From Kocuria sp. (GTDB taxonomy: Bacteria > Actinomycetota > Actinomycetes > Actinomycetales > Micrococcaceae), in NCBI RefSeq assembly GCF_030536815.1, contig NZ_JAUNPE010000009.1, forward strand, positions 1 to 41,875: a stretch of 41,875 bases of DNA, written 5' to 3'. The stretch's first letter is position 1. Each line of letters starts with the position of its first letter. Positions 1 through 41,875 of the stretch are shown in pieces. Both the position numbers and the translations under genes were made by a program. Under the pieces are notes generated by a model. The model ran no database searches, was not told the DNA's origin, and saw only the letters and a program-made list of their open reading frames with translations.

Positions 1-1117
1 GGGGCACACCGTCCACGAGCGCCAGCATGTTGGCGGAGAAGTTCTCCTGCAGCTGCGTGTGCTTGTAGAGGTTGTTGAGCACCACCTTGGGAACGGCATC
101 GCGCTTGAGCACGATCACCAGACGCTGACCGGTACGACCGGAGGTCTCATCGCGCATGTCCGCAATGCCCTGCACACGGCCGTCCTTGACGAGGTCGGCG
201 ATCTTCACGGCCAGGTTGTCCGGGTTCACCTGGTACGGCAGTTCGGTGACCACCAGGCACGTCCGACCGTGGATTTCCTCCACACTGACCACGGCGCGCA
301 TGGTGATGGAGCCGCGGCCGGTGCGGTAGGCGTCCTCGATGCCCTTGTGACCCAGGATCTGAGCTCCCGTGGGGAAGTCCGGGCCCTTGACGCGTTTAAT
401 GAGTTCTTCGAGCAGGGTCTCGCGGTCCACGGTGGGGTTCTGGAGGTACCACTGCACGCCGTCCGCCACTTCGCGCAGGTTGTGCGGCGGAATGTTGGTG
501 GCCATACCCACGGCAATACCGGAGGAACCGTTGACCAGCAGGTTCGGGAAGCGCGCCGGCAGAACGGTGGGTTCCTGCTGCTTGCCGTCGTAGTTGTCCT
601 GGAAATCCACGGTGTCCTCGTGGATGTCCCGGACCATCTCCATGGCCAGCGGAGCCATCTTGGTCTCGGTGTAACGGGGGGCCGCGGCGCCGTCGTTACC
701 GGGCGAGCCGAAGTTACCCTGGCCGAGCGCGAGCGGGTAGCGCATGATCCAGCCCTGGATCAGTCGCACCAGGGCGTCGTAGATCGCGGAGTCACCGTGC
801 GGGTGGTAATTACCCATCACGTCACCGACCACGCGGGCACACTTGTTGAAGGAACGCTCGGGGCGGTAACCGCCGTCGAACATCGTGTAGATCACCCGGC
901 GGTGCACGGGCTTCAAACCGTCGCGCACGTCCGGCAGTGCACGGCCCACGATCACGGCCATGGCGTAGTCCAGGTACGAGCGCTGCATCTCGGTCTGCAG
1001 GTCCACCTGCTCCACGTGATCGCCAGTGCTCACGACGACGTCGCCTTCGTCCGTTTCGAGCTCGATCGAGTTCTCGGGGTCGACCGGGACGTTTCCGTCC
1101 GGAGTCTCGTCACTCAT
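1..1117 (-). CDS. gyrA: DNA gyrase subunit A (N-terminal part, cut by window edge)
   Basis: Catalytic breakage-reunion subunit of gyrase, which introduces negative supercoils with GyrB. About 372 N-terminal residues are present; the rest lies beyond base 1. Seen: the motif around [10 protein letters not shown], where the serine and aspartate at the usual quinolone-resistance positions (E. coli 83 and 87) are the susceptible-type residues, and AAAPRYTE carrying the active-site tyrosine. The stretch after it reads [11 protein letters not shown] instead of the E. coli-type MAQPFSLRY. The ATG at 1115-1117 opens MSDETPDG with a short acidic N-terminal tail before the conserved [15 protein letters not shown] core. 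It follows gyrB by 78 bases on the same strand, so the two are probably co-transcribed. The identity is secure; only the C-terminal domain is unseen. Confidence 0.97.
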
Positions 1118-1195
1118 TCGTTGCTATCCGTTTCTTCTCAAATCCCACGGTTCGGCATTCATGCCACATACGGAATATGCGGCGGACAACATGTT

Positions 1196-3361
<2,166 letters not shown>

Positions 3362-3516
3362 GGCGGGACAAAAAGATCTTGTACCCCAATTCTACCGGAT
3401 AAAGCGCTCAACGGCCCGCAGACGCCCCGGGGGCCCAGTCCGCTGGGGGACCACATGAACCGGGGTGATTCTGAGAATTGCGGCGTTTACCGCCTCATCC
3501 GGGCCATGAAACGCGG

Positions 3517-4110
3517 TTATCCGTAGGTATCGCGGGGCCCGCGGCCCTGGACGGTCCACCGGCCCTTCTTCCAACTTGGCCCCACCGGCCCGTGGATCTC
3601 GAGCTTGGTCACGATGCCCTCCCCCAGCCGGTCCGCGAAGGTGCGCAGGATCTGCGATTGAATCAACCGCAATTGGGTGGCATACGCGGTGGAGTCGCAG
3701 CGCACGCGCACCACGGTGTCCTCAAAGCTCTCGGGCCACGTGTGCTCCGCATTGCGCGCCCCCACGAGCGAGGCCCAGTCCGCGAGCACGCTGCTCACGT
3801 TCACGGGCGTCTTCCAGCCACGGTGCACGATCAGTGAATCCACGATATTGCCCAGCTTGCGTGGATCTCGCGCCGACTTCCCCGGTCCGGAGTAACCACC
3901 CATCTGCCGGGCATCCACGGGCCGGTTGTAACGCTGCTTGAGTGCCGGCGATCCCGTGCCGTCCTCCATCGCCTGTCCGAAGAACTTCATGTTCTTGGCC
4001 GCGGCCGCCTTGGACAACCGCGCATCTCCGCGCTCCTGAGCCGCTCGACGCACGCGTTGCAGCGCGGAGGCGGCGGCATCGACGACGTCGTCCCGGGCCG
4101 GATCAGTCAT
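3517..4110 (-). CDS. dciA: DciA-family DUF721 protein (replicative helicase operator)
   Basis: 197-residue DUF721 protein, the actinobacterial counterpart of Rv0004. DUF721/DciA proteins bind the replicative helicase DnaB and help its loading in bacteria that lack DnaC or DnaI. Seen: a basic, Ala-rich N-terminal region (residues 1-85), a KH-like DUF721 core (about 95-175, with VLADWASLVG and VRCDSTAYATQLRLIQ) and the actinobacterial C-terminal signature GPSWKKGRWTVQGRGPRDTYG-like tail. The ATG at 4108-4110 overlaps the recF stop (4103-4105) by eight bases, indicating translational coupling in dnaN-recF-dciA. Its likely partner DnaB is at 32238-34616. Family assignment is firm; the loader role here is inferred from the family. 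Confidence 0.9.
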   Translation of the reverse strand: MTDPARDDVVDAAASALQRVRRAAQERGDARLSKAAAAKNMKFFGQAMEDGTGSPALKQRYNRPVDARQMGGYSGPGKSARDPRKLGNIVDSLIVHRGWKTPVNVSSVLADWASLVGARNAEHTWPESFEDTVVRVRCDSTAYATQLRLIQSQILRTFADRLGEGIVTKLEIHGPVGPSWKKGRWTVQGRGPRDTYG

Positions 4111-5308
4111 GCTCGCCTCGATCGGGGGGCGCCTCGCCGGCCGGGGCGTCCTGTACGTCCACCCGCCCGGGGCTCACGCGCACCACGCGGTGCGGGTTCT
4201 CGCGCAGCGCCCGCGGAAGATCCTCGTCCACAGCGGCGGTCACCAATACCTGCTCGGCCCGCTGGACCAGTTGAGCCAGCTTCTGCCGACGCCGCGCATC
4301 CAGTTCGGCGAACACGTCGTCCAAGATCAGCACGGGTGCTGCGCCCTCATTGGGGTCATCGGCCACGTGCACGTACCAGGAACCCAGCCGCAGGGCCAGG
4401 GCCGTGGACCACGTCTCACCGTGGGAGGCATAGCCCTTGGCCGGGGTGTCCCCGAGTGAAATCACCATGTCATCGCGGTGCGGACCCACCAGGGTGATCC
4501 CGCGTTCCTGCTCTTGCCGTTGGACCCGATCGAAGGCCTGCAGCATCAACTCGTAGAGGTCCCCCACGGAAAAATGCTCCAGGGCCGCGGAGTCGGCAGC
4601 GGGGTCCACTGACGAGCACTCGTAGCGCAGCCCCACGTGCTTCGGACCGTCCGTGAGCTGCTGATAGGCCCGATCCACTTCGGGCTCCAGCGCCTTGAGC
4701 AACTGAAGCCGCGCCCCCATGACCGCTGCACCGGCCCGCGCCAACTGCTCGTTCCACACGGCAAGGGTTGCCTGGTGGGATTGCGCGTTCTGGCGTGAGT
4801 AACGGGCGGATTTCAACAGCGCGTTGCGTTGTTTCAGGGCCCGGTCGTAATCGCTGCGGGCCGCGACCAGCACCGGCCGCATGGAGGTTGCCAGATCGTC
4901 CAGGAACTTCCGCCGGTGCCCCGGGTCTCCCTTGACCAACGTCAGATCCTCCGGAGAGAACACCACGGTGTGAAGGACACCCATGGCTTCCCGTGCGCGC
5001 ACCGGAGCTGCACGGTTGATCTGTACCCTGTTGGCCCGGCCGTCGTTGAGTTCGAACTCCAGAACCGTGTGGTGGGTGGCGCGGCGGACTCGGATCCGCA
5101 CGATTGCCCGTTCGGCCCCCGTCTTGATCAGCGGGGTGTCACTGGCAACGCGGTGCGATGAGAGATTGGCGGCCCAGTCGATGGCCTCGACCACGTTGGT
5201 CTTGCCCACGCCGTTGGGACCTACGAACACGGTCAGCCCGCGGTCCAGGGGCAGATCGAGACTCGCGTAGGTTCTGAAATCCAGCAGGGACAGGTGGTCT
5301 ACGAACAC
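4103..5308 (-). CDS. recF: DNA replication/repair protein RecF
   Basis: SMC-like ATPase that helps load RecA at gapped DNA through RecFOR. 401 residues, the usual length. Seen: N-terminal MFVDHLSLLDFRTY, Walker A GPNGVGKTN near residue 30, FSPEDLTLVKGDPGHRRKFLD, the ABC signature region near GPHRDD, and Walker B LILDDVFAELD near residue 347. Its start lies only 4 bases after the dnaN stop (5313), and its stop overlaps the dciA start, so dnaN-recF-dciA reads as one operon. The ATG at 5306-5308 is the only good start. Confidence 0.96.
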   Translation of the reverse strand: MFVDHLSLLDFRTYASLDLPLDRGLTVFVGPNGVGKTNVVEAIDWAANLSSHRVASDTPLIKTGAERAIVRIRVRRATHHTVLEFELNDGRANRVQINRAAPVRAREAMGVLHTVVFSPEDLTLVKGDPGHRRKFLDDLATSMRPVLVAARSDYDRALKQRNALLKSARYSRQNAQSHQATLAVWNEQLARAGAAVMGARLQLLKALEPEVDRAYQQLTDGPKHVGLRYECSSVDPAADSAALEHFSVGDLYELMLQAFDRVQRQEQERGITLVGPHRDDMVISLGDTPAKGYASHGETWSTALALRLGSWYVHVADDPNEGAAPVLILDDVFAELDARRRQKLAQLVQRAEQVLVTAAVDEDLPRALRENPHRVVRVSPGRVDVQDAPAGEAPPDRGEHD

Positions 5309-5312
5309 ACGA

Positions 5313-6437
5313 TCACTGGTTGGGCAACCGGACCGGCATCAGCAGGTACTTGTAATCCACGTTGTCCTCGCCATCCAGTTCCTGCTGGGCGGAGAGAACC
5401 GCGGGTTTGGGAGGTGCGGTGAAGGAGAACCGCACGTACTGGGAATCGAAGGCGTGCAAACCTTCGGACAGGTAGGTCGGGTTGAACGCCACGGTGATGT
5501 CGTCACCGTTGAGCTGGGCATCCAGGACCTCGGAAGCCTGCGCGTCCTCACCGGTGCCGGCGTCCAATGCCACCTGTCCCTGGGTGAAGGCCAGTCGCAC
5601 CGGTGTGTTGCGTTCGGCGACCAAGGAGACGCGGCGAACCGCTTCCACGAGATCCGCCGTCTTGACCGCGGCGGTGATCGGGGTGTTCTCCGGGAACAAC
5701 GAGCGAATCTTGGGGTACTCACCGTCGATCAGCAAGCTGGTGGTGCGGCGGCCACCGGATTCGAAACCGACCAGCTCCGCGTTGTCCGCCAGTGCCACAT
5801 TGACGTCCCCGGCGGCGCCGAGTGTCTTGGCAATGTCGTTCAAGGTCTTGGCCTTGATCAGAGCCGCCGTGGAAATCGTGGGATCAGAAGGCCGCCACGT
5901 GAGTTCACGCATGGCCAACCGGTACCGGTCCGTGGCGAGCAACGTGATTTTTTCGCCGTCGATCTCCATGCGTACGCCCGTGAGGATCGGCAGGGTGTCG
6001 TCCTTGGAGGCAGCGATGTTCACCTGACCCACGGCGTGCGCGAACTCATCACCGGCAATCACACCGGACAGTTCCGGAAGTGCCGGCAACTGGGGGTAGT
6101 CATTGACGGGCATGGCCGCGAGGTTGAACTTGGAGGACTTGCACGTGAGCGTGACCTTGCCGCCGTCGACCTCGACCTGCACGGGTGCCGAGGGTAGGGA
6201 ACGGCAGATGTCCGCCAGGAGGCGGCCGGAGACCAGGGTGGTGCCTTCTTCCTGGACATCAGCGCTGATGGTCAGGCGAGCGGAGATTTCGTAGTCAAAG
6301 CTTGCGATCGATAGTGAACCGCTGTCGGCTTTGATCAGGAGACCGGAGAGAACGGGGACCGGCGGGCGTGGTGACAAGGATCGTGCCGTCCATGTGACTG
6401 CTTCAGCCAGTACGTCGCGCTCGACGGAGAACTTCAC
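5313..6437 (-). CDS. dnaN: DNA polymerase III beta sliding clamp
   Basis: Ring-shaped processivity clamp. 374 residues from the GTG at 6435-6437 (MKFSVERDVLAEAVTWTARSL), with AAAGGGG about 8 bases upstream. The open frame extends 81 bases further upstream to a possible ATG, but that extension (residues such as MWARKSPLK) is not part of known clamps and has no good ribosome site. Three clamp domains of about 120 residues each are visible, ending in the conserved C-terminal LMPVRLPNQ, in the YLLMPVRL region that helps form the partner-binding pocket. First gene of dnaN-recF-dciA; its upstream region is the origin. Confidence 0.97.
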   Translation of the reverse strand: MKFSVERDVLAEAVTWTARSLSPRPPVPVLSGLLIKADSGSLSIASFDYEISARLTISADVQEEGTTLVSGRLLADICRSLPSAPVQVEVDGGKVTLTCKSSKFNLAAMPVNDYPQLPALPELSGVIAGDEFAHAVGQVNIAASKDDTLPILTGVRMEIDGEKITLLATDRYRLAMRELTWRPSDPTISTAALIKAKTLNDIAKTLGAAGDVNVALADNAELVGFESGGRRTTSLLIDGEYPKIRSLFPENTPITAAVKTADLVEAVRRVSLVAERNTPVRLAFTQGQVALDAGTGEDAQASEVLDAQLNGDDITVAFNPTYLSEGLHAFDSQYVRFSFTAPPKPAVLSAQQELDGEDNVDYKYLLMPVRLPNQ

Positions 6438-6946
6438 GGCAATGCCCCTTTGGTCTAAAAATATGTAACTCGCCGTGTGCATCGTATCCGCCTTGAGCGG
6501 CGACTTTCGAGCCCACACGAGCCGAGTGGAGTGCGCAAACTTGTAATTACAGGTTCTCGTCCGGGCTCGGGACGAGGCGTGGGCACAAGATTTTTGTTAT
6601 TCGGTGGATTTCTCTTTAAGGGTAAGAGTGTTAATAACCCATGTGGAAACTGTGGATAACTGCCTGCTTCCCGCTGTTTGAATGGCTCGAGCCTGTTGAC
6701 GTCCTGTGCTTAACTTCGGGCCCGTCTGTGGTCGCTCAGTGCGTAACTTCCGCGCTATGTCGCGGAATCCACAGGGTCGTCCCCCGCACCGGGATGCTTA
6801 TCCACCGAAGCTCGAACGTTGTCCACAAAGTTTTCCACATCGGGTGATTCCCGGTTGTGCACAATCCGTCCACACGGCCACCGTAACCTGTGTATGGAGC
6901 GGCGTCGTGGCTGGTCCCGAGGGCTGGGAACCTGTGGACGAATCAC
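6438..6946. other. oriC: chromosomal replication origin (oriC) between dnaN and dnaA
   Basis: No gene lies here. The segment carries a dense set of DnaA-box sequences on both strands: perfect TTATCCACA (complement of 6651-6659) and TTGTCCACA (6819-6827), and near-matches at 6642-6650 (minus), 6798-6806 (TTATCCACC), 6831-6839 (TTTTCCACA), 6855-6863 (TTGTGCACA, itself palindromic), 6866-6874 and 6933-6941 (minus). A dnaA-dnaN intergenic region filled with such boxes is where actinobacterial origins are normally found. The AT-rich DNA beside dnaN is the likely unwinding element. The boundaries given are those of the intergenic space before the dnaA terminator. Confidence 0.93.
6588..6640. other. 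AT-rich candidate DNA-unwinding element
   Basis: Within the GC-rich origin this stretch is conspicuously AT-rich (AAGATTTTTGTTATTC, TTTCTCTTTAAGG, GTGTTAATAACCC) and lies immediately next to the perfect DnaA box at 6651-6659. Its composition and position fit the duplex-unwinding site where DnaB would be loaded. A second AT-rich patch lies at 6458-6475, near the dnaN start. Assignment is by composition only. Confidence 0.5.
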
Positions 6947-6982
6947 AAAAAAGTAGGGTCCCGGCCGACTGGCCGGGACCCT
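6947..6982 (-). terminator. intrinsic terminator of dnaA
   Basis: On the minus strand, just after the dnaA stop, there is a perfect 12-bp stem (6955-6966 with 6971-6982, core GGGTCCCGGCC) with a GACT-type 4-base loop, followed after two bases by six T residues (complement of 6947-6952). This is a textbook rho-independent terminator separating dnaA transcription from oriC and dnaN. Confidence 0.92.
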
Positions 6983-7004
6983 CAAGACGTGGTGAGCCGC
7001 GGGC

Positions 7005-8627
7005 TCAGCCCTCGCGGGACTGCTGCTTGATGCGGTTGGTCAACTCCGTGACCTGATCGAAAATCTGACGCCGCTCGGCCATCAGGGTGCGAATCTTGCG
7101 GTCCGCGTGCATCACGGTGGTGTGGTCACGCCCGCCCAACTCCTGACCGATCTTGGGCAGAGACATGTCCGTGAGCTCACGCAACAAATACATGGCGATC
7201 TGCCGCGCGGTCACGAGCGTGCGGGTGCGGGACTTGGACTTGAGCTCGTCCAAGGTGATGTTGAAGAACGCCGCGGTCTGGCCGAGGATCGACGCCGCCG
7301 TGATTTCCTGCCCGCCGTCCTCGGTGATCAAGTCCTTGAGCACCAGCTCGGCCAGCGGCAGATCCACCGCCTGCTTGTTCAGTGAGGCGAATGCCGTGAC
7401 ACGGATCAGTGCACCCTCGAGCTCACGAATGTTGGTGGAGATATGGGATGCGATGTACTCCATTACGTCATCCGGGGCGTCCATGCCCTCGCTGATGGCC
7501 TTCTTCCGCAGAATCGCGATGCGGGTTTCCAATTCAGGCGGCTGCACGTCCGTGATCAAACCCCACTCGAAGCGGGATCGCATGCGCTCGGCAAAACCGG
7601 TCAACTGCTTGGGTGGCATGTCCGAGGTGATCACGATCTGCTTCTCGTGATTGTGCAGCGCGTTGAACGTGTGGAAGAACTCTTCCTGCGTGTGTTCCTT
7701 GCCGGCCAAGAACTGGATGTCGTCGATGAGCAGCATGTCCACGTTGCGGTAGATGCCCTTGAAGGAGGAACCTTCGTCATCGCGGATCGAGTTGATGAAA
7801 TCGTTGGTGAACTCCTCGGAGTTCACATAGCGCACGCGCAGTTTGGGGTAAAGCCGCTTGGCGTAGTGGCCGATGGCGTGCAGCAAGTGGGTTTTGCCCA
7901 GCCCGGAATCGCCGTATATGAACAGCGGGTTATATGCCTTGGCGGGGGTTTCGGCCACAGCGAAGGCTGCGGCGTGGGCAAAGCGGTTGGACTGACCGAT
8001 CACGAATGAATCAAACACGTACTTGGGGTTCAACCGTGCGGAGCTGTCCCACTCGGCGTCCGAGGGGCTGGTGTCCGTGCCGTTCGTGGTGCTCAGCGGT
8101 TCGCGCGGGTGAGCCGGCGGCACCGCCTGCGGATCTCTGCGAGGGGGTAGGTCTCCGTAAACGCGGGTGGTGGATTCCGCGGCCATGGTATCGGTCAGAC
8201 CACTGGGCATCGGACGCGGATGGTCGGTACGCGGAACATCCACGCCGTGATGGGTCGGTGTCTGCGGGGCGCTGCGATTGCGTTCGGCTTCGAGTTCCTC
8301 AATCGAGGGGCCTTGTGAGTCCACGGCCGGGGCCTCGTTCTGGGGCGGGGTCAGACCGAGTTCTGTGTCCACCACGAACGCGACCAGAGTTTCCGGCCCG
8401 AATACCCGACCCACGGCCTCGTCCAGCACGGCGGCCATGCTGCGGTGTTGGAAGTACTCCCGCGTGCGCTCATTGGGCACGGCCACCAACAAAGTGGTGC
8501 CCATGAGCCCCTGGGGTTCGGACAAGGAAATGAAGCCCCGGGACCGTCCGGTCACGCTAGGGTGCTCCTTCATGTACCGGACGCATTCGGCCCACTGTTG
8601 GAGCAGGGGCTGATTGTCCTGGTGCAT
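7005..8627 (-). CDS. dnaA: chromosomal replication initiator DnaA
   Basis: 540-residue AAA+ initiator that binds the DnaA boxes on either side of the gene and melts oriC. Domain I is at about 1-90. A long proline/acidic linker (about 91-195) is typical of actinobacterial DnaA. The AAA+ core has Walker A GDSGLGKT at 239-246 and Walker B LLIDDIQF. The C-terminal DNA-binding domain holds the signature [15 protein letters not shown] that reads the TTNTCCACA box. The ATG at 8625-8627 has AGGAG seven bases upstream. It is transcribed alone, with its own terminator at 6947-6982, and the box cluster at 8664-8879 lies over its promoter region, which suggests autoregulation. Confidence 0.98.
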
Positions 8628-8663
8628 GAATTTCTCCTGACGGTAGCGGCGGGTTCTGGCTAG

Positions 8664-8879
8664 TTTTCCACAGAGTTGTACACAGCAGTGGATAAACCAG
8701 AGTGGGGGAACCCGTAACGGACAGCCTAGAACATGCGTCGTGGCACTTCATAGCCCCATTGGGCGGATGTGGAGAACTACAACCTTGTAGTTCGCACCTG
8801 GGGATAAACTCTTCCTCGGCGGGTCACGGAAGCCGTTGTCCACATGGTCCACAGGCTGTGGATGCACAACTGTGGAGAA
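8664..8879. promoter_or_regulatory. DnaA-box cluster between dnaA and rpmH
   Basis: The 427-base divergent intergenic space between dnaA and rpmH has no gene. It contains DnaA-box-like sequences: TTTTCCACA (8664-8672), TTGTACACA (8676-8684), complement of 8687-8695 (TTATCCACT), perfect TTGTCCACA (8836-8844), TGGTCCACA (8845-8853), and minus-strand boxes at 8857-8865 and 8871-8879. They overlap where the dnaA promoter must be, so they are likely autoregulatory and may be a second origin module, as in other bacteria with boxes on both sides of dnaA. Confidence 0.8.
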
Positions 8880-8899
8880 GCCGCCGGGGAGCCCCGAAT

Positions 8900-8928
8900 T
8901 TGACCGGGGGCGGGCGATTGACTACTGT
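8900..8928 (+). promoter_or_regulatory. possible promoter of rpmH-rnpA
   Basis: TTGACC (8900-8905), a 17-base spacer and TACTGT (8923-8928) resemble a housekeeping sigma promoter upstream of rpmH. The -10 match is weak, and a TTGACT at 8918 is an alternative -35. Sequence match only. Confidence 0.35.
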
Positions 8929-9054
8929 AAATCAGTCTTGTGCGTTTATGCTCGGGCCTTTCTGCCGCGCTTACGCACCCAAATACCTACCGCGTGCCCA
9001 TCCCGTGCAACCGCACGGTTCAAGCACCGTTGTCCCAACCTTGTGGAGTGACTA

Positions 9055-9192
9055 ATGACCAAGCGGACTTTCCAGCCGAACAACCGCCGTCGTGCCCGTA
9101 AGCACGGCTTCCGCGCTCGTATGCGCACCCGCGCAGGCCGCGCCATCCTGAATGCCCGCCGTGGCAAGGGTCGCGCTACTCTGTCGGCCTAA
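9055..9192 (+). CDS. rpmH: 50S ribosomal protein L34
   Basis: 45-residue, very basic protein [19 protein letters not shown]...[10 protein letters not shown], a full-length bacterial L34 that is too short for many gene finders. GGAG at 9045-9048 sits six bases before the ATG. It is the first gene of the plus-strand set and stands 26 bases before rnpA, the usual bacterial pair. Confidence 0.97.
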
Positions 9193-9217
9193 GTTCAAGT
9201 TGTAGAGGCCTCGCACC

Positions 9218-9562
9218 GTGCTGCCCGTCCAGCATCGGATGCGCACCTCAGCGCAGTTTTCTGCAACCGTACGTTCCGGCGCCCGTAGTGGACGCCGGAA
9301 CGTCGTCGTATCCGTACGCATGAGCGACCAGAGCCAGCCCACTCGCGTGGGTTTTGTCGTGTCCAAGGCCGTGGGGAACGCGGTGGTTCGCAATAAGGTC
9401 AAGCGTCGGTTGCGTCAACTCGCGGCCGACACCGTGCAATCGCGTCCCACGGGGCACGATGTTGTGGTCCGCGCCCTACCTGCCTCGGCGGGTGCTGTGT
9501 GGAGCGAACTCGGTGACGACTACCGTGGTGCGTATCAGAGCGCATTCCGGAAGGCCGGATGA
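9218..9562 (+). CDS. rnpA: ribonuclease P protein component
   Basis: 114-residue basic protein subunit of RNase P, which assists the catalytic RNA in trimming tRNA 5' leaders. Seen: the N-terminal LPVQHRMRTSAQFSATVRSG and the RNR-type signature KAVGNAVVRNKVKRRLRQL near residues 50-68. The GTG start at 9218-9220 has GTAGAGG nine bases upstream. It follows rpmH closely, and the frame of yidD opens at its stop codon. Confidence 0.95.
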   Translation: MLPVQHRMRTSAQFSATVRSGARSGRRNVVVSVRMSDQSQPTRVGFVVSKAVGNAVVRNKVKRRLRQLAADTVQSRPTGHDVVVRALPASAGAVWSELGDDYRGAYQSAFRKAG

Positions 9563-9633
9563 CGACAGACTTCGGCATTGCCCAGGGCAATGCCGTACCG
9601 TTCGATGTGCAAGGTAGTGGAGGAGGCGCACAC

Positions 9634-10071
9634 GTGGAAGACCGGGTGGCAGCCGACGCTCTCCTGAACCGAGCACCCCAGGAGTACCACAGGGCGAACA
9701 ACGCGCTTCGCGCCATCAAGTACGCCCCGCAGAACGTATGCATTGCGCTGCTCAAGCTGTATCGCTCCATTGTGTCCCCGCTCTACGGGGACGTGTGCCG
9801 TTACTTCCCGTCATGCTCGGCCTACGCGCTCGAAGCCTTCACCGTTCACGGCGCGGCCCGTGGACTCGGGTTGAGTGTCAAACGTTTACTGCGCTGCCAT
9901 CCATGGGCGGCGGGCGGAATCGACAGAGTTCCCGGCGGTGGACGAGAGTTCCATTCACTGTCCGAAACGCCCAAAATCATGCTGCTCAACCACCCGAACC
10001 TCGCACGTGAGGCCACGTGCGACCGCCCCGGTCACCACCACGGCGTGACCCAAGGAGCCAACGTTCGATGA
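9634..10071 (+). CDS. yidD: membrane protein insertion efficiency factor YidD
   Basis: YidD-family protein (DUF37) that aids YidC-dependent membrane insertion at the inner face of the membrane. The core ALLKLYRSIVSPLYGDVCRYFPSCSAYALEAFTVHG, with its conserved cysteines, and LLRCHPWAAGGIDRVP are diagnostic. I prefer the GTG at 9634 because GGAGGAGG (9619-9626) lies seven bases before it, giving 145 residues. The frame is open back to an ATG at 9559 that overlaps the rnpA stop (170 residues), so a longer coupled form is possible. Both forms exceed the usual 70-90 residues and have a non-conserved tail of about 45 residues. The stop overlaps the yidC ATG. Confidence 0.9.
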   Translation: MEDRVAADALLNRAPQEYHRANNALRAIKYAPQNVCIALLKLYRSIVSPLYGDVCRYFPSCSAYALEAFTVHGAARGLGLSVKRLLRCHPWAAGGIDRVPGGGREFHSLSETPKIMLLNHPNLAREATCDRPGHHHGVTQGANVR

Positions 10072-11057
10072 ATTTCTTCGACATCATCCTCTTCCCCTTC
10101 AGCTGGGCCGTTTCGGCAGTGCTGTGGGTCTTCCACGAGCTACTCACCGCCATTGGGATGGACCCGGCATCAGGTATTACCTGGGTGCTGTCCATCGTGG
10201 GTCTGACCCTGGTGATGCGTACATTGACCATCCCCTTGTTCCTGAAGCAGATCAAATCCATGCGCGGCATGCAGGAACTGCAGCCCGAAATGGCCAAGCT
10301 GCAGGCCAAGTACAAGGGCAAGAAGGATCAGCTCTCTCGCCAGGCCATGGCCGAAGAGCAAATGGCCCTCTACAAGAATCACGGTTCGAACCCGTTCTCC
10401 GCGTGCCTGCCCATCTTGGTGCAGATGCCCATCTTCTTCGCGCTTTTCAAGGTGCTCCGCTCGGTGCCCCAGGCGGCCGCCAACGGTGAGTCCATTCACG
10501 TGCTGACCCCGCAGCTGGTCGAGCAGTTCAACGCGTCCACCATTTTCGGTGCACCGCTGTTCTCCACCCTGATGCAGCCCGGTGCCGGTAACCACACGGC
10601 AACCGTGGTGCTGGCGGTCGTCATGATCGTGGCCATGTCCGCCACGCAGTTCATTACGCAGAAGCAGTTGACCGTGCGCAACATGAGCGATGCCGCCAAG
10701 CAGTCGCCCATGTACCGCCAGCAGCAAATGATGCTGTACCTGTTCCCGTTGGTCTTCGCGATCGGCGGCATCAACTTCCCGCTGGGTGTGCTCATTTACT
10801 GGACCGTTTCCAACCTGTGGTCCATGGGCCAGCAGTGGTGGGTCATCCGCAACAACCCCACCCCGGGTTCTCAGGCCGAACGCGAGCTCAACGAACGCCG
10901 CGCCGCCAAGGGTCTACCGCCGGTGGGTGTGACCAAGGAAGAGCACGAGGAGAAGCTGGAAGAACAGCGCCAGCGTGCCGCCGCGGGGCAGCGCAAGCAG
11001 CCCGTGTCCAAGAAACGCCAGAAACAGCAGCAGGGCCGCAAGAAGCAAGGGTCCTGA
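10068..11057 (+). CDS. yidC: membrane protein insertase YidC (Oxa1 family)
   Basis: 329-residue polytopic insertase for Sec-dependent and Sec-independent membrane proteins. Seen: N-terminal helix MNFFDIILFPFSWAVSAVLW, a Gram-positive-type layout without the large periplasmic domain, the hydrophilic groove segment with RTLTIPLFLKQIKSMRGMQ, the conserved NPFSACLPILVQMPIFFALF region, further membrane helices, and a very basic C-terminal tail (QRKQPVSKKRQKQQQGRKK) suited to ribosome binding. The ATG at 10068 is chosen over an upstream in-frame start because AAGGAG (10052-10057) precedes it and it overlaps the yidD stop as ATGA. Confidence 0.96.
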   Translation: MNFFDIILFPFSWAVSAVLWVFHELLTAIGMDPASGITWVLSIVGLTLVMRTLTIPLFLKQIKSMRGMQELQPEMAKLQAKYKGKKDQLSRQAMAEEQMALYKNHGSNPFSACLPILVQMPIFFALFKVLRSVPQAAANGESIHVLTPQLVEQFNASTIFGAPLFSTLMQPGAGNHTATVVLAVVMIVAMSATQFITQKQLTVRNMSDAAKQSPMYRQQQMMLYLFPLVFAIGGINFPLGVLIYWTVSNLWSMGQQWWVIRNNPTPGSQAERELNERRAAKGLPPVGVTKEEHEEKLEEQRQRAAAGQRKQPVSKKRQKQQQGRKKQGS

Positions 11058-11070
11058 GGAAGAGCATCGA

Positions 11071-11613
11071 ATGAACGAGACTGACAACGGTCATGACGGC
11101 ACGACCGAGAACCAGACTGCCGATGTACTCGAGGCCCAGTTGAGCCCCCTCGAGGAAGAAGGCGAGATCGCGGCCGACTACATTGAGGAGCTACTCGACA
11201 CCGCTGACATCGACGGTGACATCGACATCGAGGTCCGCGATGGCCGTACGTACGTGTCCGTGGTGACCGAGGACTCCCAGAACTCCGAGTTGGAAGCCCT
11301 TGTAGGCCCCAAGGGCGAGGTACTGGATTCGTTGCAGGAGCTTGCCCGCCTGGCGGTTCTCTCCGCCACGGAGCGTCGCAGCCGCCTGGTGCTCGATGTC
11401 GCGGGCTACCGCGAGGCTCGCGCCGAGGTGCTGCGTGAGATGGCCCAGAAGGCTGTGGCCCAGGTGCAGTCCAGCGGTGACAGCGTGCATCTGGAACCGC
11501 TGTCCGCCTATGAGCGCAAGATTATTCACGACGCCGTGGCCGAGGCCGGTTTGCTCTCCGAGTCCGAGGGCGAAGGCCCGGGTCGCCACATCGTGATTTC
11601 TGCGGCGGATTAG
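11071..11613 (+). CDS. khpB: KhpB/Jag-family R3H RNA-binding protein
   Basis: 180-residue single-stranded nucleic-acid-binding protein (Jag, SpoIIIJ-associated; KhpB in later naming), linked in Firmicutes and mycobacteria to control of cell elongation and division. Seen: an acidic N-terminal tail (about 1-35), a KH-like domain (about 45-115, with LVGPKGEVLDSLQELARLAV), and a C-terminal R3H domain with the ERKIIH arginine-x3-histidine motif and GEGPGRHIV. The ATG at 11071 is preceded by GAGGAAGAG; an upstream in-frame start would run into the end of yidC. It sits 13 bases after yidC, the usual arrangement. Confidence 0.93.
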   Translation: MNETDNGHDGTTENQTADVLEAQLSPLEEEGEIAADYIEELLDTADIDGDIDIEVRDGRTYVSVVTEDSQNSELEALVGPKGEVLDSLQELARLAVLSATERRSRLVLDVAGYREARAEVLREMAQKAVAQVQSSGDSVHLEPLSAYERKIIHDAVAEAGLLSESEGEGPGRHIVISAAD

Positions 11614-11617
11614 GTCT

Positions 11618-12343
11618 GTGGCACGTTCACATTCGTCCAAGGCGCACGACGCCGCTCCGGGACCTTCTCAGCCTCCCGCCACCTCGCGTCCGGCCCCCGA
11701 TCCGCAGCCGGCTCCTCCGCTGGCAGGTTCGGAATTGGAGGCCGCCCAGCGGCTCTTCGGCGACAGACTGGCGCTTGCCGAACGCTATACCAAGCACCTG
11801 GCATCGTCGGGAATCGTCCGTGGGTTGATCGGCCCGCGTGAGGCACCCAGACTGTGGGAACGTCACGTACTCAACTGTGCCGTGGTCCAGGAACTCATCC
11901 CGGAGAACGCACGTGTGGTGGACGTGGGCTCCGGTGCCGGTCTGCCGGGACTGTGCCTCGCCCTGGCGCGCCCGGACATCGCGATCACCCTGGTGGAACC
12001 CCTGGAACGTCGTGTCCAGTGGCTCGACGAAGTCATCGAGGACCTTGAATTGCCCAACGTGACCGTACTGCGGACGCGTGCCGAACAGGCCAAGACGCAG
12101 CTGAAGAACGTTGATGTGGTGACGGCTCGCGCCGTGTCCGCGTTGACCGGCCTGATGGACATCACCCTTCCCCTGCTCAAGGGGTCCGGACAGCTGCTCG
12201 CCCTCAAGGGGCGGTCGGCGCAGGACGAGGTCGACAAGGCCAAGAAGAAATTCAATCGGTTCGGAGTGCGGTCCGCGGAAGTACTCACCGTGGGTGAGGA
12301 TCTGCTGAGCGAACCCACCACGGTGGTCCGCCTGAGCTTGTGA
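11618..12343 (+). CDS. rsmG: 16S rRNA (guanine-527-N7) methyltransferase RsmG
   Basis: SAM-dependent methyltransferase (GidB) that modifies G527 of 16S rRNA, a position linked to streptomycin response. 241 residues. Seen: a Pro/Ala-rich N-terminal leader (about 1-40), the RsmG entry helix region RLFGDRLALAERYTKHLA, the SAM motif VDVGSGAGLPGLCLAL near residue 105, and VVTARAVSALTGLMD. The GTG start at 11618 is four bases after the khpB stop with no strong ribosome site, so translation may be coupled, and an internal start cannot be excluded. It ends 70 bases before parA. Confidence 0.93.
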   Translation: MARSHSSKAHDAAPGPSQPPATSRPAPDPQPAPPLAGSELEAAQRLFGDRLALAERYTKHLASSGIVRGLIGPREAPRLWERHVLNCAVVQELIPENARVVDVGSGAGLPGLCLALARPDIAITLVEPLERRVQWLDEVIEDLELPNVTVLRTRAEQAKTQLKNVDVVTARAVSALTGLMDITLPLLKGSGQLLALKGRSAQDEVDKAKKKFNRFGVRSAEVLTVGEDLLSEPTTVVRLSL

Positions 12344-12413
12344 TCCTGATCGGTGTGCCCGATATGGCTGGGTAAGCTAACGCAGTACAGTCTGTAACCG
12401 TCGGAGAGGACGA

Positions 12414-13466
12414 GTGGTACGAGTGGAGCAGAACTCCGAAACTCGGAACGACCGGGTGCGCGGCCATGATTTCGGTCTCCCACCGGATCCCGCAGCACAA
12501 ACAGAAAAGGTTGTTCCGGACCGAGGACGTCACGTTTCACGTGAAACAGACACCCCGCACGGTACGGCAGCGCAGCAGGCAGTAGCGGATACCGCTCTTG
12601 GGAGGAAGCTCGTGGAAGAGAATAAACGTCGTGCACGACTTAGGCAGACCAAGATCGATCCCCCTGCTGAAACCCGGTACATCACGATCAGTAATCAAAA
12701 GGGTGGCGTGGGTAAGACCAGCACCTCCGTGAACCTGGCTGTCGCACTGGCTCAACAGGGCCAGAACGTCTTGGTCATCGATAACGACCCGCAGGGCAAT
12801 GCGTCCACTGCCTTGGGAATTCCGCACGGCACGGATGTCGACAGTGTCTATGATGTTCTGATTGACGAGACTCCGATCGTAGATGTTGTTCAGAAGTCGC
12901 CCGAAATGGAGAATCTCTGGGTGCTGCCGGCCACCATTGACCTCGCCGGGGCGGAGATCGAACTGGTCTCAGTCGTGGCACGCGAACAACGGCTCCAACG
13001 GGCGCTCAAGGAATACGGGAAAGCCCGCGAAGAACGGGGCGAGACCCGCTTGGACTACGTGTTCATCGACTGCCCGCCGAGTCTTGGACTTCTGACCATC
13101 AATGCGTTCGTTGCTGCCACCGAGGTACTCATCCCCATTCAATGTGAGTACTACGCATTGGAGGGTCTGAGTCAGCTCCTGAACAACATCACCATGATTC
13201 AGAAGCACCTGAACCCCGACTTGTCCGTGTCCTCTATTCTCTTGACGATGTACGACGGCCGTACCAACCTTGCCTCTCAGGTGGCCGATGAAGTGCGGCA
13301 ACACTTCCCTGACCAGGTCATGGACACGATGATTCCGCGGTCGGTGCGGATATCCGAAGCCCCGAGCTATCAGCAAAGCGTCATTACGTACGACCCGAGC
13401 TCCACCGGTGCCCTGTCCTATCTCGAAGCAGCTGCCGAACTGGGAGCGCGCTCTCCCAAACCCTAG
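12414..13466 (+). CDS. parA: chromosome-partitioning ATPase ParA
   Basis: Walker-type ATPase that moves ParB-parS complexes apart. 350 residues. Seen: a poorly conserved N-terminal extension (about 1-85), the deviant Walker A KGGVGKT at 96-102, the DNDPQGNAST Walker A' region, FIDCPPSLGLLTINA, and a C-terminal helix with PRSVRISEAPSYQ. The GTG at 12414-12416 has GGAGAGGA (12402-12409) before it. A parS-like palindrome at 12533-12548 falls inside the N-terminal extension and encodes VSRET at residues 41-45. Like the sites in parB, it uses a stretch of protein that is otherwise poorly conserved. It heads a parA-parB pair, although a terminator at 13527-13561 lies between the two. Confidence 0.96.
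   Translation: MVRVEQNSETRNDRVRGHDFGLPPDPAAQTEKVVPDRGRHVSRETDTPHGTAAQQAVADTALGRKLVEENKRRARLRQTKIDPPAETRYITISNQKGGVGKTSTSVNLAVALAQQGQNVLVIDNDPQGNASTALGIPHGTDVDSVYDVLIDETPIVDVVQKSPEMENLWVLPATIDLAGAEIELVSVVAREQRLQRALKEYGKAREERGETRLDYVFIDCPPSLGLLTINAFVAATEVLIPIQCEYYALEGLSQLLNNITMIQKHLNPDLSVSSILLTMYDGRTNLASQVADEVRQHFPDQVMDTMIPRSVRISEAPSYQQSVITYDPSSTGALSYLEAAAELGARSPKP
12533..12548. other. parS site 1 (inside parA, one mismatch)
   Basis: CGTTTCACGTGAAACA, one base away from the consensus TGTTTCACGTGAAACA. It lies in the N-terminal coding part of parA and is translated as V-S-R-E-T. Confidence 0.8.
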
Positions 13467-13472
13467 GCACCA

Positions 13473-13488
13473 TGTTTCACGTGAAACA
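13473..13488. other. parS site 2 (after parA)
   Basis: Perfect TGTTTCACGTGAAACA, six bases after the parA stop codon and before the intergenic terminator. Confidence 0.95.
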
Positions 13489-13526
13489 CGCACGGATAGC
13501 CGTTTGAAGCCGTAGAACAGCTATGG

Positions 13527-13561
13527 AGGGCCGCGAACTTGCCGAGTTCGCGGCCCTTTTT
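13527..13561 (+). terminator. intrinsic terminator after parA
   Basis: A perfect 13-bp stem (13527-13539 AGGGCCGCGAACT with 13545-13557) with a 5-base loop ends in TTTTT (13557-13561). It should end or attenuate parA transcription, so parB probably has its own promoter in 13562-13717. Confidence 0.9.
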
Positions 13562-13606
13562 ACGTCCAGGTCATTAAGGCTCCAGCTGGACATCGGCCAG
13601 TTGCGA

Positions 13607-13622
13607 TGTTTCACGTGAAACA
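13607..13622. other. parS site 3 (parA-parB intergenic)
   Basis: Perfect TGTTTCACGTGAAACA about 100 bases upstream of the parB start. It is placed where ParB binding could also affect the parB promoter. Confidence 0.95.
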
Positions 13623-13717
13623 ACGACCCGAAACACGGCGCCGCATGGCCCAGGCGGTGCAAGCGGACGGCCGCACGTGGATAAGATGAACGTCGGAGAT
13701 ATGACGAAAGGATTCAC

Positions 13718-15499
13718 GTGAGCGAGAAACGACGAGGTCTGGGTCGCGGCCTTGGAGCCCTGATTCCCAGCGGTCCGGCATCGGCCGCCGAAACGACTAC
13801 CGCAGACAGCGGCACGACGACGGTCAAGACGGAATCACCAGAACAACGGCAGGGACGAGCGCGGACCGGAACAAGCAAGAATTCCGCTGCGTCGGATGCT
13901 GCATCAAGTAAACCCCGTACCGAGCAGGAATCCGTGAAGGCCAACTTGGAGACGCCCCCCACGAATAAAAGGAACGAGCAAAAGGGAGCCCAACAACCCG
14001 CCCGAGGGCGGTCTGTCGAATCTGCCGGTAAGAAGAACAAGACGGCCGGAGACACGACCGGCGCGACGCCGAAGAGGTCGGGTGATAATGCCCCGGCGCA
14101 AACAAAGGAGACAGCTGCCGAGGTTACCGGGAAGAAGCCGAGTGTTTCACGTGAAACATCGCCCGAATCCCGCGGCGTGAGCAAGGGGACTAAACCCAGC
14201 GCACGTTCGCGACGCGACATGGGTCAGGCCTTGAGAAGTACGACCAGTGTCCGCCGTCCGGTGGACATGTTCTTCCTTCCCTCCGATGAGCCCGAAGGAA
14301 ACGACGAATCGGAACCCTCGACGTCGCCCGTCAATGGGCCACCATCACATGAGCTCAATGAATCGCCGGGAAATAAGGTTCAGCACGATGTTTCACGTGA
14401 AACATCGGATACCTCTCGGACTACGATCGCCCAGGGTCGTGATGGAACGACGGCAGAAGACCCACCGGCGAAAAACACCAAGTCTTTCGATGCAGCGTCC
14501 GCACCCAACGAGTCCCGTAATGCGCGCGGCGCGGTTAGCAGGCAAAGCAGTCTGCCCCAGCAAGCACCGAACGGCCGTACGGACTCATCCCGGGCGGCAG
14601 ATTCAGACCCGAATGTTTCACGTGAAACATCTGCCAACTTCGAGGACGATACCGACCCGAGCCAACTCGGGGCCGTACCGGGCGCGCAGTTTGCGGAAAT
14701 ACCTGTCGCCGACATCCACCCCAACCGGAAACAGCCTCGGCAGGTATTCGATGAGGATGAACTGGCTGAGCTTGCCTTCTCCGTGAAAGAACTCGGAGTC
14801 CTGCAGCCTGTCGTGGTGCGGCCCAGCCGCGAGGGAGAGGGTGCAAAGTACGAACTGGTTATGGGCGAACGGCGCTGGCGTGCCGTTCAGAAGGCCGGAC
14901 TGGATTCCGTCCCCGCGATCATCCGCGAAACCGCGGATGACGATCTCCTGCGTGATGCCCTCCTGGAGAACCTGCATCGGTCGCAGCTGAATCCCCTGGA
15001 AGAAGCGGCCGCTTATCAGCAGCTGTTGGAGGAATTCGGTGCCACGCAGGACGAGCTCTCCCGCCGCATTGGCCGGTCTCGTCCGCAAATCTCCAATACC
15101 CTCCGCCTTCTACGCCTACCACCCCTGGTTCAACGCCGCGTCGCGGCCGGGGTATTGAGCTCCGGTCACGCGCGGGCATTACTGGGTCTGACCGATCCCG
15201 CAGACATGGAGCGTCTGGCGCAGCGGGTAGTAGCGGAGGGCATGTCCGTGCGAGCCACGGAGGAAACGGTGGCGCTGTCGGACGGACTTAAGCGTCACGG
15301 GACCAAGCGCAAGAGTGCTACCCATCGTCATGACGATCGACTCAACTACATTGCAGATGCTTTCTCGGATCGTTTGGACACGAGCGTCAAGATTCAGCTG
15401 GGTGCACGCAAGGGCAAGATGACCATTGAGTTTGCGTCCGTGGAGGACTTGAACCGCATCATCGATGTCTTGGACCCAAAAATGGAGGACCAGAGCTAG
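13718..15499 (+). CDS. parB: chromosome-partitioning protein ParB with long disordered N-terminus
   Basis: CTP-dependent DNA clamp that loads at parS. 593 residues against a usual 280-380. Residues 1-16 (SEKRRGLGRGLGALIP) are the conserved ParA-interacting leader. Residues about 18-322 are a Ser/Thr/Glu/Lys-rich, probably disordered insertion. The ParB core begins near 325 (FAEIPVADIHPNRKQPRQVF), with the CTP-binding GERRWRA motif at 383-389, the ENLHRSQLNPLEEA region, the helix-turn-helix GRSRPQISNTLRLLRL, and a C-terminal dimer domain. Three perfect parS sites lie within the insertion and encode VSRET at residues 143-147, 225-229 and 300-304. GTG start at 13718 with AAAGGA upstream. The frame is intact throughout. 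Confidence 0.96.
   Translation: MSEKRRGLGRGLGALIPSGPASAAETTTADSGTTTVKTESPEQRQGRARTGTSKNSAASDAASSKPRTEQESVKANLETPPTNKRNEQKGAQQPARGRSVESAGKKNKTAGDTTGATPKRSGDNAPAQTKETAAEVTGKKPSVSRETSPESRGVSKGTKPSARSRRDMGQALRSTTSVRRPVDMFFLPSDEPEGNDESEPSTSPVNGPPSHELNESPGNKVQHDVSRETSDTSRTTIAQGRDGTTAEDPPAKNTKSFDAASAPNESRNARGAVSRQSSLPQQAPNGRTDSSRAADSDPNVSRETSANFEDDTDPSQLGAVPGAQFAEIPVADIHPNRKQPRQVFDEDELAELAFSVKELGVLQPVVVRPSREGEGAKYELVMGERRWRAVQKAGLDSVPAIIRETADDDLLRDALLENLHRSQLNPLEEAAAYQQLLEEFGATQDELSRRIGRSRPQISNTLRLLRLPPLVQRRVAAGVLSSGHARALLGLTDPADMERLAQRVVAEGMSVRATEETVALSDGLKRHGTKRKSATHRHDDRLNYIADAFSDRLDTSVKIQLGARKGKMTIEFASVEDLNRIIDVLDPKMEDQS
14143..14158. other. parS site 4 (inside parB)
   Basis: Perfect TGTTTCACGTGAAACA in the parB insertion, encoding V-S-R-E-T at residues 143-147. 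Confidence 0.95.
14389..14404. other. parS site 5 (inside parB)
   Basis: Perfect TGTTTCACGTGAAACA in the parB insertion, encoding V-S-R-E-T at residues 225-229, in the same reading frame as site 4. Confidence 0.95.
14614..14629. other. parS site 6 (inside parB)
   Basis: Perfect TGTTTCACGTGAAACA near the end of the parB insertion, encoding V-S-R-E-T at residues 300-304, about 20 residues before the ParB core. Confidence 0.95.
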
Positions 15500-15558
15500 C
15501 TAGCACTTGCGGGGCCATGGCCCGAGGCATGAGTCTTGCCGATCGGCCCCGCAGACAA

Positions 15559-15598
15559 AAGTGGCCCCGATGTTTCACGTGAAACATCGGGGCCACTT
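15559..15598. terminator. bidirectional terminator-like palindrome between parB and the cwlM-like gene
   Basis: A perfect 40-base palindrome (20 bases per arm, centre between 15578 and 15579, outer arm AAGTGGCCCCGA) lies between the convergent genes. On the minus strand it ends in TTTT (complement of 15557-15560), so it is most likely a terminator for the minus-strand gene. On the plus strand there is no T-run. Its central 16 bases are a perfect parS site. Confidence 0.7.
15571..15586. other. parS site 7 (centre of the terminator-like palindrome)
   Basis: Perfect TGTTTCACGTGAAACA forming the middle of the 40-base palindrome at 15559-15598, downstream of parB. Confidence 0.95.
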
Positions 15599-15619
15599 CC
15601 ATGTGCGGAGCCCGCAAGC

Positions 15620-16825
15620 TCAGTTCGAGTTGTAGTAGTCCTCAATGTCCGACAAACTCATGGTGCCGGTCGCAATGTTATCGGCGGACCGAACGTACAT
15701 TCGCTGTAGCGCGCACAGGATGGATTCCGCCAAGCGCTCCCGGTGTTCGGGGTTCTCGAGATTGATCCGTTCGGCGGCGCTTGAAAGATAACCCAGGTCA
15801 ATCCACACGGTGGGGGCATTCGAGTAGCGCAAGAGCTCCCATTGACGAGCGTGACAACCGAGATCCTGGGCGCCGGTACGGGAGATCAGTTCCTTGAGAA
15901 TGTACCGTGCTGCGGTTTCACCAATGGGAGAGAAGGTCTCAGCACCATCTTGGTCACCCCAGTAATAGGTGGCCACGCCATTGGCTGACTCCGAGGCGTT
16001 CCAGTCACAATGAAGTGTCAGTACGAGCGCGTCGGGGTGTCCCTGGGTGGCCGCGGCCTTGGACTCGACCGTGCGGACCGGTTCGCCGGACCTGGTCATG
16101 TAGCTACCGGTGCTGAGTATCACCGGTGACGCGCCCACGTTGTTCAGCAGCTCGTACGTGCGCAGGGCAACGTCGGTCGTAATGCGCTCTTGGTCAGCCG
16201 TGAACTGTTCGGGTGCCGTGGGGGAGATAGCTTGACCGGAAGTGGACCAGGGCAGCAGGATGATCACACGCTGCTTCAGGGCGTTGGTGGCCTGTTCCAA
16301 ACGGTGGTAATCACGCAGCGAGTAGGCCTTGGACGACGTAATGTTCTTGTTGATGCGTGCAAGCGCCGCAATTGTTTCGAGATCCACCACGCCATCGGCC
16401 TCGAGGCCCAGGTTCTGCTGCAGTTCCACCACTGCGTAGTGGGTCTTGCGGCAGAACACCCCATTGAGGTGACCGTAGTAGAAACCCAACCGAGACAGGT
16501 TGGCTTGAATGAGTTCAACGTCCTCGCCGCGCAGGGGGTGCTCGGCGTCGTAGAACAATGGGCGGTCGCCCAGGGTGTACTGGGCTTGCGTCAGAGCGGT
16601 CTCGGTTTCGGGGCCGAGCACGCCGTCCACGATCAGCCCCTTGTTCTGCTGGAAGATCCGCAGGGCGCCGTCGAGCGTCTCATCAAAGTGTGACGGGTCT
16701 TTGACGGCGTCCGGGGACAGACCAGTGGCACCCTCGCTGGCGCGGATGAGGCGTTCGCGAAGCCCCACCACGCGCCGGTCGGTCACTCCCAGACGCAGGT
16801 TGGCCGCATGTGGCTCGGATGTCAC
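15620..16825 (-). CDS. CwlM-like cytoplasmic pseudo-amidase with two peptidoglycan-binding domains
   Basis: 401 residues, no signal peptide. Two PG_binding_1-like domains (about 12-80 and 95-158, each with the DGVLGPETETAL or DGVVDLETIAAL pattern) precede an Amidase_3-like domain (about 185-380). Active Amidase_3 enzymes have a DPGHGG zinc histidine, which here reads LLPWSTSG (190-197). The catalytic glutamate in the usual VELGF motif is aspartate here (D343 in IDLGYLSS). The other likely zinc ligands, E213 and H272 (LHCDWN), remain. Location beside trxA-trxB and near parB matches mycobacterial CwlM, a cytoplasmic regulator of MurA, so a regulatory role is inferred. GTG start at 16823-16825 with GGGGGAAG upstream. 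Confidence 0.85.
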   Translation of the reverse strand: MTSEPHAANLRLGVTDRRVVGLRERLIRASEGATGLSPDAVKDPSHFDETLDGALRIFQQNKGLIVDGVLGPETETALTQAQYTLGDRPLFYDAEHPLRGEDVELIQANLSRLGFYYGHLNGVFCRKTHYAVVELQQNLGLEADGVVDLETIAALARINKNITSSKAYSLRDYHRLEQATNALKQRVIILLPWSTSGQAISPTAPEQFTADQERITTDVALRTYELLNNVGASPVILSTGSYMTRSGEPVRTVESKAAATQGHPDALVLTLHCDWNASESANGVATYYWGDQDGAETFSPIGETAARYILKELISRTGAQDLGCHARQWELLRYSNAPTVWIDLGYLSSAAERINLENPEHRERLAESILCALQRMYVRSADNIATGTMSLSDIEDYYNSN

Positions 16826-16882
16826 TGGTCTTCCCCCTGACAGTTGTGGAACGTGAAGCGCGGTAGCTAGTGTGCCGCGCGC

Positions 16883-17218
16883 TCAGGCTGACGGGGTCAG
16901 GTAGTCCGCAAATTCCTTCTCCAGCGCGGACTTGGGCTTGGCGCCGATCGAGGTCTTGGCCACCTCGCCGTCGGCAAACAAGTAAACCGCGGGGATGGAC
17001 GTAATGCCGTACTTGGAGGCAATGGCGGGGTTGTCGTCAACATTGACCTTCACAACGTCAATGTTGTCCGCGTACTCGGCGGCCATGGCATCCAGCACCG
17101 GGCCCAACTGCCGGCAGGGTCCGCACCATTCGGCCCAGAAGTCCACGATGGTGGGCTTGGAGTTCTCCAGCACCTCGGCCTGGAAGTTGGCGTCGGTGAC
17201 GTCTTTGGCTGCACTCAT
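16883..17218 (-). CDS. trxA: thioredoxin
   Basis: 111-residue thioredoxin with the active-site WCGPC at residues 31-35, the cis-proline loop TSIPAVYLF and the normal fold length. It reduces protein disulfides in the cytoplasm using electrons from the thioredoxin reductase encoded 89 bases upstream on the same strand. ATG at 17216-17218 with AAAGGAA about ten bases before it. The symbol follows common usage; actinobacteria often have several paralogues. Confidence 0.95.
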   Translation of the reverse strand: MSAAKDVTDANFQAEVLENSKPTIVDFWAEWCGPCRQLGPVLDAMAAEYADNIDVVKVNVDDNPAIASKYGITSIPAVYLFADGEVAKTSIGAKPKSALEKEFADYLTPSA

Positions 17219-17307
17219 GTCGATTTGTTCCTTTCAGCGGGTGAATAACCGGATGGGCCGGACCATTCACCAATGGTTGAGATTGATTATGACGCAGACA
17301 CCCGTGG

Positions 17308-18333
17308 TCAGCTGTCCAGCGCTGCCAGGTAGTGCTCCACATCGATGGCGGCAACGCATCCGGAGCCGGCAGCCGTGATGGCCTGGCGGTAGGTGGCGTC
17401 GAGCACGTCACCGGCGGCAAAAACACCGGCGACGGACGTTGTCGAGGAACGGCCGTCCACGGCAATGGTGCCGTCCACGGTCAGTTCCAGCTGATCCTTG
17501 ACCAAATCAACGCGGGGATCGGAGCCGATGGCCACGAACAAGCCGGTGATATCCAGCTCCGAGGTTTCTCCGGTCACGGTGTCCTCCAGGGTCAGGGACT
17601 CCACCTTGGACTCACCGTGGATGTCCTTGACCTGCTTGTTCCACAGGATGTCGATTTTGGGATCATCGAACGCGCGCTGTTGCATGATTTCCGAGGCGCG
17701 GAACGAATCGCGGCGGTGGATCAGGGTCACCTTGGACGCAAACTTGGTCAGGAAGGTCGCCTCCTCGATCGCGGAGTCACCGCCACCCACCACGGCGATG
17801 TTCTGCTCCTTGAAGAAGAACCCGTCACACGTGGCGCACCACGACACACCGTGGCCGGACAGACGCTCCTCATTGGGCAGGCCCAACTTACGGTAGGCGG
17901 AACCGGTGGCCATGATCACGGTGCGGGTGCGCAGTACGGTGCCGTCCTCGACGGTCACGGTCTTGATCTCGCCCTCCAGCTCCACGGATGTGACGTCCTC
18001 GAAACGAATGTCCGCACCGAAGCGCTCGGCCTGCTGCTGCATATTGGTCATCAAATCCGGCCCCATGATGCCTTCGATGAAACCCGGGTAGTTCTCGACA
18101 TCCGTGGTGTTCATGAGTTCACCACCGGCGGTGACGGAGCCGGCGATCACGATGGGCTTGAGGTCCGCGCGAGCGGCGTAAATAGCGGCGGTGTAACCGG
18201 CGGGTCCCGAACCGACGATGACCACGTCGTGGACGGCGTCGTCGGAGGTGGCGGGGGCGGTCTCCTGCGCCTGGACGGGCGTCAGGTTCAAGTTCACGGC
18301 GTTCGCGAAGGAGGGGCCGAGATCATTGCTCAC
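17308..18333 (-). CDS. trxB: thioredoxin-disulfide reductase
   Basis: NADPH-dependent flavoenzyme that regenerates reduced thioredoxin. Seen: FAD-binding GSGPAG (41-46), redox-active CATC (166-169, in SWCATCDGFFF), NADPH-binding GGGDSAIEEA (183 onward) and the C-terminal FAD motif GVFAAGDVLD. 341 residues from the GTG at 18331-18333. The first 33 residues (SNDLGPSFANAV...) are an extra, non-conserved leader, and the ribosome site (AGAAAGG) is rather far, so the start is less certain than the identity. Pairs with trxA downstream. Confidence 0.95.
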   Translation of the reverse strand: MSNDLGPSFANAVNLNLTPVQAQETAPATSDDAVHDVVIVGSGPAGYTAAIYAARADLKPIVIAGSVTAGGELMNTTDVENYPGFIEGIMGPDLMTNMQQQAERFGADIRFEDVTSVELEGEIKTVTVEDGTVLRTRTVIMATGSAYRKLGLPNEERLSGHGVSWCATCDGFFFKEQNIAVVGGGDSAIEEATFLTKFASKVTLIHRRDSFRASEIMQQRAFDDPKIDILWNKQVKDIHGESKVESLTLEDTVTGETSELDITGLFVAIGSDPRVDLVKDQLELTVDGTIAVDGRSSTTSVAGVFAAGDVLDATYRQAITAAGSGCVAAIDVEHYLAALDS

Positions 18334-18421
18334 GTGTCTGAAAACCTTTCTGGGGATTACCGCGTTCGCGGCGGGAAACTACTGGAAGAACGTGCCGGTA
18401 CGGCGTGAATATTCCGGACCG

Positions 18422-19984
18422 TTACCGAACGGCAACTTCCCCGACACGCAGACCGTACTGGTACCCGCCAATGGGGTTGGTGAGCTGCGGCAGCTGTTCC
18501 CACAAGATGAGCACGTACTCGTGCTCATCCTCCTGCGCCGCCCGGCTGAGCGGCACGGTGATTTGCGGGCCGGTGAACGACCCCGTGCCGACCTGCTGCG
18601 CGCCGTCCATGGACGGGGAATCCGAGACGTACACGGTGAAGTTGCCGCCGGTGCCGCCGGCCTGGTCGATCGTGACCTCGGACACGGGCGCCGGTTCCTC
18701 AAGTTCCACGGCCAGCCCCACATAGTCGGTGAGATTGCCGAAGTTGGCGTTCGAGAAGCCGTAACTGAGCCAGTACGTGGCGGGATTGCCGTCAATGGCC
18801 TGACTCAGGGTGGCGTCCGTGTCATCCATGAAGTTGGGATCCGAGGTCACACGGGTCACCGCCTGCGCCCGGGGCTCCGAAGGTGCCGCCGAGCCGTCGG
18901 CTTCGCTTTCCTGAGGCGCCGACGTCGTTTGCTCGCCCTGCGGAGCCGGGTTCTGGCCGTCATCGGGCTGCGAGTTCAGCGCACCCAGCGCGCGGAAGCC
19001 AAGGACCACAGCGGCCAGCAGGGCCAGGATCAGCAGGAGTAACAGCAGGGCCCGCAGCGGGCCGTTGCGCTTCTTGCGTGGTGCTCCGGGATCGTGGGAG
19101 GGGCCGGGACCGGCACCGGAACCGCCACCGGAAGCTCCGACGACCGCGCTCACCGCTCCCGCCGTGCCCGCGGCACCGGCGCCCGTGGAGCTCTGGGCCG
19201 GGGTCTCGGCCTCGACGACCGGATAGCCGGCCAGACGGTCCGGGTTACCCTCGTTGGCCTCGAAGCTCTCATAGCGATTGTCACCGTCGTAGGTGGGATC
19301 AATTTTTCCGGCGGCGGCGGCCGAGGCTCCCGCGGCGGCGGCGCTGCCACCGGAGGCGGCACGATCGAAGAGCGTCGAACGGGTGGACTCGGGATCCACC
19401 TTGCGGGCCCGGCCCAGTTTGGTCCGCACGGAGGGAGCGGCGGGGGCGTTCTGGTACGCGTCGTACTCGTCGTCCCCCCACCGGGTCACGGCGGGATTGT
19501 TCCCGGGTGCCGCGGCCTCGTCCGTATCGGCACCCGCATCGGATTGGGCGCCCGGGGTGGGTACGGCCTGGTGGGGCTGGGTGGGCTCCGGTTCCTCGTA
19601 GACGTACGGGGATGCCGGAGCGGAGCGGGAGTCGCCAAAGATGTCGTCCGAGAGGGACTCGTCCTCCAACTCGTTCTCCGCCACGAGCAGGGTGTCCAGC
19701 AGGTCCGCGGCGGGGGCGTAGGAGGTCACCACGTAGGTGGTGTCATGGGCCTGCCCGAGGTCCAGGATCTGGAACCGGTCGCTGCCCGACCCCGAGGCCA
19801 GGGAACGCGCGTTGGACACCATGAGCTGTTCGTGGTTGTCACCGGGCACCAGGATGGACACCCTGCGCCGCAGGATCTGGTCCTCGCCCTGCAACACGTG
19901 ATCGCCGTCCGCGCTGGTCAACAGAGATGCGGTGACCTGGTAGCGGCCACCCAGGACAGTTCCGAGCGCAATGGGCTGGGACAC
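18422..19984 (-). CDS. membrane protein with truncated pseudokinase and discoidin-like domain
   Basis: 520 residues. Residues 1-100 look like a kinase N-lobe (LGGRYQVTASLL, then ILRRRVSILVP and TYVVTSYAPAADLLDTLL) without the catalytic HRD/DFG half. Residues about 105-300 are a low-complexity Ala/Gly/Glu/Pro linker, a basic stop-transfer (PRKKRNG) leads into a membrane helix at about 311-332, and 375-520 form an extracytoplasmic beta-rich domain (ATLSQAIDGNPATYWLSYGF) like discoidin carbohydrate-binding folds. In mycobacteria the corresponding pseudokinase-TM-discoidin module is fused to MurJ (MviN); here it is a separate gene 66 bases after murJ. A role in regulating lipid II export is inferred from that relationship. 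Confidence 0.75.
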   Translation of the reverse strand: MSQPIALGTVLGGRYQVTASLLTSADGDHVLQGEDQILRRRVSILVPGDNHEQLMVSNARSLASGSGSDRFQILDLGQAHDTTYVVTSYAPAADLLDTLLVAENELEDESLSDDIFGDSRSAPASPYVYEEPEPTQPHQAVPTPGAQSDAGADTDEAAAPGNNPAVTRWGDDEYDAYQNAPAAPSVRTKLGRARKVDPESTRSTLFDRAASGGSAAAAGASAAAAGKIDPTYDGDNRYESFEANEGNPDRLAGYPVVEAETPAQSSTGAGAAGTAGAVSAVVGASGGGSGAGPGPSHDPGAPRKKRNGPLRALLLLLLILALLAAVVLGFRALGALNSQPDDGQNPAPQGEQTTSAPQESEADGSAAPSEPRAQAVTRVTSDPNFMDDTDATLSQAIDGNPATYWLSYGFSNANFGNLTDYVGLAVELEEPAPVSEVTIDQAGGTGGNFTVYVSDSPSMDGAQQVGTGSFTGPQITVPLSRAAQEDEHEYVLILWEQLPQLTNPIGGYQYGLRVGEVAVR

Positions 19985-20050
19985 AGCGAACTCCCTCGAG
20001 TTACGGCGCCCGGCGCGGTTCGCGGGCGCGACGACAAACTGTTGCGCAGT

Positions 20051-21703
20051 CTACCGGCCCACCCGGGCCTTCAACGGGCCGATCAGGGAACCGAACTCCT
20101 CGACCCGGAAGAGCCTCATGGCCAGCAAATACACCAGCCCCATGGCCACGCCGCCCACCATGACGGAGATCAACGCGGTGATCTGGTTCTGCCACGGGAA
20201 TCCGGCGGTGTCGTAGCCGCCCATGAGCCACAGCGCGACGACACCGCCCGCGCCCGCTACCAGCGAGGCCGCCAGGATCCGCACGTGGGCACCCAGGATG
20301 CGAGCGACGTCGTAATCGCCGATGCGGCGCCTGAGTGCGAGGTGATAAAGCAGCGTGGCCAGGATGTTCTGGGCGGCGTAGCAACCGGCCACGGCAAAGA
20401 CCATGTGCTCGGGCGGCAGGACACGGGCAATGCCGATCGCGGATATGACCGTGAAGATCGAGACGATCAGCTGGACCACGAACGGTGTGCGGGCGTCCTC
20501 CTGCGCGTAGAAGGCGCGGCCGAGCATGAACGCGGTGGACATGAACGGTGCGCCGATCGCGATGACGGTGATGACTTGGCCGATCACTGCGCCGGCCGGG
20601 GCGATGCCACCGGAGAACATCATGCCCAGCGGGCCCGCGTACACGATGAGCGCGACCATGCAGAAGACCGTGGCCACGCTCGTGATGCGCATGCTGGAGG
20701 ACAGCGAGGAGACCAGGCTGTCTCGGTCCTTGGCGTCCGCGGCGGCGGCCATGCGGTTGAACAGGACCGTGGCGATGGACAGCCCGATCACACCGTGGGG
20801 CAGCGAGTAGAGCAAAGAGGCCTGGTTGAGGGCGGTGACACCGGCGATCTGCTCCGAGACCCCGCCGGACGGGTCTACGTCACGGGCGCCGGTGGGGATC
20901 GCGGCGGTACGGGTCAGGGCAAGGAACGCGAGGTTGGCGATGACGCCGGTGGCCAGCGTCCACCCGCCCAGCTTGGCGGCGGTGGACAAGCCGATGCCGC
21001 GCCAGCCGAACTTGGGGCGCAGCCCCAGGCCCAGGCGCTTGAGCGGCCAGAAGAGAATGAGCGCCTGGGCGATCACGCCCACCGTGGACATGCCCACGAG
21101 CCAGAAGGTTTGAGCCGCGGTCCAGTTCTCCAGGGTGTGGGGAGTGCGCGCGAACGGACCGAACTGGTAAATGAACACCAACAGGCCGGCAATCGCAATG
21201 ATGTTGTTGAGTACCGGCGCCCACATGTACGCACCGAAGGCACCCTTGGCGTTGAGCACCTGGCCCACCACGGTGTACAGGCCGTAGAAGAAGATCTGGG
21301 GGAACGTGAGCAGGGCAAAGGTGATGGCCATGCTCAGCTGGCCCTCGGACCAGCCCGGACCCATGATCCGGATGATCGGGATCGCACACGCGAGCACCAC
21401 GGCCGTGACCCCGAGCAGCGCGAGCACGGCCAGGGTGATCAGTCGGGAAATGTAGTCCGCGCCCGCATCCGGGTTCTTGGAGGCCTTAATGATCTGCGGA
21501 ACCAGCACGGCATTGAACACACCGCCGGCGATCAGGACATAAATCAGGTTGGGCAGGTTATTGGCGAGTTCGAACACGTCCGCCATGGTGGTCAGCGAGC
21601 CGATGGCCACCGTGATCAGCAATGCCTTGGCAAAACCGAGAACCCGGGAGACCAAGGTTCCGGACGCCATGATGGCGCTGGAACGCGCACCGGATCTCTG
21701 CAT
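20051..21703 (-). CDS. murJ: lipid II flippase MurJ (MviN family)
   Basis: About 550 residues with 14 or more predicted membrane helices. It flips the peptidoglycan precursor lipid II across the membrane. Seen: the N-terminal MASGTLVSRVLGFAKALLITVAIG typical of MviN/MurJ, FELANNLPNLIYVLIAGGVFNAVLVPQI, and the repeated small-residue helices. I chose the ATG at 21701-21703 because AGGAAGG sits about eight bases upstream; a TTG at 21733 would add ten residues. The protein ends shortly after the last helix with no fused kinase domain; that module is encoded next. Confidence 0.95.
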   Translation of the reverse strand: MQRSGARSSAIMASGTLVSRVLGFAKALLITVAIGSLTTMADVFELANNLPNLIYVLIAGGVFNAVLVPQIIKASKNPDAGADYISRLITLAVLALLGVTAVVLACAIPIIRIMGPGWSEGQLSMAITFALLTFPQIFFYGLYTVVGQVLNAKGAFGAYMWAPVLNNIIAIAGLLVFIYQFGPFARTPHTLENWTAAQTFWLVGMSTVGVIAQALILFWPLKRLGLGLRPKFGWRGIGLSTAAKLGGWTLATGVIANLAFLALTRTAAIPTGARDVDPSGGVSEQIAGVTALNQASLLYSLPHGVIGLSIATVLFNRMAAAADAKDRDSLVSSLSSSMRITSVATVFCMVALIVYAGPLGMMFSGGIAPAGAVIGQVITVIAIGAPFMSTAFMLGRAFYAQEDARTPFVVQLIVSIFTVISAIGIARVLPPEHMVFAVAGCYAAQNILATLLYHLALRRRIGDYDVARILGAHVRILAASLVAGAGGVVALWLMGGYDTAGFPWQNQITALISVMVGGVAMGLVYLLAMRLFRVEEFGSLIGPLKARVGR

Positions 21704-21767
21704 GAAACAGGCCTTCCTGCACGGGGAATGCAACGGCAGTCACCGCGGAGCCGATCCGCGGGCGCGA

Positions 21768-22268
21768 TTACAACTGATGAATGATGTACTCCCGAGCGAT
21801 GTCAGCAATGCGCCGCTCGTTGGGGAAGGACAGTTTGCGGTCAAGATCGTCGATACCGGACCAGGCGACGTCAACGGCCTCGTGATCGGGATCGTTCTCC
21901 GTGGTCAGGAAACCGCCGGTGGCTTCCAACAGGAAATGGTGAACGGTCTTGTGAACTCGGTGGCCGGACACCGTGAACCAGTAGTCGATACTGCCCAGGG
22001 GAGAGAGGACGCGGCCCATGATGCCGGTTTCTTCCTCGATCTCACGGACAGCAGCTTCTTGGTTGGTTTCATCGCCTTCGGGGTGGCCCTTGGGGAGGCA
22101 CCATTCCAGGCGGCCACCGCGATTAATGCGAGCAATAATGGCCACCGGATGAGTGGGGTCCTGAAGGTTCACCACAATGCCGCCGGCCGAGACTTCTTCC
22201 ACCGTGGGCAGCGCGGAGACCGGTTGGTTCGGTCGCCTCTTGGGCGCGCTAGGGACGGGAAAAGCCAT
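21768..22268 (-). CDS. NUDIX hydrolase
   Basis: 166-residue protein with a complete Nudix box, GHPEGDETNQEAAVREIEEETGI (GX5EX7REUXEEXGU), which hydrolyses nucleoside diphosphates linked to another moiety; the substrate is unknown. It corresponds in place to mycobacterial Rv3908. ATG at 22266-22268 has AAGG eight bases upstream; an ATG at 22284-22286 would add six residues and is nearly as good. It is divergent from cca and lies 64 bases before murJ on the same strand. Confidence 0.9.
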   Translation of the reverse strand: MAFPVPSAPKRRPNQPVSALPTVEEVSAGGIVVNLQDPTHPVAIIARINRGGRLEWCLPKGHPEGDETNQEAAVREIEEETGIMGRVLSPLGSIDYWFTVSGHRVHKTVHHFLLEATGGFLTTENDPDHEAVDVAWSGIDDLDRKLSFPNERRIADIAREYIIHQL

Positions 22269-22345
22269 GACTCCTACCTTAGCCATATTCCCCGAACACT
22301 CCCTGACCCGGGAATTGGTGGGCCGGGCACGGGTGGAAGAAATGA

Positions 22346-22351
22346 GATAAT
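22346..22351 (+). promoter_or_regulatory. extended -10 promoter of the CCA-adding enzyme gene
   Basis: TGAGATAAT matches an extended -10 element (TGn followed by GATAAT at 22346-22351) with no recognisable -35. The expected transcription start is about 3-4 bases before the ATG at 22362, so the transcript would be leaderless or nearly so, as is common in actinobacteria. Confidence 0.5.
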
Positions 22352-22361
22352 TACGGCCATC

Positions 22362-23786
22362 ATGACGCAGCTGTTCGATACCTCCTCTCTCCACCCCGTC
22401 TCTTTCGAACTGGGGCGGCTCTTTGCCGACGCCGGATACGAGTTGTCCCTGGTGGGCGGGCCCGTGCGGGACCTCTTCCTGGACCGGGACGCCCTGGACC
22501 TGGATTTCACCACCAACGCCACCCCGGATCAGACCCTCGCGGTCATCAAGAAGTGGGCGGACGCGCACTGGGAGATCGGTCGGGACTTCGGGACCATCGG
22601 GATGCGCAAGGCCGGTCTGCAGCTCGAGGTCACCACGTATCGCGCAGAGGCCTACGATCCCGAATCACGCAAACCCGTGGTTGCCTTCGGGGAAGACCTC
22701 ACCGAGGATTTACGACGCCGCGACTTCACCGTCAACGCCATGGCCCTGCGGTTACCGGACCTGGACCTGGTGGATCCCTTCGGCGGTATCAAGGACCTGC
22801 ACGCCGGTGTGCTGCGCACTCCGGGAACCCCTGAGGATTCCTTCACGGACGACCCCCTGCGCATGATGCGTGCGGCGCGCTTCAGTTCACAGCTGGGGTT
22901 GGAGGTGGTCGAGCCCGTCCGGGAGGCGATGACGGCCATGGCGCGGCGCATTGAGATCGTTTCCGCCGAACGCGTGCGCGAAGAACTGGTCAAGCTCGTG
23001 TGCGGTGCATATCCCCGCCGAGGCATAGAACTCATGACGGACACCGGTCTTGCGGAGATCGTGCTTCCCGAGGTGCCCGCACTCAAGTTGGAGACCGATG
23101 AAGCGCACCACCACAAGGACGTCTACCAGCATTCCCTGACGGTGATGGAGCAGGCGGCGGAGAAAGAGACCGGTGTGGACGGCCCGGTCCCGGCTCCGGA
23201 CTTCGCCTTGCGTTTCGCCGCGCTCATGCATGACGTGGGTAAGCCGGCCACCCGTCGCTTCGAGCCGAGCGGCGCCGTGAGCTTCCGACATCACGAGGTG
23301 GTCGGTGCCAAGCTGACCCGCAAACGGATGAAGGCGCTGCGTTTCGACAACGACACCATTAAAAAGGTCACCCGCCTGGTCGAACTACATATGCGCTTCT
23401 ACGGATATGGGGATGCGGGGTGGACGGACTCCGCGGTGCGCCGCTACGTACGCGATGCCGGTGACCAGTTGGAACGATTGCATCGCCTCACGCGCTCGGA
23501 CGTGACAACCCGCAACAAACGCAAGTCTGCGCGCTTGGCCACCGCCTACGACGACCTCGAACGGCGCATCGCCGAATTGCGCGAACAAGAACAGCTCGAG
23601 GCCGTGCGTCCCGAACTGGACGGTCAACAAATCATGGAAACCCTGGGGATCGGTCCCGGCCCCGAGGTGGGCAGGGCCTACAAGTTCTTGCTCGAGATGC
23701 GTTTGGACCAAGGTGCAGTGGGTGAAGATGCCGCGCGCGAACGGCTCATCGAGTGGGCCCAATCCAAGGGCATCGGCACGGTCTGA
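22362..23786 (+). CDS. cca: CCA tRNA nucleotidyltransferase
   Basis: 474-residue class II polymerase that builds or repairs the CCA end of tRNAs (often annotated pcnA). Seen: the nucleotidyltransferase core with LVGGPVRD (30-37) and the metal-binding DLD (46-48, in DALDLDFTTNA), EDLRRRDFTVNAMAL, the DPLRMMRAARFSSQL tRNA-binding region, and a C-terminal HD domain (AALMHDVGKP near residue 290). The ATG at 22362 is the start; the frame is open far upstream, but that part is antisense to the NUDIX and murJ genes. Its gene lies next to the divergent NUDIX gene, as in other actinobacteria. Confidence 0.95.
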   Translation: MTQLFDTSSLHPVSFELGRLFADAGYELSLVGGPVRDLFLDRDALDLDFTTNATPDQTLAVIKKWADAHWEIGRDFGTIGMRKAGLQLEVTTYRAEAYDPESRKPVVAFGEDLTEDLRRRDFTVNAMALRLPDLDLVDPFGGIKDLHAGVLRTPGTPEDSFTDDPLRMMRAARFSSQLGLEVVEPVREAMTAMARRIEIVSAERVREELVKLVCGAYPRRGIELMTDTGLAEIVLPEVPALKLETDEAHHHKDVYQHSLTVMEQAAEKETGVDGPVPAPDFALRFAALMHDVGKPATRRFEPSGAVSFRHHEVVGAKLTRKRMKALRFDNDTIKKVTRLVELHMRFYGYGDAGWTDSAVRRYVRDAGDQLERLHRLTRSDVTTRNKRKSARLATAYDDLERRIAELREQEQLEAVRPELDGQQIMETLGIGPGPEVGRAYKFLLEMRLDQGAVGEDAARERLIEWAQSKGIGTV

Positions 23787-23983
23787 CGGCACGGGCCACC
23801 GAATGGGACCACCGGCGAGTCTGGTGGCGTGAAGTGCGTGGGCCCGCACCGGGGCCGGGTCCGCGTGCGCGACGTGCGCGAGCGGCGTCGTAAATTGTGG
23901 GGGTGGGTCGCGCCACGAGCGGCGAACGGGGCGGGGCCGTGGAAGACTAATGCCGTCCCTGTGTCCACCGGAGGAGTACGCGC

Positions 23984-25246
23984 ATGAGCATGGAAGGCGC
24001 CAAGAAGCGCGGCGGCGGCGGAAATTCCGGCCTGCTGCTGCTCGGTCTGGGCCTCTACACGGTCATGATGGCGTACCTGCTGCGTGTGCCGTGCCGGGTG
24101 CCCAACTGGAACCTCGCGGAGGACGTCCCCGAACTGTGCGCCACCGTGATCGGCACCGGCGATATGGGTGTGCGCTCCACGGACGTGGCCGGCGGCTTCT
24201 TCACCGGCGGACCGACCGGGGATCAGCCGGTCCTGGTGGGCATGATCACCACCATTATCGGCTGGTTCGCCTCCAACCTCTCCTCCCTGCTGGGTATCGA
24301 CGTGGACCAGGGCATCTACCTGGACCTCTCCCTCGTTCTGCTGGCCCTGGTGTGGTTGGCCATCGTGGCCGTGGTGTCCTCGCTGAGTGGTTCACGCTCA
24401 TCGGATGCGCTGGTCATGGCCCTGTCACCCGTGGTGGTGCTCGTGGGTTTCCAGACCTGGGACCTGTGGGCCGTGCTTTTCATGATGCTCGCCCTGCTGG
24501 GCTACGTGCGCGGGAACCCGGCGCTCGCGGGATTCATGGTGGGCTTTGGCGCGTCCGTGGCGTTCTTCCCCGTGGTGGTCCTGCTGGCCATCCTGATCAT
24601 GGCCGCACGCCACCGGTTCATCAAGGACTTCATCAGCGCGCTCCTGTGCGCCGCCATCGCGTGGATTCTGATCAACGGCACGTACATGCTCACGGCGTGG
24701 GATCAATGGCGGGCACAGTTCGACAACATCGTGGACTCCAATACGGAACAGTCCTCGTTCTGGAACGTGTGGAACAACAACATTGAACCGCGCACCGGCC
24801 TGGCCCTGGACGGCGGCAGCGTGGGTCAGTACGTGCTCCTGACCATGGTGCTGGGCTTGGTGTTCGTGCTGCTGATCTCGTTGCTGAGCCGCCGTGAACC
24901 GTCCGTGGTGCAGGTGATGTTCCTGCTGCTGGCCCTGTGGGTGCTGCTGGCCAAGGACTACTCGCTCAACTACGTGCTGTGGCTGGTGCCCCTGGTGATC
25001 CTGTGCCGCCGCAACTGGATCGAATTCGGTCTTTGGCAAGCGGTCGAAGTGCTCTACTGGGCCACCGTGGTGCTCCCCGCTGCCGCCTGGCCCACCCTGC
25101 CGTGGGTCGAACAATTCGGGTGGGCGCCCCAGGACATTCTGGCGGTCATCCGCTACCTGTTCCTGATTTACTTTGTGGTGGCCGTGGTGATCGACATGTT
25201 TCGCGGCCGCAAGGCGCTGGCGCTCGGGGCGTCCGCTCTCACATGA
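23984..25246 (+). CDS. GT87-like polytopic membrane protein
   Basis: 420-residue integral membrane protein with about ten hydrophobic segments, starting MSMEGAKKRGGGGNSGLLLLGLGLYTVMMAYLLRVPC. Its fold-type and position upstream of rpsF-ssb-rpsR-rplI-dnaB match mycobacterial Rv0051, of the GT87/DUF2029 type of polyprenyl-phosphate-sugar-dependent transferases. The extracytoplasmic loop after the first helix (about residues 35-75) holds acidic residues (NLAEDVPELC), but no single catalytic motif can be confirmed. GGAGGAG precedes the ATG. Its stop overlaps an in-frame ATG of the next gene, so they are coupled. Substrate unknown. Confidence 0.75.
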   Translation: MSMEGAKKRGGGGNSGLLLLGLGLYTVMMAYLLRVPCRVPNWNLAEDVPELCATVIGTGDMGVRSTDVAGGFFTGGPTGDQPVLVGMITTIIGWFASNLSSLLGIDVDQGIYLDLSLVLLALVWLAIVAVVSSLSGSRSSDALVMALSPVVVLVGFQTWDLWAVLFMMLALLGYVRGNPALAGFMVGFGASVAFFPVVVLLAILIMAARHRFIKDFISALLCAAIAWILINGTYMLTAWDQWRAQFDNIVDSNTEQSSFWNVWNNNIEPRTGLALDGGSVGQYVLLTMVLGLVFVLLISLLSRREPSVVQVMFLLLALWVLLAKDYSLNYVLWLVPLVILCRRNWIEFGLWQAVEVLYWATVVLPAAAWPTLPWVEQFGWAPQDILAVIRYLFLIYFVVAVVIDMFRGRKALALGASALT

Positions 25247-25308
25247 TGCAACCCCGGTCACCAGGTCATGAGCCAACCCCAGCCACCCATGCCTCTCGGA
25301 AAGGGATC

Positions 25309-26442
25309 ATGGAGAACCGCAAGCCTTCGATGGCCCACTGGCAACCGCCCTCGTTGCGATCACTTCTCAAGCCCTTGTTGTTGATCTTGGCGGGAGTGGT
25401 CGTGGTGGTTCTGTTGTGGAGCACCGTGATCAACTTCTTCCTGGTCGCACGCGAACCCGAGTCCGCTGTTGACAACTACCTCGCGCAATTGGAGCGGGGC
25501 AGTGCACGGCAGGTTTTGGCCCCGCTGAGCATCACCAGCAGTGATCCCATGGTGCAGATCCTGCCCAACTCCGTGTACCGCAATTCGCACGACCGCCCGG
25601 TGGCTCATGAGATCGTGTCCGTCTCCGAGCACGGAACCCAGGCCGATGTCGAGGTGGACGTGCGCACGGGTGACGACCAGACCCACCGCCTGACGTACAC
25701 GGTGGACAAGCTGACCACTTCCGGTTTCCTCAACGACACGTGGCGGCTCAAGGACCTGGACAACCAAACGGTCGAGGTGAAGCTGCCCGCGGCGGTGGAC
25801 ACCCTGTCCGTGAACGGCCAGTCCGTACGGCCCGCCGCCGGCGCGTTGCGCGCTATAGATGACGGCCCCGCCCGTGCGTGGCGGTTCGCGGGCCTCCCCG
25901 GTAGTTACGACGTGGGTTTCCCTAAGGACTCCTACCTGGTGGCTAGTACGAATGCCACAGGGAGCATAGACATTCGAGATCCCCGGTCCGTGTCCATGGA
26001 ACTCACGTTCGGGCCCTCCCCGCGAATGTGGGAGACGGTTGACCGTGAAATCGGCGCGGTGATCAGCGATTGTGAAGGTGGGCTTCGCCTGGACCTCGAA
26101 AAGTGCCCGGCGCCCAGCGCATGGGCGGAGGGAGCGGCGTCGGAGTCGGAAAACGCGCAACCCGACGCCCTGCCGGACGGGGTGAGCAATGTGGAATGGG
26201 AACTGGAGGTCCGGCCGGCACTGGTTCTGCAACCCGATGACGCGGATCCGCTCCAGTTCCATGCTCAGCGCTACCGCCCGGCCGTGGCCAAGGTGACGTA
26301 TCGCGAAGACGGACGCGCCAAGACCGAGCGCGTGGAATTCGGTCTGGACGTCACCACTCGCTCCACCGGGAACGACATCACCACGGACGTGCGATTGCGC
26401 CGAGCGCTGACCGATACCGAACGGGCATTCGACGCCTCGTAA
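25309..26442 (+). CDS. membrane-anchored protein of unknown function
   Basis: 377 residues. A single membrane helix at about 22-43 (LLLILAGVVVVVLLWSTVI) is followed by a large extracytoplasmic region. The first part (VDNYLAQLERGSARQVLAPL) resembles NTF2-like/DUF4878 entry helices, and the rest is beta-rich with no known motif. The ATG at 25309 has GGAAAGGG in front; an in-frame ATG at 25243 overlapping the previous stop would add 22 residues and couple the two genes. I do not recognise it. The lack of a lipobox cysteine argues against a lipoprotein. Confidence 0.75.
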   Translation: MENRKPSMAHWQPPSLRSLLKPLLLILAGVVVVVLLWSTVINFFLVAREPESAVDNYLAQLERGSARQVLAPLSITSSDPMVQILPNSVYRNSHDRPVAHEIVSVSEHGTQADVEVDVRTGDDQTHRLTYTVDKLTTSGFLNDTWRLKDLDNQTVEVKLPAAVDTLSVNGQSVRPAAGALRAIDDGPARAWRFAGLPGSYDVGFPKDSYLVASTNATGSIDIRDPRSVSMELTFGPSPRMWETVDREIGAVISDCEGGLRLDLEKCPAPSAWAEGAASESENAQPDALPDGVSNVEWELEVRPALVLQPDDADPLQFHAQRYRPAVAKVTYREDGRAKTERVEFGLDVTTRSTGNDITTDVRLRRALTDTERAFDAS

Positions 26443-26470
26443 ACTGGAACCAGTCGAAGAGGGAGTCATC

Positions 26471-26914
26471 GTGGCCCAAGAGCCGGAATACTACACACCT
26501 CAGCCGCTGCCCCCACGCGACGGCACTCGAGCCGGTGGATATCAGCGGGGCAATCACCAGGACGGCGGATTCCGCCCCGGCGGTTTCCAGCACAACCCCG
26601 GGCAGTCCTCCTGGGGTCAACCCCGCCAGGGTCCGGCCGTGATCAACGTGGTGGGCGGCAAGTCCGCCCTGTTGTCCTATGTGCTGTGGTTCTTCCTGGG
26701 CTGGCTGGGTGTGCACAAGTTCTACCTGCAGCAGCCCTTCCAGGGAATCGTCTACATTCTGCTGTGGGCCATTGGTTGGTTCACCACCCCGATCATCATC
26801 GGCTGGTTCATCCTGGGCTTCTGGGGGCTGCTCATGATCATTGATCTGTTCCTCATCCCACTGCGGGTCGCGCAGCTCAACGTGCGGCTGGCCCGCCGTG
26901 TCAATGGCTACTGA
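26471..26914 (+). CDS. TM2-domain membrane protein
   Basis: 147 residues: a Pro/Gly/Gln-rich cytoplasmic N-terminus (1-60) then a TM2 domain with two hydrophobic hairpin segments (about 65-85 and 92-128) containing the signature GWLGVHKFYL. TM2 proteins are widespread and functionally obscure. GTG start at 26471 with GAAGAGGGA upstream. It is 28 bases downstream of the previous gene and ends before the rpsF leader. Confidence 0.85.
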   Translation: MAQEPEYYTPQPLPPRDGTRAGGYQRGNHQDGGFRPGGFQHNPGQSSWGQPRQGPAVINVVGGKSALLSYVLWFFLGWLGVHKFYLQQPFQGIVYILLWAIGWFTTPIIIGWFILGFWGLLMIIDLFLIPLRVAQLNVRLARRVNGY

Positions 26915-26985
26915 GCCGCAGTTGTAGTAAACTCGGCAAGTCTGTGTGCCGTTCGATACGCGATCGGTACCGACAAACGCACAGA

Positions 26986-27030
26986 ACCTCCTGCTGCGGA
27001 AGGACCGCAGCCGTTTAGCCCGAAGGAGGT
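26986..27030 (+). promoter_or_regulatory. probable S6:S18-binding leader of rpsF
   Basis: ACCTCC (26986-26991) can pair with GGAGGT (27025-27030), which is the rpsF ribosome-binding site. Between them is a hairpin CTGCGG (26994-26999)/CCGCAG (27005-27010), immediately followed by an unpaired CCG (27011-27013). An SD-sequestering outer stem, an inner hairpin and a CCG next to it are the features of the known bacterial S6:S18 autoregulatory RNA, in which free S6-S18 complex represses the rpsF operon. rpsF, ssb and rpsR follow directly. The assignment is by structure, not by search. Confidence 0.6.
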
Positions 27031-27041
27031 GGGTTCTTTAC

Positions 27042-27347
27042 ATGCGTGAATACGAATTGATGGTGATCCTCAACCCCGAGGTCGAGGAGCGCGCCGTTGA
27101 GCCGACCCTCAAGAAGTTCCTCGAGGTAGTCACCAAGGAGAACGGCACCGTCGACAACGTCGATATCTGGGGCCGTCGTCGCTTGGCCTACGAGATCCAG
27201 AAGAAGGCCGAAGGCATCTACGCCGTTGTGAACTTCACCGCTGAGCCGCACACCGCTCAGGAACTGGACCGTGTCCTGGGCCTGAACGAGGCCGTGATGC
27301 GCACCAAGATCATCCGCCCTGAAGAACAGAAGATCGAAGCCAAGTGA
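27042..27347 (+). CDS. rpsF: 30S ribosomal protein S6
   Basis: 101-residue S6 ([23 protein letters not shown]...), full length and typical. It forms a dimer with S18 in the small-subunit platform. The open frame extends 32 codons upstream, but the ATG at 27042 with AAGGAGG (27023-27029) is the true start; the upstream part is the structured leader. First gene of rpsF-ssb-rpsR-rplI. Confidence 0.97.
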
Positions 27348-27471
27348 GTTGACTGTGCGGTCCACCAGGGCTGCACAGGGCGTCTCACCCACGCCCCTTA
27401 CGGGATAACCGTGAGATGCTTCAAAACCCACAACGTCTCGCATCCAGCGTCCACAGATACCGGAGGTTCAC

Positions 27472-28158
27472 ATGGCTGGCGATACCGTCATTACAGTGAT
27501 CGGCAATCTGACCGCCGACCCCGAACTGCGCTTCACTCCGTCCGGAGCCGCGGTGGCCAATTTCACGATTGCATCCACCCCGCGGGCCTTCGATCGGCAG
27601 TCCAATGAGTGGAAGGATCAGGAAACCCTGTTCCTGCGCTGCTCGGTGTGGCGTGAAGCAGCGGAGAACGTGGCAGAGTCCCTGAGCAAGGGCACTCGCG
27701 TGATCGTTCAAGGTCGGCTCAAAGCACGCTCGTACGAGACCAAGGAAGGGGAGCGACGCACCAGCCAGGAGCTGGAAGTCGACGAGATCGGCCCTTCCAT
27801 GCGGTACGCAACCGCCAAGATCAACCGCAACTCGCGCGGTGGTGGCCAGGGAGGCAACTCCTACGGCGGCAACCAGAGCTTCGGTAACACCGGCGGTGGT
27901 GGTGGCGGCGGCGGATTCGGTGGAGACTCCGGATTCAGCGGCGGCCAGCAGGGTGGCGGCTTTGGTGGAAACCAGGGCGGCAACTTCGCCGGCTCCGGCG
28001 GCGGCAACCAGCAAAGTGGTTTCAGCGGGGGTAACCCCGGTGCCAACCGCGGCGGTGGCGCGCAGCAGCGTCCGCAACAGGGCAACGATCCTTGGGGTCA
28101 GTCCTCCGGTGGTAATTACGACTGGGGTGCCGATTCCGAAGATGAGCCCCCCTTCTAA
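27472..28158 (+). CDS. ssb: single-stranded DNA-binding protein SSB
   Basis: 228 residues. Residues 1-115 form the OB fold ([43 protein letters not shown]-like segment [12 protein letters not shown]). A long Gly/Gln/Asn-rich linker follows (about 120-210), ending in the acidic tail SEDEPPF that recruits partner proteins. It coats single-stranded DNA at replication forks. Located in the S6-S18 operon, as in most bacteria. ATG at 27472 follows GGAGG. Confidence 0.96.
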
Positions 28159-28177
28159 ACACACTTATTCACCCCAT

Positions 28178-28197
28178 CCCGCAGGCCCGCCTGCGGG
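28178..28197 (+). other. hairpin between ssb and rpsR
   Basis: Perfect 8-bp stem CCCGCAGG/CCTGCGGG with a CCCG loop in the ssb-rpsR spacer, with no T-run. It could be an attenuator or an RNA processing/stability element that separates ssb from ribosomal-protein expression. Function inferred from structure only. Confidence 0.4.
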
Positions 28198-28223
28198 CTC
28201 CGCATCCGAAAAGGAGCACCACG

Positions 28224-28460
28224 ATGGCCAAGGCTGAAATTCGCAAGCCGAAACCAAAGCAGAACCCGCTCAAGGCGGCAGGCGTCACCGAGATCGATTA
28301 CAAAGACGTCGCTCTGCTTCGCAAGTTCATCTCCGACCGCGGCAAGATCCGTGCACGCCGCGTGACCGGCGTGTCCGTTCAGGAGCAGCGCAAGATCGCT
28401 TTGGCGATCAAGAACGCTCGTGAAGTTGCTTTGCTGCCCTACTCCGGCGCCGGCCGCTGA
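28224..28460 (+). CDS. rpsR: 30S ribosomal protein S18
   Basis: 78-residue S18 ([20 protein letters not shown]...[19 protein letters not shown]...[15 protein letters not shown]), full length. It lacks the cysteine pattern of zinc-binding S18 paralogues. AAAAGGAG lies upstream of the ATG. Lies in the rpsF operon; the partner S6 is encoded first. Confidence 0.97.
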
Positions 28461-28480
28461 TCTGAGAGGACTGAGAATCT

Positions 28481-28930
28481 ATGGCAAAGATCATTCTGAC
28501 CCACGAAGTTTCCGGGCTGGGTTCAGCCGGTGACGTGGTTGACGTGAAGAACGGCTACGCCCGTAACTTCCTCTTCCCGCGCGGTTTTGCAACCCCCTGG
28601 AGCCGTGGCGCTGAAAAGCAGATCGAATCCATCAAGAACGCACGTGCCGCTCGTGACCTGGCATCCCTGGAGGATGCACAGGCCCTGGCTGCCAAGCTGA
28701 CCTCCACCACCTTGACCGTTCCGGTCAAGTCCGGTGCCGAGGGCCGCTTGTTCGGCACGGTGCGCGCTGAAGACGTTGCCAAGGCCGTCCAGGCCTCGGG
28801 TCTGGGCTCCATCGACAAGCGTCGTGTCGAGCTCACCCAGCGCATCAAGACCACCGGCGTGTACCAGGCCGTGGTTCGACTGCACGAAGAGGTCAACGCG
28901 AACGTCGAGTTCGAGGTTGTCCCCGCCTGA
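28481..28930 (+). CDS. rplI: 50S ribosomal protein L9
   Basis: 149-residue L9, the usual length: N-terminal domain [35 protein letters not shown], a long helix, and the C-terminal rRNA-binding domain. Last gene of the operon; 20 bases after rpsR. A strong terminator follows it. Confidence 0.97.
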
Positions 28931-28976
28931 TTTCATCCCCTGGGCATCCCGCGCGATGCCCCCGGAATGTGATTGA

Positions 28977-29016
28977 GAAGAATCCCGCAGGTCACCGACC
29001 TGCGGGATTCTTCTTT
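28977..29016 (+). terminator. intrinsic terminator after rplI
   Basis: A 17-bp perfect stem (28977-28993 with 28997-29013, core AATCCCGCAGGTC) with a 3-base ACC loop and a short T-run (TTC TTT). It ends the rpsF-ssb-rpsR-rplI operon. Confidence 0.85.
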
Positions 29017-29090
29017 GTGTTTCCACGGTTTGGCCGGCACCGATGACTTTCCCAAGTTTCGCGGCCGGAAGCCCCGGGGGGTTACATGTG

Positions 29091-29414
29091 ATGATTTTCG
29101 GTATGGAAATCAAGGCACGCAGGGGACTCAGCGGGTCTCAGCTTTATTGGGTCGGACTGGGCTGCCTCGGCCTGGCCGTTGCAGCCTTTGCCGGGAGCTT
29201 TACCCTGGGCACCTCTCTGGACCCCCGAGGGGCCGTATTGGTGCTGGTGATCGGGTTGGTCGTCAGCGTCATAGCGTCCATTATTGCGGCGATACTGGGC
29301 ATTGCCGGGCTGGTTGCCTTTCCCCCGCTCAGGGGGAGGTTCATTGTCCTGTTGGTACTTTCGCTGCTGTTATCACCGTTGCTGTGGCTCGGGCTGATCG
29401 CCGCCGTGCTCTAG
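29091..29414 (+). CDS. small integral membrane protein, unknown
   Basis: 107 residues with three predicted membrane helices (about 15-38, 43-70 and 80-105), starting MIFGMEIKARRGLSGSQLYW. No family recognised. The start is uncertain: ATG at 29091 and ATG at 29103 are both in frame, with only a G-run upstream. It lies alone between the rplI terminator and the DnaA-box cluster, convergent with the CNNM gene. Confidence 0.6.
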   Translation: MIFGMEIKARRGLSGSQLYWVGLGCLGLAVAAFAGSFTLGTSLDPRGAVLVLVIGLVVSVIASIIAAILGIAGLVAFPPLRGRFIVLLVLSLLLSPLLWLGLIAAVL

Positions 29415-29502
29415 TTATCCACAGGGCCGTCCACAACCCGTGCACAAGTTGCGCGGCGTGTTCCACACGCTGTCCACAGGTTTTCCACAACCCGTGGACA
29501 GC
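29415..29502. promoter_or_regulatory. DnaA-box cluster remote from oriC
   Basis: In 88 bases between two convergent genes there is a perfect TTATCCACA (29415-29423) and near-matches at 29427-29435 (CCGTCCACA), 29459-29467 (TGTTCCACA), 29470-29478 (CTGTCCACA), 29481-29489 (TTTTCCACA), with a minus-strand partial box around 29494-29501. The density is similar to that of oriC, about 22 kb away, and no promoter is needed here. A DnaA-titrating or DnaA-reactivating locus is possible. Confidence 0.65.
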
Positions 29503-29510
29503 GCATCTCG

Positions 29511-30557
29511 TCAAGCCTCGCGAATCATGCGGCTGTCGTCGCGGATCTGACCCACGAGTTCCTCGAGCATGTCCTCCAGCGTGACGATGCCGTCCACGCG
29601 ACCGTCCGCTGAAATCACGGCGCCCAGATGGGCACCCGAGTTCTGCATGATGGTCAGCGCCTGTCGCAGCGGCATATCCGCGTCAATGCGCGGCAGTGCG
29701 CGCACCTGGGTGGCCTCGATGGGAAGGTCGCGAGCGGCGTCGTCCTCTTCGATCAGGTCCTTGATGTGGACGTAACCGGCCAGCGAGCCGTCACGGGCGA
29801 GCATCGGGAAGCGCGAGTAGCTGTCCGCGGCAATGATCTCCGCCTGGGCCGTGGTGACGCCCGAGGGCAGGCACGTCACCTTGCTCATGGGGATCAGGAT
29901 GCCGTTGACGCTGCGTTCCTCGAAGGTCAGGGCGCCCAGGAGTAGGCGCTCGTCGTTGGCTTCGAGCAACCCGCCGTGGCGTGATTCGGCGACCAGGGCG
30001 GCAACCTCGTCGCGGGTGAAGACCGAGGTGACCTCGTCCTTGGGCTGCACGCGCATCAGGCGCAGAATGCCGTTGGAGATCCCGTTCATGAGCCACAGCA
30101 GCGGCCGCAGCACGGTGACCACGCCCATCAGGAGGGGGCCCAGCACCAGGGCGCTGCGCTCGGGGGTGGCCAGCGCGATGTTTTTCGGGACCATCTCGCC
30201 GACCACCACGTGCAGGTAGGTCACCAAGGCCAGCGCGATCGCGAATGCAATCGGGTGCTGCAGGGCCTCCGGCACGCCGATCGCGGCGAACGGAACTTCG
30301 AGCAGGTGCGCAATGGCCGGTTCACTGATCGCGCCGAGAGCCAGGGTGCAAATGGTGATGCCCAGCTGCGCGCCCGCCATCATGAGCGAGACGTTTTCCA
30401 TGGCCCTGAGGGTGACCTTGGCGGCCCACTTACCCTCGAGCGCCCTGGGTTCGATCACGGTGCGGCGCGCGGAGATCAGGGCGAATTCCGCGCCCACGAA
30501 GAATGCGTTGCCCGCAAGCAGCAACACGGTGAGCAGCACTCCGGCGAAGTCGTTCAT
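29511..30557 (-). CDS. CNNM/HlyC-family membrane protein (CBS domains)
   Basis: 348 residues. An N-terminal CNNM transmembrane domain (about 1-140; GAEFALISARRT, GAQLGITICTLALGAISEPAI, VVGEMVPKNIAL) is followed by a CBS pair (about 205-345, with FTRDEVAALVAESRHGGLL and HIKDLIEEDD, ending VDGIVTLEDMLEELVGQIRDD). Members are divalent-cation (Mg/Co) efflux or uptake systems. It lacks the C-terminal CorC_HlyC domain found in its partner. The ATG overlaps the stop of the upstream paralogue as ATGA, with AGGAGG before it, so the two are translated together. Confidence 0.88.
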   Translation of the reverse strand: MNDFAGVLLTVLLLAGNAFFVGAEFALISARRTVIEPRALEGKWAAKVTLRAMENVSLMMAGAQLGITICTLALGAISEPAIAHLLEVPFAAIGVPEALQHPIAFAIALALVTYLHVVVGEMVPKNIALATPERSALVLGPLLMGVVTVLRPLLWLMNGISNGILRLMRVQPKDEVTSVFTRDEVAALVAESRHGGLLEANDERLLLGALTFEERSVNGILIPMSKVTCLPSGVTTAQAEIIAADSYSRFPMLARDGSLAGYVHIKDLIEEDDAARDLPIEATQVRALPRIDADMPLRQALTIMQNSGAHLGAVISADGRVDGIVTLEDMLEELVGQIRDDSRMIREA

Positions 30558-31993
30558 CGGTTTTCCTCCTGCTCGACGACGCCGCTGGGGGCCTCGGGGT
30601 GGTCCGTGGCCTTCGCGTTGTGCTCCTGGTTTTCGTGCTCGGTCTCATCCTCGGACGGCAGCTCGTGCACGCGAGCGGTCAGCTCGGTGATGCGGTGTTC
30701 GTCCAGGTCGGTCACCTCGAACGTGATGAGTTGGGGATCCTCGCCGGGGTCAGGATCGGATTCGACCGTGACGGTGTCTCCCACCTCGGCCAGGCGGCCC
30801 AGGTTCAAGGTGATGAGCCCGGCCAGGGTTTCGTAGTCCTCGTGTTCGGGGACCGTGACGCCCAGGTGCTCACTGGCCTCGTCCGGGCGCAGGGCCGCGG
30901 AGAAGGTCCACACGTCATCGTGTTGTTCGGCGTGGGGCTCGTCCTGGGGGTCGTGCTCGTCGCGCACCTCACCCACGAGTTCCTCCACGAGGTCCTCCAG
31001 GGTGACCAGCCCGGCGATGTCGCCGAACTCGTCCACGAGCAGGGTCATCTGCAGGGCACCGGTGCGCAGCACGTCCATGAGGTCGTCGAGTTCCACGGTG
31101 TCCGGGACAAAGCGGGCCTCGCCCATGATGTCCTCGACGGTCACGGACTCACGCTGGGCGTAGGGCACGGCCAGGGCCCGGCGTACGTGCACCTGGCCCA
31201 GAACGTGTTCCTTGTCGTCGTGCAGCACCGGGAAGCGGGAGAAACCGGTGGCCTTGGACTCTCGCAGCAGATCCCGCACGGTGTTGTTCGGGGAGAGGGT
31301 GACCATTTGACCGCGCGGGGTCATCACGTCATGTGCGCGGCGGTCACCGAACGCGAACGAGCGCTCAACCAGCTCCGCGGTCTGGGAGGCCAGTGCGCCC
31401 TGATTGGCGGAATGGCGGACCAGCCCGGCGAGTTCCTCGGGGGAGCGCGTTGAGGCCAGTTCCTCTTGTGGTTCCACGCCCAACGCGCGCACGATCTTGT
31501 TGGCGTTGTTGTTGAACAGGCGGATGGGCCAGCCCAGCACCTTGGTGAAGCCGCGCTGAAATCCGACCACTGCCTTCGCGGTGGCCAGGGGCTTGGCAAT
31601 GGCAAGGTTCTTGGGTACCAGTTCGCCGAAGATCATGGTCAGGCCGGTGGCCAGCACCAGCGCAAGCGTGATGGAGGTGGAGCGGGCAGCGACGGGTGAC
31701 AGGCCGGCGTCGGTGAGCGGCCCCACGATGAGGGCGGCAATGGCGGGTTCCGCGAGGAAGCCGATGCCCAGGTTGGTGACGGTGATGCCCAGCTGGGCTC
31801 CGGAGAGCTGGGTGGACAGGGTCTTCATGCCCTTCAACACACCCTGGGAGCGGCGGTCCCCGGTCTTGGCGGCGGCCTCTACGTCATTTCGATTGACGGT
31901 GATGAGGGAGAACTCGGCGGCAACAAAGGCGCCGCACGCTGCGACCAGCACGAGTCCGACGATGATGGAGACGACTTCCACTAGCTCCACCAC
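30554..31993 (-). CDS. CNNM/HlyC-family membrane protein with CorC domain
   Basis: 479 residues: CNNM membrane domain (about 1-185; VAAEFSLITVNRNDVEAAA, GAQLGITVTNLGIGFLAEPAI, FGELVPKNLAIAKP), a CBS pair (about 215-340), the family motif AGLVTLEDLVEELVGEVRDEHD, a CorC/transporter-associated domain (about 365-440) and an acidic Glu/His-rich tail. Cation-transport function is inferred from the family. GTG start at 31991-31993. The C-terminus overlaps the downstream paralogue by the ATGA junction; such tandem pairs are common in actinobacteria. Confidence 0.9.
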   Translation of the reverse strand: MVELVEVVSIIVGLVLVAACGAFVAAEFSLITVNRNDVEAAAKTGDRRSQGVLKGMKTLSTQLSGAQLGITVTNLGIGFLAEPAIAALIVGPLTDAGLSPVAARSTSITLALVLATGLTMIFGELVPKNLAIAKPLATAKAVVGFQRGFTKVLGWPIRLFNNNANKIVRALGVEPQEELASTRSPEELAGLVRHSANQGALASQTAELVERSFAFGDRRAHDVMTPRGQMVTLSPNNTVRDLLRESKATGFSRFPVLHDDKEHVLGQVHVRRALAVPYAQRESVTVEDIMGEARFVPDTVELDDLMDVLRTGALQMTLLVDEFGDIAGLVTLEDLVEELVGEVRDEHDPQDEPHAEQHDDVWTFSAALRPDEASEHLGVTVPEHEDYETLAGLITLNLGRLAEVGDTVTVESDPDPGEDPQLITFEVTDLDEHRITELTARVHELPSEDETEHENQEHNAKATDHPEAPSGVVEQEENR

Positions 31994-32237
31994 CCCTGGC
32001 TACAACTCAGAAAACCGGGTCTTTCACAGGGGGCGTCGCTAGGGGCGCTCATGATCTCCGTATCTAGGTGAGGGCGGCGCGCCAAGCGCCGCGAGGTATG
32101 AAACGGGATCAATCTACAGGCGAAACCCGGGAGTTTCCAGGGGGTGAGCGGCGTCGTGGTCCCCCTTAGCGAACGCGTGTTATCCGTGTCGTGGCACAGT
32201 GCGACAATGGAGCGCAGTCTTTGAGGAATGGAAGTGA

Positions 32238-34616
32238 GTGAGGGTGTCGGAATACACGTCCGGATCGCGCGAGGAGTACGGGCGCTCGCTGCCGCATGAC
32301 AACGTGGCGGAGCAGTCGGTGCTGGGCGGCATGCTGCTCTCCAAGGACGCCATTGCGGACGTGGTGGAAGTGCTGCGCGGAGTGGATTTCTACAAGCCGG
32401 CGCACGAATCCGTTTACGACGCCGTGATCTCCCTGTACGGGCGCGGCGAACCCGCCGATGCAATCACCGTGGGCGACGAGCTCACCAAGCGCGGTGAGAT
32501 CGAACGCATCGGTGGCGTGGCGTACCTGCACTCGCTGATCGCGTCCGTACCGACCGCGGCCAATGCGGGTTTCTACGCGGAGATCGTGCGCGAGCGTGCG
32601 GTGCTGCGGCGGTTGGTGGAGGCCGGTACCAAGATCGCGCAGCTGGGGTACTCGCAGGACGGCGAGGTCGATGACATCGTCAACGAGGCTCAGGGCGAGA
32701 TCTACCAGGTGGCGGAGCGGCGCACGTCCGAGGACTACGTGGTGCTCAGTGACGTCATGGAGGCCGCGGTCGACGAGATCGAGGCCGCCGGTAACCGCGA
32801 GGGCATGCAGGGTGTGCCCACCGGGTTCATTGAACTGGACGAGCTGACCCACGGGTTCCAGGGCGGACAAATGATCGTGATCGCGGCGCGCCCGGCCATG
32901 GGTAAGTCCACGTTCGCGCTGGACATCGCACGCTCCGCGTCCATCAAGCACAACATGACCTCCGTGATCTTCTCGCTCGAAATGAGCCGTAATGAGATCG
33001 CCATGCGTCTGTTGGCCGCGGAGGGCACCCTGCAGATGCAGGACCTGCGCGCCGGCACACTGCAGGACGAGCAGTGGGCCAAGATCGCGCAGATCATGGG
33101 CAAAATGGATTCGGCGCCGCTGTTCATCGACGATTCGCCCAACATGTCGCTCATGGAGATTCGCGCCAAGTGCCGGCGCCTGAAGCAAAAGCATGATTTG
33201 AAGCTCGTGGTCCTCGACTACCTGCAGCTCATGAGTTCCGGCAAGAAGGTCGAATCCCGTCAGCAGGAGGTCTCCGAGTTCTCCCGTGCGCTCAAGCTGC
33301 TGGCCAAGGAGCTCGAAGTTCCGGTCATCGCGCTGTCCCAGCTGAACCGTGGCTCCGAGCAGCGCACGGACAAGAAGCCGCAGGTGAGTGACCTGCGCGA
33401 ATCGGGTTGCCTGACCGGCGACACCCGGATTCTGCGCGCGGACACGGGCGCGGAGACGACCATGCGTGAGCTGTACGAGTCGGGCGAGAAGGACGTGCCC
33501 GTGTGGGCGCTCGCGGACGACCTGCGTTACGTGCAGCGACCGATGACGCACGTGTTCTCCACCGGTGTGAAGCCCGTCTTCCGGTTGCGTCTGGCGTCCG
33601 GGCGCGAGGTGCGGGCGACGGCGAACCACAAGTTCTTCACGTACGCGGGCTGGCGGGCTCTGGGCGACCTGGGTGTGGGGGATCGGTTGGGTATCCCGCG
33701 GCATGTGGGGGCGCCCGTTTCTTCTGTATCCATGAGTGACGCTGAAGTGACCGCCTTGGGCGCGCAGTTGGCCGGGCTCTCGTCCGTGCCAGCTTCAATA
33801 TTCGGACTTCCCAAGGACCAGGTGCGGTTGCTGCTCAGCTCGGCATGGTCCCGTTCCGGATCGGTTTCCTCGGCAACTTCCGGTGAGTGCGGTGAGATTT
33901 CTCTGACGACGACGTCGCGTGACGCCGCCGATGCCGTGGCCCGCCTGCTGTTGCGGTTCGGAATCGTGGGGACTGTTTCTTCAGGTGCAGGTACTGCTGC
34001 TTCTGTCGTGTCGATTGACGAGTTCGAGGATCAGCTGATGTTCCTGGAGCAGATTCCTATGGCTGGTGAATCTGCGGTGGCCGCGACCCAGCTGCGTTCT
34101 GCTTTGCGGGCTGTGAAGGGAAAAAAGGCTGCTTCCGACCCCGACGGAATGTACAACGCGTGGGACGAGGTCCGGAGTCTTTTGGAAAACCGCGTATCGG
34201 CGTCCTCTGTGGCTGGTGGCGGCGCGGCGACGATCACCCGACCGCCCCAATCTCGGCTGGAAGAAGTCATTTCCGCGCTCGATACCCACGACCTGGACAT
34301 GATGGCGATGAACGATCTGTATTGGGATCGCATTGTGTCCATGGAGGATGACGGCGTGGAGGAAGTCTTTGATGCCACCGTGGTTGGCGCCCACAACTTT
34401 GTGGCCAACGGCGTGACCGTCCACAACTCGATCGAGCAGGACGCGGACATGGTCATCCTGCTGCACCGTGAGGACGTCTACGACAAGGAGTCACCGCGTG
34501 CCGGTGAGGCCGATGTGATCGTGGCGAAGCACCGCAACGGCCCCACCAAGACGATCGTGGTGGCGTTCCAGGGTCATTACTCGCGGTTCGCGAACATGGC
34601 GCTGGAGGGGTTCTAA
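32238..34616 (+). CDS. dnaB: replicative DNA helicase DnaB containing an intein
   Basis: Hexameric fork helicase. The 792-codon frame encodes a 452-residue DnaB split by a 340-residue intein (residues 391-730). N-terminal domain SLPHDNVAEQSVLGGMLL, Walker A ARPAMGKSTFALDIA, Walker B LVVLDYLQLM and VPVIALSQLNRGSEQR, then the SDLRESG motif is interrupted and continues as SIEQDADMVILLHRED. All frames are open, so splicing is required for a working helicase. GTG start at 32238 (MRVSEYTSG) with GAATGGAAG upstream; a GTG at 32244 is possible. It is likely loaded with DciA. The 3' end has a diverged copy at 35709-35810. Confidence 0.96.
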   Translation: MRVSEYTSGSREEYGRSLPHDNVAEQSVLGGMLLSKDAIADVVEVLRGVDFYKPAHESVYDAVISLYGRGEPADAITVGDELTKRGEIERIGGVAYLHSLIASVPTAANAGFYAEIVRERAVLRRLVEAGTKIAQLGYSQDGEVDDIVNEAQGEIYQVAERRTSEDYVVLSDVMEAAVDEIEAAGNREGMQGVPTGFIELDELTHGFQGGQMIVIAARPAMGKSTFALDIARSASIKHNMTSVIFSLEMSRNEIAMRLLAAEGTLQMQDLRAGTLQDEQWAKIAQIMGKMDSAPLFIDDSPNMSLMEIRAKCRRLKQKHDLKLVVLDYLQLMSSGKKVESRQQEVSEFSRALKLLAKELEVPVIALSQLNRGSEQRTDKKPQVSDLRESGCLTGDTRILRADTGAETTMRELYESGEKDVPVWALADDLRYVQRPMTHVFSTGVKPVFRLRLASGREVRATANHKFFTYAGWRALGDLGVGDRLGIPRHVGAPVSSVSMSDAEVTALGAQLAGLSSVPASIFGLPKDQVRLLLSSAWSRSGSVSSATSGECGEISLTTTSRDAADAVARLLLRFGIVGTVSSGAGTAASVVSIDEFEDQLMFLEQIPMAGESAVAATQLRSALRAVKGKKAASDPDGMYNAWDEVRSLLENRVSASSVAGGGAATITRPPQSRLEEVISALDTHDLDMMAMNDLYWDRIVSMEDDGVEEVFDATVVGAHNFVANGVTVHNSIEQDADMVILLHREDVYDKESPRAGEADVIVAKHRNGPTKTIVVAFQGHYSRFANMALEGF
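33408..34427 (+). other. DnaB intein with degenerate LAGLIDADG endonuclease
   Basis: 340-residue intein inserted after SDLRESG and before SIEQD, the same site as the Synechocystis DnaB intein. Splicing residues are intact: N-terminal Cys (block A CLTGDTRI), block B TANHKF, block F VFDATVVGAHNFVANGVTVHN ending in HN, with a Ser at +1 of the extein. The middle (about intein residues 95-290) aligns by pattern with a DOD homing endonuclease (ALGAQLAGL, LPKDQVRLLLSSAWSRSGSV, AVARLLLRFGIVG), but both acidic motif positions are gone (the usual GDG reads SSV-like, the usual TDG reads RSG). Splicing should work, homing should not. Confidence 0.88.
34515..34616 (+). repeat. dnaB 3' end, member of a 102-bp duplication
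   Basis: The last 34 codons of dnaB, matched by 35709-35810 with no gaps and nine mismatches. Confidence 0.95.
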
Positions 34617-34690
34617 GATCCGGGGACATCAAGCCTTAATCCACTGACGAGGGCCTGATTGCGATACGTAATTATTGTCGAAATGCTCAT

Positions 34691-35347
34691 TTGGCCGGGA
34701 AGAATAAGACTTGTTCAGGGTTCCGTCGTGAGCTCGCAAAGGTTTTCAACAAGTCACCGCGAACCAGCTATGTAGGGCTGTCCGTGGGAATCACGGCTCT
34801 CCTGATGATAGGAGGTCCCGCGGTCGCCTCGCCATCAGCTTCTAGCGTTGCGCCCGCTATGGGGGTGTCTTCGAAGGCGGCCTTTGCATCGAATAAGTCA
34901 GTAGGCGAGAAGTTTAATGCCCAGGTGTCCGAGTCTGGCAAATATATGCAGACCTCCCCTGACGGATCGGTCTACTTCGACCTGGCAGCCGCCCGAGCTG
35001 CCGGTGCAAGTCCAGAAATCATTGATATTGGGCAGACAATTAATCAGCTAGCGTCCGCTCATAACGCTACTGGAAATGGAACGACGGCTGCCCGGCTGAG
35101 CGTTCCTGTCTGGGGGAATTGGTGCGGGCCTGGTTACGGTGGAGGACCTGCTCTCGATGTGCTGGATTCGATCTGCAGGAAGCACGACCGGTGCTACGGC
35201 TCACGGGGTTACTTTGCTTGTTCCTGCGATCGAGCTATCGTCACGGACATCCGGCAGAACGCCCACCGCATGAATTCCCGGGAACGCGCAACGGCGGCCG
35301 CTGTGAGCACCTACTTCACCTACTGTTTGTGCAATCCGCTCAAGTAG
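34691..35347 (+). CDS. secreted phospholipase A2 (bacterial type)
   Basis: 218-residue exported enzyme that cleaves sn-2 ester bonds of phospholipids. Seen: a basic N-terminus, signal-peptide core LSVGITALLMIGGPAVA with likely cleavage before SPS (about residue 47), then the PLA2 core with calcium loop WCGPG (144-148), the catalytic HD pair (His165-Asp166, in CRKHDRCYG), and many cysteines (145, 162, 168, 177, 179, 212, 214) for disulfides. No ribosome site is obvious before the TTG at 34691, and an ATG at 34683 is in another frame, so the start is doubtful. It lies directly after dnaB, inside the segment closed by the duplicated dnaB tail, and its context suggests acquisition by transfer. 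Confidence 0.85.
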   Translation: MAGKNKTCSGFRRELAKVFNKSPRTSYVGLSVGITALLMIGGPAVASPSASSVAPAMGVSSKAAFASNKSVGEKFNAQVSESGKYMQTSPDGSVYFDLAAARAAGASPEIIDIGQTINQLASAHNATGNGTTAARLSVPVWGNWCGPGYGGGPALDVLDSICRKHDRCYGSRGYFACSCDRAIVTDIRQNAHRMNSRERATAAAVSTYFTYCLCNPLK

Positions 35348-35366
35348 AAATCGGAGTGTGGCTGTT

Positions 35367-35657
35367 ATGGCTGCTACTGACCCGTCCAGAGGCATTCGGG
35401 GGGCTGAGCGCCGGCCGACTGCTACGTGGATATTAATGCTTTTGGCCTTGGTGTTTGTTCTGCTGATGCCGGATTGGACTGGATCCGGCAGCAATCGACC
35501 CGTTTGGCTCTTCCTGATCCCCATCTTCCTCGGGCTGATCGGGGCGGCCTTCGCCGTGTACACTCGCCACTTCTGGTGGGCCTTCGCCTCCGTGCTTTGG
35601 GGCCTCGTGCTCATCCAGGGGCTAGTAGTGCTCGTCACACTTATCAGCGGGCCGTGA
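35367..35657 (+). CDS. small membrane protein of unknown function
   Basis: 96 residues with about three membrane helices (17-35, 41-60 and 68-92 roughly) separated by short polar turns; MAATDPSRGIRGAERRPTATW forms a basic cytoplasmic leader. ATG at 35367 is ten bases after GGAG; a GTG at 35358 is in frame. It is 19 bases after the phospholipase stop, so the pair may be co-transcribed, and an accessory or immunity role next to a secreted lipase is conceivable but unsupported. Confidence 0.55.
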   Translation: MAATDPSRGIRGAERRPTATWILMLLALVFVLLMPDWTGSGSNRPVWLFLIPIFLGLIGAAFAVYTRHFWWAFASVLWGLVLIQGLVVLVTLISGP

Positions 35658-35708
35658 ATTCATGGTCGCACCAAGCCATCAGTGCCCGTCCTTGGTCATC
35701 GGCCACCG

Positions 35709-35810
35709 GTCATCGTGGCGGAGCACCGTAACGGCCCCACCAAGACCATCGTGGTGGCGTTCCAAGGTCACTACTCGCGGTTCGCGAACATGGCGTTGGA
35801 GGGGGTCTAG
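35709..35810 (+). pseudogene. diverged copy of the dnaB 3' end
   Basis: 34 codons (VIVAEHRNGPTK...GHYSRFANMALEGV, stop TAG), 91% identical over 102 bases to the end of dnaB (34515-34616), with no gaps. Of nine differences, six are silent, one swaps the stop codon and two change an amino acid (Lys to Glu, Phe to Val). That silent bias means this copy evolved as part of a working dnaB in another lineage, not by decay after duplication here. No start or upstream dnaB sequence precedes it. Confidence 0.93.
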
Positions 35811-36601
35811 GCGCGAGGGCCGGCCGAGCGGCGTCGTCCGCTGGAGAACGGTATTAGAGGGGCATGTACTCCCGAAAATTGGTGTACCCGTTAACTGGTT
35901 ACGTGACGAGAGAAGGTAGACGATCTCTTAATCACGACTCTCGTGACAACAGCCCTGACCGCGTTGGGTCCCTCTGTGGTGGGACGCGAAGCAGGTGTCG
36001 GAGGGTTCCGCCTTTGCGCTGGCCACCAGTCTCGTCTCGAACAATGGAGCGTTCTTCGTGGGTGACAAGCTTGGGCGGGCGCTGCCCGAGTCCGACTTCC
36101 ACGTGAGTGATGGCGCGAATCGAATCGGGAGGGTGTTGGATGTGGATGTTTTCCGCCGGTTCCTCGACCTCATTCTGTGGAACCGAGTCGTGCGGTGCAT
36201 GAGGCCTCATCTCACAGAACGCCGTCCGCCGAAAGAACTTTACGCCTCCGTTCGATCTTCAGGAATGGCGCATGCGTGGGGCGCAGCGGTCCATCTGGTC
36301 GTTGCGTTAGTCGCTGCTCCGATCTCATAGTTCGCCGTGCTGTGGATTCTGGGGCTGCGAGGGCTGCTGCACGTCTACCCGGTCTTGCTACAGCTGCGCA
36401 TCCATTGGCGCCTGCAGCGATTGATGAATTTCGGGCAACCTTGATAACCGTGCTCGTTGAGTCATGGTCTGATGAGGTCAACTCTTGCAGCGGTGTTCGT
36501 TCAAATTTTTCACGTGGCATCTGCTCTCAGAACCCTTGTATTTAATGGGGTGCGACGTAGATGTGTTCAAATTCCGATCTGGCTATTGGTAAAATTCTGG
36601 C
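35811..36601. other. 790-base region with no clear gene
   Basis: Between the dnaB-tail copy and the Fic gene I see no convincing gene. Several short overlapping frames on both strands have no recognisable domain. The best is a GTG frame at 35995-36330 (111 codons, MSEGSAFALATSLVSNNGAFFVGDKLG...), unknown and of doubtful coding status. The right part (about 36330-36600) is AT-richer than the flanks. It may be the remains of inserted DNA. Confidence 0.5.
36566..36595 (+). promoter_or_regulatory. promoter of the Fic gene, probably leaderless
   Basis: TTCAAA (36566-36571), an 18-base spacer and TAAAAT (36590-36595). Transcription would start about seven bases later, at the ATG of the Fic gene (36602), which lacks a ribosome site. 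A leaderless mRNA is inferred. Confidence 0.5.
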
Positions 36602-37744
36602 ATGCAGCCCATCGTGTTCCCCCACATCCCGTTCGATGGTTCTTTGGCGTCGGCGCTCTTCGATCTTGAGCGTGTCCGAGTTGATTTTCGTACTGAACGG
36701 TTGGCGGATCCACTAACTCTTGAGCTCCGGCGACTGTTCCAGGGGCTGACCAGCATCATGTCAGCTCGGATCGAAGGTAACCGAACCACGGTGGCAGATG
36801 TGATCGCAGAAACACGTCGGGCGCAGAGCACGGGAGAAGATGCACAGGACGCCGTCCGAGAGATTCTCCAACTTGAGGAAGCTACAAGATATATAGACCG
36901 TCTGGTCGAGGAAGAGACTCTACGAATCTCGCATAAACTGGTCCGGGATTTGCACCAGTTGTCCGTGAACGGTCTGGAACGCGAGGGGGATCCTCATCCG
37001 GGTAGTTACAGGACGACCCCGGTTGCCATATCTGGGGCACGCCATATCCCCCCGGAACCAGCGGCGATTCAAGCGGACATGGATCAGTTGATCGATTTCG
37101 CGAATCAGGATGTCCTGTCTCAACAGCAGCTGATTCAAGTGGCATTGGTCCATCATCGATTTGTTTGGATCCACCCATTTGCCAATGGCAATGGCCGGGT
37201 CTCCAGACTCTTGACATACGCGATGCTCACCAATCGGGGATACACGTCCCCCAGCGACGCTCGACCGTTGAACCCCACCGCCGTCTTTGGCGCGGATCGA
37301 CAGGCGTACTACGACAATCTGGCCGTGGCGGACAGCTTGTCGGAGGACGGCACTCTCGCGTGGTGCCACTACATGATCAGAGGGCTTCGAGACGATCTCT
37401 TTTCAGTAACCCAGTTGTCGGATCGGTTGTTCATTGCAGATGAAGTATTCGCTCCGGCGCTGAACGCTGCAGTGGCCGGGGGTGATGTGAAAGAAAGTGA
37501 TGCCAATGTTCTTTACGAGGTGGCCAGGCGTGGGAAGTGCAAGCCGGGTGACCTTCGCGATGTCCTACCCGGATCCCCGTCATCTCGCAGCCACAAACTG
37601 AAGAAGCTCTTGGACGCTAACCTTCTGCTGAAAGTGCGGAATCCAGCTGGATACGGGATCGGTCTGTGGCAAAACCAGCTGACTATTCACGTGGTGCGTC
37701 GGTTGGACGAGTTGGGAATGTTGCCGTCAGTTCTGAAGGACTGA
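36602..37744 (+). CDS. Fic-domain protein (class II, self-inhibited)
   Basis: 380 residues. The Fic core (about 105-270) carries the motif HPFANGNGRVSR (191-202), expected to transfer AMP or another phosphate-containing group to a target hydroxyl. An N-terminal inhibitory-helix motif S-x-x-x-E-G-N (SARIEGN, 54-60) marks it as class II, whose glutamate restrains activity. The residue after HPFA is Asn where the canonical motif has Asp/Glu (metal-binding), so the reaction may be altered or weak. A C-terminal winged-helix-like region (about 300-365; LRDVLPGSPSSRSHKLKKLL) could bind DNA. Stand-alone, with no antitoxin-like neighbour. Target unknown. Confidence 0.88.
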   Translation: MQPIVFPHIPFDGSLASALFDLERVRVDFRTERLADPLTLELRRLFQGLTSIMSARIEGNRTTVADVIAETRRAQSTGEDAQDAVREILQLEEATRYIDRLVEEETLRISHKLVRDLHQLSVNGLEREGDPHPGSYRTTPVAISGARHIPPEPAAIQADMDQLIDFANQDVLSQQQLIQVALVHHRFVWIHPFANGNGRVSRLLTYAMLTNRGYTSPSDARPLNPTAVFGADRQAYYDNLAVADSLSEDGTLAWCHYMIRGLRDDLFSVTQLSDRLFIADEVFAPALNAAVAGGDVKESDANVLYEVARRGKCKPGDLRDVLPGSPSSRSHKLKKLLDANLLLKVRNPAGYGIGLWQNQLTIHVVRRLDELGMLPSVLKD

Positions 37745-37876
37745 CACGGTGTCTGCACTCCGCAGCGTGAAGTGAGATAAGTGCAGAATCCGGGCTCAAA
37801 ATCGACACTTTCATCCCCTCAGACTGCGTCCGTGCGAACCTGCGCCCCAGATGTCACCCCGTGCTAACTTGGCGGC

Positions 37877-38677
37877 ATGACTGGGGCGATCCAGCAGCCG
37901 CATCCGGTCTTGCGGGACTACCTCGCCGGGCCGATGGTCGGCTATGACATCACCCTCAGCGAAGATCAGGTGCACCTCGGCGTCCCCAACGCGACGGCCA
38001 CGCTGATCATCGCCCTTGATGAGCCACTCGATGTCGGCTGGTTCGGCGAGCGTGATTCGCAAAAGCTGTGGGCCTCGGCCTCCGGGCTGCACCTGTCTCC
38101 CGCCCTGATTCGCACCCACGGATTACAGCGCGGAATCCAACTTCAACTGACACCGTTGGGCTGCCGTGCACTCTTCGGAGCACCCTTGGCCGAGTTGGCC
38201 GGACAGAGCGTGGACCTGGTTGAGTTGCCGCGCGGGCTGACGGAGAGTGAATACGCTCGGATTGCCGAACAAGCCGAGTGGCCCCAGCGGTTTGCGGTCC
38301 TAGAATTTTTACTCCTGGACCGCCTGGAAGAGTTCCTGATGCCCGCCGACATCCGCCGCGCGTGGCGATTGCTGTGCCGCGGATGCGGGGTGGCCCAGAC
38401 CGCCGCCGACGTCGGGTGGTCACGTCGGTATCTCAACATCAGGGTTCGCAGCGAGGTCGGCATCTCGCCCAAGCAACTCAGTCGCCTCGCCCGTTTCTCC
38501 CGAGCTCGAACGATGGTCCGCCAGGGTGCCAGGCTCGCCGACGCCGCTTACGCCGCAGGTTTCGCCGATCAGTCCCATCTGTCGAGAGAATGGCACACGC
38601 TCGCGGGGCAGTCGCCGACGAGCGAGCAAGAGTTCCCATTTCTTCAAGACCTGCAGTACCCCGGCCCGGCAGGATGA
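37877..38677 (+). CDS. AraC-family transcriptional regulator
   Basis: 266 residues: an N-terminal ligand-sensing region (about 1-140) and a C-terminal double helix-turn-helix of AraC type (about 155-250), including VGISPKQLSRLARFSRARTM and LADAAYAAGFADQSHLSREWHTLAGQSP. ATG at 37877. The VOC gene starts four bases after its stop, so it is probably an autoregulated pair in which the regulator controls the enzyme. Effector unknown. Confidence 0.9.
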   Translation: MTGAIQQPHPVLRDYLAGPMVGYDITLSEDQVHLGVPNATATLIIALDEPLDVGWFGERDSQKLWASASGLHLSPALIRTHGLQRGIQLQLTPLGCRALFGAPLAELAGQSVDLVELPRGLTESEYARIAEQAEWPQRFAVLEFLLLDRLEEFLMPADIRRAWRLLCRGCGVAQTAADVGWSRRYLNIRVRSEVGISPKQLSRLARFSRARTMVRQGARLADAAYAAGFADQSHLSREWHTLAGQSPTSEQEFPFLQDLQYPGPAG

Positions 38678-38681
38678 GGTC

Positions 38682-39092
38682 ATGACACACAACATGAAAC
38701 CACAGCTGTTCCATTCACTGACCTTCACCGACGCCGCTCGCGGCGCGGAGTTCTTACGGGCCCTGGGGTTCGAAGAGGTGGTCTTGTATGCCGATGACAA
38801 CGATCCGAGCGTCGTCGAGCATGCCCAATATCGATGGCGCGACAACGGCGGCGTGATGTTCGGGTCCGTGCGCAAAGACAACCCGCACGCGCATGCCGAG
38901 ATGGTCGGGCAGGCCAAGTGCTACTTGGTGGTGGACACAGACACCGAAGTGGACGAAGTATTCCGAAGGGCGCTCGCAGCCGACGGCACAAGCATTGCGG
39001 AGCCCACGGATCAGGACTACGGAGGGCGTTCGGCAACCATCGCGGACCCCGAAGGTAACCAATGGAGCGTGGGGTCTTATCCGGGTGAGTGA
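38682..39092 (+). CDS. VOC-superfamily (glyoxalase/bleomycin-resistance-like) protein
   Basis: 136 residues with the beta-alpha-beta-beta-beta layout of the VOC superfamily (FHSLTFTDAARGAEFLRALGFEEVVLY; ATIADPEGNQWSVGSYPGE). It most resembles PhnB-type or resistance-type members that bind metal or small ligands; the substrate cannot be told. ATG at 38682, four bases after the regulator stop. It ends about 90 bases before the convergent FemAB-like gene. Confidence 0.88.
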   Translation: MTHNMKPQLFHSLTFTDAARGAEFLRALGFEEVVLYADDNDPSVVEHAQYRWRDNGGVMFGSVRKDNPHAHAEMVGQAKCYLVVDTDTEVDEVFRRALAADGTSIAEPTDQDYGGRSATIADPEGNQWSVGSYPGE

Positions 39093-39183
39093 TGTCTTGA
39101 GGGGCAGCATGGGAAGGTGCGCGGCTCGAGGGCTGACTGGGTGCCGATGATCGGGTGACGCCCCGACCCCAGCCACACAATGC

Positions 39184-40167
39184 TCACCGGATTCTCTGCA
39201 CCGCCCGCAGTGCGTGGTACGCGGCGGGTCGAATGGGCAGGTCCCAGGCCCCCAGGTGCTCCAGAACATGACCGCCGAACGATGCTTTGAACTTGGTGAA
39301 CCCTGCCCACGGGTGCCCGGGGTCGTCGTTGGGTGCGATCCCGAACAGATCGGCCGCCTCAAGTTTGCGTTCTCGACCGTCCAGAACGGCCGCGACCGTG
39401 AGCGACTGTTGCGCCCGCAACTTTCGGTACGCGGGATCGGATGCACCGTGGAGGAACATTCGCACACCGCCGTCATCGATCACCAGGTTCGCGCTGAGCA
39501 CCTGGTCACCCTGACGGGCGAGAAAGAGGGTGCCGGCGCCGGTAGGAAGTGTGGTCTCGGCCAGGGTCCTAAGATGCGTGGAGTCACGAGACCGGAAGTC
39601 CTGACGCTGTGCGGTCGAGGCCAGCAGGCTGATCAAATGATGGATGTCCCCCGGGTCGTGGCTGGCCTCAATCGTCAGGCCACGTTTTGCCGTACTGCGG
39701 TGGAGGGTGCGGTTGGTGCCGGTCATGGCTCTCAGCAGTTCCGGCTCGTCCACCGTCAGGTCCAGACACCGGGTCCGGAGTGGCTGCAGGGCGCGAGCCG
39801 CTCGTCGGAAGCCTCGGCTTTGCAGGACTGTTCGACGCCGGAAGATTTCCTTGTCGGTCGCCTGCCGAAACCAACCCGACGGGCTGGGTGGTTCCACGCG
39901 CAAGAACCACGATCGGGTGTCTCGAGCCTGGGTGAATAGCCAGCGCAGGGCGGCGTCGAAGGATTCGTTGTCTCGGGCCACCGGGCCGTAGGGGCAGTAC
40001 AGATAGCGGCCAACGGGCCGCTCCTCCACGATGGCCTGCGCCATCCATCCCTCTCCATGGCCGGAAAGCACACGGCGACCTTCGGCCTCCTGGACCCGGC
40101 GCCACGTGGTCCCTTGAAGCGGAGCGAGAATCACTGTACGGGGCTTTCGGTGGTTACTGAGCAGCAC
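39184..40167 (-). CDS. FemAB/FemX-like peptidoglycan bridge aminoacyltransferase
   Basis: 327 residues with the double GNAT-like fold of Fem transferases. Seen: the N-terminal half with YLYCPYGPVARDNESFDAAL, the positively charged ARALQPLRTRCLDLTVDEPEL, and the C-terminal DPGHPWAGFTKFKASFGGH that matches the Fem signature (HPLAGLYRFKKGFG type). These enzymes add amino acids to lipid II using aminoacyl-tRNA, building the interpeptide bridge. GTG start at 40165-40167 has no strong ribosome site; a GTG at the TVILAP position (39 bases further in) is an alternative. Divergent from the ThrE-type gene. Amino-acid choice unknown. Confidence 0.82.
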   Translation of the reverse strand: MLLSNHRKPRTVILAPLQGTTWRRVQEAEGRRVLSGHGEGWMAQAIVEERPVGRYLYCPYGPVARDNESFDAALRWLFTQARDTRSWFLRVEPPSPSGWFRQATDKEIFRRRTVLQSRGFRRAARALQPLRTRCLDLTVDEPELLRAMTGTNRTLHRSTAKRGLTIEASHDPGDIHHLISLLASTAQRQDFRSRDSTHLRTLAETTLPTGAGTLFLARQGDQVLSANLVIDDGGVRMFLHGASDPAYRKLRAQQSLTVAAVLDGRERKLEAADLFGIAPNDDPGHPWAGFTKFKASFGGHVLEHLGAWDLPIRPAAYHALRAVQRIR

Positions 40168-40354
40168 CGGGCGAGAAGGAGAGCGTTCTGGCGGGGGGCA
40201 TTCAGCAGGTCGTCAAAAAATCTTATTATCTGCATTTGCACAGAGTACAGCCGCCCGGTGCGAGTCGACAGTGGCACCCGGGTCTGATCAGGTGTGTTGC
40301 TCCGCCGCTATCGTCATTGGCGGCAGCCCGCGTGGTGACGTTAGTGTGACCGTC

Positions 40355-41704
40355 ATGCTTTCCACTGAACAGGCGGCTTACAAGCTGGCCTTTCTGATCG
40401 CGGACGCTTTGATCCGGAGTGGTTCGGGATCGGCCAGCACCACCAAGTCCCTCCTGTCGATCTTCCAGAAGACCGAGATGCCCAACGTCACCGTGAGTGT
40501 CAGCTTGGGCCAGGTCACCATCAGTCACCAGGAAGAGCCCGACGACGCGCCCAGCACCCGCATCCTCGAATCCGAACCGGGCACGCTGGACATTGGCCTG
40601 CGTACCGAGACCGGTGAGGTACTTGAAGCCTTTGTGATGAATCAGCTCTCCATCGATGAGGCCATCCGGAAGATGGAAGAGGTCACAGCCACATCGCGTG
40701 TCATCGGGCATCGTCTGACTGCCACGGGCTTCGCAATGTTCGGTGTCGGATTCGCTCTCATTCTGGGTGGCGGACTGGTCACGACCCTGAGCTCCGCCTT
40801 GGTTGCCGCTGCCGTATATGCGGTCTACGCACTGGTCGTGCGCACCCAGGCACCCGCGATTTTCAGTCTCGCAGCGGGTGGCTTCACCGCGGTTATGGGC
40901 GCATGCGTCTCCGGCCTCTTCTTTTCGACGTCGCAGCCCGCGGTCTGCATCGTCGCGTCCCTGGCTGCCTGGTTGGCAGGTATCGCCGCCTACAGCGCGG
41001 TGCACGACGTCATCACCGGATGGTACATCTCAGCCTCCGGCCGCATCTTGGACGTGGTCACCAGTACCGCCGGCCTGGTCGCCGGTGTGACCCTGGGTAT
41101 CCATTTGATGCAGCCGATCTTTGGTGAGGACATGAACTTCATCGAACACCTGGAGATGGACGACACCCGCTGGGGGCTGTCAGTGCTCGGTGCCGTTCTG
41201 GTGTCGGCCGGCTTTGCGCTCGCCTCCGGAGGACGTGGTTGGAAACTCGGAGCACTTGGCGTGTTCGGCGGGTTGGTGATGCTCTTCATGCTTTCCCTGA
41301 CCACCGCCGGTATCAGTTCCTTCGGGGCCATCTTGATCGCATCCATTGCGGCCGGGGCCGTGTGCGTGGTCCTCACGCGCGCGCTCAACATGGCGTCCAA
41401 CGCCTCCCTGATGGTCGTACTCCTGCCGCTGTTCCCCGGGATGCTGGTGTACCAGGGCGTGCTGGGCACGATCTTCGGCATGGACGGCGCCGGCGAGTCA
41501 TTGTTGGACGCCACCATCACGGCGTTCTGCTTGTCCATGGGGGCCATCCTGGGTCAGTACCTCGCCTCCGAGGCGCTGTGGGCCAGCCGCCGCAAACAAT
41601 TCACCCACAAATACCCGGATCGTGCTTTCCGCAAGGAGATGGCCGACGAGGAGAATTTCAGCGACATCATGGTCCCGATCTTCTCCAAGCCGTTCACGCA
41701 GTGA
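40355..41704 (+). CDS. threonine/serine exporter family protein (ThrE-like)
   Basis: 449 residues from the ATG at 40355. An N-terminal cytoplasmic ThrE domain (about 1-115, starting MLSTEQAAYKLAFLIADALIRSGSGSASTTKSLL) is followed by about ten membrane helices (from near residue 127; FAMFGVGFALILGGGLVTTL) and a basic C-terminal tail. In Corynebacterium ThrE exports threonine and serine. The open frame reaches back to 40271, but that stretch is not conserved. Identity is by pattern; substrate inferred. Confidence 0.82.
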   Translation: MLSTEQAAYKLAFLIADALIRSGSGSASTTKSLLSIFQKTEMPNVTVSVSLGQVTISHQEEPDDAPSTRILESEPGTLDIGLRTETGEVLEAFVMNQLSIDEAIRKMEEVTATSRVIGHRLTATGFAMFGVGFALILGGGLVTTLSSALVAAAVYAVYALVVRTQAPAIFSLAAGGFTAVMGACVSGLFFSTSQPAVCIVASLAAWLAGIAAYSAVHDVITGWYISASGRILDVVTSTAGLVAGVTLGIHLMQPIFGEDMNFIEHLEMDDTRWGLSVLGAVLVSAGFALASGGRGWKLGALGVFGGLVMLFMLSLTTAGISSFGAILIASIAAGAVCVVLTRALNMASNASLMVVLLPLFPGMLVYQGVLGTIFGMDGAGESLLDATITAFCLSMGAILGQYLASEALWASRRKQFTHKYPDRAFRKEMADEENFSDIMVPIFSKPFTQ

Positions 41705-41875
41705 CCGGTTGAGTCGGGGTTCTGCAGCACAGAAGTCTCATGTGCAGAAAATGCCGTTTCGCCGCGGGATCCGTGCACTTGCCTCCCACCAGATTGCGGT
41801 GCTGCGTTTTCCTCCCCTAAGACCGCGGGCAATCCCGGTTTTTTCTATGAACTCGCATATTCTGTGTGGTAGTTC

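Follow-up and report, generated by a model that had tools for sequence, protein, structure and literature searches.

Are the parS palindromes inside the parA and parB genes of Kocuria kept for the peptide they encode or for the DNA itself? The locus lies in the window, the whole stretch of 41,875 bases that was analysed. We conclude that it is very probably the chromosomal centromere of a Kocuria species, with a parS cluster packed into its own parA-parB genes and with four of the sites, which are also coding, kept as DNA.

The parA-parB locus

The parA gene (12414..13466, forward strand) encodes a Soj-type ATPase (PF13614, 6.8e-59) with an N-terminal extension of ~90 residues ahead of the P-loop. 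As expected of a ParABS member, it has the deviant Walker A motif (KGGVGKT) along with the PF13614 domain, adjoins parB and is located near the origin. The gene upstream of parA is rsmG, identified by PF02527; from the open reading frames of the window we take other neighbours to be yidC and jag.

The parB gene (13718..15499, forward strand) codes for 593 amino acids, with a GLGRGL motif, a disordered linker, a CTPase domain carrying the GERR motif, an HTH and a C-terminal domain. Pfam matches over the cut-off were PF02195 (residues 324-420), PF17762 (423-519) and PF23552 (548-585), and GERRWRA was invariant across 30 ParBs. Residues R455 and G483, both invariant in 30 aligned ParBs, are the equivalents of Caulobacter R173 and G201 (a hand count on the alignment to 6t1f), which the accessible part of PMC7383237 gives as parS- rather than NBS-specific. 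Judged by this alignment, the ParB encoded here carries the parS-specific residues. Its residues 16-313 (13763..14656, forward strand) form a linker predicted to be disordered, with AlphaFold2 pLDDT mostly <50 and without secondary structure. In the linkers of the genus, tyrosine and tryptophan each round to 0.0%.

The parS sites in the window and in the assembly

The whole window was scanned with the 16-bp palindrome pattern TGTTNCACGTGAAACA, which gave six exact sites and one with a single mismatch. Perfect copies of TGTTTCACGTGAAACA, listed like the other palindromes without strand, are located at 13473..13488 (6 bp past the parA stop), 13607..13622 (95 bp 5' of the parB start), 14143..14158, 14389..14404 and 14614..14629 (all three inside the linker-coding stretch) and 15571..15586. 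The seventh site, with mismatch T1C, is at 12533..12548, in the N-terminal extension of ParA. Beyond these seven, no match with up to three mismatches was found in the window. The sequence-only reading had reported these same seven sites, four of them encoding V-S-R-E-T at ParA residues 41-45 and ParB residues 143-147, 225-229 and 300-304; every coordinate was reproduced by the re-scan, and the numbering is correct for starts at GTG 12414 and GTG 13718.

The cluster spans 3.05 kb of the locus. Shuffled versions of the window had on average 0.12 sites and 2 at most, and seven were reached in 0 of 100 shuffles. When the 2.87 Mb assembly (349 contigs, 94.9% complete) was searched at up to two mismatches, only the same seven sites appeared, all in the parAB locus, and a reversed-pattern control on this assembly gave 0 matches.

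Conservation of the coding sites

Across the genus, all 27 genomes had between one and five parS-like sites per parB linker, 70 in total at up to two mismatches. Shuffling of synonymous codons in these linkers produced 1.1 sites on average and a largest total of 5 in 200 shuffles. Together with the window shuffles, this rules out a chance origin of the sites.

Within the group that joins the window with the three relatives nearest to it, the aligned places of the first two linker sites were kept in all four members; the third was also present in all four, the copy in L093 having two mismatches (VPRET). The codons of parS were 97% identical in the group, and the codon was retained in every comparison where the amino acid was identical. 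The remaining linker had 33% amino-acid identity with a codon retention of 0.35, and the ParB core 95% identity with a retention of 0.46. Thus, the linker sites are conserved as DNA independently of coding. The palindromes are conserved far more than the surrounding protein, and their number varies between species. Conservation above that of the protein and a variable number were the two signs by which the sequence-only reading proposed to recognize functional parS, and the alignments of relatives support that reading of the internal sites.

These data also bear on the idea that a spreading palindromic repeat left the sites behind as remnants with no centromere function. Site positions do differ across species groups, as such a repeat would have it. 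However, the sites in the assembly are restricted to parAB, the strong conservation of the linker copies is confined to the 16-bp core, and codons are nearly invariant at parS in the group, whereas the ParB core keeps its codon in less than half of the comparisons. We consider this origin highly improbable.

Could VSRET instead be a functional peptide motif, with the palindrome incidental? The use of a single frame by all 70 linker sites of the genus, and by all of its parA sites, would agree with it. Yet all 58 VSRET peptides in the genus linkers are encoded by 16-mers within two mismatches of parS and none is encoded otherwise, while the exact parS codons have a probability of 7.9e-6 under the codon use of the genus ParA and ParB cores. 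The other named loci behave likewise (32 of 32 within two mismatches), so that VSRET written with other codons, the observation that would have told against functional sites, was not found in either set.

The mismatch spectrum points the same way. Among 189 coding sites, the inner wobble positions 4, 7, 10 and 13 were changed twice, and positions 5 and 12, where a change alters the amino acid, 20 times; 366 noncoding sites had 3 and 32 changes at these positions, respectively, all being counts over related species and not independent events. The 189 leave out one linker site of L083 that is in the stop frame by annotation, and the 366 leave out upstream sites (1 in the genus, 76 in other loci). 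The sites of the spectrum were picked by similarity to parS (up to two mismatches); the peptide-based search, which is free of that limit, agrees. In L106, which has a single linker site within two mismatches, all eight sites around parAB (six noncoding, two coding) share a GTTCCAC-type half-site, and the coding copies become VSRGT. Variants that change the amino acid thus occur where parS tolerates them. Given this spectrum and the codon exclusivity we reject the peptide motif, which retains hardly any probability.

For the site in parA the signal is weaker. Of the 27 genus loci, 19 have a site 52-53 codons ahead of the P-loop, and all 19 sites are in the VSRET frame. In the extension, the window's own group had a codon constraint of 0.80 at parS vs 0.855 in the surroundings, i.e. 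no excess, and conservation at the DNA level independent of coding therefore appears weaker than for the linker sites. A parA start downstream of the site (GTG 12612, with an SD-like stretch), which would place the site in the 5' UTR, is disfavoured because relatives conserve the extension ahead of that GTG at the protein level. Taken as a whole, by every sequence test the parS sites qualify as selected DNA elements.

Reading frame of the coding sites

One frame of parS has a TGA stop and the others read VSRET and FHVK; the sequence-only reading was correct on the in-frame stop and on the use of VSRET by all four sites. The linker site of L083 was the sole one in the stop frame among all loci. 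In the class sample, the N-terminal sites of parA were in the VSRET frame in 49 cases vs 6 in FHVK. Gene calls upstream and downstream in the other named loci gave 24 FHVK, 7 VSRET and 1 third frame, but these calls of the GC3 caller are few and doubtful. The FHVK excess there fits a composition effect, opposite to that in the linker, and was not used as proof.

The VSRET frame is shared because one frame has a stop, FHVK is unlike the composition of the linker and VSRET suits it. In this frame the naturally free positions 1 and 16 of parS fall on wobble positions. That a single frame is used is a by-product and requires no special mechanism.

Hairpins of the locus

Between parA and parB, a 16-bp hairpin running into TTTTT (13525..13559, forward strand; fold of -28.5 kcal/mol) is a probable parA terminator, unlisted by the terminator scan; therefore, parB is probably transcribed on its own too. 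Past the end of parB, a 40-nt perfect inverted repeat (15559..15598, no strand) has an 18-bp stem and an ACGU loop, and the perfect parS at 15571..15586 makes up its inner stem and loop. The gene that follows (15620..16825, reverse strand) encodes an N-acetylmuramoyl-L-alanine amidase with PG-binding domains and is convergent with parB, as in all 27 genus loci.

The predicted fold has -34.4 kcal/mol on the forward and -36.9 kcal/mol on the reverse strand, and the arms covary among relatives; this hairpin was also unlisted by the scan. A canonical U-tract was not found at 15559-15598: the window has TT on the forward and TTTT on the reverse strand, and most relatives lack the tract. We regard the element as probably a bidirectional terminator fused with parS, a prediction that goes beyond the sequence-only reading. 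In the literature searched, mostly judged from less than the full text, a combination of parS and ParB with a transcription terminator at convergent genes was not found. A parS in a hairpin behind parB would couple ParB loading with transcription termination at one spot.

The internal sites could also serve chiefly as operators, ParB clamps inside parA and parB hindering RNA polymerase so that ParB limits its own synthesis. Sites in both genes, in the gap between them and in the probable terminator are in line with this, and the BCG authors, in the accessible part of PMC2346475, suggest that ParB at the parS of parA may block transcription or translation. Unlike an operator, however, the linker sites vary in place and number across species groups, and other loci have such sites kilobases beyond the 3' end of parB, where the DNA shows little coding-like signal. 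We consider a chiefly operator role unlikely.

Distribution among Actinomycetes

At least two parS inside parB were observed in 26 of the 27 genus genes compared to 0 of 55 loci sampled across the class, which bears out the earlier impression that this density is unusual. Per 100 residues before GERR, the genus had 0.69 sites, compared to 0.22 for the other named loci and 0.15 for the class sample, so the notion that a longer linker alone gives more sites is partly rejected. Linker length and site number showed no joint rise within the genus (Spearman -0.38, p 0.05) and were weakly related in the other named loci (0.19, p 0.10).

Outside the genus, in 46 Micrococcaceae loci, the linker sites were negatively correlated with sites downstream of parB (Spearman -0.63). 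This trade-off, like the association of long linkers with two or more sites, is to be read as a pattern, since supported branches offer no more than 5 or 6 independent pairs, too few for significance in a sign test. Places other than the linker can also work: L007 (Kocuria polaris MS50-16, outside the 27) has zero linker sites at up to two mismatches, and its parA-parB gap holds six. One extra parS ~30-34 kb away was present in six of the 27 genus genomes.

A probable centromere within coding DNA

If the locus works as established for the family, the ParB HTH would recognize each 16-bp palindrome, and ParB would load there as a CTP-dependent clamp and slide outward; the sliding clamps would tag the origin for segregation by ParA and for the loading of SMC. 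Four palindromes double as protein, and selection would preserve the 16 bp while the peptide is tolerated. The coding sites occupy spots where a VSRET insert should be harmless, the ParA N-terminal extension and the disordered ParB linker.

More tentatively, and with considerable doubt, the linker may be kept long in this genus chiefly as DNA hosting the centromere; ParA and ParB would then make up, along with almost all parS, one self-contained 3-4 kb cassette closed by the parS-terminator hairpin. In relatives such as Arthrobacter, such sites would instead lie in a long region past parB that shows little coding-like signal. This would suggest a reason for a clade's unusually long disordered ParB linker. 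The locus would offer a clean natural case of one DNA stretch being centromere and gene at once, with two separable constraints: synonymous recoding would remove the centromere site and leave the protein unchanged.

Comparison with known systems

The statements below follow the accessible parts of the cited papers. In Bacillus subtilis, parS-359 sits inside parB (spo0J) (PMC4442127), the single internal parS of that gene being TGTTCCACGTGAAACA (PMC4333373). The present locus is similar in having parS inside the gene for the protein expected to bind it. It differs from B. subtilis in that a long disordered linker hosts three such sites, parA has a further one and a hairpin another, and every site of the assembly falls in the locus. 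Mycobacterium bovis BCG has two putative parS, one in parA and the other upstream of gidB, and none in parB (PMC2346475); the parA site is thus a shared feature, while the parB sites are not.

Intragenic parS are also described for Pseudomonas aeruginosa, with 9 of 10 predicted within coding sequences (PMC4368675), and for Corynebacterium glutamicum, where 1 of 10 (parS1) is in trpCF coding DNA (PMC7083940), but neither is described with a cluster in the partition genes. In repABC replicons, parS occur inside ORFs downstream of repC, and the authors hypothesise positive selection within coding sequences (PMC9040568); those are plasmids or chromids with another consensus, and their parS are not inside the ParB homologue. 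In the literature searched, which was mostly judged from less than the full text, no description of a parB with several internal parS was found. A single parS in parA or in parB has already been published, while a cluster within parB appears new.

parS Sites and Their Host Protein

The window comes from the origin side of an actinobacterial chromosome and contains rsmG, parA, parB and a convergent amidase gene. The sequence-only reading had listed seven parS sites between 12533 and 15586, one with a single mismatch and the other six perfect; our scan recovered all of them, against 0.12 expected. Three are inside parB and one is 3' of it; the parA-parB gap has two, and the N-terminal extension of parA one. 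As had been claimed, all four coding sites encode V-S-R-E-T at the assigned ParA and ParB residues. A search of the whole assembly at up to two mismatches gave no parS beyond the seven of the parAB locus.

The ParB protein (593 aa) starts with a GLGRGL motif, a motif described as ParA-contacting in the part of the source consulted (PMC12207404), and carries its CTPase, HTH and C-terminal domains between residues 324 and 585. In the AlphaFold2 model (30 aligned sequences), residues 16-313 had pLDDT mostly below 50 and lacked secondary structure; ten-residue blocks averaged 78 to 95 in residues 321-520 and 53 to 72 after 520. In the linkers of the genus A, S, T, P, G, R, E and D abound; F makes up 1.2% and I 0.5%, and both Y and W come to 0.0% after rounding. 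The window's ParB has the family domains together with the GERR motif and the residues specific for parS. Proteins of this family load at parS as CTP clamps, slide, and recruit ParA and SMC; the window's ParB would do likewise, and the conservation of the coding parS copies as DNA suggests that it would load there too.

Constraint at the DNA Level in parB

We took the parAB locus from 26 further Kocuria genomes, giving 27 genus loci with the window. Other named loci were the best 80 of 580; after removal of L005 and L008, which repeated genus genomes, 78 remained, with a parB start in 76. All 27 genus parB genes had linker parS within two mismatches (one site in one gene, two in eleven, three in fourteen and five in one), so that the site number does vary among relatives, from 1 to 5, as the functional reading had anticipated. 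These 70 sites (26 perfect, 30 with one mismatch, 14 with two) uniformly used the VSRET frame; two more sites were situated at the linker-core border. Synonymous-codon shuffles within each linker produced a mean of 1.1 sites and a maximum of 5 in 200 trials, compared to 70 in the real sequences, with shuffled linkers scanned via the exact CACGTG core and real ones without that restriction.

VSRET encoded by other codons, which would have spoken against parS function, was not found: in a peptide-based search 58/58 VSRET peptides of genus linkers and 32/32 in the 76 other named loci were within two mismatches of parS. Near-variants at more than two mismatches (VPRGT, VSRGT and VPRET in the genus loci L104, L106 and L107; VPRET in L030 outside the genus) kept much of the parS DNA.

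The palindrome also proved more conserved than the surrounding protein. Identity at parS codons was 97% among the window and the three relatives nearest to it, with the codon kept in every comparison where the amino acid was identical, against a protein identity of 33% and a codon retention of 0.35 in the rest of the linker; the ParB core, at 95% identity, had a codon retention of only 0.46. For three other groups, codon retention was 0.92, 0.84 and 0.87 at parS versus 0.45, 0.54 and 0.39 in the linker, while amino acid identity at the sites was only 0.72, 0.65 and 0.89; there the sites move, and many alignment columns have a site in some species only. By all the sequence tests applied to them, the linker sites are real and selected as DNA. 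In the parB of L108, three parS-like sites with two mismatches each are spaced by 10 codons at residues about 265-285, which suggests local duplication.

Reading Frame and Tolerated Changes

One parS frame contains TGA, another, open one encodes FHVK, and the third encodes VSRET. Given the linker composition outside parS, the per-residue mean log10 frequency was -1.10 for VSRET and -1.66 for FHVK. The FHVK frame is not forbidden in general (6/55 parA N-terminal sites of the class sample use it), and the common VSRET frame needs no separate mechanism.

In the VSRET frame, parS positions 1 and 16 are third codon positions. Among 189 coding sites from the genus and the other named loci these varied 67 and 82 times, and positions 5 and 12, where changes are nonsynonymous (S to P, E to G), 12 and 8 times; the inner wobble positions 4, 7, 10 and 13 had 2 changes in total. 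The corresponding numbers in 366 noncoding sites from the gap, the 3' side and downstream were 130, 132, 11 and 21, with 3 at the inner wobble positions. Judged by these profiles, which are the same, the changes tolerated in coding copies are those of the DNA site.

In L106 (3261-5487, oriented coordinates), the eight parS found near parAB (two coding, six noncoding) all have one GTTCCAC-type half-site, and the coding copies read VSRGT because each carries one such half. The protein thus follows the genome's form of parS where this shifts. The variants are asymmetric, and a search of this genome at up to one mismatch from the consensus gave no site.

Distribution of Sites

The density of sites inside parB, called unusual from the sequence alone, is indeed so: at least two linker sites occurred in 26/27 genus genes versus 0/55 in the class sample, where 45 loci had none, 10 had one and none had two. 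This sample comprised 60 loci, 55 of them annotated (L174, L200, L204, L208 and L209 were dropped; L173 was counted despite a faulty domain coordinate). Of the 76 other named loci, drawn from the best 80 of 580, 46 lacked a linker site, 25 had one and 5 had two. Since a parS located in the parA frame ahead of the P-loop occurs widely in the class, the Kocuria arrangement is an extreme of something common.

The 161 genus sites within two mismatches were distributed over parB (72), the parA-parB gap (43), the region 3' of parB (26), parA (19) and upstream (1). With up to one mismatch allowed, 112/117 sites of 25 genus genomes were within the parAB locus (121/127 with G039 and G040 added). Each of six genomes (G005, G006, G010, G011, G023 and G040) had a single additional site, some 30-34 kb off on the parA side, the main contig of G006 being taken as circular. 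Beyond 150 bp downstream of parB, the stretch examined contained no site in the 27 genus loci, compared to 236 in the other named loci (best 80 of 580). Across Micrococcaceae, linker and downstream sites showed an inverse pattern, not phylogenetically secured. In L075 (7233-13218) and L034 (7182-13176), several kilobases downstream of parB show little coding-like signal and contain scattered parS, 11 of them within one mismatch in L075; downstream sites are numerous in other Arthrobacter-type loci as well.

In parA, the contrast in codon conservation between parS and its surroundings is weaker than in the parB linker. In the window's group parS (0.80) was not above the whole extension (0.855); two other groups had 0.95 and 0.94 versus 0.69 and 0.80 for the surroundings. 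The entire extension (12414-12611) had 0.855 compared to 0.529 for the core in the window's group, a hint of further DNA- or RNA-level constraint. Other actinobacterial parA frames with putative starts (L077, L154, L172 and L180) contain between two and four parS-like sites ahead of the P-loop, most of them VSRET, so that parA may also have coding clusters of several sites.

The Hairpin 3' of parB

The parS at 15571 is at the centre of a perfect 40-nt inverted repeat (15559-15598) between parB and the convergent amidase, folding at -34.4 kcal/mol (+) and -36.9 kcal/mol (-). The likeliest reading is a terminator, bidirectional in Kocuria. The convergent amidase was present in 27/27 genus loci, and 25 of 27 had a parS between the two genes, no more than 150 bp past the parB stop. 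An amidase match was found in only 8/78 other named loci (best 80 of 580), 1.8-4.2 kb away; being so rare and distant, it would leave a hairpin there to serve parB alone.

Arms of at least 14 bp occurred at 19/26 sites 3' of parB in the genus and 27/38 elsewhere, compared to 1/70 genus linker sites; with 13/43 genus gap sites, they are not confined to the parB end. In the genus, pairing at the ten arm positions outside parS was 84%, and 59 double-change cells were counted (61% and 18.2 in shuffles); elsewhere it was 83%, with 161 such cells (45% and 57.2), values reached by 0 of 500 shuffles in either set. Kinship alone can beat shuffles without structure, but pairing slid by 1-3 positions drops to 39-50%. 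At linker sites pairing was no better than in shuffles (41% against 41%, 38% against 37%). A canonical U-tract after the hairpin is mostly missing. A separate hairpin with a TTTTT tail is situated 3' of parA (13525-13559).

Comparison With Known Systems

A literature search, with subscription papers mostly outside its reach, found neither several parS in one parB nor parS as a terminator stem described. The portions of the reports consulted place one putative parS inside parA in Mycobacterium bovis BCG (PMC2346475), 9/10 predicted parS in coding DNA in Pseudomonas aeruginosa (PMC4368675), 1/10 in Corynebacterium glutamicum (PMC7083940), and ORF-internal parS in repABC replicons (PMC9040568). 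Coding parS as such is therefore already known, and several inside one parB appear to be new: Bacillus subtilis parB, as far as the same reading of sources goes, contains a single internal parS (PMC4442127, PMC4333373), whereas the parB of the window contains three.
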